DNA of 64,000 nt, from assembly GCF_029278565.1 (NCBI RefSeq), contig NZ_CP119559.1:868001-932000 (forward strand). The letters run 5' to 3'. The stretch's first letter is position 1, and each line of letters begins with the position of its first letter. Below, in pieces: positions 1-64,000 of this stretch. The DNA is from Haloarcula halophila. GTDB lineage: Archaea > Halobacteriota > Halobacteria > Halobacteriales > Haloarculaceae. The translations under genes and the position numbers were made by a program. Under the pieces are notes generated by a model. The model searched no databases, was not told where the DNA came from, and saw only the letters and a program-made list of their open reading frames with translations.

Positions 1-869
1 GTCCCCGAGGCGAGATCGAGCGTCGAGTACTGCATCGTGATCGACTTCTTCCCGTTGACCTCGTCGGCGCTGCCGTTCCAGACACCGAAGGCCAGATACA
101 CCGTCTCGGAGCCGTCGAAGGTAGCGTCGAACTGGCCGTCGGTCGACCGCTCCCGAACGAACGACACTGCCCAGCCGTCGTCCGTTCGACTCCCACGAGC
201 CCGCACTGGTTGGGTCGGTGCGTCGCTCAGCGATCCGTACCCCTTCGCGTAGTAGTTCTGGGCGTACTGCTCGTAGGTCGCCTTCGAGAGCGGGTTCCCC
301 GCCGCCTGTCCGGGTTTGGTCTCGGCGTCGGGGTGTGGGTAGGCGTACATGTCGTTGCTCCAGGGGGCGCTGGCGTTACGGAACTGCCAGCTGGCCCGCC
401 AGTACCAGATGTTGACCGGATCGCCGGTCGCACCCATCGTGATCGGGGGCTGGCTCCCGGTGCGAGCCATAACCGCCACGGCGTCGCTGAAGTTCCGCGG
501 CGACTGGATGGCCGCGTCACGGGTCGGGTCGTCCCAGGACAACCGGAAGGCGACGTGGGAGTCGTTGGTGGCGACCTGGACGTCCATCTCGTCGACCGAG
601 CCGCCGCCGTAGGGGACCGCCATCTGCTGTTTCTGCAGCGAGACGGTCTGGGTCGGTACGTCGTTCCAGGTCGTCGCGGTCGGGGACAGCGGTGCCCGCT
701 GGACCTGCGCGGTCGGCTGGCTCGGCCCGGTCACCGCTGCGGCGACGGCTCCCTGAACGAGCAGGAGAGCGAGCACGACGACCGCCGAGACGACCGTCGC
801 GCGGACGGCGGCGTCGGCGTCGAACAGGGCCACCGAACGGGCGGTCTCCCTGAGACCGCCGACGCTCAT
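1..869 (-). CDS. Heme-b (gamma) subunit of a type II DMSO-reductase-family enzyme, C-terminus cut by window edge
   Basis: About 289 codons are visible and no stop is reached. The ATG (869) overlaps the TGA of the torD-like gene. Residues about 21-48 form a hydrophobic signal or anchor segment. The rest resembles the heme-binding domain of the ethylbenzene dehydrogenase gamma family: an early LSWDD strand, then FSDAVAVM, PITMG and VNIWYWRASWQ, where the Met of the P-x-x-M-G stretch is the expected axial heme ligand. In this family the gamma subunit passes electrons between the Fe-S beta subunit and an external cytochrome or copper protein, outside the membrane. It is last in the operon alpha-beta-chaperone-gamma. 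The family is clear; the physiological partner is not. Confidence 0.85.
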   Translation of the reverse strand, partial: MSVGGLRETARSVALFDADAAVRATVVSAVVVLALLLVQGAVAAAVTGPSQPTAQVQRAPLSPTATTWNDVPTQTVSLQKQQMAVPYGGGSVDEMDVQVATNDSHVAFRLSWDDPTRDAAIQSPRNFSDAVAVMARTGSQPPITMGATGDPVNIWYWRASWQFRNASAPWSNDMYAYPHPDAETKPGQAAGNPLSKATYEQYAQNYYAKGYGSLSDAPTQPVRARGSRTDDGWAVSFVRERSTDGQFDATFDGSETVYLAFGVWNGSADEVNGKKSITMQYSTLDLASG

Positions 870-1591
870 CGCCCGACCACCCCCGTTGCCGAGACGTCGT
901 CCGGGTCGGTCGGTGCCGGCGGATGGAGCGACTCGTCGTACTCGACCAGCGATTGTGCGAGATCGGCCGCGGCCAAGTATACCGCGGAGTCGGTCGCCTC
1001 ACGGATATCGTGGGCGAAGGCCGGGACAAAGTCGATCAGGTGGTTCGAGAGCATCGCCGACTCGACACCGACGATCTCGTCGAGTACCTCGTTGTCGTCG
1101 GGGTCGCTGGCGCGCTCGTGGACCACCGCGCGTTGCCCGGCGGCGACCTGCATGAGTTCCAGTTCCGTCGCGACGTGGTCCTGGCGTTCGTCGAACCCGT
1201 CGCTCGGTTCGAGCCCGACGGTCTCCAACAACCCGACCACGGCTGCGATCCGGCGCTGTTCGTCGTCGACCTCGGAGCCGACGGTGTAGTTGCCCTCGTA
1301 GGGAACGACGGAGTAGGTCCCGTCCGCTGAGGGGACCCCGAACAGGTCGTTGTACTCGCGCTGGAGGGCTGGGAGCGACACGTCGACGAGTGCGCCGGCG
1401 AGTGCCTCCGCCTCCTCTTCGAGTCCGGTTCGCTCCCCCGCCCGGACGATCCCTTCGACGGCATCGGGATCGATAAGCTCCGTGACCGTCTCCTCGTCGG
1501 GATAGACGAACGCACCCGCGACGGCGGCGTAGAGTCCGGCACGGGCGGCGTGGAACGCTGGCGTGTCTGTCTCGTTCATGTGATCTATCAT
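866..1591 (-). CDS. TorD/DmsD-family molybdoenzyme maturation chaperone
   Basis: An acidic, helical protein of about 241 residues with the TorD-family layout: an N-terminal FHAARAGLYAAVAGAFVYPD stretch, a central LQREYNDLFGVP segment where the family has its Y-x-x-L-F signature, and a C-terminal helix ending the operon reading frame. These cytoplasmic chaperones bind the Tat signal of the catalytic subunit and hold it until the molybdenum cofactor is inserted. ATG 1591 overlaps the beta-subunit stop as ATGA; a second ATG at 1579 (MNETDTPAF) is an equally good start. Its place between beta and gamma matches the ABDC gene order of ser, ddh and clr operons. Confidence 0.88.
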   Translation of the reverse strand: MIDHMNETDTPAFHAARAGLYAAVAGAFVYPDEETVTELIDPDAVEGIVRAGERTGLEEEAEALAGALVDVSLPALQREYNDLFGVPSADGTYSVVPYEGNYTVGSEVDDEQRRIAAVVGLLETVGLEPSDGFDERQDHVATELELMQVAAGQRAVVHERASDPDDNEVLDEIVGVESAMLSNHLIDFVPAFAHDIREATDSAVYLAAADLAQSLVEYDESLHPPAPTDPDDVSATGVVGR

Positions 1592-2769
1592 GGCTGGTTC
1601 GTCCACTGTTCGCCCTCGCGGACCTCGATGTCCTCGTAGATGGGCATGTCGACGACCTTCTCGCCGTTCTGGTCCCAGCCCTTCACTTTGTTCTCCTTGA
1701 CGGTGTAGGTCTCGATGAGCCGGGTCGTCGCGCCGAACAACTGGAGGATGCCCAGGACGTGGTGGCTCGGGTCTCTGGCCCGTTCCTGGACGATCCGGAT
1801 CGACTCCTCGTAGGTCGATCCCGGCCAGTCGTTGCGCTTCTGTTCGGTGTTGGGGGTGAACATCTGGGTCAGGAACTCCGGCGGGACGTGATACGGCGGC
1901 ATGTAGAACACCTGGGGCTGGGTCCCGAACTGCGGGTACAGCGGCAGCGCCACCTTCTCGTCGGAGTGGACCAGGTAGTTGATCGGCGAACGACCGTCGG
2001 CCGCCGAGCGCTTCCCGCCGGCGTGGCCGGCGTCCGGTCCGCGGTTGATGTTGCCGTGGAGGCGGGTCTTGCCGATACACGAGGAGACACACCGGGGGAC
2101 GTTCCCCTCCTCGATACGGGGGTAACAGCCGACCGGCTTCTCGGTGATCCCCGTCTCCGGATTGTACATCGGCTTGTGGTACGGACAGGCCTTGACACAC
2201 CGGCGGTAGCCCCGACAGCGCTCCTGGTCGAGCAGGACGATGCCGTCCTCCTCGCGCTTGTAGATGGCCTGGCGCGGACAGCCCGCGAGACACGCCGGGT
2301 TCTTACAGTGGTTACAGAGCCGCGGGAGGTAGAACTGCCAGATGTCGTGGTACTCGTCGTTCTCCAGGTCGGACTCGACGGTCTCGCCGGTCGGGTACTC
2401 CCCGTGGACTTGATCGTCACCCAGCGCGGGGTACTCCCACTCCTGTTTGGCGGCGATGTACCCTTTGGCCTGTTCGCCGCTGTCGGCGGCCTCGAAGATC
2501 GTCTCGTCTTCGTCGAGTTCCGGGAGTAGTTTCATGTCCCAGCCCATCGGGTAGCCGCCGTAGGGCTCGGTCTCGACGTTCATCCACCACATGTACTCCT
2601 CGCCCTCGCCGCTGGTCCAGGTAGACTTACAGGCGAACGAGCAGGTGTTGCAGTTGATACACCGGTTCGTGTTGATGACCATCCCCCAGTGGTAGTCCCG
2701 CTCCTCCTCGCGGTGTTCGTAGGGATAGGGCTGTTCCCGGCCGAGTTGCGGGTTGTACACGTCCGGCAT
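1588..2769 (-). CDS. Iron-sulfur (beta) subunit of type II DMSO-reductase-family enzyme
   Basis: 393 residues with the four-cluster ferredoxin pattern of NarH/DdhB/SerB proteins. Motif I is C37-C40-C43-C47, motif II C152-C155-C160-C164, motif III C185-Y188-C191-C195, motif IV C215-C227-C231. Tyr188 stands where NarH has Trp, consistent with a [3Fe-4S] cluster there. In motif IV, Pro212 stands where E. coli NarH has the first Cys. There is no signal peptide, so it is presumably carried out by the Tat signal of the alpha subunit. The start ATG overlaps the alpha stop by one base (TGATG). It relays electrons between the Mo site and the heme-b subunit. Substrate cannot be read from this subunit. 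Confidence 0.92.
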   Translation of the reverse strand: MPDVYNPQLGREQPYPYEHREEERDYHWGMVINTNRCINCNTCSFACKSTWTSGEGEEYMWWMNVETEPYGGYPMGWDMKLLPELDEDETIFEAADSGEQAKGYIAAKQEWEYPALGDDQVHGEYPTGETVESDLENDEYHDIWQFYLPRLCNHCKNPACLAGCPRQAIYKREEDGIVLLDQERCRGYRRCVKACPYHKPMYNPETGITEKPVGCYPRIEEGNVPRCVSSCIGKTRLHGNINRGPDAGHAGGKRSAADGRSPINYLVHSDEKVALPLYPQFGTQPQVFYMPPYHVPPEFLTQMFTPNTEQKRNDWPGSTYEESIRIVQERARDPSHHVLGILQLFGATTRLIETYTVKENKVKGWDQNGEKVVDMPIYEDIEVREGEQWTNQP

Positions 2770-5700
2770 CAGCTGTCACCCCCCTGGAGGCTGCCGCCGA
2801 TGTAGTCCTGGACCAGGTCGTCCCGGCGGGCGTCACCGGGCCACCAGTCCGCTTCTTTGTACTTCTCGACGTCGACGAGATCGTCACGGTTGGTTCCGGT
2901 CGGTGCCCAGACGGTCTCCTCGTAGCCGTGTTCCAGTTCGGCGCCGTGCCAGACGATCTCCTCGTCGATCTCCTCGGCGACGTTCGGGTCGCCGAACACG
3001 GCCTTGTGGACCAGGTCGTCAGTCTCCTGGAGCGGGTCGAGCCAGATGTTCGTCATGGTGTTGTACCCCTTGATGCTGTCGTCGTCGGCCTCGTCGTCCG
3101 GGAACTGCTGGGGCCACCAGCCGTGCCAGAGGGTCAGTTGGCCCATGTCGCCGGCCGAGCGAGGCCGCTGGCGCTCGCTGACCATCGCGCGGACCACCAG
3201 ATCGCCGCGTTTTCCGGTGATCCGGACGTAGTCGCCGTTCTCGACGTCGATATCGGCCGCGTCCTCGGGATGGATCTCGACGAACGGTTCGCCCAGCGGC
3301 GGCGCGTCGGCCGTCTCACCGTCGCCCTGCGGGAACGAGAAGTCCTCGACCAGCCGGTCGGTCCCCTCCGGGTCGGCGCTGACGCTGCCGAAGTCACGGG
3401 CCGACCAGATGAGGTTCCAGTCGGTCATCCCCCAGGAAGAGTGGGTCCGGTACTTGGGGTGGGGCGTGTTGTAGTAGAACTGGTTGCCCTCCTCGTGGTA
3501 GAGGGGGTTCTCCTCGTCTTTGGCTTCGTCCCAGCGCTGGTTCACGCCGTAGGGCGTCCCCTCGACGCTCTCGATGTGGTCGAGGTCGTCCCGTCCGAGT
3601 TCGAGGAACCGGTCTTCCTCCTTGTGGAACTCCATCCGGCCGGTCTTCGTGTAGAACGGACGGTCCTCGTGGATCTGCGAGTAGAAGGGAATCCGTGGAT
3701 AGGTCTTCAAATCCAGCCGTTCGGGGCCGTCCCGGAGATCGTCGACGTCGATGCTCCGGGTGGTCATCCCCTTGTCGAACGTCTCCCGGATGTAGTCGAC
3801 GGGGTCCTTGTCGTCGTCGAGGAACTTGTCGAAGTACGACCGGTAGGAGTCGACGTTGCGTTCCTCGGGCGGCAGCTTCTCGTCGAGTTTCTCGGCCAGG
3901 AGGGCGATGGCCTCCCCGTCCTGTTTCGTGTCATAGATCGGGTCCATGATCCCGTGGTCCATGTGGACGAAGGGGTTCTCCGGGCCGACCGTGATGTCGG
4001 GGTAGTCACACTCCAGCCAGGACGGGACCGGGAGCACGATGTCGGCGTGGCGGGCCGAGTAGGTCATGTGCATGTCCGAGACGACGAACAGGTCGTTGCC
4101 TGTCTCGGGATGTTTGACGAAGTTCTCGACGACGTGCTCCTGGTGTTTGGTCTGGTTCAGGAGGTTACAGTTCATCGTCCACAGGACCGTCGGCTTCGAC
4201 ATCGTGTACGACTCCGCGCCGGTCGGCATCACCGGTTGGTCGGCGTCGCCCTGTGGCACGAGGTCGAGTTCTTCGTCGAAGTCCCCGCGGATGGCATGCG
4301 GGTCCAGTTGCTCGCCGCCGAAGAAGGCGAACGCGTAGCCGGGGTACATCCCGTGGGCCGAGTGGCCGTCGGGGTTCACGTAGTGGGGGTAGCCGTCCAG
4401 GAGTTCGATCTTGTACTGGCCCGAGTAGTTGTAGTAGCCCTGCCCCGGACTGCCGATGTTGCCCAGCATCGACTGGACGAAGAAGATCGACCGCTGGAGC
4501 GAGTCGTTGGCGTGGAACCAGTGGTTGGTCCCCTCGCCGGTGAACCACTGGGCGCGCTCGGCGTCGGCGAACTCCCGGGCAGTCTTCCGGAGCGCGTCGG
4601 CCGGGATCGTGGTGATCTCCGCGACCGTCTCGGGGTCGTAGTTCTCCATCACGTTGTCCCGCTGGCGGGCGAAGTCGCTCCGGACGGCGACGCTCCCGCC
4701 GTCGGCAAGCGAGATGTCAGTGTCGACGTCCAGTTGCGGCGCGACCGGCATCTCGTCGCCGACCGTCTCCCGGTCGACCGCGACCGGCGAGCCCGACTGA
4801 TCGAGGACGACGAACTCCCCCCAGTCGTGTTCGTCCTCCTCTGCCGGCGGGTCGTGGTCCGCGAACACCTCGTGGGCGCGGAGATACTTCCCGTCGTCCT
4901 CCCGAACGAGCAGCGGGAGGCTCGTGTACCCCCGCATGAACTCGCGGTCGTACAGTTCCTCGTCGATGATGACGTGGGCCATCCCCAGCGGGACCGCGGG
5001 GTCGCTGCCCGGTCGAACCGGGAGCCAGCGGTCGCACTTCTGGACGGTCGGCGAGTAGTCGGGGTAGATGCCGACCATCTTTCCGCCCCGTTCGCGGGTC
5101 TCCTGGAGGAAGTGGTTGTCCGCGAGTTTGTTGTGGATGAGGTTCTTCCCCTGGATGATCGTGTAGTCGGCCTGCCGCCAGGCCGAGGCGTCGGCGTCGC
5201 TGGTCTGGTATCCCGTCGTGATGACGTGGCCCGGCGGGAGGTCGGCGTACCAGTCGTACTCGGTCCACTCACAGCCGCCGAAGATCGAGGCGAGCCGTCG
5301 ACCCGCACCGTGGCGGGTGAACAACCCGTCGGCCTTGATCGCGTTGAAGATGTGGAACTGCTTGTTGTCCTCCAGACTGGCCATCTTCTCGGCCAGCAGG
5401 TCGAGCGCCTCGTCCCAGGAGACCCGCTCGAACTCGTCCTCGCCACGTCCTTCGGGATTGGGGTCGTCGGGAGACCACCCTTTCCGGACCATCGGATACT
5501 TGATCCGGGAGGGCTCGTAGGTGCGACGGTGCAGCGTCAGCCCCTTCATACACCCCCTCGGGTTCCAGGCCTGGCTGACGCCGGCGTCCTCGTACCCCGA
5601 AGGGCCGACCGAGGGCTCCTCGTTGTGGTAGACCTGCTCGGCCCGGATCGGGACGCCGTTTTTCATGTAGAAGTTCAGCGCACACGACTGCGTACAGTTT

Positions 5701-5906
5701 GGGTGACAGACCGTCCAGTCGACGTCGTCGTAGGCGTAGATGTCGTGATACACCTGTTCCCAGTCCCGGTTGGGATAGGACTGCAACGGGTTGTCGACAT
5801 CCGTGACCGGGTCGGTCGCCTGTGATGCGCCCCAGCCGCTCCCGACGAGCGCGCCGACTGCACCGGCGCCGGCGGCGCTCAGGAAGTCGCGTCTGGAGAG
5901 TGTCAC
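2769..5906 (-). CDS. Molybdopterin catalytic (alpha) subunit, type II DMSO reductase family
   Basis: 1045 residues with GTG start. A Tat signal (SRRDFLSAAGAG) implies export as a folded Mo enzyme. The N-terminal Fe-S site is C67-x3-C71-x3-C75 with C119 in NPRGCMKG; NarG has His at the first position. The YDWYADLPP stretch (217-225) aligns with the NarG segment that supplies the Asp ligand to Mo, so this is a type II enzyme (NarG, selenate, chlorate, DMS or ethylbenzene dehydrogenase group). C-terminal cofactor-binding segments are present (IHPEDAADIDVENGDYVRIT). No Rieske, cytochrome b or NarI gene is adjacent, so a haloarchaeal nar operon is not demonstrated. Direction of reaction and substrate remain open. 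Confidence 0.92.
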   Translation of the reverse strand: MTLSRRDFLSAAGAGAVGALVGSGWGASQATDPVTDVDNPLQSYPNRDWEQVYHDIYAYDDVDWTVCHPNCTQSCALNFYMKNGVPIRAEQVYHNEEPSVGPSGYEDAGVSQAWNPRGCMKGLTLHRRTYEPSRIKYPMVRKGWSPDDPNPEGRGEDEFERVSWDEALDLLAEKMASLEDNKQFHIFNAIKADGLFTRHGAGRRLASIFGGCEWTEYDWYADLPPGHVITTGYQTSDADASAWRQADYTIIQGKNLIHNKLADNHFLQETRERGGKMVGIYPDYSPTVQKCDRWLPVRPGSDPAVPLGMAHVIIDEELYDREFMRGYTSLPLLVREDDGKYLRAHEVFADHDPPAEEDEHDWGEFVVLDQSGSPVAVDRETVGDEMPVAPQLDVDTDISLADGGSVAVRSDFARQRDNVMENYDPETVAEITTIPADALRKTAREFADAERAQWFTGEGTNHWFHANDSLQRSIFFVQSMLGNIGSPGQGYYNYSGQYKIELLDGYPHYVNPDGHSAHGMYPGYAFAFFGGEQLDPHAIRGDFDEELDLVPQGDADQPVMPTGAESYTMSKPTVLWTMNCNLLNQTKHQEHVVENFVKHPETGNDLFVVSDMHMTYSARHADIVLPVPSWLECDYPDITVGPENPFVHMDHGIMDPIYDTKQDGEAIALLAEKLDEKLPPEERNVDSYRSYFDKFLDDDKDPVDYIRETFDKGMTTRSIDVDDLRDGPERLDLKTYPRIPFYSQIHEDRPFYTKTGRMEFHKEEDRFLELGRDDLDHIESVEGTPYGVNQRWDEAKDEENPLYHEEGNQFYYNTPHPKYRTHSSWGMTDWNLIWSARDFGSVSADPEGTDRLVEDFSFPQGDGETADAPPLGEPFVEIHPEDAADIDVENGDYVRITGKRGDLVVRAMVSERQRPRSAGDMGQLTLWHGWWPQQFPDDEADDDSIKGYNTMTNIWLDPLQETDDLVHKAVFGDPNVAEEIDEEIVWHGAELEHGYEETVWAPTGTNRDDLVDVEKYKEADWWPGDARRDDLVQDYIGGSLQGGDS

Positions 5907-6279
5907 TCGTTCTCACCCCTGTCCGTGGACTGCCAGCGGTGTCGGTCCATGCACCACCACCTGTGGAACGGGACCGTTTGTATCGGGGTTCACATTCCAG
6001 GCGGCCGGGAAGGGGGGCGAACGTATCCGGGAGAACAGGTTTAGGATTTCGGAGAGTCAGTCGTTAGTGGGCCGTAATTGTGCGGTTCTTTAAGTTAGGG
6101 ACGCGCCGGCGGGGATGTGATTCGAAGGCGGTCCCACAGCGATGGGTGGGTCGGCCGGAAACTGTGAACGTGCCCTCGCCACACGGTTACCGGCGCCTTC
6201 GGCGCCGGCGATCGTTCGAACTGTGCTTCTGTCGGCGCTGCCGGTCGAGTACGGCAGCGAGATGCATACGATGCATGAG
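5907..6279 (-). promoter_or_regulatory. Upstream region of the molybdoenzyme operon
   Basis: No gene is supported here. On the minus strand there are AT-rich boxes around 6085-6100 (AACTTAAAG) and 6035-6045 that could serve as the operon promoter. A perfect hairpin, CCGGCGCC-TTC-GGCGCCGG at 6190-6208, and a weaker one (CTGCCG/CGGCAG) at 6238-6257 lie between the tRNA-like element and the operon and may end transcription from upstream. Confidence 0.4.
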
Positions 6280-6330
6280 TCCTCCGGTCGGGAATCGAAC
6301 CCGCGGGGGTGTCCACCAGGACAGCGGAGG
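6280..6330 (-). other. Small tRNA-like element (acceptor- and T-arm-like), copy 1
   Basis: On the minus strand a 51-base element ends in a discriminator-like A. Acceptor-like strands at 6324-6330 and 6281-6287 pair in six of seven positions. They are followed by TG (as at tRNA positions 8-9), a perfect GTCC-TGGT-GGAC hairpin (6311-6322), and a T-arm-like stem with loop TTCGATT (6288-6304, four of five pairs). There is no room for an anticodon arm, so it is not a normal tRNA. It could be a tRNA remnant, an attachment-site relic or a tRNA mimic. Confidence 0.4.
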
Positions 6331-6349
6331 CAGTGAGACGGTGCGCCGA

Positions 6350-6658
6350 TCACGCTCCGTCGACGACGACGGCGTTCACGTCGGTGATCCCGAAGCCGTC
6401 TTCGAGACGGGTCACGCAGGCGTCGGCGGCGGCCTCGGCCTCCGGAACGGTGACGGTCAGTGCCACGTCGGCGTCGACCCGGATGTCCGTCCAGGTCGGA
6501 CGGACCCGTGTCACACGCTCGACCGAGACGTCGACGACGTCGTCGACACCGTCGATGACGCCGGCGACGCCGGTTTCGAGGTCGTCGGACCCGCCACGCG
6601 GGACGCGTACTGAGATGTCAGCCGATGCGTCGACCGGAACAGTCGCAGAGAGCGACAT
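6350..6658 (-). CDS. Orphan acidic protein, 102 residues
   Basis: An intact reading frame with strong G/C third positions and no recognisable family. The protein is rich in Val, Asp and Ala with alternating hydrophobic strands (DISVRVP, DVVDVSVERV, DVALTVTVPEAEAA), suggesting a small alpha/beta fold. There are no Cys, no membrane segment and no signal peptide. The start ATG lies two bases after the tRNA-like element at 6661-6717, and a second such element follows the stop, so the three probably share a transcript. Function unknown. Confidence 0.6.
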   Translation of the reverse strand: MSLSATVPVDASADISVRVPRGGSDDLETGVAGVIDGVDDVVDVSVERVTRVRPTWTDIRVDADVALTVTVPEAEAAADACVTRLEDGFGITDVNAVVVDGA

Positions 6659-6660
6659 AA

Positions 6661-6717
6661 TGCCGACGGCCGGAGTCGAACCGGCCCGAACGGGGCTCGC
6701 CAACCGAGCACGTCGGG
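6661..6717 (-). other. Small tRNA-like element, copy 2
   Basis: Minus-strand element of 57 bases with the same architecture as the one at 6280-6330. Acceptor-like strands (6711-6717 with 6662-6668) form six pairs. TG follows, then a GCTCG-GTTGG-CGAGC hairpin (6695-6709), a short CCC/GGG stem, a perfect five-pair T-stem GCCGG/CCGGC with loop TTCGACT, and terminal A (6661). It again lacks an anticodon arm. Its stems differ in sequence from copy 1 while the fold is kept. Confidence 0.45.
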
Positions 6718-7215
6718 GCGTCTCCGGGCGGCGGGGGCGTGCTTCGAGTCAGCGGACTCGGGATTCCCGTCGAACGGCGGAAACCCGCTGGGCGGCGATG
6801 GCTCTGGCGAGTACTCTACCGACGGCGCTCCGAATGGCGAGAGCGGGTCCGACCGAGACGATCGGATGCGCCGACCGCGGCCAGGACCAGACCGTCAGTG
6901 AACGGCCGAGTGTCGGTAACGGACCGACCCGGCGCCGCAGTGGGAGGCCGGCGCGACACGGCCTCCGTCCCACGGCGGCGGAGTGCGCCTACGTGGCGCC
7001 GAGCGGAATGGTCACCGTCCGGGTGTCCATCGGACCGTTCCGACCCGTGCCAAGAGGCGCGGCCCCGAGTGGGGCTACGAGCCCACACTCGATGGCACCC
7101 GGTCCACTGGCGTGCCAGCGGAGCGGGATCGTCGGCGACGGAGTCGGAGTAGTCCGGAGCATTGGATCACCACGTCGGTGAGAGTGACGTATTTCCACCG
7201 TGAGGTGGTGAGATA
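6718..7215 (-). other. Unassigned region with possible short minus-strand gene
   Basis: No known gene. A minus-strand box TTTTAATATC (about 7213-7222) looks like an archaeal TATA element. Downstream an ATG at 7162 opens a 57-residue frame to a TAG at 6989 (begins MLRTTPTPSPTIPL). The same frame then stays open for 79 more codons to 6749. Third positions are G/C-rich on both sides of the TAG, but no family is recognised. A CCACC-GTGA-GGTGG hairpin sits at about 7196-7209. Confidence 0.3.
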
Positions 7216-7383
7216 TTAAAACTGTTTCACGCTAGTCAACGAGTCCCACAGTGGGTCGGACACGTTCGGCCGCGTTCCTGCGGACTGGGAACTGACGTAG
7301 TAGTATAGATAGGCTGGTCGTCTACAGACGCATGTCGGCTCCCCGCCTCGGTCGTGCGGGCGACAGCCACCAGGACAGCTACC

Positions 7384-8067
7384 ATGCACTCGATGACCCG
7401 ACGACAGTTCGCCCAGGCGACGGCCGGAATGGCCGCGCTGGGCGCTACGGCGACAGTATCGGCCCAGGAATCGCCCGACTACGGCGGCTGGTTCAGTGAC
7501 GTCTCGAACTTCGAGGGCACCGTCGACAAGCGCGGCCAGGACACCGTCGAGGTTACCGTCGGCGCACAGGGCAACAACGGCGCGTTCGCGTTCGATCCGC
7601 CCGCGGTGATGGTCAACCCCGGGACGGAAGTGGTGTGGACCTGGACCGGCGAGGGTGGCGGCCACAACGTGGTCTCCGACGGCGACGGGCCACTGGATTC
7701 GGGATCGATCGTCTCCGAAGCCGACACGACCTACAGCCACACCTTCGAGAGCGAAGGGATCTACAAGTACGTCTGTACGCCACACGCCGGTTTGGGTATG
7801 AAAGGCGCTGTCGTCGTCCGGCCCGGAGAACCAAGCGGTGGCACTGCCGACAGCGGGAGCCAGTCGGCAAGCGAGACGGAGACGACGGCGTCGACCGCTA
7901 GCGAGACGGCTGCGTCCACCGACACGAACAGCGGCGGAGAGACAGACCAGCAACAGTCCGGCGGAGCCGTCACCGGCCCGCTGGGAACGTTCGCCGCGGT
8001 GATCGCGATAGCGTTCCTCTCACCGCTTGCGTTCGCTGCCCTGTTACGGCGACGGACAGACGACTGA
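7384..8067 (+). CDS. Halocyanin, membrane-anchored blue copper protein
   Basis: About 227 residues. The Tat signal (TRRQFAQATAG) is followed by a plastocyanin/azurin-like domain with type I copper ligands: His in GGGHNVVSD, then Cys, His and Met in YVCTPHAGLGM. A Ser/Thr-rich linker leads to a C-terminal hydrophobic helix (LGTFAAVIAIAFLSPLAFAA) and an RRR stop-transfer tail. It shuttles single electrons on the outer face of the membrane. The start is taken at ATG 7384 because the Tat motif follows at once; an upstream GTG (7354) is in frame. A TATA-like box lies near 7303. Its location near the exported molybdoenzyme makes it a possible but unproven electron partner. Confidence 0.93.
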   Translation: MHSMTRRQFAQATAGMAALGATATVSAQESPDYGGWFSDVSNFEGTVDKRGQDTVEVTVGAQGNNGAFAFDPPAVMVNPGTEVVWTWTGEGGGHNVVSDGDGPLDSGSIVSEADTTYSHTFESEGIYKYVCTPHAGLGMKGAVVVRPGEPSGGTADSGSQSASETETTASTASETAASTDTNSGGETDQQQSGGAVTGPLGTFAAVIAIAFLSPLAFAALLRRRTDD

Positions 8068-8077
8068 GGACCGTGTC

Positions 8078-9757
8078 TCAGCGGCCGGCTCCAGTGTCCA
8101 GGGCCGTTCCACAGCCCGGACAGTAGCAGACTTCCGCACTGTTTTCGACGCGGCGTCCACAACTCGGACAGTCGATCTCGGCCGGTCCGTTCGTCGCTGC
8201 CGACGGTTCGGACTCGCTCGTCCCGGGAGCCGCCAGGCTCTCGTCGGGGCTACTCCCCGTGTCGGCGATGATCGTCTCGGCGTTCACTGGCGTCGCCGAC
8301 TGATCGAACTCGGAGACGGCAGCGTACTCGTGAGCCGCCTCGAACCTCGGCACGACAGCAGTAGCTGCCCTGACGGAGTCGTCGGCTCCGTTCTCCGTGC
8401 CGGTGTCGGACACTGGGATCTCGGCACGCTCGTCGCGGTCTACGGGACCGCTAGCGGTCGGATCGGAGTCGAACTCCGGTAGCACGGCATTGCTGTCCGA
8501 CTGTTCGTCGGTCTGGTTGCCACTGTTGGTCGAATCGGTGTCGGCCGCTGGCTCGAACCGCGGGATGGTATCGCCTGCGTCGCTCCTCCGGTGTGTGCCG
8601 TCACCGGATCGACGATACGCCTCGGTGGTCTCGATTATCGGCAGGACGCGGTTGCGTGACGTTCTTGCGGCCTCAGCACCGCCGGATCGCCCGTCCGTCT
8701 CGGTCGGCTGCTCACCGGGGTCGTCGGCAGACGGTACGGGTTCGGTGGGCGTGAACACTCTGGTCCCGCTGTGCTCGTCGTCCCCATCGGCTGTCTCGGA
8801 GGGGGTGGTGGTCGGACCGGTACCGTCAGCGTCGCCTGCCGAATCCGGCGTCGGATCGGATTCGGGGTCAGTCACGGCGGTTCCGTCCGCGTCACCGGTG
8901 GCCTCGGTGGCAGTATCGGCGTTCGAGACCACACGCGTGGCCGAGGACGCCGCCGACGGCTGGGCCGACTCCGGAACGCGCTGTCCGGGCCGTCGCTTGG
9001 GTGCCGAGGGGAGCCCCCGACGCTTCGCGATCGAGGCCACAGTCGTCTGTGCGAGGAGATAACACACGGAGAGAGCGATCGGGACGAACAGCGTCCCGCG
9101 GAGGAGGAGCGCCGACTCGATCCCGATCAGTGCCGTCCACGTCTGGACCGCATCGGCGACACCGGCCGTCGCGACCCGGCTCGCGAGGCGTGGATCGAGG
9201 CCGGTGACGGTCGATAGTCGGACCAGGAGTCCGACGACGACCGAGACGGCAGAGACGGCGATCATTCCGAGGAGGGTCCGCGTGAGCGAGAGCGTGTACA
9301 CGCGGTGTCCGAACGCGACCGTCCGAACGAGAAAGTGGACCGTGACGACGAGCAATGCGGCGACCAACGGAAGCGACCAGCCGGAGACGACCAGCGCTGC
9401 CAGACAGCCGACGAGCGCCAGGCTCGGAACGACCAGCAACACGCCGGGTTCGGCCATCCGATAGGAGTTCGCGAGGTTGTCGTGGCGGTTGAACAGTTGC
9501 CGCTGGACGAGCGCGATGGCAGCCAGCGACGGGAGGACGATCCACGCCAGCAGCGCGAACAGTTCCAGCCCGCGGACGGGTGTCCCGGCGACCGTCGTCG
9601 CTACTGCCCGTTTCAGCGCCGGTGTCCCGGCCTCCAGAACGAGCCCGCTCGCGACGACCCAGGTAGCGTAGACCAGTGGACCACAGAGGCCGAGTGCCAG
9701 CACTCGCCACTCTTCGGCGAGCAAGGCGACGGATTCACGCAACTCACCCCCGGACAT
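8078..9757 (-). CDS. Multi-pass membrane protein with long acidic linker and C-terminal zinc ribbon
   Basis: 559 residues. Roughly residues 15-240 contain about six hydrophobic segments. A low-complexity Asp/Ser/Thr/Glu region of about 280 residues follows. The C-terminus is a zinc ribbon with two Cys pairs, CPSCG and CYCPGCG. No family name is recognised. It is last of five genes with phosphorylation-type domains, 26 bases after the FHA/zinc-ribbon gene, so it is likely the membrane component of that system. The disordered linker could hold phosphorylation sites read by the FHA proteins; that is inference. Confidence 0.75.
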   Translation of the reverse strand: MSGGELRESVALLAEEWRVLALGLCGPLVYATWVVASGLVLEAGTPALKRAVATTVAGTPVRGLELFALLAWIVLPSLAAIALVQRQLFNRHDNLANSYRMAEPGVLLVVPSLALVGCLAALVVSGWSLPLVAALLVVTVHFLVRTVAFGHRVYTLSLTRTLLGMIAVSAVSVVVGLLVRLSTVTGLDPRLASRVATAGVADAVQTWTALIGIESALLLRGTLFVPIALSVCYLLAQTTVASIAKRRGLPSAPKRRPGQRVPESAQPSAASSATRVVSNADTATEATGDADGTAVTDPESDPTPDSAGDADGTGPTTTPSETADGDDEHSGTRVFTPTEPVPSADDPGEQPTETDGRSGGAEAARTSRNRVLPIIETTEAYRRSGDGTHRRSDAGDTIPRFEPAADTDSTNSGNQTDEQSDSNAVLPEFDSDPTASGPVDRDERAEIPVSDTGTENGADDSVRAATAVVPRFEAAHEYAAVSEFDQSATPVNAETIIADTGSSPDESLAAPGTSESEPSAATNGPAEIDCPSCGRRVENSAEVCYCPGCGTALDTGAGR

Positions 9758-9783
9758 TGGATTGGTGTACTGGAACCGGATGC

Positions 9784-10479
9784 TTAATCTGTGGGGTTCT
9801 CCGGATGGCGAACCCTCGCGGTGACGACCTCCGAGAGGCCCAGTTCGTCGCCCGGTGCCACCGGCTCGCGGTCGCCCCGCTCCAGGAGACGGTCGTTGAG
9901 GCGCGTCGGGTTGTCACCCAGGTCGACGAGGTAGAACCCGTCGGCTTCCTTTCGAAACCGGACATGCTCCCGATGGACTCGCACGGCCTCGTCGTCCGAC
10001 CGTCCGGCGTCGAGCATCGCAGCACGGATGTCGCGGCCGACACAGTCACCGTCGGTAACGGCGACCTGTCGGCCACAGACAGCTAGGCGGAGTGACTCCG
10101 GCGTATCGTTCCGGTCGCTGTCGAGTCGGCTGCCACACTCGATACAGAAGTTCGCGTCGTCGTGGGTCGCCCCACAGTCCGGACACGTCAGAGACGGGTC
10201 CTCAGCAGCCGGTTGGGCTGCTCCGTCGGATTCGTCGACGGTCGACTCGACCGACTCGCCAGCGCTGTCGGCGTCCGCTTGTGCCGCGGCCTGTTCGAGG
10301 AGTCCGAGCCGGTCCGGGTCACCGGTCGGCGAGTAGACGACCGCTCCCCCGGAACGCTCGTCTCCGGTGTCGGACTGCCACTCGCCGCATCCGGGGTTCG
10401 TACACCACCCACCGGCTGTCGTCGGATCGAACCGGACCCCACAGATCGGACACTCGACTGTCTCCCCCGTACCCGGCAT
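9784..10479 (-). CDS. FHA-domain protein with two zinc ribbons
   Basis: 231 residues. The N-terminal zinc finger uses C10, C13, C26 and C31. An acidic linker precedes a second zinc ribbon (CPDCGATH and CIECGSRL). A C-terminal FHA domain follows with VGRDIR, VHREHVRF (Arg and His of the phosphothreonine-binding face) and a DLGDNPTRLND turn. FHA domains bind phosphothreonine, here plausibly made by the kinase encoded three genes upstream in the same operon (11632-12864). Gaps are 73 bases to the PP2C gene and 26 to the membrane gene. Confidence 0.85.
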   Translation of the reverse strand: MPGTGETVECPICGVRFDPTTAGGWCTNPGCGEWQSDTGDERSGGAVVYSPTGDPDRLGLLEQAAAQADADSAGESVESTVDESDGAAQPAAEDPSLTCPDCGATHDDANFCIECGSRLDSDRNDTPESLRLAVCGRQVAVTDGDCVGRDIRAAMLDAGRSDDEAVRVHREHVRFRKEADGFYLVDLGDNPTRLNDRLLERGDREPVAPGDELGLSEVVTARVRHPENPTD

Positions 10480-10552
10480 TGGTTCTCGTCTCGCGTGTTC
10501 TCAGTACAGCAAGAAAACAGTTACTCACGGACGAGTCCGCCCCGGTTAGGGG

Positions 10553-11629
10553 TCACTCGTCGGACAACAGGGCCGTGTCTCGGTCGAGCGGTCGACGGCT
10601 CGGATCGATGTCCCGAACCGGCACCGAGTCCTCGGCCGGCGTCTCCGGGAGTCCGTCGTCGCCGAACAGCAGCACCGAGAGATTGTCTTTCCCACCTCGT
10701 TCGTTTGCCATCTCGATGAACGTCTCCCCGGCCGCCGGGAGCGAATCCGCCGACAGGACCACGTCACGGAGATTTTCGTCCGTCACCGCCTTATCACGGA
10801 TGCGTTCGGCGGCGGCCTCGGACTTCCCGGAATCGACGTAGTGACGGTACAGCGCCGGCGCGTCGGTCTGTGCGTCCACGAGTCCGTCGCTGGTGACCAA
10901 CACGGTGTCCTCCGCGTAGAGATCCACCGTCCGCGTGTCGACCTCGACGGTCGCCGTCGCGGCGTCCCCCCCGCCCGCTCCACCGAGTGCGCGGGTGATC
11001 TCGTTTCCCCGCGGGTGGACCTGCGATTCGAGTTCGTCGATCTCGCCCGCCTCAGCCCAGCGCTGGACCAGCGCGTGGTCTTTCGTCAGCCGGGCGATCC
11101 GCCCTGTCGCCTCGTTGACGACGTAGGTTCGACTGTCGCCGACCCATCCCAGATGGAGCCGCCCGTCTAGACAGATCCCCGCGACTGCGGTTGTATACGA
11201 GCGAGTCCCCGCGGACCCGACGTACCGCAGGATGTCGCGGTGGGTCTCGACCACGGCGTCGGTTATCGCCGATCGCAGGCTCACGGCGGTCGACTCCTCG
11301 GGTAGAACCCCGTCGTCGATCTCGATGTCGAACCGCTCCGGCCGTCCGCGGGCCGCACGGATCGCGACCGGAGCCAGTCGTTCCGCGATCCCGGTCGTCG
11401 CGAGATACGAGGCGACGTCACCGGCGTCGTGGCCCCCAGCGCCGTCGGCGAGGACGAACACGCCGACCGAGCGCGTCGACGACGGTGTCGGCTCGTCGGT
11501 CCCCCGTTCGCTCCCGATCCCGTGCCCCTCCCGATGCCCGTCCTCGAAGACCGTCATCGAGAGGCTGTCCTCGTTGATTCCGTCCCCCCGTTTGGCGTCG
11601 CCAGTGTCGTAGTGTGTGCTGTATCGCAT
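10553..11629 (-). CDS. PP2C-family protein serine/threonine phosphatase
   Basis: 358 residues with the metal-site motifs of PPM/PP2C phosphatases: N19-E20-D21, VLADGAGGHDAG, WVGDSRTYV, VTSDGLVDA and ERGGKDNLSVLLFG. It dephosphorylates Ser/Thr phosphates using two metal ions in the cytoplasm. There is no membrane segment, so it resembles the stand-alone PppA/Stp type. It starts two bases after the kinase stop, so the pair is almost certainly co-translated and antagonistic. Confidence 0.93.
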   Translation of the reverse strand: MRYSTHYDTGDAKRGDGINEDSLSMTVFEDGHREGHGIGSERGTDEPTPSSTRSVGVFVLADGAGGHDAGDVASYLATTGIAERLAPVAIRAARGRPERFDIEIDDGVLPEESTAVSLRSAITDAVVETHRDILRYVGSAGTRSYTTAVAGICLDGRLHLGWVGDSRTYVVNEATGRIARLTKDHALVQRWAEAGEIDELESQVHPRGNEITRALGGAGGGDAATATVEVDTRTVDLYAEDTVLVTSDGLVDAQTDAPALYRHYVDSGKSEAAAERIRDKAVTDENLRDVVLSADSLPAAGETFIEMANERGGKDNLSVLLFGDDGLPETPAEDSVPVRDIDPSRRPLDRDTALLSDE

Positions 11630-11631
11630 GG

Positions 11632-12864
11632 TTACTCCGTATGGAACTCGAAGGTGACGCCGTAGGTGGGATGGACCAGGGCGACGAGGTCGCCCTCGTG
11701 GATCGGGACGGACTCGGGTGGCACGTGTCCGTGTCTGTCTGTCGGGTCCTCACCGACCTCCCGGAGCCGTTCCCGTCCCGATTCACACAGCACCCGTTGC
11801 CAGCCACCGCCCTGCTGGACGAACGTTCCGTTGAGGCTTCGGTCCTGGAGATACCAGTCGTCGCCCTCGATATCGAACTGGATCTGTACCGAAGAGATAT
11901 ACTCGTCTTTCGGGTCCTCGATCGTGATCGACGCGGGCGGCCCCGTGGCTCCGGCCCGGCCGATGGTATCGCCCGGACCGACGGTGAACCGCTTGTTCTG
12001 CTGGCGATAGACGACCGATGCCGTCTCCGGCGGCGTGGGATCTCTTGCCTCCAGAACGGCTTTCAGTACCGTCGCGTTGCTGTAGCGGTCGCGATGATCG
12101 GTCTGGGTGGCACGCTCGACGATCTCCGCGAGGTACGCCTCACAGTCGGCCCCGAACTGCTGTGGATTGATGCCGTCTTTCTCCGGAACGCTCCCTTTCA
12201 ACAGAAAGAGCAGCGTCTTTCCCACCGAATAGACGTCCGACCAGGGTCCCTGTCGAACGTCAGTCCGGGTGGCGTCGGCGACCTCGCGTGGCTTGTACGG
12301 CCCGAGGATCGTCGTCCCGTTGTCCCCCGAGACCGGATCGCTCGTCGGATCGAACCCCGTCGCAGTGTTGAAATCGATCAGCGTCGGCGTGATGTCCGGC
12401 GTCAACAGGACGTTCTCCGGTTTCAGGTCCCGGTAGACGATCTCGTTCTCGTGGAGAAAGCCCATCGCGTCACAGAGGTCGATCCCGATCTGGCGGACCT
12501 GTTCGGTATCCTCGATCGGGCCGTGCCGGTCGATGACCTCGTTGAGATCCAGCCCGTCCTCGACGAGTTGCGCCACGAGAAAGGTGACCTCCCGGTCCTC
12601 GACACAGTCATAGAGGTCCATAACGTTCTCGTGGCCGCCCGCGGCGCTGACACGCCGGAGCGACTCGACTTCCTTCTGGAAGTACTCGTCGATGAGTTCC
12701 GGATCGTTCTTCGAGTCGGTGTAGTTCGGGTGTTTCAACACGACCGACTCGTTCGTCTCGCCGTCGACGGCCCGGTGGACGCGGGCGAATCCCCCCTGTC
12801 CGAGGAACTCGGTCAGTCTGTACCGGTCGGCGACGACGTCACCGGTCTGTGGTTCCCAGGGCAT
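11632..12864 (-). CDS. Serine/threonine protein kinase with C-terminal FHA domain
   Basis: 410 residues. The kinase domain (about 14-275) has a glycine loop (LGQGGFARVH), ATP-site Lys44 and catalytic loop YRDLKPEN with Asp147. The magnesium-loop motif reads D164-F165-N166 rather than DFG. The C-terminal FHA domain (about 290-408) has GR 302-303, paired Ser 324-325 and N345-G346-T347; the usual FHA His is Gln. No transmembrane segment. The fused FHA suggests it binds its own or a partner's phosphothreonine. It lies 34 bases after the VWA gene and 2 before the phosphatase. Catalytic residues suggest an active kinase, but the DFN change needs testing. Confidence 0.92.
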   Translation of the reverse strand: MPWEPQTGDVVADRYRLTEFLGQGGFARVHRAVDGETNESVVLKHPNYTDSKNDPELIDEYFQKEVESLRRVSAAGGHENVMDLYDCVEDREVTFLVAQLVEDGLDLNEVIDRHGPIEDTEQVRQIGIDLCDAMGFLHENEIVYRDLKPENVLLTPDITPTLIDFNTATGFDPTSDPVSGDNGTTILGPYKPREVADATRTDVRQGPWSDVYSVGKTLLFLLKGSVPEKDGINPQQFGADCEAYLAEIVERATQTDHRDRYSNATVLKAVLEARDPTPPETASVVYRQQNKRFTVGPGDTIGRAGATGPPASITIEDPKDEYISSVQIQFDIEGDDWYLQDRSLNGTFVQQGGGWQRVLCESGRERLREVGEDPTDRHGHVPPESVPIHEGDLVALVHPTYGVTFEFHTE

Positions 12865-12898
12865 CAGTCACTCCTCACGCCACGTGCTACCGAGGCAC

Positions 12899-14083
12899 TC
12901 ACTCCTGGACACCCTCGTCCGTGACGACTCTGGTCGCCTCGCTCTGTTCGGCTCGCCCGCCCTCGCTCACGATCTGTGTCTGTCGTTTGGCCGCCTCGAC
13001 CGCCTCGGTCCCGTCGCCGTGGATCTCGGTCATCTTCTCGATCTCGGTCTGTGCTGCCGCCACGTTGCCACGCCCCAGTTCCGTCCTGACGACCGTCTCC
13101 CGGTGGTCGATGTCGACCGTCTCGACGTGTTCGGCCAGCAGATCGTTGTCGTCGGTGTACTCGACGGTGATCTCGCCGCTAGCCGTCTCCCCACGGGCAG
13201 TCAGTGTCACGTCCGCCAGGACGACGGTTCCGGTCGTCGCCCGCTCCGGGACCCGTAGCTTCAGGACTACACACTGGGTCTCCCGGTCGAGCAGGTCCGG
13301 CAGGCGGATCGTCGCCTGGTTCCGTTCCCACTCCGGGTCGACAGTCTGAGCCTGGGGAATCGCCCGGTAGACCTCGCTGATGTCCACGCCGTTGTCGACG
13401 ACCAACTCCAACTCCGCGTCCGGCGCGACGACCGAGCCCGCGTCCTCGACGGCCTCGCCGAAGAACGTCTCGATGTCGCCGGGCCGTGCCAAGTGGGTCC
13501 ACTCGCCCCGAGCAGCCGTCCCGAGGCTCCTGATCGTCGCTTCCCGGTACTCCGTCCCGATACCGGCGGCTTCGATACGGATGCCCTCACGGTCGATCTC
13601 CCGGGCTAGTTCGGCGAAGTCGTCGGCGTCCTTGCGGTTGTCCTTCCCGTCCGAGAGCAACAGGATCCGTCGGACGGTGTCCTCGTCACTCGGGAGTCCG
13701 TCCAGACTGGCGTTCGCTTCGAGCAGTCCACTGTACATGTCCGTTCCACCCCCAGCACTGATCTCCGTAACGAGGTCGACTGCCGCCGTCCGATCGATCG
13801 TCCCCCAGCGGGTGGCTTCGAGTACCGTCTCGACCTCGTTGTCGAACGCGACGATCGAGAGGTAGTCGGTCGGTTCCAGGAGACCGAAGATCCACTCGGC
13901 TCCCTCACGTGCCTGTTCGATCAACTCCCCCGCCATCGATCCGCTCGCGTCGAGACAGAGCGCGATCTGTCGAGTCGGTGGTCGTTCCTGTCTCCCCGGC
14001 TCCACCTCGATTTCGGCCGTGACCGTCGTCCCACCCCGCGGAACGTACGGCCGGTTCACGTCCGTCAGGACGTTCGCAGTCAT
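12899..14083 (-). CDS. VWA-domain protein
   Basis: 394 residues from ATG 14083; the frame continues upstream but the extension has no family character. The von Willebrand A domain has an intact metal-ion-dependent adhesion site: D45-A-S47-G-S49, Thr in GGGTDMYSG, and Asp in LLLSDGKDN. C-terminal beta-rich and helical parts follow. It is first in the five-gene cluster, so expression probably starts upstream of 14083. VWA proteins often scaffold complexes; VWA, PP2C and kinase together recall the bacterial TerY-P triad. Confidence 0.88.
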   Translation of the reverse strand: MTANVLTDVNRPYVPRGGTTVTAEIEVEPGRQERPPTRQIALCLDASGSMAGELIEQAREGAEWIFGLLEPTDYLSIVAFDNEVETVLEATRWGTIDRTAAVDLVTEISAGGGTDMYSGLLEANASLDGLPSDEDTVRRILLLSDGKDNRKDADDFAELAREIDREGIRIEAAGIGTEYREATIRSLGTAARGEWTHLARPGDIETFFGEAVEDAGSVVAPDAELELVVDNGVDISEVYRAIPQAQTVDPEWERNQATIRLPDLLDRETQCVVLKLRVPERATTGTVVLADVTLTARGETASGEITVEYTDDNDLLAEHVETVDIDHRETVVRTELGRGNVAAAQTEIEKMTEIHGDGTEAVEAAKRQTQIVSEGGRAEQSEATRVVTDEGVQE

Positions 14084-14260
14084 ACACCTATCTGCTCCGA
14101 CACGCCAGATATAGCTTTTCCCCTGGCAGGGAGAGTGTCGTTCGACGATAATTACCAGGAGTTGCGTGCGAATGATAGCCGGCTGTGGTCGGTGGTCCGA
14201 TGCCGGAGCTGCTGCTGGAACGGATCGACGAGTTCGGGACACTGACCGGTTCGGAGGACC

Positions 14261-14863
14261 TCACAGCGCCGCCGGTTCGACCTTCCGGCCGACCCACAAC
14301 AACGTCCCGACGAGCGCCACCACAGCCAGCGGGAGGAGCCACTGGAACACGGTCAGGACCCCGGCACTCGCCTGCACCCCGACAACCAGTACTATCGTCG
14401 GCCCACAGCAGGCAACCCCCGAGAGCAACCCGGGGACTCCGGCAGCAGCGCTCGCACCCGACCCGAGTCGGCAGGCGGTCGGCCCGCGCCAGGCGACGAC
14501 CGATACGGCTAGGTTCAGCCCGACCAGCGTCGCCAGTCCCGCGCCGAGCAGGACGTTCAACGGCGAGACGAGCAGTTCGACCGGGCCGACGACGACGAGC
14601 GCGACCGACTCCCACTGGAATGGACCGACCGGCTGGACGGCCCGCGCCAGCGGGTCCGAAACTATCGAGAGCTCGTACCCCCACGGACCGAAACCGAGGT
14701 TGCGGAGGCCGGCCGTGTACAACAGGAAGTACGCGGCCGAAGCCACGACGAACACCGCCTTCCCGTCCCGCCGGGTGAGGGCACCGCGGGTCGCGACGAG
14801 CGTCTGCCTGACCAGTCTCCCGACCCGATCGGCGACGGGCCGTCGTTCGGCGTCAGTTGACAT
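14261..14863 (-). CDS. Conserved-looking multi-pass membrane protein
   Basis: 200 residues with about five hydrophobic segments. Notable features are a Cys pair in a membrane context (GVACCGPTIVLVVG) and a C-terminal WVGRKV cap. The Cys-Cys-Gly-Pro stretch recalls metal-handling membrane proteins, but I do not recognise the family. The ATG (14863) lies inside the end of the DUF3179 gene (11-base overlap), so the two are translationally coupled. Confidence 0.75.
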   Translation of the reverse strand: MSTDAERRPVADRVGRLVRQTLVATRGALTRRDGKAVFVVASAAYFLLYTAGLRNLGFGPWGYELSIVSDPLARAVQPVGPFQWESVALVVVGPVELLVSPLNVLLGAGLATLVGLNLAVSVVAWRGPTACRLGSGASAAAGVPGLLSGVACCGPTIVLVVGVQASAGVLTVFQWLLPLAVVALVGTLLWVGRKVEPAAL

Positions 14864-15938
14864 AGCCGGTCCCGGGGTAGAACCCCGCCCACGCGAACCA
14901 CATCGCGTCGAACGCGAGTGCGCGCTCCAGCGGGAGCGAGTCGGCCGCGACCGGTTCCCCGTCGAGGCTGTAGCCGTCGGCCCGGTTCTCGACCGTGCGG
15001 CCGTCGGGGTTCGCGTAGACGTACCCGGTCGACAGGGTGTCGTCGGCAACGGCGACGTACTGCCGGCCCTGGATGGCACCGGTCAGGACGCCGGCAGCGA
15101 GCAACGACTCCTTGTCGAACGCGAGTGCGCCGTCGGCCGTCCGGGTCCCGACGACGACGGACTTCGGGTGCGCTCGGTCGTCCCGGGACAGCGGTTCGAA
15201 CAACGTCCGATCACTGGCGTAGTAGCCACCTGGGGGGTTGTACTGACCGTACGGGTCGTCGCCGTACCGCCTGGTGTAGCCGGTATCTTCGGTCAGCACC
15301 TCCGTTCCGGGATGGACGGCCCGCCACTTCCCCCAGGTCGTCCAGACGACGCGGAACTCCCGGAGCGTTTCGCCGGCAAGCGGCCCGTCGATCGCCGTCG
15401 CCAGGATCTGTGGCCACCGGCTATCCGTGCCCCGATCGTACATCACGAGGTTCGAGTTGACCAGGTCGCCCGAGACGCCGAACTCCACCGGTCCACGCTC
15501 GAACCCCTGTGCGGTGCCGGTCAGCGGACAGTACGTGACCGCTACCGGGTCGCCATCGACGGTGTCGTTGACGATCTCGTGGTGGACGAGGATCCGCTGT
15601 GGGTACGCTCTGGTGTCCCCGCCACGGACGAGACCGAACACTGGTTCGCCGTCGTCGAGCGACGCTCTCTCGGCCGCTTGGAACGTCGGTTCGTCGATGG
15701 CCGGGATGCCGTCTTTCGGGACGCCGCCGCTGATCACCTCTCCGTCGAGCGTCCCGATGTCCTGAGCCAGATGCAACGATCGCTCGGCAGTCGGTGGGGG
15801 TGTCCCAGTCGCGTCACTGGTCGCTGTCGGTTCGTTCGACGACTCTTCAGCCGACGGCTCGTCACCGCCGAGACACCCCGCCACCCCGACCACGCCGGCC
15901 ACGCCGACACCACGCAGGAACGACCGTCGTGTGTGCAT
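14853..15938 (-). CDS. DUF3179-family Tat lipoprotein
   Basis: About 361 residues. The N-terminus has a Tat motif (TRRSFLRG) running into a lipobox with Cys22 (VVGVAGC), so it should be exported and lipid-anchored. After a Ser/Thr/Glu linker, the body carries DUF3179 features: HHEIVNDTVDGDPVAVTYCP with a single Cys, LVNSNLVMYDRGTDS, and TWGKWRAVHPGTEVL. The function of the family is unknown. ATG 15938 is preferred over an upstream in-frame start because the Tat motif is then N-terminal. It overlaps the downstream membrane gene. Confidence 0.88.
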   Translation of the reverse strand: MHTRRSFLRGVGVAGVVGVAGCLGGDEPSAEESSNEPTATSDATGTPPPTAERSLHLAQDIGTLDGEVISGGVPKDGIPAIDEPTFQAAERASLDDGEPVFGLVRGGDTRAYPQRILVHHEIVNDTVDGDPVAVTYCPLTGTAQGFERGPVEFGVSGDLVNSNLVMYDRGTDSRWPQILATAIDGPLAGETLREFRVVWTTWGKWRAVHPGTEVLTEDTGYTRRYGDDPYGQYNPPGGYYASDRTLFEPLSRDDRAHPKSVVVGTRTADGALAFDKESLLAAGVLTGAIQGRQYVAVADDTLSTGYVYANPDGRTVENRADGYSLDGEPVAADSLPLERALAFDAMWFAWAGFYPGTGYVN

Positions 15939-15989
15939 ACTCGTACTGGTGCCGGCAGACACAAAATCTCGCGGTGAGGGGCTGGTAAC

Positions 15990-16631
15990 CTACGTCTCGA
16001 GTAGGTCCACGACGAGATCGGCGACAGCGTCGAGTTCGTCCTGGTTGACGCCGTGGCCCATCCCCTCGTAGATGCGCTCGTCGACGTCGCCGCCGAGCAG
16101 TTCGAACGTCTCGGTTGTCGCGTGGACCCGTTCGATCGGGATGTGCGGGTCGACGTCGCTACAGCCGATGAACACCGGCGTCCCTTCGATCTCACCGTCG
16201 TAGGAGTCGGGATCGACCGTCTCACCGATCAGCCCACCGCTCAGAGCCGCCAAGCCACCGTAACGCCGTGGGTTCCTGGCGACGTACTCGCTGGCCAGAC
16301 ACGCGCCCTGTGAGAAGCCGCCGACGAGCACCGACTCGCGCGGGATACCGGCGTCGACCGCTTGGTCGACCGCGTCCTCGACCGCCTGGAGCCCGGAGCT
16401 ACGGCCCGGTTCGTTCTCCTCGACGGGTGCCAGGAAGGAGTTGGGATACCAGGTGTTCCCCGCGGCCTGTGGCGCCAGGATCGCGAGCCCCTCTTGGTGG
16501 ATGTCGAGTCCCATCTGGACGATGCTCCGAGCCGTCGCACCCCGGCCGTGGACCAGGACGGCCGCCGCTTGCGCGTCCGACAGTGCTGTCCCCGCCGTCA
16601 CGAGCTGTTGGCCCTGGTGTGGACCGCTCAT
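15990..16631 (-). CDS. Alpha/beta hydrolase, phospholipase/carboxylesterase family
   Basis: 213 residues with the small carboxylesterase (YpfH/EstB-like) fold. The N-terminal strand ends in VLVHGRGA (oxyanion region). The nucleophile elbow is GGFSQGAC, the acid lies in GCSDVDPHIP, and the catalytic His is in GMGHGVN. No signal peptide, so cytoplasmic. Such enzymes cleave short carboxyl esters. In haloarchaea this gene is often beside a VOC dioxygenase-like gene, as here (90 bases apart, same strand). Confidence 0.88.
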   Translation of the reverse strand: MSGPHQGQQLVTAGTALSDAQAAAVLVHGRGATARSIVQMGLDIHQEGLAILAPQAAGNTWYPNSFLAPVEENEPGRSSGLQAVEDAVDQAVDAGIPRESVLVGGFSQGACLASEYVARNPRRYGGLAALSGGLIGETVDPDSYDGEIEGTPVFIGCSDVDPHIPIERVHATTETFELLGGDVDERIYEGMGHGVNQDELDAVADLVVDLLET

Positions 16632-16721
16632 CGTCGACCTCCCGAGACCGCGCCGTCTACCGTACAGAACCAGTCGTCTCTCTCCATACCCCCAGTAGTC
16701 ACTCGACGTACTTCAGCACCG

Positions 16722-17564
16722 CTATCGGGACGGCCGTATCCGGACCCGTATCCCAGCGGGGTCGGTCGCCACGAACCCCTCCTCAGCGGACTCGCTGTCG
16801 TATCCAGACTCGGAGAGCCGTCGACGGACCTCCGCAAGCGCCCCCTCGGGAACACGGAGTTCGTACCACGCGACCCCGCGTCCCCCGCCCGGTCCCGACC
16901 GCGCGTGCCAGACGTTGGCTCCGACGTGGTGGTGATACGATCCGGCTGCCAGAAAACAGGCCCCGGGGGCGCTCGCGCGGAGATTCATCCCGAGGCCGTC
17001 GGCGTAGAACGACCGCGTCGCGTCGAGGTCGGCGACTTCGAGGTGAACGTGTCCGATATCCGTTCCGACGGGGACCGAGGAAGCGCCGTCGCTCGCACCC
17101 TCGACGCCCGCGCGGTCCAACCGATCGGTCCCCATCCGGACGGTCCCGTCGTCGTGTTCCTCCCACTGTGTTCGCGGACGATCACAGTAGATCTCGACAC
17201 CGTTTCCCTCGGGATCGGTGAGATACAACGCCTCGCTCACGTGGTGGTCCGACGCCCCGTCGAGCCGTGCCGTCCGTTCGATCCGTTCGAGTGCAGCACC
17301 CAACGCCGTCCGTGACGGGACCCGAACGGCGAAGTGGTACAACCCGGTCTCGGTTGCCCCTCGCTCGGGGGCGTCGGGGTCCGCGTGGAGTTCGAGCAGT
17401 GGCGTCTCACTGTCACCGAGGACGACGCGGCCGTCGTCCCGTGTTTGGACCGTCAACCCGACCGTCTCGGTGTAGAACGCCGACACTCGGTCACAGTCGG
17501 TCACGGTGAGGGCAACCCGACCGACTGCTGTCTCCGACGGGAGTTGCGGGCTGTCGGCAGCCAT
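16722..17564 (-). CDS. VOC-superfamily protein, catechol-2,3-dioxygenase (CatE) like
   Basis: 280 residues from ATG 17564; the longer frame upstream lacks family similarity. There are two tandem VOC modules. The first ends in DPEGNGVEIYCDRP. The second begins GHVHLEVADLDATRSFY and continues through YHHHVGANVW, matching CatE/YfiE proteins. The final VOC strand of module two reads DPAGIRVRI, so the usual Glu metal ligand is Arg there, while module one keeps Glu. A ring-cleaving or related metal-dependent reaction is inferred. Divergent from the GH3 gene with 79 bases between starts. Confidence 0.85.
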   Translation of the reverse strand: MAADSPQLPSETAVGRVALTVTDCDRVSAFYTETVGLTVQTRDDGRVVLGDSETPLLELHADPDAPERGATETGLYHFAVRVPSRTALGAALERIERTARLDGASDHHVSEALYLTDPEGNGVEIYCDRPRTQWEEHDDGTVRMGTDRLDRAGVEGASDGASSVPVGTDIGHVHLEVADLDATRSFYADGLGMNLRASAPGACFLAAGSYHHHVGANVWHARSGPGGGRGVAWYELRVPEGALAEVRRRLSESGYDSESAEEGFVATDPAGIRVRIRPSR

Positions 17565-17643
17565 ACCCTCCGCTATGCCGTCCAGCCGGGTGAAGCTGCC
17601 GCCCGACAGAACTGTTATTCCACAGCAGTCCGAACCGCGACCA

Positions 17644-19752
17644 ATGCAGTCGTCTCGCGATATCGACGCGCTCGTATCAGCTCTCACCCGGAGCGAAAAG
17701 CTCTCGCTCGTCTGTGGGACTGTCGACCCCGAGGGGACGGCGACGGGCTACCTCGCCGGTGTCGACCGTCTCGATATCCCGCCGTTCCACCTCGTCGACG
17801 GACCACTGGGCGTCCGTGCGGAGGGCGAGCGTGCGACGGCGTTTCCGGCCTCGATCGCGACCGCTGCCTCGTTCGATCCGGACCTCGGCCACGACCAGGG
17901 ACGGGCGATGGCCCGTGAGGCGACCGCGCTCGGGCAGGACGCCCTGCTCGCGCCCGGCGTGAACATCGTCCGGGTGCCACAGTGTGGCCGGAACTTCGAA
18001 TATCTCTCAGAAGACCCCGTCCTCGCGGGAGATGTCGGTGCGGCACTCGTCTCCGGGATCGAATCTACCGGCGTCCTCGCGACGGTCAAACACTTCGTCG
18101 CCAACAATCAGGAGTCCGCGCGCACGAGCGTCAGTGCGGAGGTCGACGAACGGACACTCCGTGAGTTGTACCTGCCGCCGTTCCGGGCAGCCGTCGACGC
18201 CGGTGTCGGATCGGTGATGACCGGATACAACAGAGTCAACGGGAGCTACATGAGCGACCACGCCGAACTCGTCGGCGACGTCCTGAAAGATGAATGGGGT
18301 TTCGACGGTTACGTCGTCTCGGACTGGTACGGGCTGGCGACCACCGTCGGCGCCGCGACCGCCGGCCTCGATCTGGAGATGCCCGGCGTCGCGCTCGATA
18401 CGGAGACCAGCAACGACGACGGCTCGCTCGACGAGTTCGAATGGCCCGACGGAATCCCCGACGCGACCCACGCCGGTCTGTTCGGTGAGCCGCTATCGGC
18501 AGCGATCGACGAGGGGGCCGTTCCGCCAGACCGTCTCGACGACATGGTCCGACGCGTCCTCGGCGGGATGGCCCGGACCGGCCTGCTCGGTGACGGTTCC
18601 GTGCGTGCCGACGGCGCACTCGATACGCCTGCCCACCGTGCCCTCGCGACCCGCGTGGCGACTCGTGGAACCGTCCTTCTGGAGAACGACGGCGTCCTAC
18701 CACTTGCGGACGGTACGGACATCGCGGTCATCGGTCCACACGTCACCGAACCGAAACTCGGTGGCGGTGGCTCCTCCGAGACGACTCCGTTCGAGGCGAC
18801 GACCCCTGCCGAGGGCCTCTCAGAACGGGCCGACGGCACTGTCACCGTCACCCACGGGATTCCGGAGATCGAGAGCGTCTCGCTGTTCGATTTGCTCCCG
18901 TTCGTCGAAGGCGGCCACGACGAGGGCGAATGGAACGACGAGGACCACGACCGCTCCATGGACACCGCCGTCGAAGCGGCCGCGGCAGCCGACGTAGCCG
19001 TGGTGTTCGTCCGCGACGCGACGACCGAGGGGAAGGACCGAGATTCGCTGTCGCTCCCGGGTCAACAGGACGAACTGATCGAGGCCGTCGCGGCCGCCAA
19101 CGATCGGACGGTCGTCGTCGTCCGCTCGGGCGGCCCCGTCGAGCTGCCCTGGCGCGACGACGTCGCCGCGATCCTCGAAGCGTGGTATCCCGGCCAGGCC
19201 GACGGCGACGCAGCCGCGGCAGTCCTCTACGGCGATTCCGACCCCGGCGGCCGTCTCCCCGTGACGTTCGCGCCAGCCGAAGACTATCCGGCGACCGACG
19301 AGCGGCAGTTCCCGGGCGTCGACGGATCGGCCCACTACGACGAAGGGGTCTTCGTCGGCTACCGCCACTTCGACCGGACCGACACCGCTCCCACCTATCC
19401 GTTCGGCCACGGCCACTCCTACGCGACCTTCGAGTACCGGAGTGTGACCGAAACTGACGACGGTATCGAAGTCACCGTCGAGAACACGTCGGATCGACCC
19501 GGACGCGAGGTCGTCCAGGCGTACGTGCGACCCCCGGCCTCGCCCGTCGAGCGGCCACTCCGAGAGCTGGCCGCCTTCGAGTCGATCGAACTCGACGCCG
19601 GCGAATCGAGATCGCTGTCGCTGTCGCTCGACGAACTCGCACGCTCCTACTACGATCCCGACGACGGATGGGTCGTCGACGACGGCCCACACACTGTCGA
19701 GATCGGCCGATCGGCACGGGACGTTCGGCTCACCGTCGAGTACGACGGGTAA
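17644..19752 (+). CDS. Glycoside hydrolase family 3, beta-glucosidase-like, cytoplasmic
   Basis: 702 residues from ATG 17644. GH3 N-terminal barrel: IPPFHLVDGPLGVR, VKHFVANNQE, then nucleophile Asp227 in VVSDWYG. The C-terminal alpha/beta sandwich begins near RGTVLLENDGVLPL, with FVRDATTEGKDRDSL and WYPGQADGDAAA. A fibronectin-III-like tail follows (GHGHSYATFEYRS). No Tat or Sec signal, unlike the GH3 gene at 34665-37237, so it likely acts on imported oligosaccharides. A retaining beta-glucosidase or beta-xylosidase activity is typical of the family; the exact sugar is not readable. Confidence 0.93.
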   Translation: MQSSRDIDALVSALTRSEKLSLVCGTVDPEGTATGYLAGVDRLDIPPFHLVDGPLGVRAEGERATAFPASIATAASFDPDLGHDQGRAMAREATALGQDALLAPGVNIVRVPQCGRNFEYLSEDPVLAGDVGAALVSGIESTGVLATVKHFVANNQESARTSVSAEVDERTLRELYLPPFRAAVDAGVGSVMTGYNRVNGSYMSDHAELVGDVLKDEWGFDGYVVSDWYGLATTVGAATAGLDLEMPGVALDTETSNDDGSLDEFEWPDGIPDATHAGLFGEPLSAAIDEGAVPPDRLDDMVRRVLGGMARTGLLGDGSVRADGALDTPAHRALATRVATRGTVLLENDGVLPLADGTDIAVIGPHVTEPKLGGGGSSETTPFEATTPAEGLSERADGTVTVTHGIPEIESVSLFDLLPFVEGGHDEGEWNDEDHDRSMDTAVEAAAAADVAVVFVRDATTEGKDRDSLSLPGQQDELIEAVAAANDRTVVVVRSGGPVELPWRDDVAAILEAWYPGQADGDAAAAVLYGDSDPGGRLPVTFAPAEDYPATDERQFPGVDGSAHYDEGVFVGYRHFDRTDTAPTYPFGHGHSYATFEYRSVTETDDGIEVTVENTSDRPGREVVQAYVRPPASPVERPLRELAAFESIELDAGESRSLSLSLDELARSYYDPDDGWVVDDGPHTVEIGRSARDVRLTVEYDG

Positions 19753-19849
19753 TCGACGACCCCGCTTCCAACGCGACTTCGAGCGCCCGTTCTCGGTCGA
19801 ATCCAGTGGCTTCCCGTATGTCTCTCAGGAGAAGCGTTGCCACTCCCCG

Positions 19850-19900
19850 AAAAACGACGAAAAACCCACCGGCGAGAGCAATTCCTCTCTTCGGTGGGTT
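19850..19900 (-). terminator. rRNA operon terminator
   Basis: Downstream of 5S on the minus strand lies a stem AACCCACC (19893-19900) with GGTGGGTT (19863-19870), followed by two T-runs (TTTTTCGTCGTTTTT). This is what an archaeal intrinsic terminator looks like. No tRNA-Cys gene is seen after 5S in the 160 bases before the GH3 gene. Confidence 0.75.
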
Positions 19901-19916
19901 ATGAATAGGTATGAAT

Positions 19917-20038
19917 GGTGGCGGCGAACCGCGTTTCCCAGAGGCTCGCGCACTCCAGTACTCCCCGGAACGCTGGTGAGCTTATCTTCCGTGTTCGGGA
20001 TGGGTACGGGAGGCAACCTCACCGCTATGGCCGCCTAA
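19917..20038 (-). rRNA. rrf: 5S ribosomal RNA
   Basis: 122 bases on the minus strand from TTAGGCGGCC to CGCCGCCACC. These ends pair as helix I, and the internal CCCGTACCCATCCCGAAC block is typical of haloarchaeal 5S. It is last in the 16S-23S-5S operon. Confidence 0.95.
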
Positions 20039-20090
20039 CGCCGACTCGTGGAGTCGAACCACGATGATGTACCGCTGTCGGTCGGGGTCG

Positions 20091-20137
20091 ATCGTGTGTG
20101 TCCGTGCGATCCAGATTGCGCCTGGACTCGTTCAGTC
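20091..20137 (-). other. 3' arm of the 23S rRNA processing stem
   Basis: On the minus strand the segment beginning GACTGAACGAGTCCAG and continuing through CTGGATCGCACG is complementary to the segment just 5' of 23S (23114-23157). Together they form the long precursor helix around 23S. Unequal internal sequences between the two pairing blocks allow a bulge-helix-bulge of the kind cut by the archaeal splicing endonuclease. Confidence 0.8.
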
Positions 20138-20179
20138 TACCAACGATTGGTGACTTTCGAGTCACAGTGCGTATGATTA

Positions 20180-23091
<2,912 letters not shown>

Positions 23092-23460
23092 CGTCGTTGT
23101 GACTCGTTAGTTAGAACTGAACGAGTCCAGTGGACGCCTGGATCGCACGTACACACGGTTTCATACTCGCCCCCAAGGTGGAGATGGTAGGCGAATCGAC
23201 CCTTCCCAATCGCGGTTTCACCCGGATTGGTGCATCAGTCGTCGTACCACGTTCGAACACTGTGTCCCACTTAAGGGGCACGGTTCGAACCCGGTACGTC
23301 GTACGGACCTGTCGGGAGTTGCACCCGACACCCCGCGAGGGGTATCCGCCTCGGATAGGTCTCGTGAGCCCAGCGGGCCCATACAGTCGGCGCTTGCCGA
23401 CAAGCGGTGGCAAAGCCACCAACTACGTGGGCTGGGGCAAGGCCCCAGTCCCGTTCTGTA
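23092..23460 (-). other. 16S-23S internal spacer, no canonical tRNA-Ala
   Basis: 369 bases. It holds the 3' arm of the 16S processing stem (23364-23387), the 5' arm of the 23S processing stem (23114-23157) and two strong hairpins between them (CCCC-TCGC-GGGG, GTCGGG-TGCAACT-CCCGAC). Many haloarchaeal spacers encode tRNA-Ala(UGC). I find no anticodon arm with UGC and no complete cloverleaf here. Confidence 0.7.
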
Positions 23461-24932
<1,472 letters not shown>

Positions 24933-25522
24933 GTGCTGACTGAGTCAGCGGCGGGCGTTGCGCGATGCAACGTATGAGTGTGGTATCACTCCGTCGGAAG
25001 CGTAACACACTGGAAGAATCCAGTGTTGACTGTATGGGTCCGTGGGCTCACATCAGATTCCATCTTGACGGCGGACCGCAGGGGTGGAATCCTCATACTT
25101 TCGAGAGCGATCGCGTTCGCGAGGCGAACGCATTTGCGCTCTCTGCGAGCGGTCCGAGAGTGACCACGGACCGTGTCGCCCCGGGCGCCCCGGTGCGACC
25201 TTCGCATTCCATCCGATGGGAGGGGTACATATAAATGACTCGTCTCGGAGCCGCCCTGAGTCGACCCCACACAGCACATGCGTGACGTGACTCCGTCACA
25301 CACCGAATCGCAAGACAGCGGCGTCTTGTCTCCCGGTAATATAATATCTATTATACCACTCGTCGGAATACGAGGGCGAGTGGTGTCCCGTCTGGCCCTA
25401 TTGAGCGGTCAATAGCCGACCGGAGTGCGCCCGAATCCGCGGGCGCACCAGCCGGTCGGTGTCCGGGACGGGGAACGGAGCTATCGCTCGCCGGTGAGAA
25501 AACAGTGAGAACCGCGGTCCGA
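24933..25522 (-). promoter_or_regulatory. rRNA leader and promoter region
   Basis: No protein gene. The 5' arm of the 16S processing stem is at 25029-25051, complementary to 23364-23387. A hairpin ACACTGGA-AGAA-TCCAGTGT lies at 25007-25026. One promoter has a minus-strand box ATTTATATG (25228-25236) followed by GTACCCC and TGCGAA about 25 bases on, as in the repeated rRNA promoters of Halobacterium. A second AT-rich box, TATAATAGATATTATATT, lies at 25339-25356. An inverted repeat ACCACTCG/CGAGTGGT (25355-25384) may end eIF1A transcription. Confidence 0.7.
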
Positions 25523-25819
25523 TTATGCAGTCAGGGAGTCGATGTGGCCTTCGGCACGGAGCTGGTCGGCGTCCTGCCCCTCGTAGCGCCACTCGATGTT
25601 TGCCTTCTCGTCCTGCCAGTCCCACGGTTCGGCGATCACGATGTCGCCCTCGTTGATCCAGGTCCGGAACTTCATCCGGCCAGGAATTCGACCCATACGG
25701 TTCTCACCGTCTTCGCACTGGATTCTAACGTGGTTGCCGCCGTTGTGTTCGGTTACGACTGCGAACAGCTCGTCTGTCGAGGGCATCCGGAGGTTCCGTC
25801 GCCCAGAAGTTTCGCTCAT
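25523..25819 (-). CDS. eif1A: Translation initiation factor eIF1A (aIF1A)
   Basis: 98 residues from ATG 25819 ([14 protein letters not shown]). An OB-fold of the S1-like type: [56 protein letters not shown]. It binds the small subunit A site and, with eIF1 and eIF2, promotes start-codon selection. The length matches archaeal homologues, and the upstream in-frame extension lacks conserved character. It is transcribed toward the rRNA operon, about 590 bases before 16S. Confidence 0.96.
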
Positions 25820-25945
25820 ACCATTAGTAGGGGGGCCTACCGTATAAGTCGACTGAGAGTCCCGATAACGAGTCCCATGCCGGGCGGTGTCCATAGAGCT
25901 CGCGCTCTCAGCTGAGTGAATGAGTGTACGGGCCGCGAAAAGCGC

Positions 25946-26182
25946 TCAGTCGGCGGCCAGAGTCCGGGTCTCGTCGCTTTCGGCTGCCATATCGTTGATG
26001 ATCCCGTCGGCGAGAGCAAACACGGCGTCCTTGTGGTCCGTCTTGGACTTGTGGATCGATGTCGGCTTGACACCCAGTGTGGCGTACTCGTCGTGCTGGA
26101 CCTCGGTTTCGCTCTCTTCCTCGTAGTGGACCTGTACCTGTGCAAGAAGGCTGTGCAGGTGAATGAGCTCCTGTTTACGCAT
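25946..26182 (-). CDS. UPF0058 family protein
   Basis: 78 residues from ATG 26182 (MRKQELIHLHSLLAQV), the typical start of UPF0058 proteins found across haloarchaea and methanogens. Small, acidic and helical; function unknown. The TSIHKSKTDHKDAVFALA stretch is the conserved C-terminal part. Confidence 0.9.
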   Translation of the reverse strand: MRKQELIHLHSLLAQVQVHYEEESETEVQHDEYATLGVKPTSIHKSKTDHKDAVFALADGIINDMAAESDETRTLAAD

Positions 26183-26522
26183 GGATGCGAAGAGATAAAA
26201 CACGAGGGCTTATAGTAGTGTCTCGCTACGTGTTACCACACCAAGGACAGTTTGTGCATCAGTTGTCACTGGCACAAATGAATGGTGTGGCCGATATCAG
26301 AACTCGTGAGAAACGGTCGGAGTCCATGAGAAGGGCGTGTAGCCCGAACGAGCCGTGTTCCGGGTGCCGATGACCGGCGTCGAGTCCGGACAGCAGTGAC
26401 GAATCCGTCTGGCGATGAGTCCGGCCGGCCACAGCGCCGACAGACGGGGTCGTCGCTCGCCACCGTCGACGAATACACGACGGTCCCGAGAGCGTTTGTA
26501 TCTGGGTCCCGCAGAGACGGGT
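26183..26522. promoter_or_regulatory. Intergenic region between UPF0058 and moeA1
   Basis: 340 bases with no supported gene. The first 40 bases are AT-rich (AGAGATAAAACAC, CTTATAGTAG) and probably carry the UPF0058 promoter. The rest is GC-rich; several frames are open but none looks like a family I know. A TTTGTATC box near 26490 could drive moeA1, which would then be leaderless or nearly so. Confidence 0.4.
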
Positions 26523-27740
26523 ATGCACGACGAGGATCGGCGGACTGCGGGCTTCAAACGGAAGACCCGCGTCGAGGCGGCACGAACGGCGTTTCACGGG
26601 GAGATTACTCCACTCTCCCGAACCGAGCGGGTCCCCGTGAGACAGGCCGACGAGCGGGTACTGGCGACCGGGATCGATGCGGACCGTCCGATCCCACACT
26701 ACGCGCGGGCGGCGATGGACGGCTACGCGCTCAGAGCGGCCGACACCCACGACGCGAGCGAGCGGTCCCCGGTGCGGCTCACAGTCGGGGACCAGCCCGG
26801 CACCGGACAGGCTACCAAAGTCCACACCGGCAGCGTCCTTCCCGACGGGGCCGATGCCGTAATCAAAGTCGAGGAGACGGACCGACGTGAGGGGGACATC
26901 GACGTGTTCAGTTCGGTCGCGAGCGGGACCAACGTCGGTCCAGTCGGCGAAGACATCGAGGCCGGCCAGCGGCTCTACGACGAGGGAACACAACTCCGTC
27001 CGTCGGATCTGGGGCTGGTGAAAGGGACCGGCTACGACGACGTGGCGGTCTACGAACGACCGCGCGTGAGCGTGATCCCGACGGGCGAGGAACTCGTCCA
27101 GACCGACCCCGAACCCGGCGAGATCGTCGAGACGAACGGACAGACCGTCGCACAGTACGTCGAGCGCTGGGGCGGCGTCGCGACGGACAGGTCGATCGTC
27201 ACCGACGACCTCGACGCGCTCCGGGCGGCGATCAGCCGCGATACCGACCACGACATCGTGGTGACGACCGGCGGTTCCTCGGTCGGCGAACGCGACCTCC
27301 TTCCGGAAGTCGTCGACGGCCTCGGCGACGTGATCGTCCACGGTGTCGCACTGAAACCCGGCCACCCGGTCGCGCTGGGCGTCGTCGACGGGACGCCGGT
27401 TCTGAACCTCCCGGGCTATCCGGTCGCCTGTATCGTCACCGCCGTCCAGTTCCTCCGGCCGGCACTCAGGCGGGTCGGTCACATGCCGGTTCGCGGACCG
27501 CCCACGACGACAGCGCGGCTGACGCGGAAGATCACGAGCGAACCCGGGACACGGAGCTACGCCCGTGTGACCCTCGACGAGACTGACGAGGGAGCGACCG
27601 CGACCCCGGTCCGGAGCGGCGGTGCGGGCGTCCTCTCTAGTGTCGCGCTCGCGGACGGCTGGGTCGTCGTCCCGGAGTCGACGGAGGGCTACGCCGAAGG
27701 CGAGACGGTCACGGTCGAACACTGGGAGTGGTCGCGATGA
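26523..27740 (+). CDS. moeA1: Molybdopterin molybdenumtransferase MoeA
   Basis: 405 residues. MoeA domains are in order: the N-terminal substrate region with RVLATGIDADRPIPHYARAA and MDGYAL, GSVLPDGADAVIKVEE, then the MoCF-binding domain with VSVIPTGEEL, ETNGQTVAQ, VTTGGSSVGERD, KPGHPVALG and LPGYPVACI. The C-terminal beta domain completes the fold. It inserts molybdate into adenylated molybdopterin. ATG 26523 gives the usual N-terminus. The stop overlaps the next moeA as ATGA. The product supplies cofactor for Mo enzymes such as the operon at 1-5906. Confidence 0.95.
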   Translation: MHDEDRRTAGFKRKTRVEAARTAFHGEITPLSRTERVPVRQADERVLATGIDADRPIPHYARAAMDGYALRAADTHDASERSPVRLTVGDQPGTGQATKVHTGSVLPDGADAVIKVEETDRREGDIDVFSSVASGTNVGPVGEDIEAGQRLYDEGTQLRPSDLGLVKGTGYDDVAVYERPRVSVIPTGEELVQTDPEPGEIVETNGQTVAQYVERWGGVATDRSIVTDDLDALRAAISRDTDHDIVVTTGGSSVGERDLLPEVVDGLGDVIVHGVALKPGHPVALGVVDGTPVLNLPGYPVACIVTAVQFLRPALRRVGHMPVRGPPTTTARLTRKITSEPGTRSYARVTLDETDEGATATPVRSGGAGVLSSVALADGWVVVPESTEGYAEGETVTVEHWEWSR

Positions 27741-29581
27741 GCGACCGTCGGGAGTTCCGGGATCTGGCTTCGCCCGAGCGCGCACGCGAGGTCGTCGAGA
27801 ACCTATCGATCGATCCCGAACCGGAGACGGTCCCGCTATCGGAGGCACGGGGACGGGTCCTCGCCGAGCGCGTCGACGCGACGCTCGACGTCCCCGGCTT
27901 CGACCGGGCGAGTATGGATGGCTACGCAGTGCAGGCGAGCGATACGATCGGTGCGAGCGAGGCCGATCCGGTCGAACTCCCCGTGGCCGGGACCGTCCAC
28001 GCGGGGGAGGAGCCAGCAGTCACTGTCCAGGAGGGGACGGCCGCCGAGATCTCGACCGGTGCCGTGATGCCGCCGGGGGCCGACGCTGTCGTGGTCGTCG
28101 AGCGGACCGACGAGACGGACAACGGCGTCGCCGTACGGACGGCCGTCACGCCGGGCGAGAACGTGATGGTCGCCGGGGCGGACATCGCGGCCGGTGCGCG
28201 TGCGCTCGGCCCTGGTACTGAACTCACTGCTCGCGAGATCGGACTGCTGTCGGCGCTGGGCGTCGACGCGGTACCGGTCCGTGGCCGCCCGCGGGTCGGG
28301 ATCATCTCGACCGGCGACGAACTCGTCCGTCCGGGTGAGACTGTCGACAGTGCCGTGGGAGAGATCTACGACGTCAACAGTTACACGATCGCGGCCGGCG
28401 TCGAGGAGGCCGGCGGTGAGCCAGTGGTCTATCCCCACGCTGGCGACGACTTCACGGAGATGGAGCGGTTGCTCCACGAGGCCGCAGACGAGTGTGACCT
28501 CGTGCTCTCCTCGGGGTCGACGAGCGCCAGCGCCGTCGACGTGATCTATCGCGTCATCGAGGAGCGCGGCGACCTCCGTCTCCACGGGGTCGCGATCAAA
28601 CCCGGGAAGCCGATGCTGGTCGGAACTATCGGGGACGCAGCGTACGTCGGTCTCCCGGGGTATCCGGTGTCGGCACTGACGATCTTCCGGACGTTCGTCG
28701 CACCGCGACTGCGTTCGGCGGCCGGGCTGGCCGAGCCCCGGACGGCGACGGTCACCGGGACGATGGCCGTCCGGGAGCGCAGCCAGGAGGGGCGCCACCG
28801 GTTGGTCCCCGTCGGACTGGTCGAGACCACGGCGGGCGAGACGCTGGTGTACCCGGTCGACAAGGGGAGCGGCGCGACGACGAGTCTCGTCGAGGCCGAC
28901 GGGACCGTGACCGTCGACGCCGACACGGAGTACCTGGCCGCCGACGAGCGCGTCACCGTCACACTGTTCTCCCCGTCAGTCCGTCCGCCGACGCTGCTTG
29001 GGGTCGGTGAGGACGATCCGACGCTGTCGGGGCTCCTCGATCGTCTGGAACGGCCGCGGTATCTCCCCGTGGGAACCCGCGAAGCGACTCGTCGCCTGGC
29101 GGACGGCGTCCCCGACGTCGCGGTCGTCAGCGGTCCCGAGGCCGTCCCCGAAGACGCGACGATCCTGGGTTCCTGGGAGCGGGAGTGGGGCCTCGTCGTG
29201 GCTCCCGAAGCCTCAGTCGCCGGACTCGCCGACCTCGTCGATGGAGAAGCCACGTTCGTCAACAGAGAGCGCGGCTCGGGCCTGCGTGCGAGCTTCGACG
29301 AGGCTCTGGACGCACTGGCAGCGGACCGCGGGGAGGAGCCGGCAGCGGTCAGGAGCGCCATCGACGGCTACGAACTGACGACGAAGGCCCACGAGAGTCC
29401 CCCACGTCGGGTGCGTTCCGGTGCTGCCGACGCGGGCCTCGGACTCGCGTCGACGGCCGAAACACTCGATCTGTCGTTCCGATCGCTGGGTACCGAGACC
29501 GTGACGGTACTGGCAAACCCCGACCGGACGGCGAAGCCGAGCGTCGAGCAGCTAGCGGACCTGCTCGGGGAGGAGGACTGA
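27737..29581 (+). CDS. moeA2: MoeA fused to a periplasmic-binding-protein-like domain
   Basis: 614 residues from ATG 27737 in the ATGA overlap. Residues 1 to about 400 are a complete MoeA: ASMDGYAVQA, AVMPPGADAVVVVE, VGIISTGDELV, DVNSYTIAAG, SSGSTSASAVD, KPGKPMLVG, LPGYPVSAL. The remaining 200 residues form a type 2 periplasmic-binding-like domain (PDVAVVSGPEAV, TFVNRERGSGLRASFDEAL, HESPPRRVRSGAADAGLGL), known in MoeA/ModE-like fusions and thought to sense molybdate or a related anion. Haloarchaea commonly carry both forms in tandem. Confidence 0.94.
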   Translation: MSDRREFRDLASPERAREVVENLSIDPEPETVPLSEARGRVLAERVDATLDVPGFDRASMDGYAVQASDTIGASEADPVELPVAGTVHAGEEPAVTVQEGTAAEISTGAVMPPGADAVVVVERTDETDNGVAVRTAVTPGENVMVAGADIAAGARALGPGTELTAREIGLLSALGVDAVPVRGRPRVGIISTGDELVRPGETVDSAVGEIYDVNSYTIAAGVEEAGGEPVVYPHAGDDFTEMERLLHEAADECDLVLSSGSTSASAVDVIYRVIEERGDLRLHGVAIKPGKPMLVGTIGDAAYVGLPGYPVSALTIFRTFVAPRLRSAAGLAEPRTATVTGTMAVRERSQEGRHRLVPVGLVETTAGETLVYPVDKGSGATTSLVEADGTVTVDADTEYLAADERVTVTLFSPSVRPPTLLGVGEDDPTLSGLLDRLERPRYLPVGTREATRRLADGVPDVAVVSGPEAVPEDATILGSWEREWGLVVAPEASVAGLADLVDGEATFVNRERGSGLRASFDEALDALAADRGEEPAAVRSAIDGYELTTKAHESPPRRVRSGAADAGLGLASTAETLDLSFRSLGTETVTVLANPDRTAKPSVEQLADLLGEED

Positions 29582-29587
29582 GAACCG

Positions 29588-30817
29588 ATGTCGACCGACT
29601 TCGACCGCCTCGGGGAGCCGTTCCGGTTCGATTACGAGAGCGCAGTCCTGCGGTACGACCCCGAAGGCCTCGGCGACCTGGGTGCCGAACTCACCGCCCA
29701 CGACTGTGAGCGTGCACTGGTCGTCTGTGGTGAGACCGTCGGTTCGACCCCGGCAGTCATGGACCCGATCAGGCGTGGCCTCGATACGCACCTGACGGAA
29801 CTCTTCGCCCGGACGACGCCGGAGAAGCGGCTCGGGACCGCCATCGACGCGTATCGGGCGTTCACGGAGAGCAGCGCGGACAGTATCGTCGCTGTCGGAG
29901 GCGGCAGCAGCCTGGACCTGGCGAAAGTCACCGCCGTGCTCGTCGCCAGTGACGCGTCCCCGGCGGAGATCGGCGCGGAGTTCGCCGAAACCGGGAGCAT
30001 CAGCGTTCCCGAATCGGGCCTGCCTCCGATCGTGGCGGTCCCGACGACGCTGGCCGGGGCGGACCTCACGCAGGTCGCCGGCCTCACTGCCGACCCGGCT
30101 ACGTGTCCGGTCGAAAGCCCCGTCAGCGGCGGGATCTCCGCTCGCGGACTGATGCCCGCGGCAGTCTGGTACGATCCCTCGCTGATCGCGACGACACCTG
30201 AGACAGTCCTCGCTGGTTCGGCGATGAACGGCTTCGACAAAGGGATCGAGACGCTGTACGCGAGCACCGCGACGCCGGTGACCGACGCGACGGCCAGCCG
30301 GGGACTCGACCTCCTTCAGCGCGGGCTACTCGCGCTCGGCTCGGCGGACAGTGAGACGAACTCCGACGAATGGGTGTATCAGGCGCTGACACAGGGAATC
30401 ATGCTCGTCCAGTACGGGATCTCCCGGCCCGCGGTGACCACCCTCTCGCTGATCCACGCGTTCGGGCACGGCCTCACCCGGACGTATCCGGTCCAGCAGG
30501 GTGCCGCACACGGGGTCGTCGCGCCACACGTCCTCCGGTACCTCTTCGACGCCGTCGACGGCCGCCGGGAGCTGTTGGCCGACGCGCTGGGCGTTGGGGA
30601 CGCCGACGACAGCGCCGAAGCGGTCGTCGGTGCTGTCAAGGAGGTTGCAGGTGCGCTGTCGCTTCCAACCCGACTCCGTGACGTCGACGGCCCCGAGCAG
30701 AGCGAATTCCCGGCCGTCGCCAGGGCGATCCTCGACGACGTCTTCGTCAGGAACGCACCGAACGGTCTCGACCCGACACAGGCGGACATCGAGGCGATTC
30801 TCGAAGCGGCGTGGTAG
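29588..30817 (+). CDS. Iron-containing alcohol dehydrogenase family, maleylacetate-reductase-like
   Basis: 409 residues. The nucleotide-binding segment AVGGGSSLDLAK is intact. The metal site is altered: in Fe-ADH proteins an Asp and a His four residues later bind the metal, and here the positions are Asn214 and Lys218 (MNGFDKGIE). The two later His (His294, His308 in HAFGHGLTRTY and GAAHGV) are kept. Asn at the first position also occurs in maleylacetate reductases; the Lys does not fit. It follows moeA2 by 6 bases, so it is probably co-transcribed. NAD(P)-dependent reductase is the best guess; substrate unknown. Confidence 0.85.
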   Translation: MSTDFDRLGEPFRFDYESAVLRYDPEGLGDLGAELTAHDCERALVVCGETVGSTPAVMDPIRRGLDTHLTELFARTTPEKRLGTAIDAYRAFTESSADSIVAVGGGSSLDLAKVTAVLVASDASPAEIGAEFAETGSISVPESGLPPIVAVPTTLAGADLTQVAGLTADPATCPVESPVSGGISARGLMPAAVWYDPSLIATTPETVLAGSAMNGFDKGIETLYASTATPVTDATASRGLDLLQRGLLALGSADSETNSDEWVYQALTQGIMLVQYGISRPAVTTLSLIHAFGHGLTRTYPVQQGAAHGVVAPHVLRYLFDAVDGRRELLADALGVGDADDSAEAVVGAVKEVAGALSLPTRLRDVDGPEQSEFPAVARAILDDVFVRNAPNGLDPTQADIEAILEAAW

Positions 30818-30843
30818 TGCCGGAGGGAGTGTCCGACCGTCAG

Positions 30844-32262
30844 TCACTCCAGTCTGCCGTTCAACACCTTGGCGGCGACCAAGACCGGGTCCCACACCGG
30901 GCTGAAGGGCGGTGCGTAGGCCAGATCCAGCCGTTCGAGTTGCGCGACCGTCGTGTCGCGCTCGATAGCGGTCGCCAGCGTGTCGATCCGGATCGCCGCC
31001 CGATCCCGTCCCGATATCGCACCGCCGAGGACGCGCCCGCTGTCACGGTCCGCGGTCAGCGTCACCGTCGTCTCGTCGCCACCGGGGTAGTAGCCCGACC
31101 GTGAGCCGGCCGTGACCGTCTCCGAGACGGGGTCGAACCCTGCGGCTTCGGCCGCTTCGTGGTCGATGAGCCCGACCCGTCCACACTCCATGTCGAATGC
31201 TTTGACGACGGCCGTTCCGGCGATGTCCCCGACCGGACTCGGGGTTCCGGCGACGGTCTGGCCGATAGCACGTCCCGCACGGTTCGCCGTCAGTCCCAGC
31301 GGAACCCACGCCGGCTCGCCGGTCACTGCGTGGCGGGTCTCCGCGCAGTCGCCGGCCGCGTAGACGCCCTCGACAGTCGTCCGGCCGTGGTCGTCGGTCG
31401 TGACGGCTCCGGACTCGCCGAGTTCGACCGGCGTCCCCGAGAGCAGTTCGGTGTTCGGTCGGATGCCGATACCGACCAACACGAGGTCGACAGCCAGCCG
31501 GCCGTCCTCGTGGACGACGGCCTCGACCCGATCGTCACCGGCCAACTCCTCGACGGCACAGTCGGTGTGGAGCGTGACGCCTTGCTCGCGGACGTGCTCG
31601 GCTACCCGCTGGCCCGCTGCCTCGCCGAACGGCGGGATGAGGTGGCCGGATCGCTGGAAGACGTGTGTCTCCAGTCCGTGTGCCCGGAAGGCTTCGGCCA
31701 TCTCGATACCGACGTAGCCGCCGCCGACGACCGCGACCGTCTCGGGCGGTTCCCAGGCGGTGTATCGCTCGACCGTCTCGCGGTCGACGGCCTCGACGCT
31801 GGTGTCGACCGGATCGGTGCCCGGCTCCCCAAGAACGGCCCTGATCGCACACGCGGCGTCGATCCCGTGGAGCGTGAACACACCGTCGAGCGAACTCCCG
31901 TCGATCGGATCGCTGACCGCGCGTGCGCCCGTCGCGACGAGAAGGTCGCTGTAGGACTGGACCGAGCGGTCGCCGTCGTGGGCAACGGTGACGGTCCGGT
32001 CGTCGGTATCGACGGCGACGACCTCGTGGTTCCGCCGGAGGGCGATCCCCCGATCCTCGACCTCCGACGGAGAGAGCGACAGGAGGTCCGTGACGTGTTC
32101 GACCTCGCCTTTCACGTAGTACGGTGTCCCGCAGTGAGCGTAGGAGATCCACCGCCCTTTCTCGTAGACGATCACGTCCCCGTCGGGACGCTCCCGGGCG
32201 AACTTGCTGGCGGCGCTCAGGCCGGCGGCGTCGCCGCCGACGACGACGAACGGGTCCGACAT
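30844..32262 (-). CDS. FAD-dependent pyridine nucleotide-disulfide oxidoreductase, CoA-disulfide reductase/NADH oxidase type
   Basis: 472 residues from ATG 32262, chosen because the FAD-binding strand FVVVGGDAAGLSAA then lies at the N-terminus. The single redox Cys44 sits in SYAHCGTPYYV, as in CoA-disulfide reductases and Nox enzymes. The NAD site is VAVVGGGYVGIEMAEAF and the second FAD motif GVYAAGDCAE. The C-terminal dimerisation domain ends in AYAPPFSPVWDPV. It reduces CoA disulfide or oxygen with NAD(P)H in the cytoplasm. Divergent from the HxlR regulator (about 200 bases between starts), which may control it. Confidence 0.93.
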   Translation of the reverse strand: MSDPFVVVGGDAAGLSAASKFARERPDGDVIVYEKGRWISYAHCGTPYYVKGEVEHVTDLLSLSPSEVEDRGIALRRNHEVVAVDTDDRTVTVAHDGDRSVQSYSDLLVATGARAVSDPIDGSSLDGVFTLHGIDAACAIRAVLGEPGTDPVDTSVEAVDRETVERYTAWEPPETVAVVGGGYVGIEMAEAFRAHGLETHVFQRSGHLIPPFGEAAGQRVAEHVREQGVTLHTDCAVEELAGDDRVEAVVHEDGRLAVDLVLVGIGIRPNTELLSGTPVELGESGAVTTDDHGRTTVEGVYAAGDCAETRHAVTGEPAWVPLGLTANRAGRAIGQTVAGTPSPVGDIAGTAVVKAFDMECGRVGLIDHEAAEAAGFDPVSETVTAGSRSGYYPGGDETTVTLTADRDSGRVLGGAISGRDRAAIRIDTLATAIERDTTVAQLERLDLAYAPPFSPVWDPVLVAAKVLNGRLE

Positions 32263-32460
32263 ACGAGCGGTGTCGGCGGCCCCACACGTAACTGTTGAGT
32301 TACCCCAGGGTAAGCACCTGCTCCACGGGTCCGGGTCCGTCGGAGTGGAACCCGTTTTCCGCCCCGACTGACCCACCGAGACAGAGGACACGTATCGGGT
32401 ACAGCACCGAAGCGACTTACGACACGTAACTACATGGCACTGGCCGCCGAGACCGCTCGT

Positions 32461-32829
32461 ATGAGCGACACACCGGAGCAACTCGAAGTGTGGTGTGCCG
32501 GCGAGGAATGGTGTCCGATCACGACGACCGCGACACTCATCGGAAAGAAGTGGCATCCGGTCATCATCCACCGGCTACTGAAGTCGGGTCCCTCGGGATT
32601 CAACGACCTGAAGACGGAGGTCGACGGTATCTCCTCAAAGGTACTCTCGGACAGTCTCGAAGACCTCCAGGAGCACGGCCTCGTCGACCGGACGGTCGTC
32701 AACGAACAGCCGTTCCGGGTCCAGTACTCCCTGACCGACCGCGGTGCGTCCCTGGAACCGGTCATCACGTCGATGGCGGAGTGGGGGCAACAACACCTCC
32801 GCCCGCCGGAGGACGACGATATCCGGTAG
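32461..32829 (+). CDS. HxlR-family winged-helix transcriptional regulator
   Basis: 122 residues from ATG 32461 (an earlier in-frame ATG is at 32434). HxlR pattern: two Cys around EVWCAGEEWCPI, then IGKKWHPVIIHRLL, GFNDLKTEVDGISSKVLSDSL and YSLTDRGASLEPVI. The pair of N-terminal Cys would suit redox sensing. Its divergent neighbour is a disulfide reductase, so control of that gene is a reasonable inference. Confidence 0.92.
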   Translation: MSDTPEQLEVWCAGEEWCPITTTATLIGKKWHPVIIHRLLKSGPSGFNDLKTEVDGISSKVLSDSLEDLQEHGLVDRTVVNEQPFRVQYSLTDRGASLEPVITSMAEWGQQHLRPPEDDDIR

Positions 32830-32908
32830 CTCGTTCGGTTACGTCGGTCCGCGACACGGATGGCAGACCGCCGCATCTGTTTTACGCCCCACTGCCGTAC
32901 ACCGAGGT

Positions 32909-33319
32909 ATGCCAGTCACTGACGAGGCGGGACTCCGGGAGATACTCGAACTGGATCGCGTGGCCGTCGTCGGCTGTTCGACGACGCCGGGCAAGGACGC
33001 CCACGAGATCCCGAAGTACCTCATCGAGCAGGGGTACGACGTCGTCCCCGTCAACCCCTTCGCCGACGAGATCTTCGGCCGGGAGGCCTACGACTCGCTG
33101 GCCGACGTACCGGGTGAGATCGACATCGTCGACGTGTTCCGGCCCAGCGAGGAGGTCAGCGGAATCGTCGACGAGGTGCTGGACCGGGACGACGTCGAGG
33201 TCGTCTGGCTGCAGTTGGGCATCCACGACGACGAAGCCGTCGAGCGCGCCGAGGCGGCCGGACTCCGTGTCGTCCAGGACCGCTGTATGAAGCCGACTCA
33301 CCAGCAGTTGTTGGGCTAG
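32909..33319 (+). CDS. CoA-binding domain protein (YccU-like)
   Basis: 136 residues. A Rossmann-type CoA-binding domain: VAVVGCSTTPGKDAHEIPKY, VVPVNPFADEIFG, VDVFRPSEEVSGIVDEVL, VWLQLGIHDDEAVERA, VVQDRCMKPTH. The family binds CoA or acyl-CoA; the role is unclear. The gene converges with the frameshifted lipoprotein gene, overlapping it by four bases. Confidence 0.92.
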   Translation: MPVTDEAGLREILELDRVAVVGCSTTPGKDAHEIPKYLIEQGYDVVPVNPFADEIFGREAYDSLADVPGEIDIVDVFRPSEEVSGIVDEVLDRDDVEVVWLQLGIHDDEAVERAEAAGLRVVQDRCMKPTHQQLLG

Positions 33320-34486
33320 GTGGCACATGCCTCGCCGCCGCGTCGCGTCTCCTCCGCGAGCGTCGTCTTCGCCGTCGCGAGTTCGACCCCGAGGACCGTC
33401 AGGTCGGAGCCGCGGTTGACGACCAACTGGATGGAGGTACTCTTACAGACCGACCCCCACGTCAGCGAGGAGTTGACCGCCATCCCGACCCCGATGTAGG
33501 GAATGAGTCCCTGTTCGAAGATGCTGATCGAGACCCGCGGGAACGCCACGCCGAAGCCCGCGCTGACGGACTGGCCGAACACACCGGCCGAATCGGCGCT
33601 CTCGGGGTCGATCTTCAGTGTCCCGAGAGTCGCCGTGGGGTTACGGTCGTGCCGTCGTAGGCGAACCCGGTGTCACCGGCGAACGTGAACCGCGACCGAG
33701 CGGTCGTGGAGGCCTCCAAGACGACGTCGATATTCGCCTTGAGGTGGATCGACGTCTCGACGGTGATCGGGACCGGCCCGGTCATGAAGACGTGCTTGAA
33801 CGCGAACCCGCCCGGGAGCGAGATCTCCGTCGATCCCTCGACGCCGGTTCGGGCGGCAGCGATGTCGATGACGATCTCGCCCTCCAGCCCGTCGGCGTCG
33901 ATGTCGGCCCGCTGGAGTTGCCCGCCGGCGTAGCCGGCCCGTCCGCCGGCCCTGACCGTCTTGACTTCACCGGTGCCGGTAAACCGCATTTCGCTGGCCC
34001 GCCCGACAGAGCGGTCATCTCGGCTTTCAGCCGGACGGAGTCGCCCATCGGCGTCAGCCCGAGCACGTAGTCGGTGTTGCCCTGGGTAAAGGCGAGTTCC
34101 AGTACCTCCCGGTTAGCCTGCTGGACCACCTCGGGTCGGCCGAGTGCGTTCCCCGCCTCGTCTAACGCGGTGACGCCGACGACCGCGGCGTTGGTCACCG
34201 ACGAGGGCCCCGTCTCCGGCGACGCGATCGATCGGTCACCGCTCGCGGTGAACCGCTCGTTGATCCGGCTGGCCTCGAACCCCAGGTGGGCGTCCCAGCC
34301 CACCTCGCCGTCCTGTATCGCTTCGTTCAACGCGGCGAGTTCGGTGTCGACGACGCTGTCGCCGTCGCCGGACCCGCTACCGAGACAGCCCGCGACACCC
34401 GCCACACCGGCGGTCGCGAGCGCTCGCAGGAACCGACGCCGGTGTCGGTCCGGTACCTCGGTAGCCACGCGTCTCTCGGGATTCAT
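33316..34486 (-). pseudogene. Tat lipoprotein gene with two apparent frameshifts
   Basis: Starts at ATG 34486 with Tat motif RRRFLRALATAG and lipobox VAGC (Cys34). The frame then shifts near 34009-34013 and again near 33641-33645. Adding one base at each point restores a single 390-residue frame through SVGRASEMRFTGTGEV and NPTATLGTLKIDPE to the stop at 33316. The product is beta-rich with internal NTDYVLGLTPMGDS and VETSIHLKANIDV; no family is assigned. Either the gene is decaying or the sequence has base-calling deletions. Confidence 0.7.
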
Positions 34487-34664
34487 AGGTCCGGGACGTA
34501 GGAGAGAGCATAACAGTTCGTAGGGAGACGACGCCCTCGAACTGGCCGGTCGCCGCAACGGTCCCGAACCGACGACAACCGCTCAGGAGGGGCCGTGACG
34601 AACGGCTGTCCAACCGCTGCCCGGGCTACCGCCCCGACGTCACCCCGAACGCGTCTCCTGGCCG

Positions 34665-37237
34665 TTACTCCCGTAGTTGAACGGTGGTCTGCCCGCGGAT
34701 GTCACGCGAGGAGGAGCCGACCAGCAGGTCGTACGCACCGGTGTCGACGGTCCACTGTTCGGTCTCCGGGTCCCAGTACTGGAAGGCCTCGGGATCGACG
34801 GTGATCTGTGCGGTCCCGGTCTCGCCGGGCGTCACCGAGATCTTGTGGACGCCCGCGAGTTCCTTCGGCGGGCGTTCGATTCCCGGGTCCTGTGGCGCCA
34901 CGTACACCTGGACGGCCTCTTTGCCCCGGCGCCCGCCCGTGTTCTCGACGTCGACCCGGACGGTGACGTTCTCACCGGCCTCGATCGACGAGGATGTCGT
35001 CCTGACCGAACTGTAATCGAAGGAGGTGTACGACTCGCCGTGACCGAACGGGAACAGCGGCTCGATCCCGGCTCGTCGAAGTGCCGGTAGCCCACGAACA
35101 CGCCCTCGTCGTAGTGGACCGTCCCGTCGACTCCTGGGTACGCTCGCCCCTCGTCGGGTAGCGTCTCGACCTCGCCAGGGAGGTAGTCGGACAGCGACTC
35201 CCCGAAGGTCACCGGACTCTTCCCCGACGGGTTCGTCTCCCCGAACAGCAGGTTCGCGACCGCGGTCCCGCCCTCTTGGCCGGGGAACCACACCGCCATG
35301 ATCGCGTCGACGTCGTCGACCCACGGCATCGCGACCGGCGCCTCCGTGTTGAGCAGGACGACGCTGTTGTCCGACTCGGCGGCGACGGCGTCGATCACCG
35401 CCTTCTGGTTCCACGGGAGGCCGAACTCGTGTCGATCGTCGCCGTAGAAGGTGTCGGTCTGTGCGAGGACGACGGTAGCGTCGGCGTCGGCCGCGGCCGC
35501 CTCGGCGTCGGCGATGGCCGACGGCGTCGTCCACTCCAGCGTGACCGGCGGCGACCCGGCGGCTTCGACGACGATCTCGTGCTCCGTCCCCGACTGGAGT
35601 TCCAGCGTCGCCTCCTCGGTCTTGGGGCCGAAGAAGCCGCCGCCCTCGCTGCGGACGACCGGGTCCCCGTCGACGACGACCCGGCCGCTGCCCTGACTGG
35701 TGAGTTCGAGCGCGTAGGTACCTGACTCCGGTGCGACGAGGGTTCCGCTCCACCGGACGGAGACGGTCTCGCTGCCGAGCGAGTCCAGGTCCGCCTGCGT
35801 GAGGTCGACGGTCTCCTCGGTCCGGGTCCGGACGGGGGTGCCCGACCAGTCGGCGTTGTCGAAGTACTCCGCAGTGAACCCTCTCCCGACGTCGTCGGAC
35901 GGTCGGATTTCGTCCGGTCCGACGGCTTCTGGGCGCCGCGTGGCGACTGCCGTGACCGTCGTGTCGTCGGTGACCTCCTCGATGCCCTGGTGGAGCGGAA
36001 TCCGTCGGATCGCCGTGACCGAGTCGCTCCCGCCGACGCTCTGTTTGAACGACTCGGGGTCGGGCCCGACGATAGCGATCTCGCCCGTCTCCTCGTCCAG
36101 CGGAAGCGTGTCGTCGTCGTTTTGTAGCAGGACCGAAGCCTCCTCGGCCATCCGCTGGGCGAGATCGAAGTGTTCCGACGTCCCGCGTGCGGGCTCGCTG
36201 CCGATCCGATCGCCCGAGAGTGCGCCGACCTCGTGTTGAGCCTGGAGTCCGTGTTCGACCATCTGATCGACGACCGTCTCCTCGTCGATCCGGTCGTTCT
36301 CGACGGCGTCGGCCAGCGTGCTCCCGAAGTAGTTCCCGGATGGCATCTCGACGTCCAGGCCGTTGACCGACGCGTGGACCGTGCTGTGCGTACCGCCCCA
36401 GTCCGAGATGACCATCCCGTCGAACTCCCAATCGTCCCTGAGGATATCGTCGAGCAGGTCGTCGTGCTCCGAGCAGAAGATGCCGTTGATCCGGTTGTAC
36501 GCCGGCATCACCGCGCCCGCATCGCCCTCGGTGATCGCCTCGCGGAACGGCGGGAGATAGATCTCCCGAAGCGCCCGTTCGTCGGTGACGACGTTGTGCT
36601 CGGAGGTCGAGAAGTAGTCGTAGACCGAGCCAGTCGTGCTCGTCTGGTTGTACGCGGCGAAGTGTTTCAGCGTCGCGACGACGCCCTCCGACTGGACCCC
36701 GGTGGTGTACTCCCGTGCTAGTTCGCTTGCGAGGTGTGGGTCTTCCCCGAAGGTCTCCCCGGCCCGCGCGTGTACCGGGACGCGGAACGTGTCCATCGAC
36801 GGCGCCAGCAGGATCGTCACGCCGCCGGATTTGGCCTCGCGGGCGATGACACGGCCTTGCCGTGTCGCGAGTTCCGGATCGAACGTCGCGGCGGCGCCGA
36901 TCGGGTGCGGGAAGTCCGTCGTGGGCGACCCGAGCGACGCGCCGGGCGGCCCGTCGGCCATTCCCATCCCCGGAACGTCGAGCCGTGGGATCCCCGGCAG
37001 ATGCCCCGCGATCCCGCTCGGCCCACCGGAGCCGCCGCGGGTCCGTGTGACCTTCTCTTCGAGGGTCATCTCGTCGACGAGTGCGGCAAGGTCGGGCTCG
37101 CCCCCGTGCTCGGCGCTGGCCGTGCCGCCAGCGCCCAACAGCGCCGCGGTAGCGAGGGCACCTGTCCCCCGCATGAACTCACGTCGCGTCGTCGTTCGTG
37201 TGCCGTCGTCGGTGCGATCGCCAGTATTGTCCACCAT
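34665..37237 (-). pseudogene. Exported GH3 glycosidase with PA14 insert, one apparent frameshift
   Basis: From ATG 37237 there is a Tat signal (TTRREFMRGTG), then GH3 barrel motifs VKHF-like LKHFAAYNQT and nucleophile Asp in MVISDWGG (about residue 278). A PA14-type insert follows (GFTAEYFDNADWSG to about WSGTLVAPESGTY), then the GH3 C-domain and a fibronectin-III-like tail. Near 35072-35075 the frame breaks in HFDE; one added base restores AGIEPLFPFGHGESY and the stop at 34665, giving about 857 residues. It would be an extracellular beta-glucosidase-type enzyme. It is divergent from the TrmB-like regulator, which may control it. Confidence 0.8.
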
Positions 37238-37407
37238 CGATAGTAGACAAAACGGCCCACGACCTAAACATTTGCCCAATAATTCAGTGTAAAAGTGGAA
37301 TATATTTTTTAATATTCTCGAATCTTTTCGTTCTCTGTCCGTTCCACGGAAACAACGCCGGGCGCGCGGCCGGCAACGCTTATGAGAGTCGATACGGAAA
37401 ACGGGCT
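37238..37407. promoter_or_regulatory. AT-rich divergent promoter region, GH3 and TrmB-like genes
   Basis: 170 bases with a marked AT-rich core (GGAATATATTTTTTAATATTC, 37301-37321), unlike the GC-rich surroundings. It holds TATA-like boxes in both directions and is the natural operator region for the adjacent TrmB-like regulator. Confidence 0.55.
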
Positions 37408-38466
37408 ATGCCCAGCGACACCGAGCTCGTCGAACGGCTCCAACAGTTCGGCTTCTCGGAGACGGAGGCGAGCGTCTATCTCGCCGTCGTCGAGCGGGGG
37501 CAGGCCACGCCGTCGACGATCGCGACGGCGGCCGACGTGTCGACGAGTTACGTCTACGACATCGCCGACACGCTCGAACAACACGGGGTCGTCAGGGTGG
37601 ACCGACACCAGTCGCCGACGACGATCCGCGCACGTCCGCCGGACGCGGTGCTGGGCGACCGCGTCGAGACGATGCGCGAGACCATCTCGGCGGTCGACCG
37701 GCGGTTCGAACAGCCCTCCGAGGAGTTCGACGCACTGTCCGTGGTTCAGTCTCGACAGACGCTGTACGACCGATTTCGGCAGTTCATCGACAACGGTGAG
37801 TCCGAAATCTTCATCACGGTCCCTGCGGGGGTGCTACCGGAGATTGCCGACGAACTCGCGGCCGCCGTCGACCGCGGTGCCCTCGTGTTGCTCGCCGTGG
37901 CGGGGTCGACGGCCGACCTCCCGGCGTCGATGCTCGAACGCGTCGCGACGGTCGTCGCCTCTTGGGAACGCGGGATGACGGTCTATCTCACGGTCGATCA
38001 GTCGACCGGGATCATCTCGCCGTCCGCGCTGCTGGACTGGAAACACGGCGACGCCGAGGCGATCAGTTTCCACAACCAGTCGGTCGCCGTCGCCGTCGAG
38101 AGCGCGTTCCTCGGGACGATCTGGTCGGCCTCGGCGGAACTCGCCGTCCGCCGGCCGTCGTCGCTTCCCCGGACCTACCGGGGGTTCCGCGCGTCGATCT
38201 ACGACACGGCCGTCTACATCCGCAAGGGAACGCCGATCCGGGCAAGGGTATCCGCCCGCCCGACGGGGACGAACGACGCGTTCTCGTCGCTCACCGGGGA
38301 CGTCGTCGACGTGAGACAGAACTTCATCGAGCCGACGGACGCGGAGTTCAGCATGGAGGGATCGCTGACCCTCGATACTGGCGAGGAGACGGTGACCGTC
38401 GGTGGCGTCGGCGCCTTCCTCGAGGACTACGAGGCGGCCGAAGTGACGCTTCGCCCGCCGGAGTGA
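37408..38466 (+). CDS. TrmB-family sugar-responsive transcriptional regulator
   Basis: 352 residues from ATG 37408 (MPSDTELVERL). The N-terminal TrmB winged helix is FGFSETEASVYLAVVERG and STSYVYDIADTLEQHGVV. A coiled segment follows (RVETMRETISAVDRRF), then a phospholipase-D-like and beta-sandwich effector domain as in TrmB/TrmBL1. The family binds sugars and represses or activates sugar uptake and metabolism genes. Its divergent neighbour is an exported GH3 glycosidase, which suggests a local regulon. Confidence 0.9.
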   Translation: MPSDTELVERLQQFGFSETEASVYLAVVERGQATPSTIATAADVSTSYVYDIADTLEQHGVVRVDRHQSPTTIRARPPDAVLGDRVETMRETISAVDRRFEQPSEEFDALSVVQSRQTLYDRFRQFIDNGESEIFITVPAGVLPEIADELAAAVDRGALVLLAVAGSTADLPASMLERVATVVASWERGMTVYLTVDQSTGIISPSALLDWKHGDAEAISFHNQSVAVAVESAFLGTIWSASAELAVRRPSSLPRTYRGFRASIYDTAVYIRKGTPIRARVSARPTGTNDAFSSLTGDVVDVRQNFIEPTDAEFSMEGSLTLDTGEETVTVGGVGAFLEDYEAAEVTLRPPE

Positions 38467-38506
38467 GCCAGCAACCGTTTTCCCCGCCCGGGACTTGGAC
38501 GAAGAC

Positions 38507-38749
38507 ATGGACGAAAGCCAAGTCAAGGCCCTCATCGAGGGGGAGCTTCCGGAGGCGGTAGCGACCGTGACCACACCGCGTGACCCCGACGACGACAAAC
38601 ACTACGCCGTCGAAGTCGTCTCACCCGCCTTCGAAGGGAAGTCCCTGGTCGACCAGCACCAACTCGTCCACGACGCCTTGGGCGAGCATCTGACCACCGA
38701 GATCCACGCGATCGAGTTGACGACCGAGACACCCGCCGACGCGAACTGA
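38507..38749 (+). CDS. BolA family protein
   Basis: 80 residues from ATG 38507; an earlier TTG (38495) is in frame. BolA class II KH-like fold: VKALIEGELPEAVATV, the conserved FEGKSLVDQHQLVHDALG block and EIHAIELTTE. BolA proteins bind a [2Fe-2S] cluster together with monothiol glutaredoxins. Such a glutaredoxin is encoded 40 bases downstream, so the pair likely acts in iron-sulfur trafficking. Confidence 0.9.
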   Translation: MDESQVKALIEGELPEAVATVTTPRDPDDDKHYAVEVVSPAFEGKSLVDQHQLVHDALGEHLTTEIHAIELTTETPADAN

Positions 38750-38789
38750 CGCCGATACCCATTTGCCCGCCGAGACGGTAGACCCTGCC

Positions 38790-39128
38790 ATGTCGTTCGA
38801 ACCCGAGGAACTCTCGCCGGCAGAAGTCGAATCGACTGTCCAGGAGACCATCGAGGACAACGAGGTCGCGCTGTTCATGAAGGGGACGGCGCTGATGCCA
38901 CAGTGTGGTTACTCCCGGAAGGCGCTGGGACTCATCCAGCAACACCACGAGGACGTCGCGACCGTCAACGTCCTCCAGGCCACAGACGCGTTTCGCGAGT
39001 CGCTGTCGGAGTACAGCGGTCGCGAGACGATCCCCCAGACGTTCGTCGACGGTGAGTTCGTCGGCGGCAGCGACATTCTCGAACAGCTCGACGAGAACGG
39101 TGACCTGGCGGAGACGCTGAACGCCTGA
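38790..39128 (+). CDS. Monothiol glutaredoxin (Grx4/GrxD type)
   Basis: 112 residues from ATG 38790. Thioredoxin fold with the Grx4-type loop ALFMKGTALMPQCGYSRKAL: a CGYS site in place of the usual CGFS. The GSH-site segments TIPQTFVDGEFVGGSDI are conserved. Monothiol glutaredoxins carry bridging [2Fe-2S] clusters; haloarchaea generally use gamma-glutamylcysteine instead of glutathione, so the thiol partner may differ. Probably co-transcribed with bolA. Confidence 0.93.
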   Translation: MSFEPEELSPAEVESTVQETIEDNEVALFMKGTALMPQCGYSRKALGLIQQHHEDVATVNVLQATDAFRESLSEYSGRETIPQTFVDGEFVGGSDILEQLDENGDLAETLNA

Positions 39129-39206
39129 GAGAGCGGTCACTCCGAGTGGTGCGTTCGGTCCACAAGAAACTGCGATCGGTCCGAGACCGGGGGTCGGATC
39201 GGCCGG

Positions 39207-39383
39207 TTAGTCGTCCTCGTCTTTCATCTCGCCGAGCTTGTCGACGAGGTCGGAGGTCGAGGCCTCCGTCTCGAAGGAGACGTCGCCGTCGTGGTCGTTC
39301 TCGTGGACAGCGACGCCCTCGCTGTCGTCCGCGTCGACGTCCTGGTCCTTCTGTTCGGATTCGTCGTAGCTACCAAAGCCCAT
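39207..39383 (-). CDS. Small acidic haloarchaeal protein, DUF5786-like
   Basis: 58 residues, starting MGFGSYDESEQKDQDVDAD and ending DLVDKLGEMKDEDD. This N-terminus is characteristic of a short, highly conserved haloarchaeal family that I believe is DUF5786. About a third of residues are Asp or Glu. Function unknown. It converges with the glutaredoxin gene. Confidence 0.8.
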   Translation of the reverse strand: MGFGSYDESEQKDQDVDADDSEGVAVHENDHDGDVSFETEASTSDLVDKLGEMKDEDD

Positions 39384-39635
39384 ATATGACGAAAGGGGAG
39401 AGCGACACTAAAGTTGGTCGGTCGGGTCGCTCGGAGGCGCGTGGTACCGTATCTCAGCCACCGACCGGACGGGACCGCACCTGCCGGCGACTCGCACGAC
39501 CGCGAAACCAGGGAACGAACGGCTCCGGAAGCAAAGGTTCTTATTCGTGCTCTGTTTTTCGATACGTAACGGATACCCGAGAGCCGTGGTTCTTGCGACG
39601 GCGATCGAGCGCTTCAACGGTAGATTTCCCGACAT
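39384..39635 (+). promoter_or_regulatory. Promoter region of fttA
   Basis: 252 bases without a gene. An AT-rich box near 39538-39558 (TTCTTATTCGTGCTC, TGTTTTTCG) is the only promoter-like element seen on the plus strand. Confidence 0.4.
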
Positions 39636-41558
39636 ATGAGTTCAGCAGACGAGACCTTAGAGAAGATCAAGGCACAGGTCGAGGACGAGACACCGAACGA
39701 CATCACCATCGAAGCGGTGACGTTCGAGGGACCCGAGCTGGTCATCTACACGCCAGACGCCCAGACCGTCGCGAACCGTGACGGCATCGTCCGCAACCTC
39801 GCACAGACACTCCGCAAGCGCATCAACGTCCGGCCGACACAGGACGCGCTGGTCCCGCCCAAGCGGGCCCGCGAGCGCATCACGGAACTGATCCCGGAAG
39901 GAGCCGGCGTCCAGAACCTGGATTTCGACTCCGAGACCGGCGAGGTGTTCATCGAAGCCGAGAAACCCGGCCGGGTGATCGGTCGCCACGGCGAAACGCT
40001 AGATCAGATCTCCGCGAGCGTCGGCTGGACGCCCGAGGTCGTCAGGACCCCGCCGATGGAGTCCTCGACGGTCTCGAACGTCCGGAACTTCCTGAAACAG
40101 GAACGCGACGAGCGCCGGGACATCCTGGAACGGGTCGGTCGGAAGATCAACCGGCCCACCACCTCCGACGACGACTGGGTTCGACTGACGACCCTTGGCT
40201 GCTGTCGCGAAGTCGGCCGCGCCTCGTTCATCCTCTCGACGCCCGAGTCGCGCATCCTGATCGACTGTGGTGACAAACCCGGCGCCGAGGGGGAGGTCCC
40301 GTACCTCCAGGTGCCAGAGGCGCTGGCCGCCGGTCCGAACTCCATCGACGCCGTCGTCCTGACCCACGCCCACCTCGACCACTCCGCGCTCATCCCGATC
40401 CTGTTCAAGTACGGGTACGACGGGCCGATCTACACCACCGCGCCCACGCGTGACTTGATGGGCCTACTCCAGTTGGACTATCTGGACGTGGCGGCCAAAG
40501 AGGGCCGGACACCGCCCTACGAGAGCCAGCAGGTCCGTGACGCGCTGAAACACACGATTCCCCTGGAGTTCGGCAACGTCACCGACATCGCGCCGGACAT
40601 CAAACTCACCATGCACAACGCCGGCCACATCCTCGGGTCGGCAGTCTGTCACTTCCACATCGGCGAGGGGCGGTACAACGTCGCCTTCTCCGGTGACATC
40701 CACTACAAGGACACCCGCCTGCTGGACGGCGCCGTCAACGACTTCCCCCGGGTCGAGACGCTCGTCCTCGAATCCACCTACGGCGGGAAAAACGACTACC
40801 AGACCGACCAGGAGGACTCCGAACGGGTCCTCAAGCGGGTCATCAACGAGGCGACCGAGAAGGACGGGAAGATCCTCATCCCCGCCTTCGCCGTGGGCCG
40901 CTCCCAGGAACTGATGCTCGTCCTGGAGGAGGCCATGCGGAAAGGCGACATCCCGACGATGCCCGTCTACCTCGACGGGATGATCCGCGAGGCGACCGCG
41001 ATCCACACGGCCTACCCCGAATACCTCCGTGGTGATCTCCGCCAGCGCATCCTCTACGACGACGAGAACCCGTTCCTGGCCGACCAGTTCCAGCAGGTCG
41101 ACGGCGGCGAGGAGATGCGCCAGGACATCGCCGACGACGAGCCGTGTATCGTGCTGACGACCTCCGGGATGGTCACCGGCGGTCCCGTGATGTCCTGGCT
41201 CCGCCTGCTCGGTGGCGATCCGGACAACACGATGGTCTTCGTCGGCTACCAGGCCGAGGGGACTCTGGGCCGGCAGATCCAGCGCGGCCAGGACGAGATC
41301 ACGATGTCGGACCGCTCGGGACCACGGGCCGAGCGGGTGAGCCTAGAGATGGACATCGAGACGGTCGACGGCTTCTCCGGTCACGCCGACCGCCAGGGCC
41401 TGGAGACGTTCGTCGAGACGATGCACCCCCGACCGGAGAAGGTCCTCTGTGTCCACGGCGACGAGACCTCGACGAATCAGTTGTCATCGGCACTGTACCA
41501 GAACTTCAACATGCGGACGTTCAACCCCAAGAACCTGGAGACGTTCCGGTTCGTCTGA
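39636..41558 (+). CDS. fttA: Transcription termination factor FttA / ribonuclease aCPSF1
   Basis: 640 residues. Two N-terminal KH-type domains occupy about 1-150 (ending near GRHGETLDQI). A metallo-beta-lactamase fold follows with zinc ligands THAHLDHSA, MHNAGHILGSA, FSGDIHYKD, and an inserted beta-CASP region (LESTYGGKNDYQ to DGMIREATAIH). The C-terminal motifs are FSGHADRQGL and LCVHGDETSTNQL. FttA cleaves nascent RNA and releases RNA polymerase, the archaeal counterpart of CPSF73. Full length and all catalytic His/Asp appear present. Confidence 0.97.
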   Translation: MSSADETLEKIKAQVEDETPNDITIEAVTFEGPELVIYTPDAQTVANRDGIVRNLAQTLRKRINVRPTQDALVPPKRARERITELIPEGAGVQNLDFDSETGEVFIEAEKPGRVIGRHGETLDQISASVGWTPEVVRTPPMESSTVSNVRNFLKQERDERRDILERVGRKINRPTTSDDDWVRLTTLGCCREVGRASFILSTPESRILIDCGDKPGAEGEVPYLQVPEALAAGPNSIDAVVLTHAHLDHSALIPILFKYGYDGPIYTTAPTRDLMGLLQLDYLDVAAKEGRTPPYESQQVRDALKHTIPLEFGNVTDIAPDIKLTMHNAGHILGSAVCHFHIGEGRYNVAFSGDIHYKDTRLLDGAVNDFPRVETLVLESTYGGKNDYQTDQEDSERVLKRVINEATEKDGKILIPAFAVGRSQELMLVLEEAMRKGDIPTMPVYLDGMIREATAIHTAYPEYLRGDLRQRILYDDENPFLADQFQQVDGGEEMRQDIADDEPCIVLTTSGMVTGGPVMSWLRLLGGDPDNTMVFVGYQAEGTLGRQIQRGQDEITMSDRSGPRAERVSLEMDIETVDGFSGHADRQGLETFVETMHPRPEKVLCVHGDETSTNQLSSALYQNFNMRTFNPKNLETFRFV

Positions 41559-41560
41559 CG

Positions 41561-42589
41561 TTACGCGTCCTCCGTATCGCCCTTGCCGTCCAGTTTCAAC
41601 TCCGCGAGGAGTCGGGCACGGACCACCTGTTCGACGATCGTGACCAACTGGTCCTCGTCCGTCGTGTAGTCCGCGAAGATACCGAGCGGGATCTCGCCCC
41701 CGGCCATCTCCCGGTGGCCCCCCGCACTGCCGACATCACTGAACGCCGAGTCGAGCACCGTCCCGATGTTGATCCGTGCGTCCGTCGACCGGCCGCTCAT
41801 CTGGATCGTATCCTCGACGATCCCGAAGACGATTGCCGTCTGGACGCCCTCCAGCGTGGCGAGGTAGTCCGCAGCCTGTGGGAGCGCGTCGCGCTCACTC
41901 GTCCGCCCGACGTGAGTGATCAACACCGATCCGTTGACCGACCGGTTGTCGATCGCGTCGGCGATCGCGTCGACGGTCGCCCCGCTGATCGACGGCGTCG
42001 AGAGTTTGTTCAGAAGTGCGTCGTCGGCGTGTGCGTGCAGGAACCCGGCGGCCTCGTACTCGGCGGTCGTGACCCCGCGGAGGAACCCCAACGTCTCCCG
42101 GCGGATGGCAAACAGCAGTGCCGTCGCCAATGTCGCGTCGATATCGTGTCCGGTATCCCGGACGTACTCCGTGAGGATCGTCGCCGTCGCACCCACGTCC
42201 TCCCGATGGTCGACGTATCGGCCCGTGACGTCCTCCGCCTGGTGGTGGTCGATGACGATGTCGACCGCAGTTCCCTCGGGCACCGCGTTGTTCGCGCCCG
42301 GGATCGAATGATCGACGAAGGCGAGCAGCGATCCCTCGGGTCGGTCGACGATCAGTCCTTGGTCGAACGACTTCAGCTCCACGTCGAGGAGGTTGACGAA
42401 GGCCCTGTTTTGCTGGTGGGTGATATCGCCGCTGTAGAGGATTCGGCGCTCGTCGATGCCCGCCGACGCCGCGAGCCGGCCCAGGGCGAGCGCGCTGGCC
42501 AGACAATCGGGGTCCGGGTTGTTGTGGCAGACGATCGTCAGTTCCTCGCTCGCCCCGAGCAGCGACTGGAGCTCGTTGACATCGGCCAT
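41561..42589 (-). CDS. DHH-family phosphoesterase (NrnA/RecJ-like)
   Basis: 342 residues from ATG 42589; the longer frame upstream is not conserved-looking. DHH domain: CHNNPDPDCLASALALG, LAFVDHSIPG, IDHHQAEDVTG. DHHA1 domain: ITHVGRTSE, GGHREMAGGEI. Members degrade short RNAs, pAp or cyclic dinucleotides using Mn2+. The exact substrate is not readable. Tail-to-tail with fttA, two bases apart. Confidence 0.9.
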   Translation of the reverse strand: MADVNELQSLLGASEELTIVCHNNPDPDCLASALALGRLAASAGIDERRILYSGDITHQQNRAFVNLLDVELKSFDQGLIVDRPEGSLLAFVDHSIPGANNAVPEGTAVDIVIDHHQAEDVTGRYVDHREDVGATATILTEYVRDTGHDIDATLATALLFAIRRETLGFLRGVTTAEYEAAGFLHAHADDALLNKLSTPSISGATVDAIADAIDNRSVNGSVLITHVGRTSERDALPQAADYLATLEGVQTAIVFGIVEDTIQMSGRSTDARINIGTVLDSAFSDVGSAGGHREMAGGEIPLGIFADYTTDEDQLVTIVEQVVRARLLAELKLDGKGDTEDA

Positions 42590-42789
42590 GTCCCGACTCG
42601 GGGCGGGATCGGGATATAGTATGGGACCCGGTTCGTTATCGGGTCGGACGGTGTCTCGCGTCGGCCCGGCCGTCGTCGGCTGGTCGACGACCGAAACAGG
42701 TGGGACGGCGGGTAGCCACCCCGGGGCCGACGCGGTGGTTGGCAAGAGAGCGGTCCCGCGTGGCCCGTATGAAAAGGACCGGTTGACTC

Positions 42790-43899
42790 TCAGTCGTCGG
42801 CCGGTGTCTCGGCCTGGCCGGTCGGCCCGAGCGGTTCCTTCGGTTTGATCGGCGACCCCTCTTCGAGGCCCTTGCTGGCGAGCGCCATACTTCCCATCAC
42901 TTCGATGATGAGGCGGTTGGCGAGCCCGCTCGTGATACCGCCGTTGTAAGAACTGGAGTCGCTGACGTCGTAGGCCGGCGAGACCTCGACCACGTCGAAC
43001 CCGAAGTTCTCGGGGTCAAGCGCCTTGACGGTCTCCCGGATCATGTAGATGGCCTCGCGCGGAGTGAGTCCGCCGGGTTCGGGTTCGCCGGTTCCCGGGG
43101 CGTAGGCCGGTTCCATCACGTCCACGTCGAAGGAGACCCAGACGGCGTCGGTCCCGTCGGTCGCGCGTTCGACCGCGTCCTGGACGATCTCGTCGAGGTC
43201 CATCCCACCGACCTCCATCGCGGTGTACCACTTCATGTCGGCCTCGCGCATGTCCTCGTAGGTATCCGGACCGGGCCAGAAGCCCCGCGGGCCGATCAGC
43301 GTGTAGTTCTCGCCGTCCATGATCCCCTCGTCGTAGACGCGTTTGACCCAGGCGCCGTGGTCGTACTCGAAACCGGTCAGACCGTCCTCACCTGTGTCGG
43401 CGTGACAGTCGAAGTGGATCAGCCCGATGTCCTCGTAGCCGTTGGCCTCGGCCCAGCCCTTGATGTCGGGGTACGAGATGGAGTGGTCACCCCCGATGAC
43501 GATGGGAGTCGCCTGCTCGCTGATCTCGTAGACGGCGTCCTCGATGTTGAGCTGACTCTGGCGCGTATCGCCGGGGGAGACCTGAGCATCACCGGTGTCA
43601 GCGACGCTGAACGTATCGAAGGGGTCGACGCCGGTCTCGATGTTGAAATGTTGGTAGGGCGGTGACGGGACCGTCGAGGCGGCACGGACGGCACGGGGTC
43701 CGTACCGGGTACCGGGTCGGATCGTGGTTGCGGTGTCCAGTGGCGCTCCCAGGATGCTGATATCGACGTCCTCCTCGTCGAGTTCGTCCCGGTCTGCTTC
43801 GGGGAGTTTGAGGAACGTCGGAATACCACTGAAGATCGGTTCGTTCGCGTGTTTGTGCTTCTCGCCGTAGATATCTTCGCCGGTGCGTTCGTCTGACAT
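42790..43899 (-). CDS. Agmatinase/arginase-family ureohydrolase
   Basis: 369 residues from ATG 43899 (MSDERTGEDI). Binuclear Mn-site motifs: GGDHSISYPD, IHFDCHADTG and SFDVDVMEPAYAPGTG. The Asp that usually precedes Pro in the third motif is Glu; that residue is not itself a metal ligand. Family members hydrolyse guanidino groups (agmatine, guanidinobutyrate and others) to release urea. The urease block 4 kb away could use that urea, but no shared regulation is visible. Confidence 0.9.
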   Translation of the reverse strand: MSDERTGEDIYGEKHKHANEPIFSGIPTFLKLPEADRDELDEEDVDISILGAPLDTATTIRPGTRYGPRAVRAASTVPSPPYQHFNIETGVDPFDTFSVADTGDAQVSPGDTRQSQLNIEDAVYEISEQATPIVIGGDHSISYPDIKGWAEANGYEDIGLIHFDCHADTGEDGLTGFEYDHGAWVKRVYDEGIMDGENYTLIGPRGFWPGPDTYEDMREADMKWYTAMEVGGMDLDEIVQDAVERATDGTDAVWVSFDVDVMEPAYAPGTGEPEPGGLTPREAIYMIRETVKALDPENFGFDVVEVSPAYDVSDSSSYNGGITSGLANRLIIEVMGSMALASKGLEEGSPIKPKEPLGPTGQAETPADD

Positions 43900-44237
43900 T
43901 GTGATCGTAGTATTTTCGTCCGGATTTCGGGCTATATCGCCCGTTTTTGTCGACAATAGTGGATGGAAAGACAATACTGAAAAGCGTTCCTTCGAATGTG
44001 TAATACCCACCCCGATGAACTGGAGCGGGCATATACCGTTCGAGTTTCCTTAAGGTATGAAATGACAGCGGACGTTCATCGGCAAATGGTCGAGAAGAAC
44101 CGGTGTATACACCGATTCCCGGGAACTCCTAACAGCTAATCTGCTCCGGAGTTATTTTAAATGACTTTAGTAGATGGAACGAGACATCGGGATATGGACA
44201 CACGACAATCGAACGCTCGTCGCTTCCGAACCCGCCG
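43900..44237. promoter_or_regulatory. Divergent promoter region, ureohydrolase and CBS/CorC genes
   Basis: 338 bases, less GC-rich than its neighbours, without a supported gene. On the plus strand a TTATTTTAAATG box (44152-44163) precedes the CBS/CorC gene by about 80 bases. On the minus strand CTACGATCACA and GGCGATATAGCCC stretches precede the ureohydrolase. Confidence 0.45.
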
Positions 44238-45569
44238 ATGGTAAACGTCGCACTCTCGCTGGCGCAGGTCGTCGTTGCGCTGGTACTCGTGGTACTCAAC
44301 GGCTTCTTCGTCGCCGCGGAGTTCGCCTTCGTACGGATACGGGGAACATCGGTCGAGCAACTCGCCGAGGAGGGTCGGACCGGCGCGGGGACACTCCAAG
44401 AAGTGATGGCGAACCTCGACGACTACCTCGCGACGACGCAACTCGGCATCACCATCGCCTCGCTCGGGTTGGGGTGGGTCGGCGAACCAGCCGTTGCGTC
44501 GCTCATCGAGCCCGTGCTGGCGCCGGTTCTCCCGATGAGTCTCGTTCACCTCGTCGCGTTCGCGATCGGGTTCAGTGTCATCACGTTCCTCCACGTCGTC
44601 TTCGGTGAACTCGCGCCGAAGACCCTCGCAATCGCCCGAACAGAGCGACTCTCTCTGTTCCTCGCCCCGCCGATGAAACTCTTCTACTACGTCCTCTATC
44701 CGGGGATCGTCGTCTTCAACGGGGCTGCCAACGCGTTCACACGGGCGCTCGGCGTTCCCCCCGCGTCCGAGACGGACGAGACGCTCGGCGAGCGGGAACT
44801 CCTCCGGGTGCTGACGCGCTCGGGCGAGGAAGGGGACATCGATCTCGAAGAAGTGACGATGATCGAGCGGGTCTTCGACCTCGACGACGTCGTCGTACGG
44901 GAGGTCATGGTTCCACGACCGGACGTGGTGAGTGTCTCGGCTGCTACCTCGCTCGCCGACCTCCAGTCGATCGTCCTCGAAACCGGGCATACGCGGTATC
45001 CAGTGCTTGCTGCCGACGACAGCGATCAGGTGATCGGATTCGTCGATGTCAAGGACGTACTCCGAGCGGAGGTAGAGGACGGTGACGCCGAGTCGGCCGG
45101 TGATATCGCCCGGGATATCGTCGTCGTCCCCGAGACGATGGCGCTGAGCGACCTCCTGAGACAGTTCAGAGAGGACCAACAACAGATGGCCGCAGTGATC
45201 GACGAGTGGGGGGCGTTCGAAGGGATTGCGACGGTTGAAGACGTCGTCGAGGCGCTCGTCGGCGACCTCCGGGACGAGTTTGATGTGGACGAACGTGAAC
45301 CATCGATTCGCCGGCGTGACGACGACGGGTACGACGTTGACGGTGGCGTCCCGTTGTCCCGGATCAACGAGCTGATCCAGGGAGAGTTCACGAGTGAAGA
45401 GGTCGAAACGATCGGTGGACTGGTACTCGAACACCTCGACCGTGTGCCGGAACGTGGCGATCGCGTCGAGGTCGCCGGGTACGTCGTTGAAGTGACGGGC
45501 GTCCAGGGGACGCGAATTTCGACGGTCCGGGTCCACGAGCAGGAGACGGACGATCCAGAGATGGACTGA
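44238..45569 (+). CDS. CNNM/CorC-type membrane protein with CBS pair (HlyC/CorC family)
   Basis: 443 residues. N-terminal DUF21/CNNM transmembrane domain (about 1-190; LVVLNGFFVAAEFAFVRI, FGELAPKTLAIARTE). Then a CBS-domain pair (REVMVPRPDVVSVSA, HTRYPVLA, AAVIDEWGAFEGIATVEDVV) and a C-terminal CorC_HlyC transporter-associated domain (DGGVPLSRINELI, GGLVLEHLDRVPERGD). Related proteins move or regulate Mg2+ and other divalent cations; CBS pairs bind ATP or AMP. Substrate not known. Confidence 0.92.
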   Translation: MVNVALSLAQVVVALVLVVLNGFFVAAEFAFVRIRGTSVEQLAEEGRTGAGTLQEVMANLDDYLATTQLGITIASLGLGWVGEPAVASLIEPVLAPVLPMSLVHLVAFAIGFSVITFLHVVFGELAPKTLAIARTERLSLFLAPPMKLFYYVLYPGIVVFNGAANAFTRALGVPPASETDETLGERELLRVLTRSGEEGDIDLEEVTMIERVFDLDDVVVREVMVPRPDVVSVSAATSLADLQSIVLETGHTRYPVLAADDSDQVIGFVDVKDVLRAEVEDGDAESAGDIARDIVVVPETMALSDLLRQFREDQQQMAAVIDEWGAFEGIATVEDVVEALVGDLRDEFDVDEREPSIRRRDDDGYDVDGGVPLSRINELIQGEFTSEEVETIGGLVLEHLDRVPERGDRVEVAGYVVEVTGVQGTRISTVRVHEQETDDPEMD

Positions 45570-45726
45570 GTAGGGAGACGGAGGTGTCCGGTCGGGTCCT
45601 CCCCGCTGTCGGGACTGGTGTGTTGTACCTGTCCGGACCGAAGTCGCTCGCAACCGAATCGACGGTGACTGAGTCCTGTTTCCAGTAGCGGAACTGTTGT
45701 CGGATACGGAGTGGAAAACCGAACGC

Positions 45727-46749
45727 TCACTCGCTCGTGACGAGATCGGGGTCAGCACGGAACGCCAGGTGGGTCGCGACCGCGAGACTGTCCCGCGCGT
45801 GTCTCGTACTCCGTTCGAGGAGGACGACCGCTCGTTGGAGTGCAAGCAGTGGCTCGGGGCGTTCGGCCATCAAGTGATCGTTCAGGGCGTCGATACGGTC
45901 GTCGACGATACTGAACCGCTCGCGTGCCTCCTCTGTGGCTTCGTAGTCAGCCGTCGTGACGGCAGCGACCGTCGTCGATGCAGCGTCGTCGAGTGCGCTC
46001 CCCAGTTCACGTAGCTGTTCGGCGGTGACAGCGTCGGTCGCAGTCCCGTCACCCGTCGGGACCAATGTCCCGATCTCGCGGGCGATGTCGGCCATCAACA
46101 TCACGTCCTGAGCGACCGAGCGGTAGCCGATGAGCGGGAACCCGGTTTCGAGTCCGACAGCCCGGTTGAGCCGCGGATTCCGGTACGTCGCGAACACGAG
46201 CCGGAGAAACAGGTAGAACAACTTTTCGGCCTGCTCGTACCGGGCGTCGATGCCCCGTGCACGCTCGATATCGCCTTCAGCGATGGCCGTCACCGCTTCG
46301 GTTCGCATCATCGCCTCGGTACGGCTGAGCCGGCCAAGCAGCGTCGGGAGATCGAAGTCACCGGGTGCGACCGAACACCTGACCATGACGTGGCTGTCGC
46401 CCTGTTCGACGACGCCAAGTCCCATGAGGCGTCGCTCGGCACGTCTGATAGCGTCCTGGTGATCGATCGACAGTGGCGTCGTCGACTCGATCCGGATGAG
46501 CTGGCGCCCGAGTACGTACTGGGTCACGACCGCGCGTTCGAGAGCCTCGTCGGTGAGCGTGTCCGCGTCGATGGTCGCTTCCGTGTCCTCGATCGTCGGC
46601 TGTTCGGGGACCAGCAGGAGCGACCCTCCGTTCTCGTCGCGCTGGACGATGATCTCGTCGCCCTTTTCGATGTCGTGATAACGCGCCCACTCGGCAGGGA
46701 CGGTCACGGCCAGTGTCGACGACCCGAGCTGCTGGACCTTCCGTTTCAT
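45727..46749 (-). CDS. phoU: AbrB/SpoVT DNA-binding domain fused to PhoU-like domain
   Basis: 340 residues from ATG 46749 (MKRKVQQLGSSTLAVTVP). The N-terminus is an AbrB/SpoVT swapped-hairpin (WARYHDIEKGDEIIVQRDE). The rest is helical with PhoU-type repeats (GRLSRTEAMMRTEAV, DARYEQAEKLFYLFLRLV). This arrangement is the usual haloarchaeal PhoU-type regulator, thought to control phosphate transport. No pst genes are adjacent. It is divergent from the SSS symporter across 420 bases. Confidence 0.9.
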   Translation of the reverse strand: MKRKVQQLGSSTLAVTVPAEWARYHDIEKGDEIIVQRDENGGSLLLVPEQPTIEDTEATIDADTLTDEALERAVVTQYVLGRQLIRIESTTPLSIDHQDAIRRAERRLMGLGVVEQGDSHVMVRCSVAPGDFDLPTLLGRLSRTEAMMRTEAVTAIAEGDIERARGIDARYEQAEKLFYLFLRLVFATYRNPRLNRAVGLETGFPLIGYRSVAQDVMLMADIAREIGTLVPTGDGTATDAVTAEQLRELGSALDDAASTTVAAVTTADYEATEEARERFSIVDDRIDALNDHLMAERPEPLLALQRAVVLLERSTRHARDSLAVATHLAFRADPDLVTSE

Positions 46750-47169
46750 ACGGACGGGATCAGGGGCCACGTTCGCGTCCCCCGCTGAATTCCTGTATGT
46801 CCATTTTTCTTCTTATATACTGTCTAATCACTCACCTATTTGTGCTTTCGATTGAGACAAATTCTACTAATACGTATACAGATAAACAGATGCCGTTCCG
46901 AAGTCGTGGCTATATTATCTGAATACTACTAGGAGACTGGAGTGGATTCGTATTGTTTGGATGTCCACCACTGTACCCGTACAGTGGATGTCCCTCACGG
47001 GATGGTACCACTCTGTAAACAATACCTGGAAAATCCCTTTGTGTAGTGATTGATTCGGAAGTTGTGTGCAACAATCCTGTCTGATCCCGACCCTGTTTCG
47101 GGAGAAAACTATCGAACCGTTTGATAAGTACCCATATTCCCACCCGAGTGTCAACCGAGGTGCTGTCCT
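46750..47169. promoter_or_regulatory. AT-rich intergenic region, phoU/symporter divergent promoters
   Basis: No gene supported. From 46800 to 46925 the sequence is unusually AT-rich (CTTCTTATATACTGTC, TACTAATACGTATACAG) and should contain the phoU promoter. Next comes a structured block at 46950-47025, described separately. A TCCCGA/TCGGGA hairpin lies around 47084-47102. TTGATAAGTAC (about 47121-47131) is a TATA-like box for the symporter. Confidence 0.55.
46950..47025 (+). repeat. Nested inverted and direct repeats upstream of the symporter
   Basis: Outer arms GTATTGTTT (46950-46958) and AAACAATAC (47017-47025) are exact inverted repeats. Inside, CCACTGTAC-CC-GTACAGTGG (46968-46987) is a perfect palindrome. 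GGATGTCC occurs directly before and after that palindrome (46959-46966 and 46986-46993). The motif GTATTGTTTGGATGTCC recurs in similar form upstream of urtA. It could be an operator array or a very small non-autonomous element. Confidence 0.6.
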
Positions 47170-48729
47170 GTGAGCGTCGTTATCTACGGTCTCGCCGCCA
47201 CGATCATCGCGATGATGGCGATCGGATTCTACGTCGCCAAGAAGGTCAACGGCGACAGCATTAACTACATCGTCGCCGGGCGGGGACTCATCCTCCCGCT
47301 GGCCGCGGCGACCTTGATGGCCCAGTCGCTGGACTCGAACGCGACGCTTGGTAACACTGATCTCACGGCGAACTTCGGTTTCTGGGCCGGCGCGTCGCTA
47401 CCCGTCGGCCTGGCGTTGTGTCTGTTCATCACCGGACTGTTCTTCGCGAAACCGATGAACCGGCTGAATCTCACGACGCTGCCGGACTTCTTCCGCCGGA
47501 AGTACGGCCGCACCGTCGAGATCGTCGCCAGTTTCATCATGTCGATCGCCTACGCGTTCCTCTTGGCGGGGAACCTGGTCGCCGGCGGCTTCCTCTTCCA
47601 GATCTTCGTCGGGACGAGCTTCCAAGTCGGCGTATTCATCATCGCCGGACTCGTGCTGGCGTACACCGTCGCCGGCGGCCTGTTCTCGGTCGCCTACACC
47701 GACGTGATACAGGCCGGAATCGCCTTCGTCGGCTCCATGGCGCTGATCGTCTACATCGCGACGAACTACGGGTTCACAATCCCAACCGGGATGGGACCGA
47801 CGAACCTGGGACAGCTCACTGACCCGAGTCAGGGGGCGTACGTCAACCTCGCGACCATCGTCGCCCTCGGGCTCGGCGACATCGTCGCGATCGACTTCAT
47901 GGAACGCGTGTTCGCAGCCAAGGACCCCGAGACCGCCCGGAAAGCGTGTTTCATCGGGGCTGCCGGCACGCTCGTCATCGGCGTCCCGTTCTCTATCGTC
48001 GCACTATCCGCGAATCCGATTCTCTCCTCGCTCGGCGTCGAAGCCGGTAACCAGGCCGTGCTGTACGCGCTGTTACAAAACGCCGTGCCGCCGTGGCTCG
48101 CCGCGCTCGTCCTCGCCGGCATCGTCGCGGCCTCGTTCTCAACGAGCGACGGCGCGATACTGGGGACCTCGGCAGTCATGGCCCGGAACGTCGTCGGAAT
48201 CCGCGTCGAGGAAGGCACCGACGACGGCCCGGCCACTGTCGCCGACGGCGGTGAGGAGGGGCTCCTTGGAACCGAGAGCGACAAGCTGCTCACTGTTACG
48301 CGCCTGATGTCCGTCCCGATCACCCTGCTGGGCGTGTTCTTCGCGATACGGGTGTCCGCGACCGGAATGTTGCTCGTGCTGGCGTTCGACATCATGCTCG
48401 CCGGGGCGCTCGTCCCACTGGTGATGGGGCTGTACTGGTCCGAAATCTCGACCACGCCCGCGGCACTCAGTTCGATGCTTGCCGGTTCCGGGACCCGCCT
48501 CGTCCTCTTCGTACTGGTGCCGACGACGTACGCCTACGAGAACACGCTCCTGTACATCCAAAACGACATCTTCACCTCGGCGTTCGATGGCCTGCCGACG
48601 TTCATCGCCGCCGTGGTGAGCCTCGGGACCTTCCTCGTGGTCGCCTACCTCACCAAGGACGACTACCCGATCCACAGCCTGGAACCCCAGGAGACCCCCA
48701 ACATCGTGGCCGGCGGCGAAGAGGACTGA
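47170..48729 (+). CDS. Sodium:solute symporter (SSS family)
   Basis: 519 residues with GTG start and about 13 hydrophobic segments. SSS hallmarks: GRGLILPLAAATLMAQSLDSN, LPDFFRRKYGR, AYTVAGGLFSVAYTDVIQAGI, and LAGIVAASFSTSDGAILGTSAV (the sodium-site helix). The hydrophilic loop IRVEEGTDDGPATVADGG lies between late helices. Family members take up urea, amino acids, sugars or short acids with Na+. Location beside the urea block and a shared upstream motif with urtA favour urea or another nitrogen compound, but this is inference. Confidence 0.9.
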   Translation: MSVVIYGLAATIIAMMAIGFYVAKKVNGDSINYIVAGRGLILPLAAATLMAQSLDSNATLGNTDLTANFGFWAGASLPVGLALCLFITGLFFAKPMNRLNLTTLPDFFRRKYGRTVEIVASFIMSIAYAFLLAGNLVAGGFLFQIFVGTSFQVGVFIIAGLVLAYTVAGGLFSVAYTDVIQAGIAFVGSMALIVYIATNYGFTIPTGMGPTNLGQLTDPSQGAYVNLATIVALGLGDIVAIDFMERVFAAKDPETARKACFIGAAGTLVIGVPFSIVALSANPILSSLGVEAGNQAVLYALLQNAVPPWLAALVLAGIVAASFSTSDGAILGTSAVMARNVVGIRVEEGTDDGPATVADGGEEGLLGTESDKLLTVTRLMSVPITLLGVFFAIRVSATGMLLVLAFDIMLAGALVPLVMGLYWSEISTTPAALSSMLAGSGTRLVLFVLVPTTYAYENTLLYIQNDIFTSAFDGLPTFIAAVVSLGTFLVVAYLTKDDYPIHSLEPQETPNIVAGGEED

Positions 48730-48906
48730 GACCGCCACAGTCGTGAGCACATAGAATCCGGGTTTCGACAGGTTCTCGGTCGCTGTTTCGACTGGTCGGG
48801 TGGAACTGTCTCGTCGGAGGGTATCGAACTGACAGGCTGTCCCGTTCGAATGAGAACGCATTGTCCGATCGACGGCCGGGAACAGAACCGTGTCCGCGTC
48901 GAGGAG

Positions 48907-49386
48907 TTACATGAGCCGCGGCAGTTTCTCCGACTCGGCGTCGCCTTCCCCGACCGTCGTGACGGGAACTTCCCGCCAGCCGAACAGCCCGAGCTGGAAC
49001 AGCCGATAGCTGTAGGGCTCTCCGTGAGGGGCGAAGACGACGAGCGCGAGCGGGTCGTGGATGTTCCGGCGGTCGACGCCCGTCAGACCGGACGGCGTCG
49101 ACGGCGACGTATGCGAGTGATAGAACACGCGCGGCTCCGACGGGACGCGGTCGGTCGCCGTGGCGACGAACCGCCACCGTGGCTCCGCGGCGACGTTTTC
49201 AAGCGGGACGTGGTCGGTCGCGTGCAGCCGATCGTCCCGTCGAGTACAGGCGAGATACCCGCCCGCCTCGTGAGGGTGACTCGCCGCAATGGTGGCCGCG
49301 ATCGAGTCCTGCAACTCGTCGGGGATCGTCAGCGAACCGGGCGTCCGGGCGAACAGCACAGTGCCCGACGTAGGCGACGCAGGCAT
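48907..49386 (-). CDS. JAB/MPN (JAMM)-like metalloprotease domain protein
   Basis: 159 residues. A Glu in HPHEAGGYLAC is followed by FYHSHTSPSTPSGLTGVD, close to the JAMM zinc motif (Glu, then His-x-His, then Ser/Thr and Asp). The spacing between the His pair and Asp is longer than the classical pattern. Archaeal JAMM proteins remove SAMP ubiquitin-like modifiers or process sulfur carriers. This one is converging with the symporter and follows urtE by 44 bases on the same strand, so it may be the last gene of the urt operon. Confidence 0.72.
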   Translation of the reverse strand: MPASPTSGTVLFARTPGSLTIPDELQDSIAATIAASHPHEAGGYLACTRRDDRLHATDHVPLENVAAEPRWRFVATATDRVPSEPRVFYHSHTSPSTPSGLTGVDRRNIHDPLALVVFAPHGEPYSYRLFQLGLFGWREVPVTTVGEGDAESEKLPRLM

Positions 49387-49430
49387 AGAACCGTTTCGAC
49401 CGGTCGGCGATCCGCAAAAAAGCGGACTGC

Positions 49431-50141
49431 TCAGACGGCCAGATACTCGGCGATCGCGTCCTCGTCGGCCAGCGTCGCGGAGCCGACCTCGTCGACGATC
49501 TCGCCCCGTTCCATCGCGTAACAGCGGTCTGCCATCTCGCGGATGACGCCGAGGTTCTGTTCGACGAAGAGGATCGTCGTCCCGAGTTCCTCGTTGATCG
49601 TCTGCATGTCCTGGCTGATCTGATCGACGATCGAGGGTTGAATTCCCTCGCTCGGCTCGTCGAGCAACAGCAGGTCGGGGTTCGAGACCAGCGCCCGCGC
49701 GATGGCGAGCATCTGCTGTTGGCCCCCCGAGAGCGTCCCGGCTTGTTGGCTGGCTCGCTCTTCGAGGATCGGGAAGTAGTCGTAGATTTCGTCGTACAGC
49801 GTCTCCGAGCTGTCGGCGTTGACGGTCTCGCCCATCTTGATGTTCTGCTCGACGGTGAGTTTCGGGAAGACGTCCCGGCCCTGCGGGATGTAGCCGATGC
49901 CAGCACGGGCGCGCTCGTCGGCGTCGTGACCGGTCACGTCGGTGCCGTCGTAGCTGACGGTGCCGTAGACGGGTTCGAGCAGGCCGATTACCGTCTTCAT
50001 CAGGGTCGTCTTGCCGACGCCGTTTTTCCCCATGACGCCGACGATCTCGCCAGACTGGACCGAGAGGTCGACCTCCCGGAGGATCGGCGTCGAGTCGTAG
50101 GCGGCGGTCACGCCCTGGAGTTCGAGGATCGGATCGGTCAT
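49431..50141 (-). CDS. urtE: Urea ABC transporter ATP-binding protein UrtE
   Basis: 236 residues. ABC ATPase with Walker A GKNGVGKTT, signature LSGGQQQMLAIARAL, Walker B LLLLDEPSEGIQPSIV and the UrtE/LivF-type GYIPQGRDVFPKLTVEQN. One of two ATPases energising urea import. ATG overlaps the urtD stop by four bases. Confidence 0.95.
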   Translation of the reverse strand: MTDPILELQGVTAAYDSTPILREVDLSVQSGEIVGVMGKNGVGKTTLMKTVIGLLEPVYGTVSYDGTDVTGHDADERARAGIGYIPQGRDVFPKLTVEQNIKMGETVNADSSETLYDEIYDYFPILEERASQQAGTLSGGQQQMLAIARALVSNPDLLLLDEPSEGIQPSIVDQISQDMQTINEELGTTILFVEQNLGVIREMADRCYAMERGEIVDEVGSATLADEDAIAEYLAV

Positions 50142-50932
50142 CGGTCGCTCTCCCCCAGGTAGATCCGTTGGACAGCCGGATCGGACTCGATCTCCTCGAT
50201 CGGCCCCTCGCGGAACACCTCGCCGTTGTGCAGGACGGTCACTTCGTCGGCGATCTCCGCGACGAAGTCGGTGTCGTGTTCGATGACGACGAAGGCGATC
50301 CCCTCCTCCTCGTTGAGTCGGGTGACCCGCTCGGCGATGGCCTCGCGTTCGGCAACGTCGAGGCCGGCGACGGGTTCGTCGAGCAAGAGGAGGTCGGGCT
50401 CCAGGGACGCGGCCATTCCGATCTCCAGTTGCTGTTGCTGGCCGTGTGAGAGCGCGCTGGCGTCGACCTCCTCGTAGCCGGCGAGTCCGGCCGCTTCGAT
50501 GGCCTCGTCGACACGCCGTCGCCGCTCGTCGCCGTCGGCGAACCGCTGGATCGGCAGCCGGGCGTTCTCACGGACGGTGAGTTCGCCGTACACCGACGGC
50601 ACCTGGAACTTCATGCTGATGCCGCGTTTCACGCGGTCCTGTGGTTCCTCGTCGGTAATCTCGTGGCCGTCGTAGTAGAGGTCCCCGTCGGTCGGCGCGT
50701 ACGTGCCGGTGATCAGTTTCAGCAGCGTCGACTTGCCGGCGCCGTTCGGGCCGATAAGACACCGGAGTTCGCCGGCTTCGACGCTGAAATCTACCTCGTC
50801 GATGGCGGTGAACCCGCCGAACTGCTTCTCCAGTCCGTCGGTCGCCAACAGCGTATCCGTTCGATCACCCGTTGCGAGTTCCGCGGCCGTCTGGCGGACG
50901 TTCGGGTTGCCCGCCGCGTCGTTCGTGCTCAT
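50138..50932 (-). CDS. urtD: Urea ABC transporter ATP-binding protein UrtD
   Basis: 264 residues. ABC ATPase with Walker A GPNGAGKST, signature ALSHGQQQQLEIGMAA, Walker B LLLLDEPVAGLDVAE and a LivG-like GISMKFQVPSVYGELTV segment. The N-terminal 35 residues are a variable lead. It pairs with UrtE on the UrtBC channel. The start overlaps the urtC stop by four bases. Confidence 0.95.
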   Translation of the reverse strand: MSTNDAAGNPNVRQTAAELATGDRTDTLLATDGLEKQFGGFTAIDEVDFSVEAGELRCLIGPNGAGKSTLLKLITGTYAPTDGDLYYDGHEITDEEPQDRVKRGISMKFQVPSVYGELTVRENARLPIQRFADGDERRRRVDEAIEAAGLAGYEEVDASALSHGQQQQLEIGMAASLEPDLLLLDEPVAGLDVAEREAIAERVTRLNEEEGIAFVVIEHDTDFVAEIADEVTVLHNGEVFREGPIEEIESDPAVQRIYLGESDR

Positions 50933-52050
50933 GAGTCGACTACCTCCGTCGACGCCTCGGTCGGTTCCGAGGTCGCCGTTTCACCGCGTCGCTTCGAGTA
51001 GACCTCTTGGACCCACGGGACGATCCCGCCTGGCAGGCCGAGGATGAAAACCAACAGGAGCGTGCCGACGAGGACGAACGCGAGTTCCCCGCCCAAGGAG
51101 TTCCGGAAGAACTCGATGCCGACGGTGGCGATCACCGCACCGAGCAGCGTCTTCCGGCCGCCGACGCTCACCCAGATGACCGGCAGCGAGGCGAAGGTCA
51201 ACTCGAAGACCCCGGGGCTCATGTAGTTGCCCCAGGAGGCGTACAGCACGCCCGAGAGACCGGCCAGCGCCCCACCGAGGGTGAAGACGGCCAGTTTCAC
51301 GCGTTTGACGTCGTAGCCGAACATCCGGGTCCGGTCTTCGTCTTCCCGGACGGCGACCATCACGCGGCCGTAGTCGGAGTTGACGAGCGCCCGCAGACCG
51401 AGATAGGTCGCGATCAACAGCGCCAGCACGAAGTAGTAGAACGTCATGCTGTCGAAGGTGAACGCCGCGCCACCGACGCCGAGCGCGAGGTTCGGGATCG
51501 TCGGCATCCCGTTGAACCCGCCCAGCGCGGCCTCGCCGATCGTCCAGGCGTCACCGGCGGTCTGGGCCATGAACGTGTGCAACACGAGCGTCGACACCAG
51601 CGTGATGATAGTGACGTAGACGTTCCGAACGCCCCCGTAGAACATGAAATAGCCCAGGACCGCAGCCAGGAGCGCTCCCCCGGCGACGGCGACGACGAAC
51701 GCCGCCGTGATCCCCGCCGGCGTTGCGAAGTTGACCGAGACGACGCCGAAGGTGTAGCCGGCGAAGCCGAAGAAGACGACCTGGCCAAAGGAGAGGATCC
51801 CGGCGTAGCCCCAGACGACCGACAGCGAGAGGCCGAGGAAGGCGTACACCAGGAACAGCGAGAACCGCGAGGCCTGGTAGGAGCCGACCGCGAGCGGGTA
51901 CGCCGCGAGGGCCAGGACGGCGACGGCAAAGCCGGCCCAGAACCGCCGGGAGTTCCCGACGGTGTTTGGCCCTTCGAATCGACCGACGAGTCGATCGAGA
52001 AACCCCTCGGAGGCGTTCGAGTCCGCGCCTCCCGAGTGCGTGGTCGCCAT
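50929..52050 (-). CDS. urtC: Urea ABC transporter permease UrtC
   Basis: 373 residues of the LivM type. About ten hydrophobic helices, with VWGYAGILSFGQVVFFGFAG near the N-terminus and REDEDRTRMFGYDVKRVKL (the ATPase-coupling loop) in the second half. It starts directly after urtB. Confidence 0.94.
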   Translation of the reverse strand: MATTHSGGADSNASEGFLDRLVGRFEGPNTVGNSRRFWAGFAVAVLALAAYPLAVGSYQASRFSLFLVYAFLGLSLSVVWGYAGILSFGQVVFFGFAGYTFGVVSVNFATPAGITAAFVVAVAGGALLAAVLGYFMFYGGVRNVYVTIITLVSTLVLHTFMAQTAGDAWTIGEAALGGFNGMPTIPNLALGVGGAAFTFDSMTFYYFVLALLIATYLGLRALVNSDYGRVMVAVREDEDRTRMFGYDVKRVKLAVFTLGGALAGLSGVLYASWGNYMSPGVFELTFASLPVIWVSVGGRKTLLGAVIATVGIEFFRNSLGGELAFVLVGTLLLVFILGLPGGIVPWVQEVYSKRRGETATSEPTEASTEVVDS

Positions 52051-52989
52051 CTACGCGCCCTCCTGGCGCCGTTCACGCAGGCGCTCGACGTAGCCCGTGA
52101 TGCCCTCCGGGAGGAACCGGATCATCACGATCGCGGTCAACAGCAGCATGATCCGTCCGAAGAACGTCCCGATGAGGTTCGAGAAGACGGCGTTGATCAT
52201 TCCCAGCAGGCCGCCCGCGAGGGTCGTCCCCAGCACGACGCTGGGGCCGCCGACGACGACGGCGACGAACGCCTCGACGAGGAACGAACTCCCTAGGCCT
52301 GGGACCATCGTGATCGTCGGCGCGTACAGCGCACCGGTTAGTCCCGCCAGGGCCGACCCGAAGGCGAACGTGGTCATGTAGGTCCGCTCGGTGTCGACAC
52401 CCATCGCGCGGGCCGTGTCCTCGTCCTGGATGGTCGCCCGGGCGCGCATCCCATACTCGGTCCGGGTGAACACGTAGTACGTGACCGCCAGGACAGCCAG
52501 CGCGACGCCGGCAAGCAGGACCCGATACGTCGAGTACGAGAAGCCGCCGTAGGCGATGTTACCCAGCGGCGTCCCGATCTGGTCCAGCGAGTTGCCCAGC
52601 GTGATGCGTACACCCTGGACCATGATGAGCGAGAGCCCCCAGGTCGCGACCATCGAGTCCGCGAGTCGGTCGTACAGCGGTTCGATGACGTCGCGTCCGA
52701 CGGCGAGTTGGCTGATCAGGTTCGGGAGCCACCCGGAGATGATGACCCGTTCGACGACCAGGCCGAACACCGCCGAGACGACGACCCCAGCGAGCATCGC
52801 GGCCGGCAGCGGCAGTCCGAGGCGGATGTTCGCCAGGGTCGTCGCGTACGCCCCGACCATGATGAACTCGCCGTGTGCGAGATTGATGACGCCCATGATG
52901 CCGAAGATGATGGCCAACCCCGCGGCTGCCAGCACGATGAACGCAAAGCTATCGAGGAACTGGAACAGGAGGTTCAGGCCGTTGACCAT
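52051..52989 (-). CDS. urtB: Urea ABC transporter permease UrtB
   Basis: 312 residues of the LivH type with about eight helices. Landmarks are GIMGVINLAHGEFIMVGAY near the N-terminus, ATWGLSLIMVQGVRI, and RATIQDEDTARAMGVDTER (coupling loop). It starts two bases after the urtA stop. Confidence 0.94.
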   Translation of the reverse strand: MVNGLNLLFQFLDSFAFIVLAAAGLAIIFGIMGVINLAHGEFIMVGAYATTLANIRLGLPLPAAMLAGVVVSAVFGLVVERVIISGWLPNLISQLAVGRDVIEPLYDRLADSMVATWGLSLIMVQGVRITLGNSLDQIGTPLGNIAYGGFSYSTYRVLLAGVALAVLAVTYYVFTRTEYGMRARATIQDEDTARAMGVDTERTYMTTFAFGSALAGLTGALYAPTITMVPGLGSSFLVEAFVAVVVGGPSVVLGTTLAGGLLGMINAVFSNLIGTFFGRIMLLLTAIVMIRFLPEGITGYVERLRERRQEGA

Positions 52990-52991
52990 CC

Positions 52992-54269
52992 CTACCCAGC
53001 CTCCTCGTAGTAGTCCTGTGGGGTGTACTGGGTTTCCTCGTCTTCCTGCGTCAGATCACAGCCGACCGTGTCCTTGAGGAACGTCTCGGGGATGACCCGG
53101 TCGTCGACCGCCTCGATGTTGTGTTCCTCGTCGGCACGCATGACCCACATGTGGTGGTCGACGTGGTGGGTTTCGGGGACCAGCCGTATCTCCTCGTCCT
53201 CGGGGGCCTCGGGCGCACCGTAGGTGATCCCCGACTCCAGGGCCGCCTTGACTTCGCCTTGTTCGGTCGTGCCGGCCTGCTCGACGGCCTGCTTGTACAT
53301 GTAGATCGAGAAGTAGTTGTTCTCGGCCTCCTCGTTGAGGTAGGGAGCGTCGGGGAACTTCTCGTAGTAGCGGTCGACGAACCCGCCCTCTTCGGTGTTG
53401 CGCTGGGTCGGGATCTCTTCCATGTAGTTGACCCCAGCGTAGATGTTGGCCATCGCAGGCGGGTCTAGCCGACGGTGTTCGTATCCCTGGGCCATCGCCG
53501 TCGACGTGCCGATCGGGACCTCCAGCCCGGCCGAGGCCTTCTGCTCGTAGAAGGAGGTGTGGTTCGCGCCGACGAGCATCGACATCACGAAGTCCGGGTC
53601 GGCTTCCTGGATGCGGTTGATCGTCGAGCCGAACTGGGAGTTCGACAGCGGGATGAACTCCTCGCCGATGACGTTGGCGTTGTTCTCGTTTGCCAGGACC
53701 TTCACCCAGTCCGCCGAGAGTTGCCCGAAGTTGTAGTCGGCGGCGATGGTGTAGATATCTGAACCGTATTCCTCGACGAGGTAGGGGAGAACGCTCCCGA
53801 GTTGCTGGCGGGCGGTCGGCCCGACAGCGAAGACGTTCTTGTCACAGACACCGCCCTCGTACTGAGTGGTGTAGAAGTACAGCTGATCCTCGCGGTCGAT
53901 GATCGGGCGGATAGCCTCGCGAGTTGCCGAGGAGTAGCCGGCCCACAACGCGTCGACGTTGTTCTGGTTGATCATCCGCCGGGTGAGTTCCTGGTACCGC
54001 TGGTTGTCCGACTGCGGATCGGGGTCGAACACCTCGATCTGTTTCCCGTCGATCCCGCCGTTGTTGTTGATCTCCTCGATGGCCAGCAGCGACGCCTTGT
54101 GTTTCGGATCGCCAACCAGCGCGAAGTTGCCCGAGCGGTCCTCCAGGACGCCGAGCTTGATCGTATCGTCACCGGAGGCCGATCCGCCGGAACAACCGGC
54201 GAGTGCGGTCCCGGCCAGAACAGCCGACGATCCGAGGAAGCCACGGCGACTGACGAGTCGGTCGCTCAT
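52992..54269 (-). CDS. urtA: Urea-binding lipoprotein UrtA
   Basis: 425 residues. Tat motif SRRGFLGS and lipobox with Cys26 (GTALAGC) place it on the outer membrane face. Leucine-binding-protein fold with UrtA-type segments: IKLGVLEDRSGNFALVGD, YTIAADYNFGQLSADW, EFIPLSNSQFGSTINRIQ, SFYEQKASAGLEVPIGTS. First gene of urtABCDE. A GTATAAGG box at about 54305-54312 would give a short leader. Confidence 0.95.
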   Translation of the reverse strand: MSDRLVSRRGFLGSSAVLAGTALAGCSGGSASGDDTIKLGVLEDRSGNFALVGDPKHKASLLAIEEINNNGGIDGKQIEVFDPDPQSDNQRYQELTRRMINQNNVDALWAGYSSATREAIRPIIDREDQLYFYTTQYEGGVCDKNVFAVGPTARQQLGSVLPYLVEEYGSDIYTIAADYNFGQLSADWVKVLANENNANVIGEEFIPLSNSQFGSTINRIQEADPDFVMSMLVGANHTSFYEQKASAGLEVPIGTSTAMAQGYEHRRLDPPAMANIYAGVNYMEEIPTQRNTEEGGFVDRYYEKFPDAPYLNEEAENNYFSIYMYKQAVEQAGTTEQGEVKAALESGITYGAPEAPEDEEIRLVPETHHVDHHMWVMRADEEHNIEAVDDRVIPETFLKDTVGCDLTQEDEETQYTPQDYYEEAG

Positions 54270-54581
54270 GCGCCCACCACCGAGAATCCATCATCATCTA
54301 CAACCTTATACACACTGTTACTGAACGTATCAAGCGACTTATCGCCCAAATTAGTACGTCCGTCCATCGTTTGGCTCACATCGTTGGACATCCACAGGAA
54401 GTAAATAAGGGTTACTGATCGAATCTTATACTCTCCTTGAGAACGCGGGTTGTGTATAAGGATATAGAAGGACGTTCGCAAGTTACCGGATATTCAAACA
54501 ATATCTGCGGAAAATAGATGAAGTCCGTAGAATTCGGTTCTGCCAGCGAGAGAGTCGGATCGGTTGCCGCTACTGGCCGAA
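54270..54581 (-). promoter_or_regulatory. AT-rich regulatory region between nikR and urtA
   Basis: 312 bases, no gene. Minus-strand reading gives ATATTGTTTGAATATCC (54504-54488) and GTGGATGTCC (54395-54386); both resemble elements upstream of the symporter. Two TGTATAAGG boxes occur in opposite orientations (54305 and 54446 areas). The urtA promoter is most likely the one nearest the gene. Confidence 0.6.
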
Positions 54582-54992
54582 CTACTCGTCGACCACGACG
54601 ACCTTGACCTGCTGGACGCCGGTGACCGATCGGAGTTGGTTCGCCAGTGCGGTGATATCACTGGCCGCACCCTCGACGACGAGCGTCTCCATGCAGGTGT
54701 CGTGTGAGAGGTGGATATGCTGGACGGACACGATCGTCTCGGCCATCTCGTGTTGGATCGTCTGGAGTTCGTCGGCGATACCGGCCGCGTGGTGGTCGTG
54801 GACGACGACGATCGTTCCGTGGTGGTGGTGGTCACCGTCGGACTCCCACTCGTAGGCCCCGAAGAAGTCCCGTAGCGAGTCACGGACGGCGGCCGATCGA
54901 CTGGGGTACTCCCAGTCGTCGACGATCCCGTCGAGTCGGTCGACCATCGACGACGGCAGCGTGAGACTGATCCGGTCGAACTCGTCGCTCAT
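54582..54992 (-). CDS. nikR: Nickel-responsive regulator NikR
   Basis: 136 residues from ATG 54992 (MSDEFDRISL). N-terminal ribbon-helix-helix (ISLTLPSSMVDRLDGIV, SRSAAVRDSLRDF) and C-terminal ACT-like nickel domain. All four high-affinity ligands are present: H81, H92, H94 and C100 (QHIHLSHDTC), plus an extra HHHH run at 55-58. NikR represses nickel uptake when nickel is abundant. Divergent from cbiM with 102 bases between starts, where a dyad operator candidate lies. Confidence 0.96.
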   Translation of the reverse strand: MSDEFDRISLTLPSSMVDRLDGIVDDWEYPSRSAAVRDSLRDFFGAYEWESDGDHHHHGTIVVVHDHHAAGIADELQTIQHEMAETIVSVQHIHLSHDTCMETLVVEGAASDITALANQLRSVTGVQQVKVVVVDE

Positions 54993-55041
54993 ACCGGCGT
55001 GTACGCAGATGGCCGGTATATGACTGGCCACTCGCCGCCGG

Positions 55042-55067
55042 TAATACTGCGCTATGACAAAGTATTA
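55042..55067 (+). promoter_or_regulatory. Candidate NikR operator overlapping the cbiM promoter
   Basis: Exact dyad TAATACT-N12-AGTATTA (26 bases). The right arm runs into AGTATTATTG, a TATA-like box whose centre is about 30 bases before the cbiM ATG, so the transcript is likely leaderless. NikR binding would block TBP. The half-site and spacing differ from E. coli (GTATGA-N16-TCATAC). Confidence 0.6.
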
Positions 55068-55094
55068 TTGTCGGCCCCGACTGAAACGGGTAGC

Positions 55095-55730
55095 ATGCAC
55101 ATTCCCGACGGCTACATCGATCTGCCGCTCGCGTTGCTGTTCGGCGCGCTCAGTGTGGGAGTCCTGAGCCTCGCTGCCAGGCGAGTCGGGGGTGACATCC
55201 CCGAACGGCGCGCCCCGCTCGTGGGCGTCGTCGCCGCCGGCGTGTTCGCCGCACAGATGCTCAACTGGCCGATCCCGGGCGGGACGAGCGCACACTTCGT
55301 CGGCGGTGCCTTCGCCGCGATCCTGCTGGGACCCCACCTGGGCGCACTCTGTGTCGCCACGGTCGTGACGATCCAGGCACTGATCTTCGGCGACGGCGGG
55401 CTCGTGGTGCTGGGAGCGAACGTCTTCAACATGGCCGTCGTCGAGGTGTACGTCGGCTACGCGGTCTATCGGTTGGTGGCCCCCTACGGTGAGTTCCGGG
55501 CCGCCTTCGCGGCCGGGTGGCTCGGAATCACCGCCGGGGCGCTCACCGCCGGCCTCCAGCTCGGCCTCTCCTCCGCCTTCGAGTTCCAGGTGGTGACGAC
55601 GCTCGCCATCATGGGCGTGGGCCACCTGGTTCTGGGGCTCGTCGAGGGCGCGATCACCGCCGTGGTCTATCGCTATCTCGCACGGGCGCGGCCGGACCTC
55701 CGACCGACCGCAACGGAGGTGACCGCGTGA
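55095..55730 (+). CDS. cbiM: Nickel/cobalt ECF-type transporter substrate-specificity subunit CbiM/NikM
   Basis: 211 residues, about six membrane helices. The mature N-terminus MHIPDGYIDLP carries the Met-His metal site that defines the family, fixing the start at 55095. Further metal-site region: GGTSAHFVGGAFAAILLG. NikR and urease genes on either side point to Ni2+ rather than Co2+. Confidence 0.95.
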   Translation: MHIPDGYIDLPLALLFGALSVGVLSLAARRVGGDIPERRAPLVGVVAAGVFAAQMLNWPIPGGTSAHFVGGAFAAILLGPHLGALCVATVVTIQALIFGDGGLVVLGANVFNMAVVEVYVGYAVYRLVAPYGEFRAAFAAGWLGITAGALTAGLQLGLSSAFEFQVVTTLAIMGVGHLVLGLVEGAITAVVYRYLARARPDLRPTATEVTA

Positions 55731-56035
55731 TGGCCCCGGATTGGCTCCCGCGTGCGCTGGCGGTCTTGGTGGTCCTGACGGTACTCGCCCCGGTGTTCGG
55801 CTGGGCAGCCGGCGCTGTCGGCTACGCCGAACCCCTGGAGAACGCCGCCGAGGAGACGGGCGCGACCGATCACGCGAGTGCGACCGGGATCGCTCCCTTC
55901 CCCGACTACGCTATCCCCGGTCTCGGCGGAGCGACCGGAACCTTCGTCGCCGCGGTCGTCGGAACCGCACTGACCCTGTTGGTCGCGACGGGGATCGGCC
56001 GATTGCTCGGAACCGGGACCGATGGGCAACACTGA
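55730..56035 (+). CDS. cbiN: PDGLE-type small membrane subunit CbiN/NikN
   Basis: 101 residues with two hydrophobic helices (about 8-30 and 76-96). Between them is the NikN-type loop GYAEPLENAAEETG and APFPDYAIPGL. It is required for metal loading by the M subunit in related systems. ATG overlaps the cbiM stop (TGATG); it in turn overlaps cbiQ by 14 bases. Confidence 0.88.
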   Translation: MAPDWLPRALAVLVVLTVLAPVFGWAAGAVGYAEPLENAAEETGATDHASATGIAPFPDYAIPGLGGATGTFVAAVVGTALTLLVATGIGRLLGTGTDGQH

Positions 56036-56813
56036 TCTGGTCGCCCGGACCGTCGAATCGGTTGCCGCCCGCGCACAGTGGTTTCTGCTCACCGAGGACG
56101 TGCCCGAACGCCGGGGGTTCATGCAGGCGACGACACCGACCGTCAAGCTCCTCGGCGTCCTCGTCCTCGTTGCTCTCACCGTGACACAGCGGGCGCTCCC
56201 GACCGTCGCTGCCCTCGCGACACTCTCGGGCGTGCTGGCGTTCCTGTCTCGGGTCCCCGCCGGAACCTTTCTCGGACGGCTGGGCGGGCCACCGGTCGTT
56301 GCCATGCTCGTCGTCTCTCCGCAGGCCGTCCTGATGGGCGGGCCACGGCTGAGTGGACTCCCGCTGTCAGCAGCAGGCGTCGAGTACGTCCTGCTCTTTG
56401 CCGTCCGGGTGGCCGCCTGTGTCGGCTTTCTCTCGGTATTACTGTTGACGACCCGGTTCAGCGATATCCTCGGAGCGCTGTCCCGCCTGCGAGCGCCGTC
56501 GATCGCCGTCTCGCTGCTGTCGATCACCTATCGGTATCTGCTGTTGTTTTTCGCCGAACTCGAACGGATGGTCCGTGCACGCCGCGGACGGACGCTGGCC
56601 GAGACATCTCTGGCCCGGACCTGGCGGGACTCGGGGAACTTCCTCGGGGCCTTCCTCCTGCGGAGCGTCGAACGGGGCGAGCGAGTCCAGCGAGCCGCCC
56701 GTGCCCGCGGCGGGACCGGGACGGCACAGACCCAGCGAACCGAGTCCGCCGGCGCGGTCGATCTGGTCTTCGGTATGGTCGTCCTCACAGCGGTGGTGGT
56801 CGTGTGGCTGTGA
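56022..56813 (+). CDS. cbiQ: ECF transporter transmembrane subunit CbiQ
   Basis: 263 residues with about five helices and the coupling motifs of the T component: ALSRLRAPSIAVSLLS and LERMVRARRGRT. It links the metal-binding subunit to the ATPase. Confidence 0.92.
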   Translation: MGNTDLVARTVESVAARAQWFLLTEDVPERRGFMQATTPTVKLLGVLVLVALTVTQRALPTVAALATLSGVLAFLSRVPAGTFLGRLGGPPVVAMLVVSPQAVLMGGPRLSGLPLSAAGVEYVLLFAVRVAACVGFLSVLLLTTRFSDILGALSRLRAPSIAVSLLSITYRYLLLFFAELERMVRARRGRTLAETSLARTWRDSGNFLGAFLLRSVERGERVQRAARARGGTGTAQTQRTESAGAVDLVFGMVVLTAVVVVWL

Positions 56814-57598
56814 TCGACGCCAGCGGCGTCCGGTACAGCTACCCCGACGGGACGCTGGCCGTCGACGGCGTCGACGTGACCGTCGAGGCGGGCGAGCGAG
56901 TCGCGTTACTGGGGCCGAACGGCGCCGGCAAGAGCACGCTGTTGCAGTTGCTCGGTGGACTGTTGGACCCGGACGCCGGAACTGTCCGGTACTTCGGAGA
57001 GACGACTGACGCCGACACCGTTCGGGACCGGCTGAGTGTCCTCACGCAGAACCCCGCCGACTACCTCTTCAACCCAACAGTCAGGGAGGATCTGGCGTAC
57101 GGTCCAAACCAGTTGGCCCTCACAGAGGACGAGGTCGATCGCCGCGTCGAGCGGATCGCCGATCGACTGGACCTCGACGGCCTGCTGTCGAAGCCGCCGT
57201 TCCGGCTGAGCGGGGGCCAGCAGCGACGGGCAGCACTGGCGAGCGCGCTCACCGTCGAGCCGGAGGTCCTGCTACTCGACGAGCCACTGAGTAACGTCGA
57301 CGCCGCGAACCGGGCGACGATCCTGGAGTTGCTCGACGAACTCGCCGACGACGGGGCGACGCTCGTGATCTCGACCCCCGATACCGAACTCGTTCCACAG
57401 GTCGCCGACCGGGTGATTCTGCTGGACGCCGCCGGGGAGATCGCGGCCGTCGGCCCGACCCGCCAACTCCTGACCGATACGGCGCTGCTGGCCGACTGTC
57501 GGCTCCGTCCGCCACAGGTCGTTCGGCTGTTCGAGAGCCGGTTCGATCGGCCCCCGCTGACCGTCGCGGAAGCCGCTGATCGTCTCGACGAGAGATAG
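56810..57598 (+). CDS. cbiO: ECF transporter ATPase CbiO
   Basis: 262 residues from GTG 56810 in a GTGA overlap with cbiQ. Walker A GPNGAGKST, Q-loop VLTQNPADYLF, signature RLSGGQQRRAALASAL, Walker B VLLLDEPLSNVD. Single ATPase, presumably a homodimer. Confidence 0.95.
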   Translation: MIDASGVRYSYPDGTLAVDGVDVTVEAGERVALLGPNGAGKSTLLQLLGGLLDPDAGTVRYFGETTDADTVRDRLSVLTQNPADYLFNPTVREDLAYGPNQLALTEDEVDRRVERIADRLDLDGLLSKPPFRLSGGQQRRAALASALTVEPEVLLLDEPLSNVDAANRATILELLDELADDGATLVISTPDTELVPQVADRVILLDAAGEIAAVGPTRQLLTDTALLADCRLRPPQVVRLFESRFDRPPLTVAEAADRLDER

Positions 57599-57772
57599 CC
57601 GGCAGCGTATGGTTGAACTTCGTCGGTTTTTCACGGTCTGGCACGACAACTTCAACTTCTGTGGGAAGGACAGGCGCTAATTGCACCGACAGGAATCGGT
57701 TTATCCAGTGTGGTTGAACACAGGGGTATATGTTTGCCAAACAATCGGACGGAGTCACAGGTGTGATCGACC
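57599..57772 (+). promoter_or_regulatory. ureB promoter region with palindrome
   Basis: A TATA-like GGGTATATG box (57724-57732) is followed by the palindrome TGTTTG-C-CAAACA (57731-57743), about 30 bases before the ureB GTG. On the minus strand the same site reads GATTGTTTGG, sharing ATTGTTTGG with the symporter upstream motif. An earlier TTTATCC box (57699-57705) is an alternative promoter. Confidence 0.55.
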
Positions 57773-58192
57773 GTGTCTGACGGGTTCGTCCCGGGCGAGA
57801 TCATCCCCGGCGAGGGGACAGTAACGCTGAACGAGGGCCGGGACACCGCCGAGGTAACCGTCGGCAATACCGGCGACCGACCGGTCCAGGTGGGCTCGCA
57901 CTTCCACTTCTTCGAGGCCAACGCCGCCCTAGAGTTCGACCGCGAGGCGGCCTTCGGAATGCGGCTGAATATCCCGGCCGGAACAGCCGTCCGGTTCGAG
58001 CCGGGCGACGAACAGACCGTCGAACTCGTCGATATCGGCGGCAAGCGGGTCGCCCGCGGGATGAACGGGATGGTCGACGGCAGCGTCGACACCGACCCGA
58101 GTGACGCGCTCGAACGGCTCCGGGCGGCCGGCTTCGGCGACACGGGGACCGACGAGAGCGGACCGCGAAACGACGAGGAGGGAGAGGAATGA
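57773..58192 (+). CDS. ureB: Urease beta subunit
   Basis: 139 residues with GTG start. UreB beta-barrel motifs: [58 protein letters not shown]. The C-terminal 35 residues are an acidic extension typical of haloarchaea. The stop overlaps the ureC ATG. Confidence 0.96.
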
Positions 58193-59895
58193 CACGAGAG
58201 ATCGACCGTGACAACTACGCCGAACTGTACGGGCCGACCGAGGGCGACAAGGTCCGTCTCGGCGACACCGAACTGTTCGCCGAGGTCGAGAGAGACCTCC
58301 GGACCCACGGCGACGAAGCCGTCTTCGGCGGCGGGAAGACGCTCCGTGACGGCCTCGGACAGGCCCCCGGCGTCACCCAGGAGGAGGGCGCACTCGACTG
58401 GGTCATCACCAACGCGACGATCATCGACCCGAAACTCGGGATCGTCGCAGGCGACATCGGCATCCGGAACGGCGAGATCGCCGGTATCGGGAAGGCCGGC
58501 AATCCGGACACGATGGACGGCGTCGACATGGTCGTCGGCCCGTCGACGGACGCCTATCCCGCCGAGGGGAAGATCGCGACAACCGGCGGTCTGGACATCC
58601 ACATCCACTGGAACTCCGCACAGTTGCACGAACACGCGCTCTCCTCGGGGATCACGACGATGCTCGGCGGCGGCTACGGCGGCGGCGCGACGACCTGTAC
58701 GACCGGCCCCGAGAACATCAAGCGGTTCCTCCAGGCCGCCGAGGCCTGGCCGGTCAACGTCGGCTTCTACGGGAAGGGCAACGCCTCCGATCCGGAACCG
58801 CTACGCGAACAGGTCGAGGCCGGCGCCTGTGCGCTGAAACTCCACGAGGACTGGGGCTCGATGCCCGCCGCCATCGACACGGCGCTTTCCGTCGCCGAGG
58901 ACGAGGACATCCAGGTGTGTATGCACACCGACACGCTCAACGAAGCCGGCTTCGTCGAGAACACCTTCAGCGCCGTCGACGGCCGGACGATGCACCTGTT
59001 CCACATCGAGGGGGCCGGCGGGGGCCACGCCCCGGACATCATGGAGATGGTCGGCCAGCCCAACATGCTCCCCTCGTCGACGAACCCCTCGATGCCCTAC
59101 ACGGACAACACGTTCGACGAGCACCTGGACATGGTGATGGTCTGCCACCACCTCAACCCGGACGTCCCCGAGGACGTCGCCTTCGCCGAATCCCGGGTCC
59201 GGGCCGAGACCATCGCCGCCGAAGACGTCCTCCACGACATGGGCGCCATCTCGATGATGACCTCGGACTCCCAGGCGATGGGCCGGATGGCCGAGGTCAT
59301 CTCACGGACCTGGCAGACGGCCTCGAAGATGAAGTCCCAGCGGGGGCCGCTGCCCGAGGACGAAGGGTCCGGTGCCGACAACTTCCGGATCAAACGCTAC
59401 ATCTCGAAGTACACGATCAACCCGGCCATCTCGGCGGGAATCGACGAGTACGTCGGGACCCTGGAACCGGGGAAGATCGCCGATATCTGCCTGTGGGACC
59501 CCGCCTTCTTCGGGGTGAAGCCGGCGATGACGTTCAAGGGCGGCTTCCCGGTCCACTCCGAGATGGGCGAGGCCAACGGTTCGCTGATGACCTGCGAGCC
59601 GATCCTCCAGCGCGAGCGGGCCGGCGCCGTCGGCAAGGCCAAACACGCGCTCTCGCTGTCGTTCGTCTCGCCTGCCGCCGCCGAACGCGGCGTCGGCGAG
59701 GAGTACGGCCTCGATTCGACGGTCGTCCCGATCGAGGGCGCTCGCACGCCCGGGAAAGGCGACATGGTGTACAACGACTACTGTCCCGACGACATCGAGG
59801 TCGATCCCGAGACCTTCGAGGTCGAGGTCGACGGCGAGAACGTCACCTGTGAACCGTCCTCCGAACTGCCACTCGCACAGCGGTACCTGCTATGA
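58189..59895 (+). CDS. ureC: Urease alpha (catalytic) subunit
   Basis: 568 residues. All active-site residues are in place compared with Klebsiella: His pair in DIHIHW, the Lys to be carbamylated in ALKLHEDWG, His in CMHTDT and [11 protein letters not shown], flap Cys-His in MVCHHLNPD, Arg in ESRVRAETI and Asp in TSDSQAMG. It hydrolyses urea to ammonia and carbamate with two nickel ions. Overlaps ureB and ureA by four bases each. Confidence 0.98.
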
Positions 59896-60245
59896 AACTC
59901 ACAGCCAAAGAGCAAGAACGGCTCACGGTCTTCACTGCGGCAGAGGTCGCACGGCGTCGCAAGGAGCGCGGCGTCCTGCTGAACCACCCCGAAGCGGTCG
60001 CGTACATCAGCGACTGGTGTATCGAGCGCGGACGGGAGGGCCAGTCGGTCGCGGAGATCCGGGCGGGTGCGTCCCAACTGCTGGGCCGCGACGACGTCAT
60101 GGACGGCGTCCCGGAGATGATCGACATGATCCAGGTCGAGCCGGTCTTTCCCGACGGGACGAAGCTGGTGACCGTCCACGACCCGATCCGTTCAGATAGC
60201 GTCGGGACCGCCGATCAGGGCGACGACGAGAGCACGGACACATGA
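59892..60245 (+). CDS. ureA: Urease gamma subunit
   Basis: 117 residues: [54 protein letters not shown]. The C-terminus has an acidic tail. In haloarchaea ureA commonly follows ureC, as here. Confidence 0.96.
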
Positions 60246-60865
60246 GCAAGACACACCGCGACGTGGCGACCGTCGGCGTCGGCGGCCCCGTCGGCTCGGG
60301 CAAGACGGCGCTGCTGTCGGAACTCGTCCCGAAACTCCGCGATGCGGGGCTGGACGTCGGCGTCATCGCCAACGACATCCTCACACAGGAAGACGCCGAC
60401 CGACTGCGCGAGCGGTTCGCCGACGTGGTCCCCGAAGACCTCGTCGCCGGCGTCGAGACCGGTGCCTGCCCGCACACGGGCATCCGCGAGGACCCATCGA
60501 TGAACCTCCAGCAGATCGATTCCTTCGTCGAGGAGCACCCTGAACTGGACGTGGTCCTCGTCGAGAGCGGCGGGGACAACCTCGCGGCGACGTTCAACCC
60601 CGAACTCGCGGACTTCTCGCTGTACGTCATCTCGGTCGCCGAGGGCGAGGACATCCCCCGCAAGCGCGGCCCCGGCGTCGTCGACTGTGACCTGCTCGTG
60701 ATCAACAAGACGGACCTGGCGCCCCACGTCGGCGTCGACGTCGACGTGCTCGAATCGGATGCCCACGAGGTCCGGGAGGGACCCACCGTCTTCACCAACT
60801 GCAAGGCCGGCGAGGGCGTCGACGAGGTGATGGCCCACATCGACGAAGGGGTGCTGTTCGCCTGA
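60242..60865 (+). CDS. ureG: Urease accessory GTPase UreG
   Basis: 207 residues. P-loop [12 protein letters not shown]; Cys-Pro-His metal motif in [23 protein letters not shown]; guanine motif [12 protein letters not shown]-dependent nickel delivery to apo-urease with UreD and UreF. Confidence 0.97.
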
Positions 60866-61791
60866 TGGCAACGGACGGTGAGCCGCTGCCGGAGGAGACG
60901 GACGCTCCCCACCCGACCTTCGCCGAGTACGCCGCCGAGCCGGTTCCACAGGCCGCCGTCGGCGCGCCGGGGAAAGACGGCGTCCTCGAACTGACCTTCG
61001 CCGACACCGCGGGCGGAACCGCGCTCGTCGAGGACTACGCGACGGTGCCGTTCCACATCTCCGGGACGCTGGGCCACGACCCGCATCCCGACGCCGAGAC
61101 GGTGTTCGTCCAGTCGCCGACCGGCGGGATCGCTCAGGGCGACCGCCACGATATCACGGTGACCGTCCGCGAGGGCGCCGTCGCCAACGTCTCGACACAG
61201 AGTTCGACGAAAGTCCAGTCGATGGAGTGTAACTACGCGGCCGCCGACACCACCCTCTCGGTCGAGGCCGGCGGCCACTTAGACTACGTCCCGGAGCCGA
61301 CCATCCTCCACGAGAACGCACGGTACTGTCAGGACCTCCGGCTGGAGTTGGCGGCGGACGCGACGGCCGTCCTCAGCGACGTGGTCGTCCCCGGGCGACT
61401 CGCCCGCGGCGAGGCGTTCGCCTTCGAGCGGTACCGCTCAACCGTGGAGGCAGCAGGCCCCGACGGGCTGCTGTTTACCGACACCACGCACCTAGCTCCC
61501 GAGGAGGACGACCCGACGGTACCGGGGATGCTCGGTGAGTTCGCCGTCTACGGGACGGCGTTCGTCGTCGCCCCCGATGCGGATATCGACGGTCTGAGCG
61601 ACGCTATCCACGAGGTCGTCGCCGACCGTGAGGCCCGGGCGGGCGCGAGTGCCCTCCCGAACGACGCGGGCGTCTCAGTCCGTGCGCTGGGCCACCGAGC
61701 GGAGACGGTGACGGCCACGCTCCGGGCGGCCTGGAACCACGCACGACAGGAATTGCTGGGGGCACCCGCACCCAGCGGGAGGAAGTACTGA
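60865..61791 (+). CDS. ureD: Urease accessory protein UreD/UreH
   Basis: 308 residues. UreD features: VFVQSPTGGIAQGDRHDITV, VSTQSSTKVQSM, YVPEPTILHENARYCQD, DVVVPGRLARGEAF. Scaffold that binds apo-urease and UreFG. ATG overlaps the ureG stop (TGATG). Confidence 0.94.
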   Translation: MATDGEPLPEETDAPHPTFAEYAAEPVPQAAVGAPGKDGVLELTFADTAGGTALVEDYATVPFHISGTLGHDPHPDAETVFVQSPTGGIAQGDRHDITVTVREGAVANVSTQSSTKVQSMECNYAAADTTLSVEAGGHLDYVPEPTILHENARYCQDLRLELAADATAVLSDVVVPGRLARGEAFAFERYRSTVEAAGPDGLLFTDTTHLAPEEDDPTVPGMLGEFAVYGTAFVVAPDADIDGLSDAIHEVVADREARAGASALPNDAGVSVRALGHRAETVTATLRAAWNHARQELLGAPAPSGRKY

Positions 61792-62384
61792 TGCGCATCG
61801 CCGACAGCTACCTCGGCCACCGCGAGGACACCGCCGTCCAGGAACGACTGGCCGAGGCCGATCCGGTGACCGTCGTCCTCTCGGACACGGAGCGACAGCG
61901 CTCGCGGGTCCGGACCCGAACCGACGACGGCCGCGATCTCGGGATCGTCGTCCCGCAGGACTTGGGCGACGGCGACGTACTGGCCGCCGACGACGGGACT
62001 CTCGTCGTCGTCGAACTGGCGTCGATCGACGCGCTGGTCCTCGATCTGGCCGGGAGCGACATCACGCCGACGGCCGCACTGGAGTTGGGCCACACCCTCG
62101 GGAACCGCCACTGGGATCTCGCCCTCCGGGACGGGGAGGCGCTCTTTCCGGTCCCCGACAGCCGCGAGCGGATGGACGCCATCGTCGAGGGGGAACTCCC
62201 GGCGGATGTCGACTACCGCTACGAGACCGTTCGGCCGACGCTGTTCGACGACGGCGACTCGCCGGACGACCATCGACACGAGCACAGCCACGGGCACGAG
62301 CATGGACACGACGACGATCACAGCCACGAGCATAGCCACGACCACGGCGTCCACACCATCGACGACCGGGAGGGAGACACGTGA
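61791..62384 (+). CDS. ureE: Urease nickel metallochaperone UreE
   Basis: 197 residues. The N-terminal UreE domain (VTVVLSDTERQRSRVRTRTD, ALELGHTLGNRHW) is followed by a His-rich tail from about residue 160 to 184 with roughly a dozen His in HEHGHD-type repeats, able to store several Ni2+. Confidence 0.94.
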   Translation: MRIADSYLGHREDTAVQERLAEADPVTVVLSDTERQRSRVRTRTDDGRDLGIVVPQDLGDGDVLAADDGTLVVVELASIDALVLDLAGSDITPTAALELGHTLGNRHWDLALRDGEALFPVPDSRERMDAIVEGELPADVDYRYETVRPTLFDDGDSPDDHRHEHSHGHEHGHDDDHSHEHSHDHGVHTIDDREGDT

Positions 62385-63070
62385 GCGACGACGCCACCCT
62401 CAGTGCCTTCCGTCTCGCCGACTCGTTCCTGCCGGTCGGGACCTACACCGTCTCCTACGGCCTCGAACAGTTCACCCAGGACGACCGGATCGACGACGCC
62501 GACGATCTCCGTGAACTGCTCGGAACCTACCTCCGTCGCCAGGTCGGACCTGCCGAACTGGTCGCGCTGCGGGCCGCACACGCCACAGCCACTACCGGCG
62601 ACCTCGACGGCATCTGCGAGGCCGACCGCCGGCTGAGCGCGGTGACGCTCTCCGCGGAGTTCCGCGAGAGCGCCCAGCAGTCCGGCGACCGACTGCTCTC
62701 CCTCCAGCGTGAACTACAGGACGAGGACACGCTGGAGCGGTACGCCGAGCGCGTCGCGGCCGGGGACGCACCCGGCAACTACGCTGTCGTTCTGGGCGTG
62801 ACCACCGCACTGGCCGGGATCGAGGTCCGGCGAGCCTGTCTGCTGTGCTGTCACGGGTTCGTTACCGGCCTGCTCGGGGCCGCCCAGCGGTTGCTCTCGC
62901 TGGGGCATACCGACGCCCAGCGCGTGCTGGACGACCTCCGGCCGGTGATGGTCGAAGCCGTCGACGACAGCGACGATACCGACCTCGACGAGATGGCCCC
63001 GTTCGCGCCACTTGTCGACGTTCTCGCGGCCGAACACGAGCGTGCCGAGCGACGCCTGTTCGCGAGTTGA
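62381..63070 (+). CDS. ureF: Urease accessory protein UreF
   Basis: 229 residues, all helical: FRLADSFLPVGTYTVSYGLE (the SDS-FP-G-x-x-x-S-x-G-like start), VALRAAHATATTGD, GNYAVVLGVTTALAGI. Acts with UreD and UreG. Last gene of ureBACGDEF, which is tiled by four-base or one-base overlaps throughout. Confidence 0.94.
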   Translation: MSDDATLSAFRLADSFLPVGTYTVSYGLEQFTQDDRIDDADDLRELLGTYLRRQVGPAELVALRAAHATATTGDLDGICEADRRLSAVTLSAEFRESAQQSGDRLLSLQRELQDEDTLERYAERVAAGDAPGNYAVVLGVTTALAGIEVRRACLLCCHGFVTGLLGAAQRLLSLGHTDAQRVLDDLRPVMVEAVDDSDDTDLDEMAPFAPLVDVLAAEHERAERRLFAS

Positions 63071-63161
63071 TCTGTTCTCGTATTTTACTCTTCGGGAGAA
63101 ATGCGGGATCGGTGCGGTCTCAAGTCGCCTTCATGCCACAGCCACCGGCAGTACAGCGTGC

Positions 63162-63617
63162 ATGGCAACGAACACACAGACTACGGCAGAGACGGAGGTA
63201 TTGCTGGACGACTGGCAGGCCGGTGTCGTCGGTGGAATCGCGGGAGCAGCGGTCATGGCCGTCCTCGTCTCGGTCATGAACGCGGCCGTTCTGAACGGAG
63301 CGATCCCGGGGCTGTACGGACTCTCCGGTGGCGTCGCTGGCTGGACGGTACACCTCTCACACGGTGCCGTCCTCGGAGTCGTCTTCGCGGCGCTGATCAG
63401 GTCGATCGGCGGGGGATCGACCGGGAGAACCGTCGGTCTCGGCATCGCCTGGGGCGTCGCGACCTGGATCGGTCTGGCGGCGCTCGTGATGCCGCTCTGG
63501 CTGCGTGCAGTCGGGTTCCCCCAGGCACCACCGGTCCCCAACTTCGCGATTCCGAGCCTCCTCTGGCACGTCGTCTACGGCGGGGTCCTGGGCGTGGCCT
63601 ACGCGGTGCTGCGTTGA
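63162..63617 (+). CDS. Small multi-pass membrane protein
   Basis: 151 residues from ATG 63162 with four hydrophobic helices, Gly/Ala-rich (VVGGIAGAAVMAVLVS, GLGIAWGVATWIGLAALVM, LWHVVYGGVLGVAYAVLR). Similar short membrane proteins are common in haloarchaea; no function is known. It is 91 bases after ureF on the same strand but looks unrelated to it. Confidence 0.78.
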   Translation: MATNTQTTAETEVLLDDWQAGVVGGIAGAAVMAVLVSVMNAAVLNGAIPGLYGLSGGVAGWTVHLSHGAVLGVVFAALIRSIGGGSTGRTVGLGIAWGVATWIGLAALVMPLWLRAVGFPQAPPVPNFAIPSLLWHVVYGGVLGVAYAVLR

Positions 63618-63638
63618 GCGGGTGCCAGAGAGACTGGT

Positions 63639-64000
63639 TCACTCCGGGGGCCGGAATACCCGTATCGTATCGCGTTTTCCGGTCGTCGATTCGACCTCGG
63701 TCATCCCCCGCTCGGAGAACACCTCGTTCCAGTCCCGATAGTACAGCGGTAAATCGTCGTCGACGTAGTTGACCGTCCCGGCCTCGCCGCTCTCGTTCTC
63801 GACGGTGACCAGAAGTTCGCCGGCGATCCGTGCGATGTCGTCGAACACCCACGTCGAATCAGGATGGATGTGCTGGAGTGTCTCGACGGAGAAGACCACG
63901 TCGAACGCGTCGTCGTCGAGGTCGGTGACGAACTCCTCGATCGATGCGGCATGGAAGGTGCCGTCGGCCGCCAGATCGGGATACGTCTCGGCCAACACGT
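63639..64000 (-). CDS. Class I SAM-dependent methyltransferase, N-terminus beyond window
   Basis: About 120 C-terminal residues are visible. The strand and loop DAFDVVFSVETLQHIHPDS is the post-motif region of small-molecule methyltransferases, followed by IAGELLVTVENESG and a C-terminal SERGMTEVESTTGKRDT. The start and the SAM-binding glycine motif lie past the right edge. Substrate unknown. Confidence 0.85.
   Translation of the reverse strand, partial: VLAETYPDLAADGTFHAASIEEFVTDLDDDAFDVVFSVETLQHIHPDSTWVFDDIARIAGELLVTVENESGEAGTVNYVDDDLPLYYRDWNEVFSERGMTEVESTTGKRDTIRVFRPPE

Follow-up and report, generated by a model that had tools for sequence, protein, structure and literature searches.

Ser/Thr phospho-signalling has been described in detail in few archaeal systems, chief among them the Arn network of Sulfolobus. 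In this network, kinase-phosphorylated threonines of ArnB are bound by the FHA domain of ArnA, and the zinc finger of ArnA binds unphosphorylated ArnB (PMC6509490, PMC12852372). Archaellum expression is under the control of ArnAB (PMC6509490), and the solved ArnAB complex has been titled an archaeal ortholog of the Sec23/24 core motif. Related combinations of domains are found in several other systems. The TerY-P triad associated with the bacterial Ter and CoCoNuT systems consists of adjacent VWA, PP2C and Ser/Thr kinase genes; the C-terminus of its kinase is marked by a zinc ribbon or an OB fold (PMC11090510), and its definition includes neither an FHA reader nor a membrane anchor. A kinase, phosphatase and FHA logic also underlies PpkA/PppA/Fha of type VI secretion, and in the GarA/OdhI switch, which works with PknB/PknG, the phospho-acceptor T-x-V-F-x-x-D-F is read by an FHA domain. 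Finally, haloarchaeal ESCRT loci contain kinase/phosphatase genes together with Halo_FHA, an FHA domain joined to a CdvA-like domain and encoded next to Vps4/ESCRT-III (PMC10936438).

Here we describe a set of five genes in Haloarcula halophila whose closest known system is Sulfolobus ArnA/ArnB, and not TerY-P or type VI secretion. The set is located at positions 8078-14083 of the window, the whole stretch of 64,000 nucleotides that was analysed (contig NZ_CP119559.1, positions 868,001 to 932,000). Inspection of the sequence confirmed the five same-strand genes of a first-pass annotation: all are on the minus strand, in the order VWA, kinase-FHA, PP2C, FHA/zinc ribbon and membrane protein, with gaps of 34, 2, 73 and 26 bases between successive genes. 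The domains assigned in that annotation were recovered by Pfam or by conserved residues, with the correction that the FHA/zinc-ribbon protein has two ribbons (C10-C31 and C99-C115) and not one. A TATA-box-like sequence, GAAAAGCTATATC, is a possible leaderless promoter for the five-gene set. The adjacent proteins scanned are a halocyanin, a DUF3179 protein, a MerT-like protein and an esterase; no ter genes and no restriction system were found among them, and no type VI genes were seen next to the set, in line with the earlier remark that secretion and tellurite genes are not adjacent.

The five parts are kept in the same order in Haloarcula, Halosimplex and other related genera, and because both gene order and gene content recur across genera, the set is more than a chance association. 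A second subtype (type 2), with a rearranged gene order, is present in other haloarchaeal families. The five-gene set was found in all 24 Haloarcula genomes sampled, and is missing from most of the 391 haloarchaeal genomes sampled. The kinase and the full-length VWA protein occur in the same 52 of these 391 genomes, and the membrane protein is present in 35/35 genomes with the type-1 set and in 0/356 other haloarchaeal genomes; it was not recognisable in five outlying genomes containing a type-2-like kinase. Relocation of some of the parts without loss is seen in five genomes: the FHA and membrane gene pair lies about 70 kb from the rest of the set in G199 and likewise away from the VWA/kinase/PP2C triad in the KK48 genome, and in G114, G041 and G059 the membrane gene is located about 200 kb away. 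At L013 and L027, the main locus holds the triad alone. Thus, the FHA and membrane genes are separable from the triad, and the set is therefore not one obligate operon. Co-occurrence of the architectures, which the first-pass annotation had named as its check and whose absence it had named as a refutation, proved to be strict, even when the genes are unlinked, and supports the view of a self-contained set of writer, eraser and readers that includes the membrane protein. Since the parts are co-retained even when their genes are separated, the five genes probably constitute one membrane-anchored signalling switch. What neighbourhood clustering revealed beyond the five genes was local synteny and no constant partner: in several genera the set has acetyl-CoA synthetase and GNAT genes in its vicinity, and a NikR-like gene adjoins some Haloarcula loci. 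No full-length VWA homologues were found outside the haloarchaea in the same phylum, where the matches are partial and cover the vWA domain, and the weaker VWA homologues of further haloarchaea (L067-L075) have no matching kinase, PP2C or FHA protein nearby.

Table 1. Features of the five-gene set, in positions of the window.
Feature	Positions	Strand	Details
TATA-box-like GAAAAGCTATATC	14108..14120	-	~24 bases upstream of VWA start; sequence only
VWA gene	12899..14083	-	Pfam VWA 5.3e-12; ArnB-like
MIDAS DxSxS, residues 45-49	13937..13951	-	Other ligands T114, D145
T384 codon, VWA tail motif ATRVV	12932..12934	-	Candidate phospho-acceptor
Kinase-FHA gene: Hanks-type Ser/Thr kinase domain at residues 15-250, FHA at C-terminus	11632..12864	-	Pfam Pkinase 1.7e-30, FHA 6e-7
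Kinase FHA domain	11812..11967	-	R303, S324, N345 invariant; Q327 for usual H
PP2C phosphatase	10553..11629	-	Pfam PP2C 1.8e-7
T352 codon, PP2C C-terminal tail RDTALLSDE	10574..10576	-	Candidate phospho-acceptor
FHA protein with two zinc ribbons	9784..10479	-	ArnA-like arrangement
Zinc ribbon 1 (C10, C13, C26, C31)	10387..10452	-	Most conserved part besides FHA
Zinc ribbon 2 (C99, C102, C112, C115)	10135..10185	-	Pfam Zn_ribbon_3 1.8e-5, under curated score cut-off
FHA domain, residues ~130-226	9802..10092	-	GR149, H169-x-x-H172, N190
Membrane protein	8078..9757	-	Residues 1-246 with ~six TM helices; then disordered linker; zinc ribbon at C-terminus
Disordered acidic/Ser/Thr linker, residues 274-521	8195..8938	-	pLDDT mostly below 50
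Linker motif T332-R-V-F-T-P	8747..8764	-	Candidate phospho-Thr/FHA docking site
C-terminal zinc ribbon (C530, C533, C546, C549)	8111..8170	-	Invariant in 14 type-1 homologues

Several lines of evidence connect the set with ArnA/ArnB, the nearest relative, which the first-pass annotation had overlooked in favour of TerY-P and type VI secretion. Firstly, in the AF2 model of the VWA protein (pLDDT 87) the vWA domain interrupts a beta-sandwich, and the C-terminal part is helical and runs out into a flexible tail; this model matches the three-domain fold of ArnB over its whole length (8s05_A: Z 32.1, rmsd 3.4, 352 residues aligned; 5a8j: Z 27.8). ArnB is also the best PDB sequence match of the protein (2.6e-12). 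With a Pfam cut-off of E 0.1, the ArnB_C domain was not among the domains listed, although the modelled fold agrees. The MIDAS is intact, as previously annotated: across both subtypes, 20 homologues show no variation in its ligands D45-x-S47-x-S49, T114 and D145. Like ArnB, the protein has C-terminal threonines: the tail (residues 377-394, pLDDT below 50) contains A-T-x-[IV] in 43/43 type-1 proteins, and a conserved C-terminal Thr motif is present in 60/62 loci. Secondly, its partner, like ArnA, combines zinc ribbon and FHA domains. Pfam does not call FHA in the window copy of this partner, and calls it in homologues (1.7e-9 in L015, 1.3e-6 in L038); the GR...H..N positions are conserved, and the type-1 and type-2 proteins are homologous (hhalign probability 100). 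Its best PDB sequence matches include ArnA chains, weakly (E 0.23 and 0.44), and its alignment, used as a profile against the PDB, gave zinc-ribbon matches only. In the type-1 protein, HxxH/NPT takes the place of the usual SxxH/NGT, and its phospho-Thr specificity may therefore differ. Thirdly, the Arn network likewise contains Hanks kinases (ArnC/ArnD) and a phosphatase.

The set differs from the Arn network in that its phosphatase is PP2C instead of PP2A, its kinase is fused to FHA whereas ArnC has an OB/TPR architecture, it adds a multi-TM zinc-ribbon membrane protein, and all its genes are clustered. New with respect to Arn are the dedicated kinase-FHA, the PP2C, and the six-helix membrane protein with its acidic linker and zinc ribbon. 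The common fold and partner architecture might indicate that the set regulates motility or the archaellum as a functional ortholog of ArnA/ArnB, which controls archaellum expression (PMC6509490), with the membrane protein as sensor. However, the loci inspected show no recognisable archaellum genes next to the set, most haloarchaea sampled do not have it, and its phosphatase is PP2C where the Arn network uses PP2A; we consider such a role unlikely.

The catalytic residues of both enzymes are conserved. Kinase residues K44, E65, D146, N151 and D164 are invariant among aligned homologues, with DFN in place of the usual DFG, and the solved kinases nearest to the domain are StkP and PknB. Similarly, D21, D62-G63, D248 and D315 of the PP2C are invariant in the alignment of its homologues. 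T352 in its tail is invariant in 14 aligned homologues, and [DEQA]T.[ILVMG] is present in 58/58 scorable tails. Adjacent VWA, PP2C and kinase genes also make up the TerY-P triad, and the triad stands alone at the two main loci mentioned above, which raises the question of whether the set is a haloarchaeal TerY-P stress or defence triad with the FHA and membrane proteins as accessories. We regard this as very improbable: the kinase ends in an FHA domain, whereas a zinc ribbon or an OB fold at this end defines the TerY-P kinase (PMC11090510), the VWA protein is ArnB-like along its full length and the TerY-P VWA is of a different type, no ter genes are found among the scanned neighbours, and presence in every Haloarcula genome sampled is unlike a sporadic defence cassette. 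Membership of the type VI family was also rejected, the FHA proteins scoring 20 bits, far under the TagH cut-off of 120 bits, and unlike in the haloarchaeal ESCRT loci, Vps4/ESCRT-III were not recognised here.

The membrane protein corresponds to its earlier description as a protein whose long acidic linker ends in a zinc ribbon: the AF2 model, hydropathy and charge indicate a multi-helix N-terminus with positive-inside topology, and the CxxC...CxxC cysteines have equivalents in type 2. A search of solved structures with its model gave no match at E below 0.1. The 265-residue linker is rich in D, E, S and T and cannot be aligned between homologues, yet T[RKQ][VI][FY] is kept in 52/52 linkers (44/44 non-identical and 8/8 relocated homologues), against a shuffled-linker expectation of about 0.07 in 44 linkers. 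The motif, which in type 2 reads DTRIFVDDF, is similar to the phospho-site in GarA to which FHA binds, ETTSVFRADF (sequence confirmed in PDB 2kfu), and a PknB-like kinase is common to both systems; in GarA, however, motif and FHA lie within one small enzyme-regulating protein, whereas here the membrane protein carries the motif and other proteins carry the FHA domains. A short, conserved, hydrophobic T-R-V-F inside a disordered linker could alternatively be an unphosphorylated docking strand for the VWA protein or the phosphatase, the kinase and PP2C having other substrates. This seems doubtful to us, since the threonine is the most constant position of the motif (52/52), V/I at +2 and F at +3 match GarA T22, a proven FHA-bound pThr site, and the set contains two FHA-bearing proteins in type 1 and three or four in type 2. 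Hence, the threonine switch on a membrane complex proposed in the first-pass annotation gains a concrete candidate site, T332, at which phosphorylation is still a prediction. In a TR[VI][FY][ST]P search of the same genome, none of the three other hits reading TRVFT, TRVFS or TRIFR lies in frame on the coding strand, and therefore no further substrate was found among these; the remaining hits have other residues.

We favour the view that the set is a membrane-tethered haloarchaeal relative of the Sulfolobus ArnA/ArnB switch, in which kinase, FHA domains and PP2C would act at the linker threonine. Points against it are the DFN of the kinase and the Q in its FHA domain, the HxxH/NPT of the type-1 FHA protein and its low sequence similarity to ArnA, the separability of the FHA and membrane genes from the triad, and the five outlying genomes in which no membrane protein is recognisable. 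The phosphorylation, binding and direction of signalling that we infer for it would be as follows. The likely input is the membrane domain or a ligand bound to it. The kinase would phosphorylate motifs resembling T-x-[VI]-[FYV] at their threonine, with T332 of the linker as target and probably also the C-terminal tails of the PP2C and the ArnB-like VWA protein. The FHA domains of the kinase and of the ArnA-like protein would bind these phospho-threonines, and their docking would bring the VWA protein, the FHA protein and the kinase together on the membrane protein. The zinc ribbons may provide a phosphorylation-independent contact with the VWA protein, as the ArnA zinc finger does with ArnB, and PP2C would strip the phosphates, so that the complex disassembles and the switch is reset. 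A far more speculative variant, to which we attach little probability, is a split, membrane-recruited Sec23/24-like core, in which the membrane zinc ribbon docks on the VWA beta-sandwich and linker phosphorylation selects between ribbon and FHA docking. If true, archaea would have a coat-like membrane assembly under phospho-control.

The set provides a compact combination of writer, eraser and readers in genetically tractable haloarchaea. With its relationship to ArnAB, its membrane anchor and its predicted phospho-site, it opens a phospho-Thr pathway of archaea to direct tests. It points, moreover, to an ArnB/ArnA logic of greater age or mobility than motility control in Thermoproteota.

The first-pass annotation described a cluster of five same-strand genes (see the table) for a VWA protein, a kinase-FHA protein, a PP2C phosphatase, an FHA/zinc-ribbon protein and a membrane protein. 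The coordinates, on the minus strand, and the gaps of 34, 2, 73 and 26 bases were confirmed, and domain scans agree on the VWA, kinase plus FHA, PP2C, zinc ribbons and membrane protein. The VWA MIDAS was rightly called intact, D45, S47, S49, T114 and D145 being invariant among homologues, and homologue alignments show the same for K44, E65, D146, N151 and D164 of the kinase and D21, D62, D248 and D315 of the PP2C. The kinase FHA domain retains R303, S324 and N345 with Q327 at the usual His position, and every aligned homologue of the window's gene arrangement (type 1) has DFN in place of DFG; these are caveats rather than signs of decay.

Coordinates of features
Feature	Sequence	Positions	Strand
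Five-gene cluster	window	8078-14083	-
Linker of the membrane protein	window	8195-8938	
Ribbon-helix-helix gene adjoining cobalt/nickel transport-like and urease-like genes	window	54582-54992	
NikR-like regulator	Haloarcula locus L003	8203-8631	

The claim that these genes form one system was supported by the 391 haloarchaeal genomes searched, where the five parts co-occur even when unlinked. In a search of named genomes, kinase relatives were found at 21 haloarchaeal loci, nearly all with the order VWA, kinase, PP2C, FHA/zinc ribbon, membrane protein (genes at compared loci were predicted with a simple codon-bias caller). Across the class, the kinase (E below 1e-50) and the full-length VWA (E about 1e-100 or lower) occur in the identical 52 of 391 genomes. 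The type-1 membrane protein is present in exactly the 35 genomes with a type-1 kinase, including all 24 sampled from the window's genus, and in none of the remaining 356. Salinibaculum sp. KK48 (L013) and genome G199 have the VWA-kinase-PP2C triad alone at its locus, with the FHA and membrane genes paired elsewhere on the same contig; at L015 this pair lies about 4 kb off on the opposite strand, and in G114, G041 and G059 the membrane gene is about 200 kb from the other parts. Because the parts persist in genomes where they have moved apart, linkage alone does not explain their strict co-occurrence, and they are retained together functionally, as two modules.

Acetyl-CoA synthetase-like and GNAT genes adjoin the FHA-membrane pair in several genera (L014, L015, L087, L088), which is probably ancestral synteny. 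Many Haloarcula genomes carry a divergent NikR-like regulator just upstream of the VWA gene (L003 and equivalents), a position at which the window has none.

By model and hydropathy, the membrane protein contains about six helices, and a solved-structure search with the model returned no resembling fold. Its positively charged loops would place the linker on the cytoplasmic side. The linker (residues 274-521) is disordered in the model and unalignable among homologues; nevertheless, T[RKQ][VI][FY] occurs in the linkers of all 44 non-identical homologues (33 type 1, 11 of the rearranged type 2) against 0.07 expected from shuffled linkers, although the homologues are related and the counts not independent. 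It also occurs in 8/8 relocated homologues; the background in other proteins of the same loci is 0.055 per 1000 residues. What matters is how this conserved motif contrasts with the otherwise unalignable linker. Many Haloarcula linkers carry a second copy, DDT[AS]VF (two copies in 18 of 33 type-1 linkers), which the window linker lacks. A related threonine is found in 58/58 scorable PP2C tails and 60/62 VWA tails. In type 2 the motif reads DTRIFVDDF, similar to ETTSVFRADF, the GarA phospho-site bound by an FHA domain and confirmed in PDB 2kfu (Rv1827 pThr22); PknB phosphorylates GarA T22 (PMC2784874), and PknB and StkP are the nearest solved kinases to the window kinase. The window linker is about twice as long as its relatives' and has VLPxF, IPRFEP and VVPRFEA-type repeats, absent from other linkers.

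Membership in TerY-P or type VI secretion systems, the comparators of the first-pass annotation, was rejected, failing on the features tested. The top solved match to the VWA profile is Sulfolobus ArnB (8s05, 2.6e-12), with vWA2 (5a8j) third. The AlphaFold2 model (pLDDT 87) matches ArnB over 352 residues (Z 32.1), vWA2 with Z 27.8 and the bacterial vWA protein 4fx5 with Z 34.0. Likewise, the FHA/zinc-ribbon protein has the zinc ribbon plus FHA architecture of ArnA. The Sulfolobus kinase ArnC modifies ArnB on threonines of its C-terminal helical region; these phospho-threonines are bound by the FHA domain of ArnA, and unphosphorylated ArnB is bound by its zinc finger (PMC6509490, PMC12852372); structurally related Halorubrum products are mentioned in PMC12852372. 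By analogy, and with the VWA fold in common, we propose that the haloarchaeal set may work like ArnA/ArnB. However, its phosphatase is of another type, its kinase has another architecture and a membrane component is added; it is a variant distinct from ArnAB itself, and we draw no motility role from the likeness. A search confined to open-access literature yielded no description of the five-gene set. More distant ArnB-like VWA proteins occur in further haloarchaea (L067-L075), with no kinase, PP2C or FHA partners nearby.

For phosphorylation, binding and output we infer the following scheme. The kinase would phosphorylate the candidate threonines of the membrane linker, PP2C tail and VWA tail, on which the FHA domains of the kinase and the FHA/zinc-ribbon protein would dock; the VWA and FHA proteins would thereby join or leave the membrane protein, and PP2C would reset the system. 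As in ArnAB, the zinc ribbons may supply a second contact independent of phosphorylation.

Type 2 is found in other families of the order and in two same-family genomes that also have type 1. Its layout is membrane protein (opposite strand), FHA/zinc ribbon, VWA, kinase-FHA, PP2C-FHA and often a second kinase-FHA; in genome group g40 the membrane gene is downstream. The two types share homologous FHA proteins (hhalign probability 100, E 2e-46) and homologous membrane domains (probability 99.0, 8e-18), and no type-2 membrane protein was recognisable in five outlying genomes (G229, G234, G285, G112, G174). At L034, L038, L032 and other type-2 loci, the PP2C has acquired an FHA domain at its C-terminus, and the second kinase-FHA that follows departs from the usual HRD motif (HLD in L034 and L038); three FHA enzymes thus lie in one operon. 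Genomes G138 (L025, L024) and G282 (L052, L051) carry both sets at separate loci, with differing linker motifs, TRVFTP and TRIYTP. Such genomes would naturally lend themselves to testing whether paralogous switches are insulated from each other.
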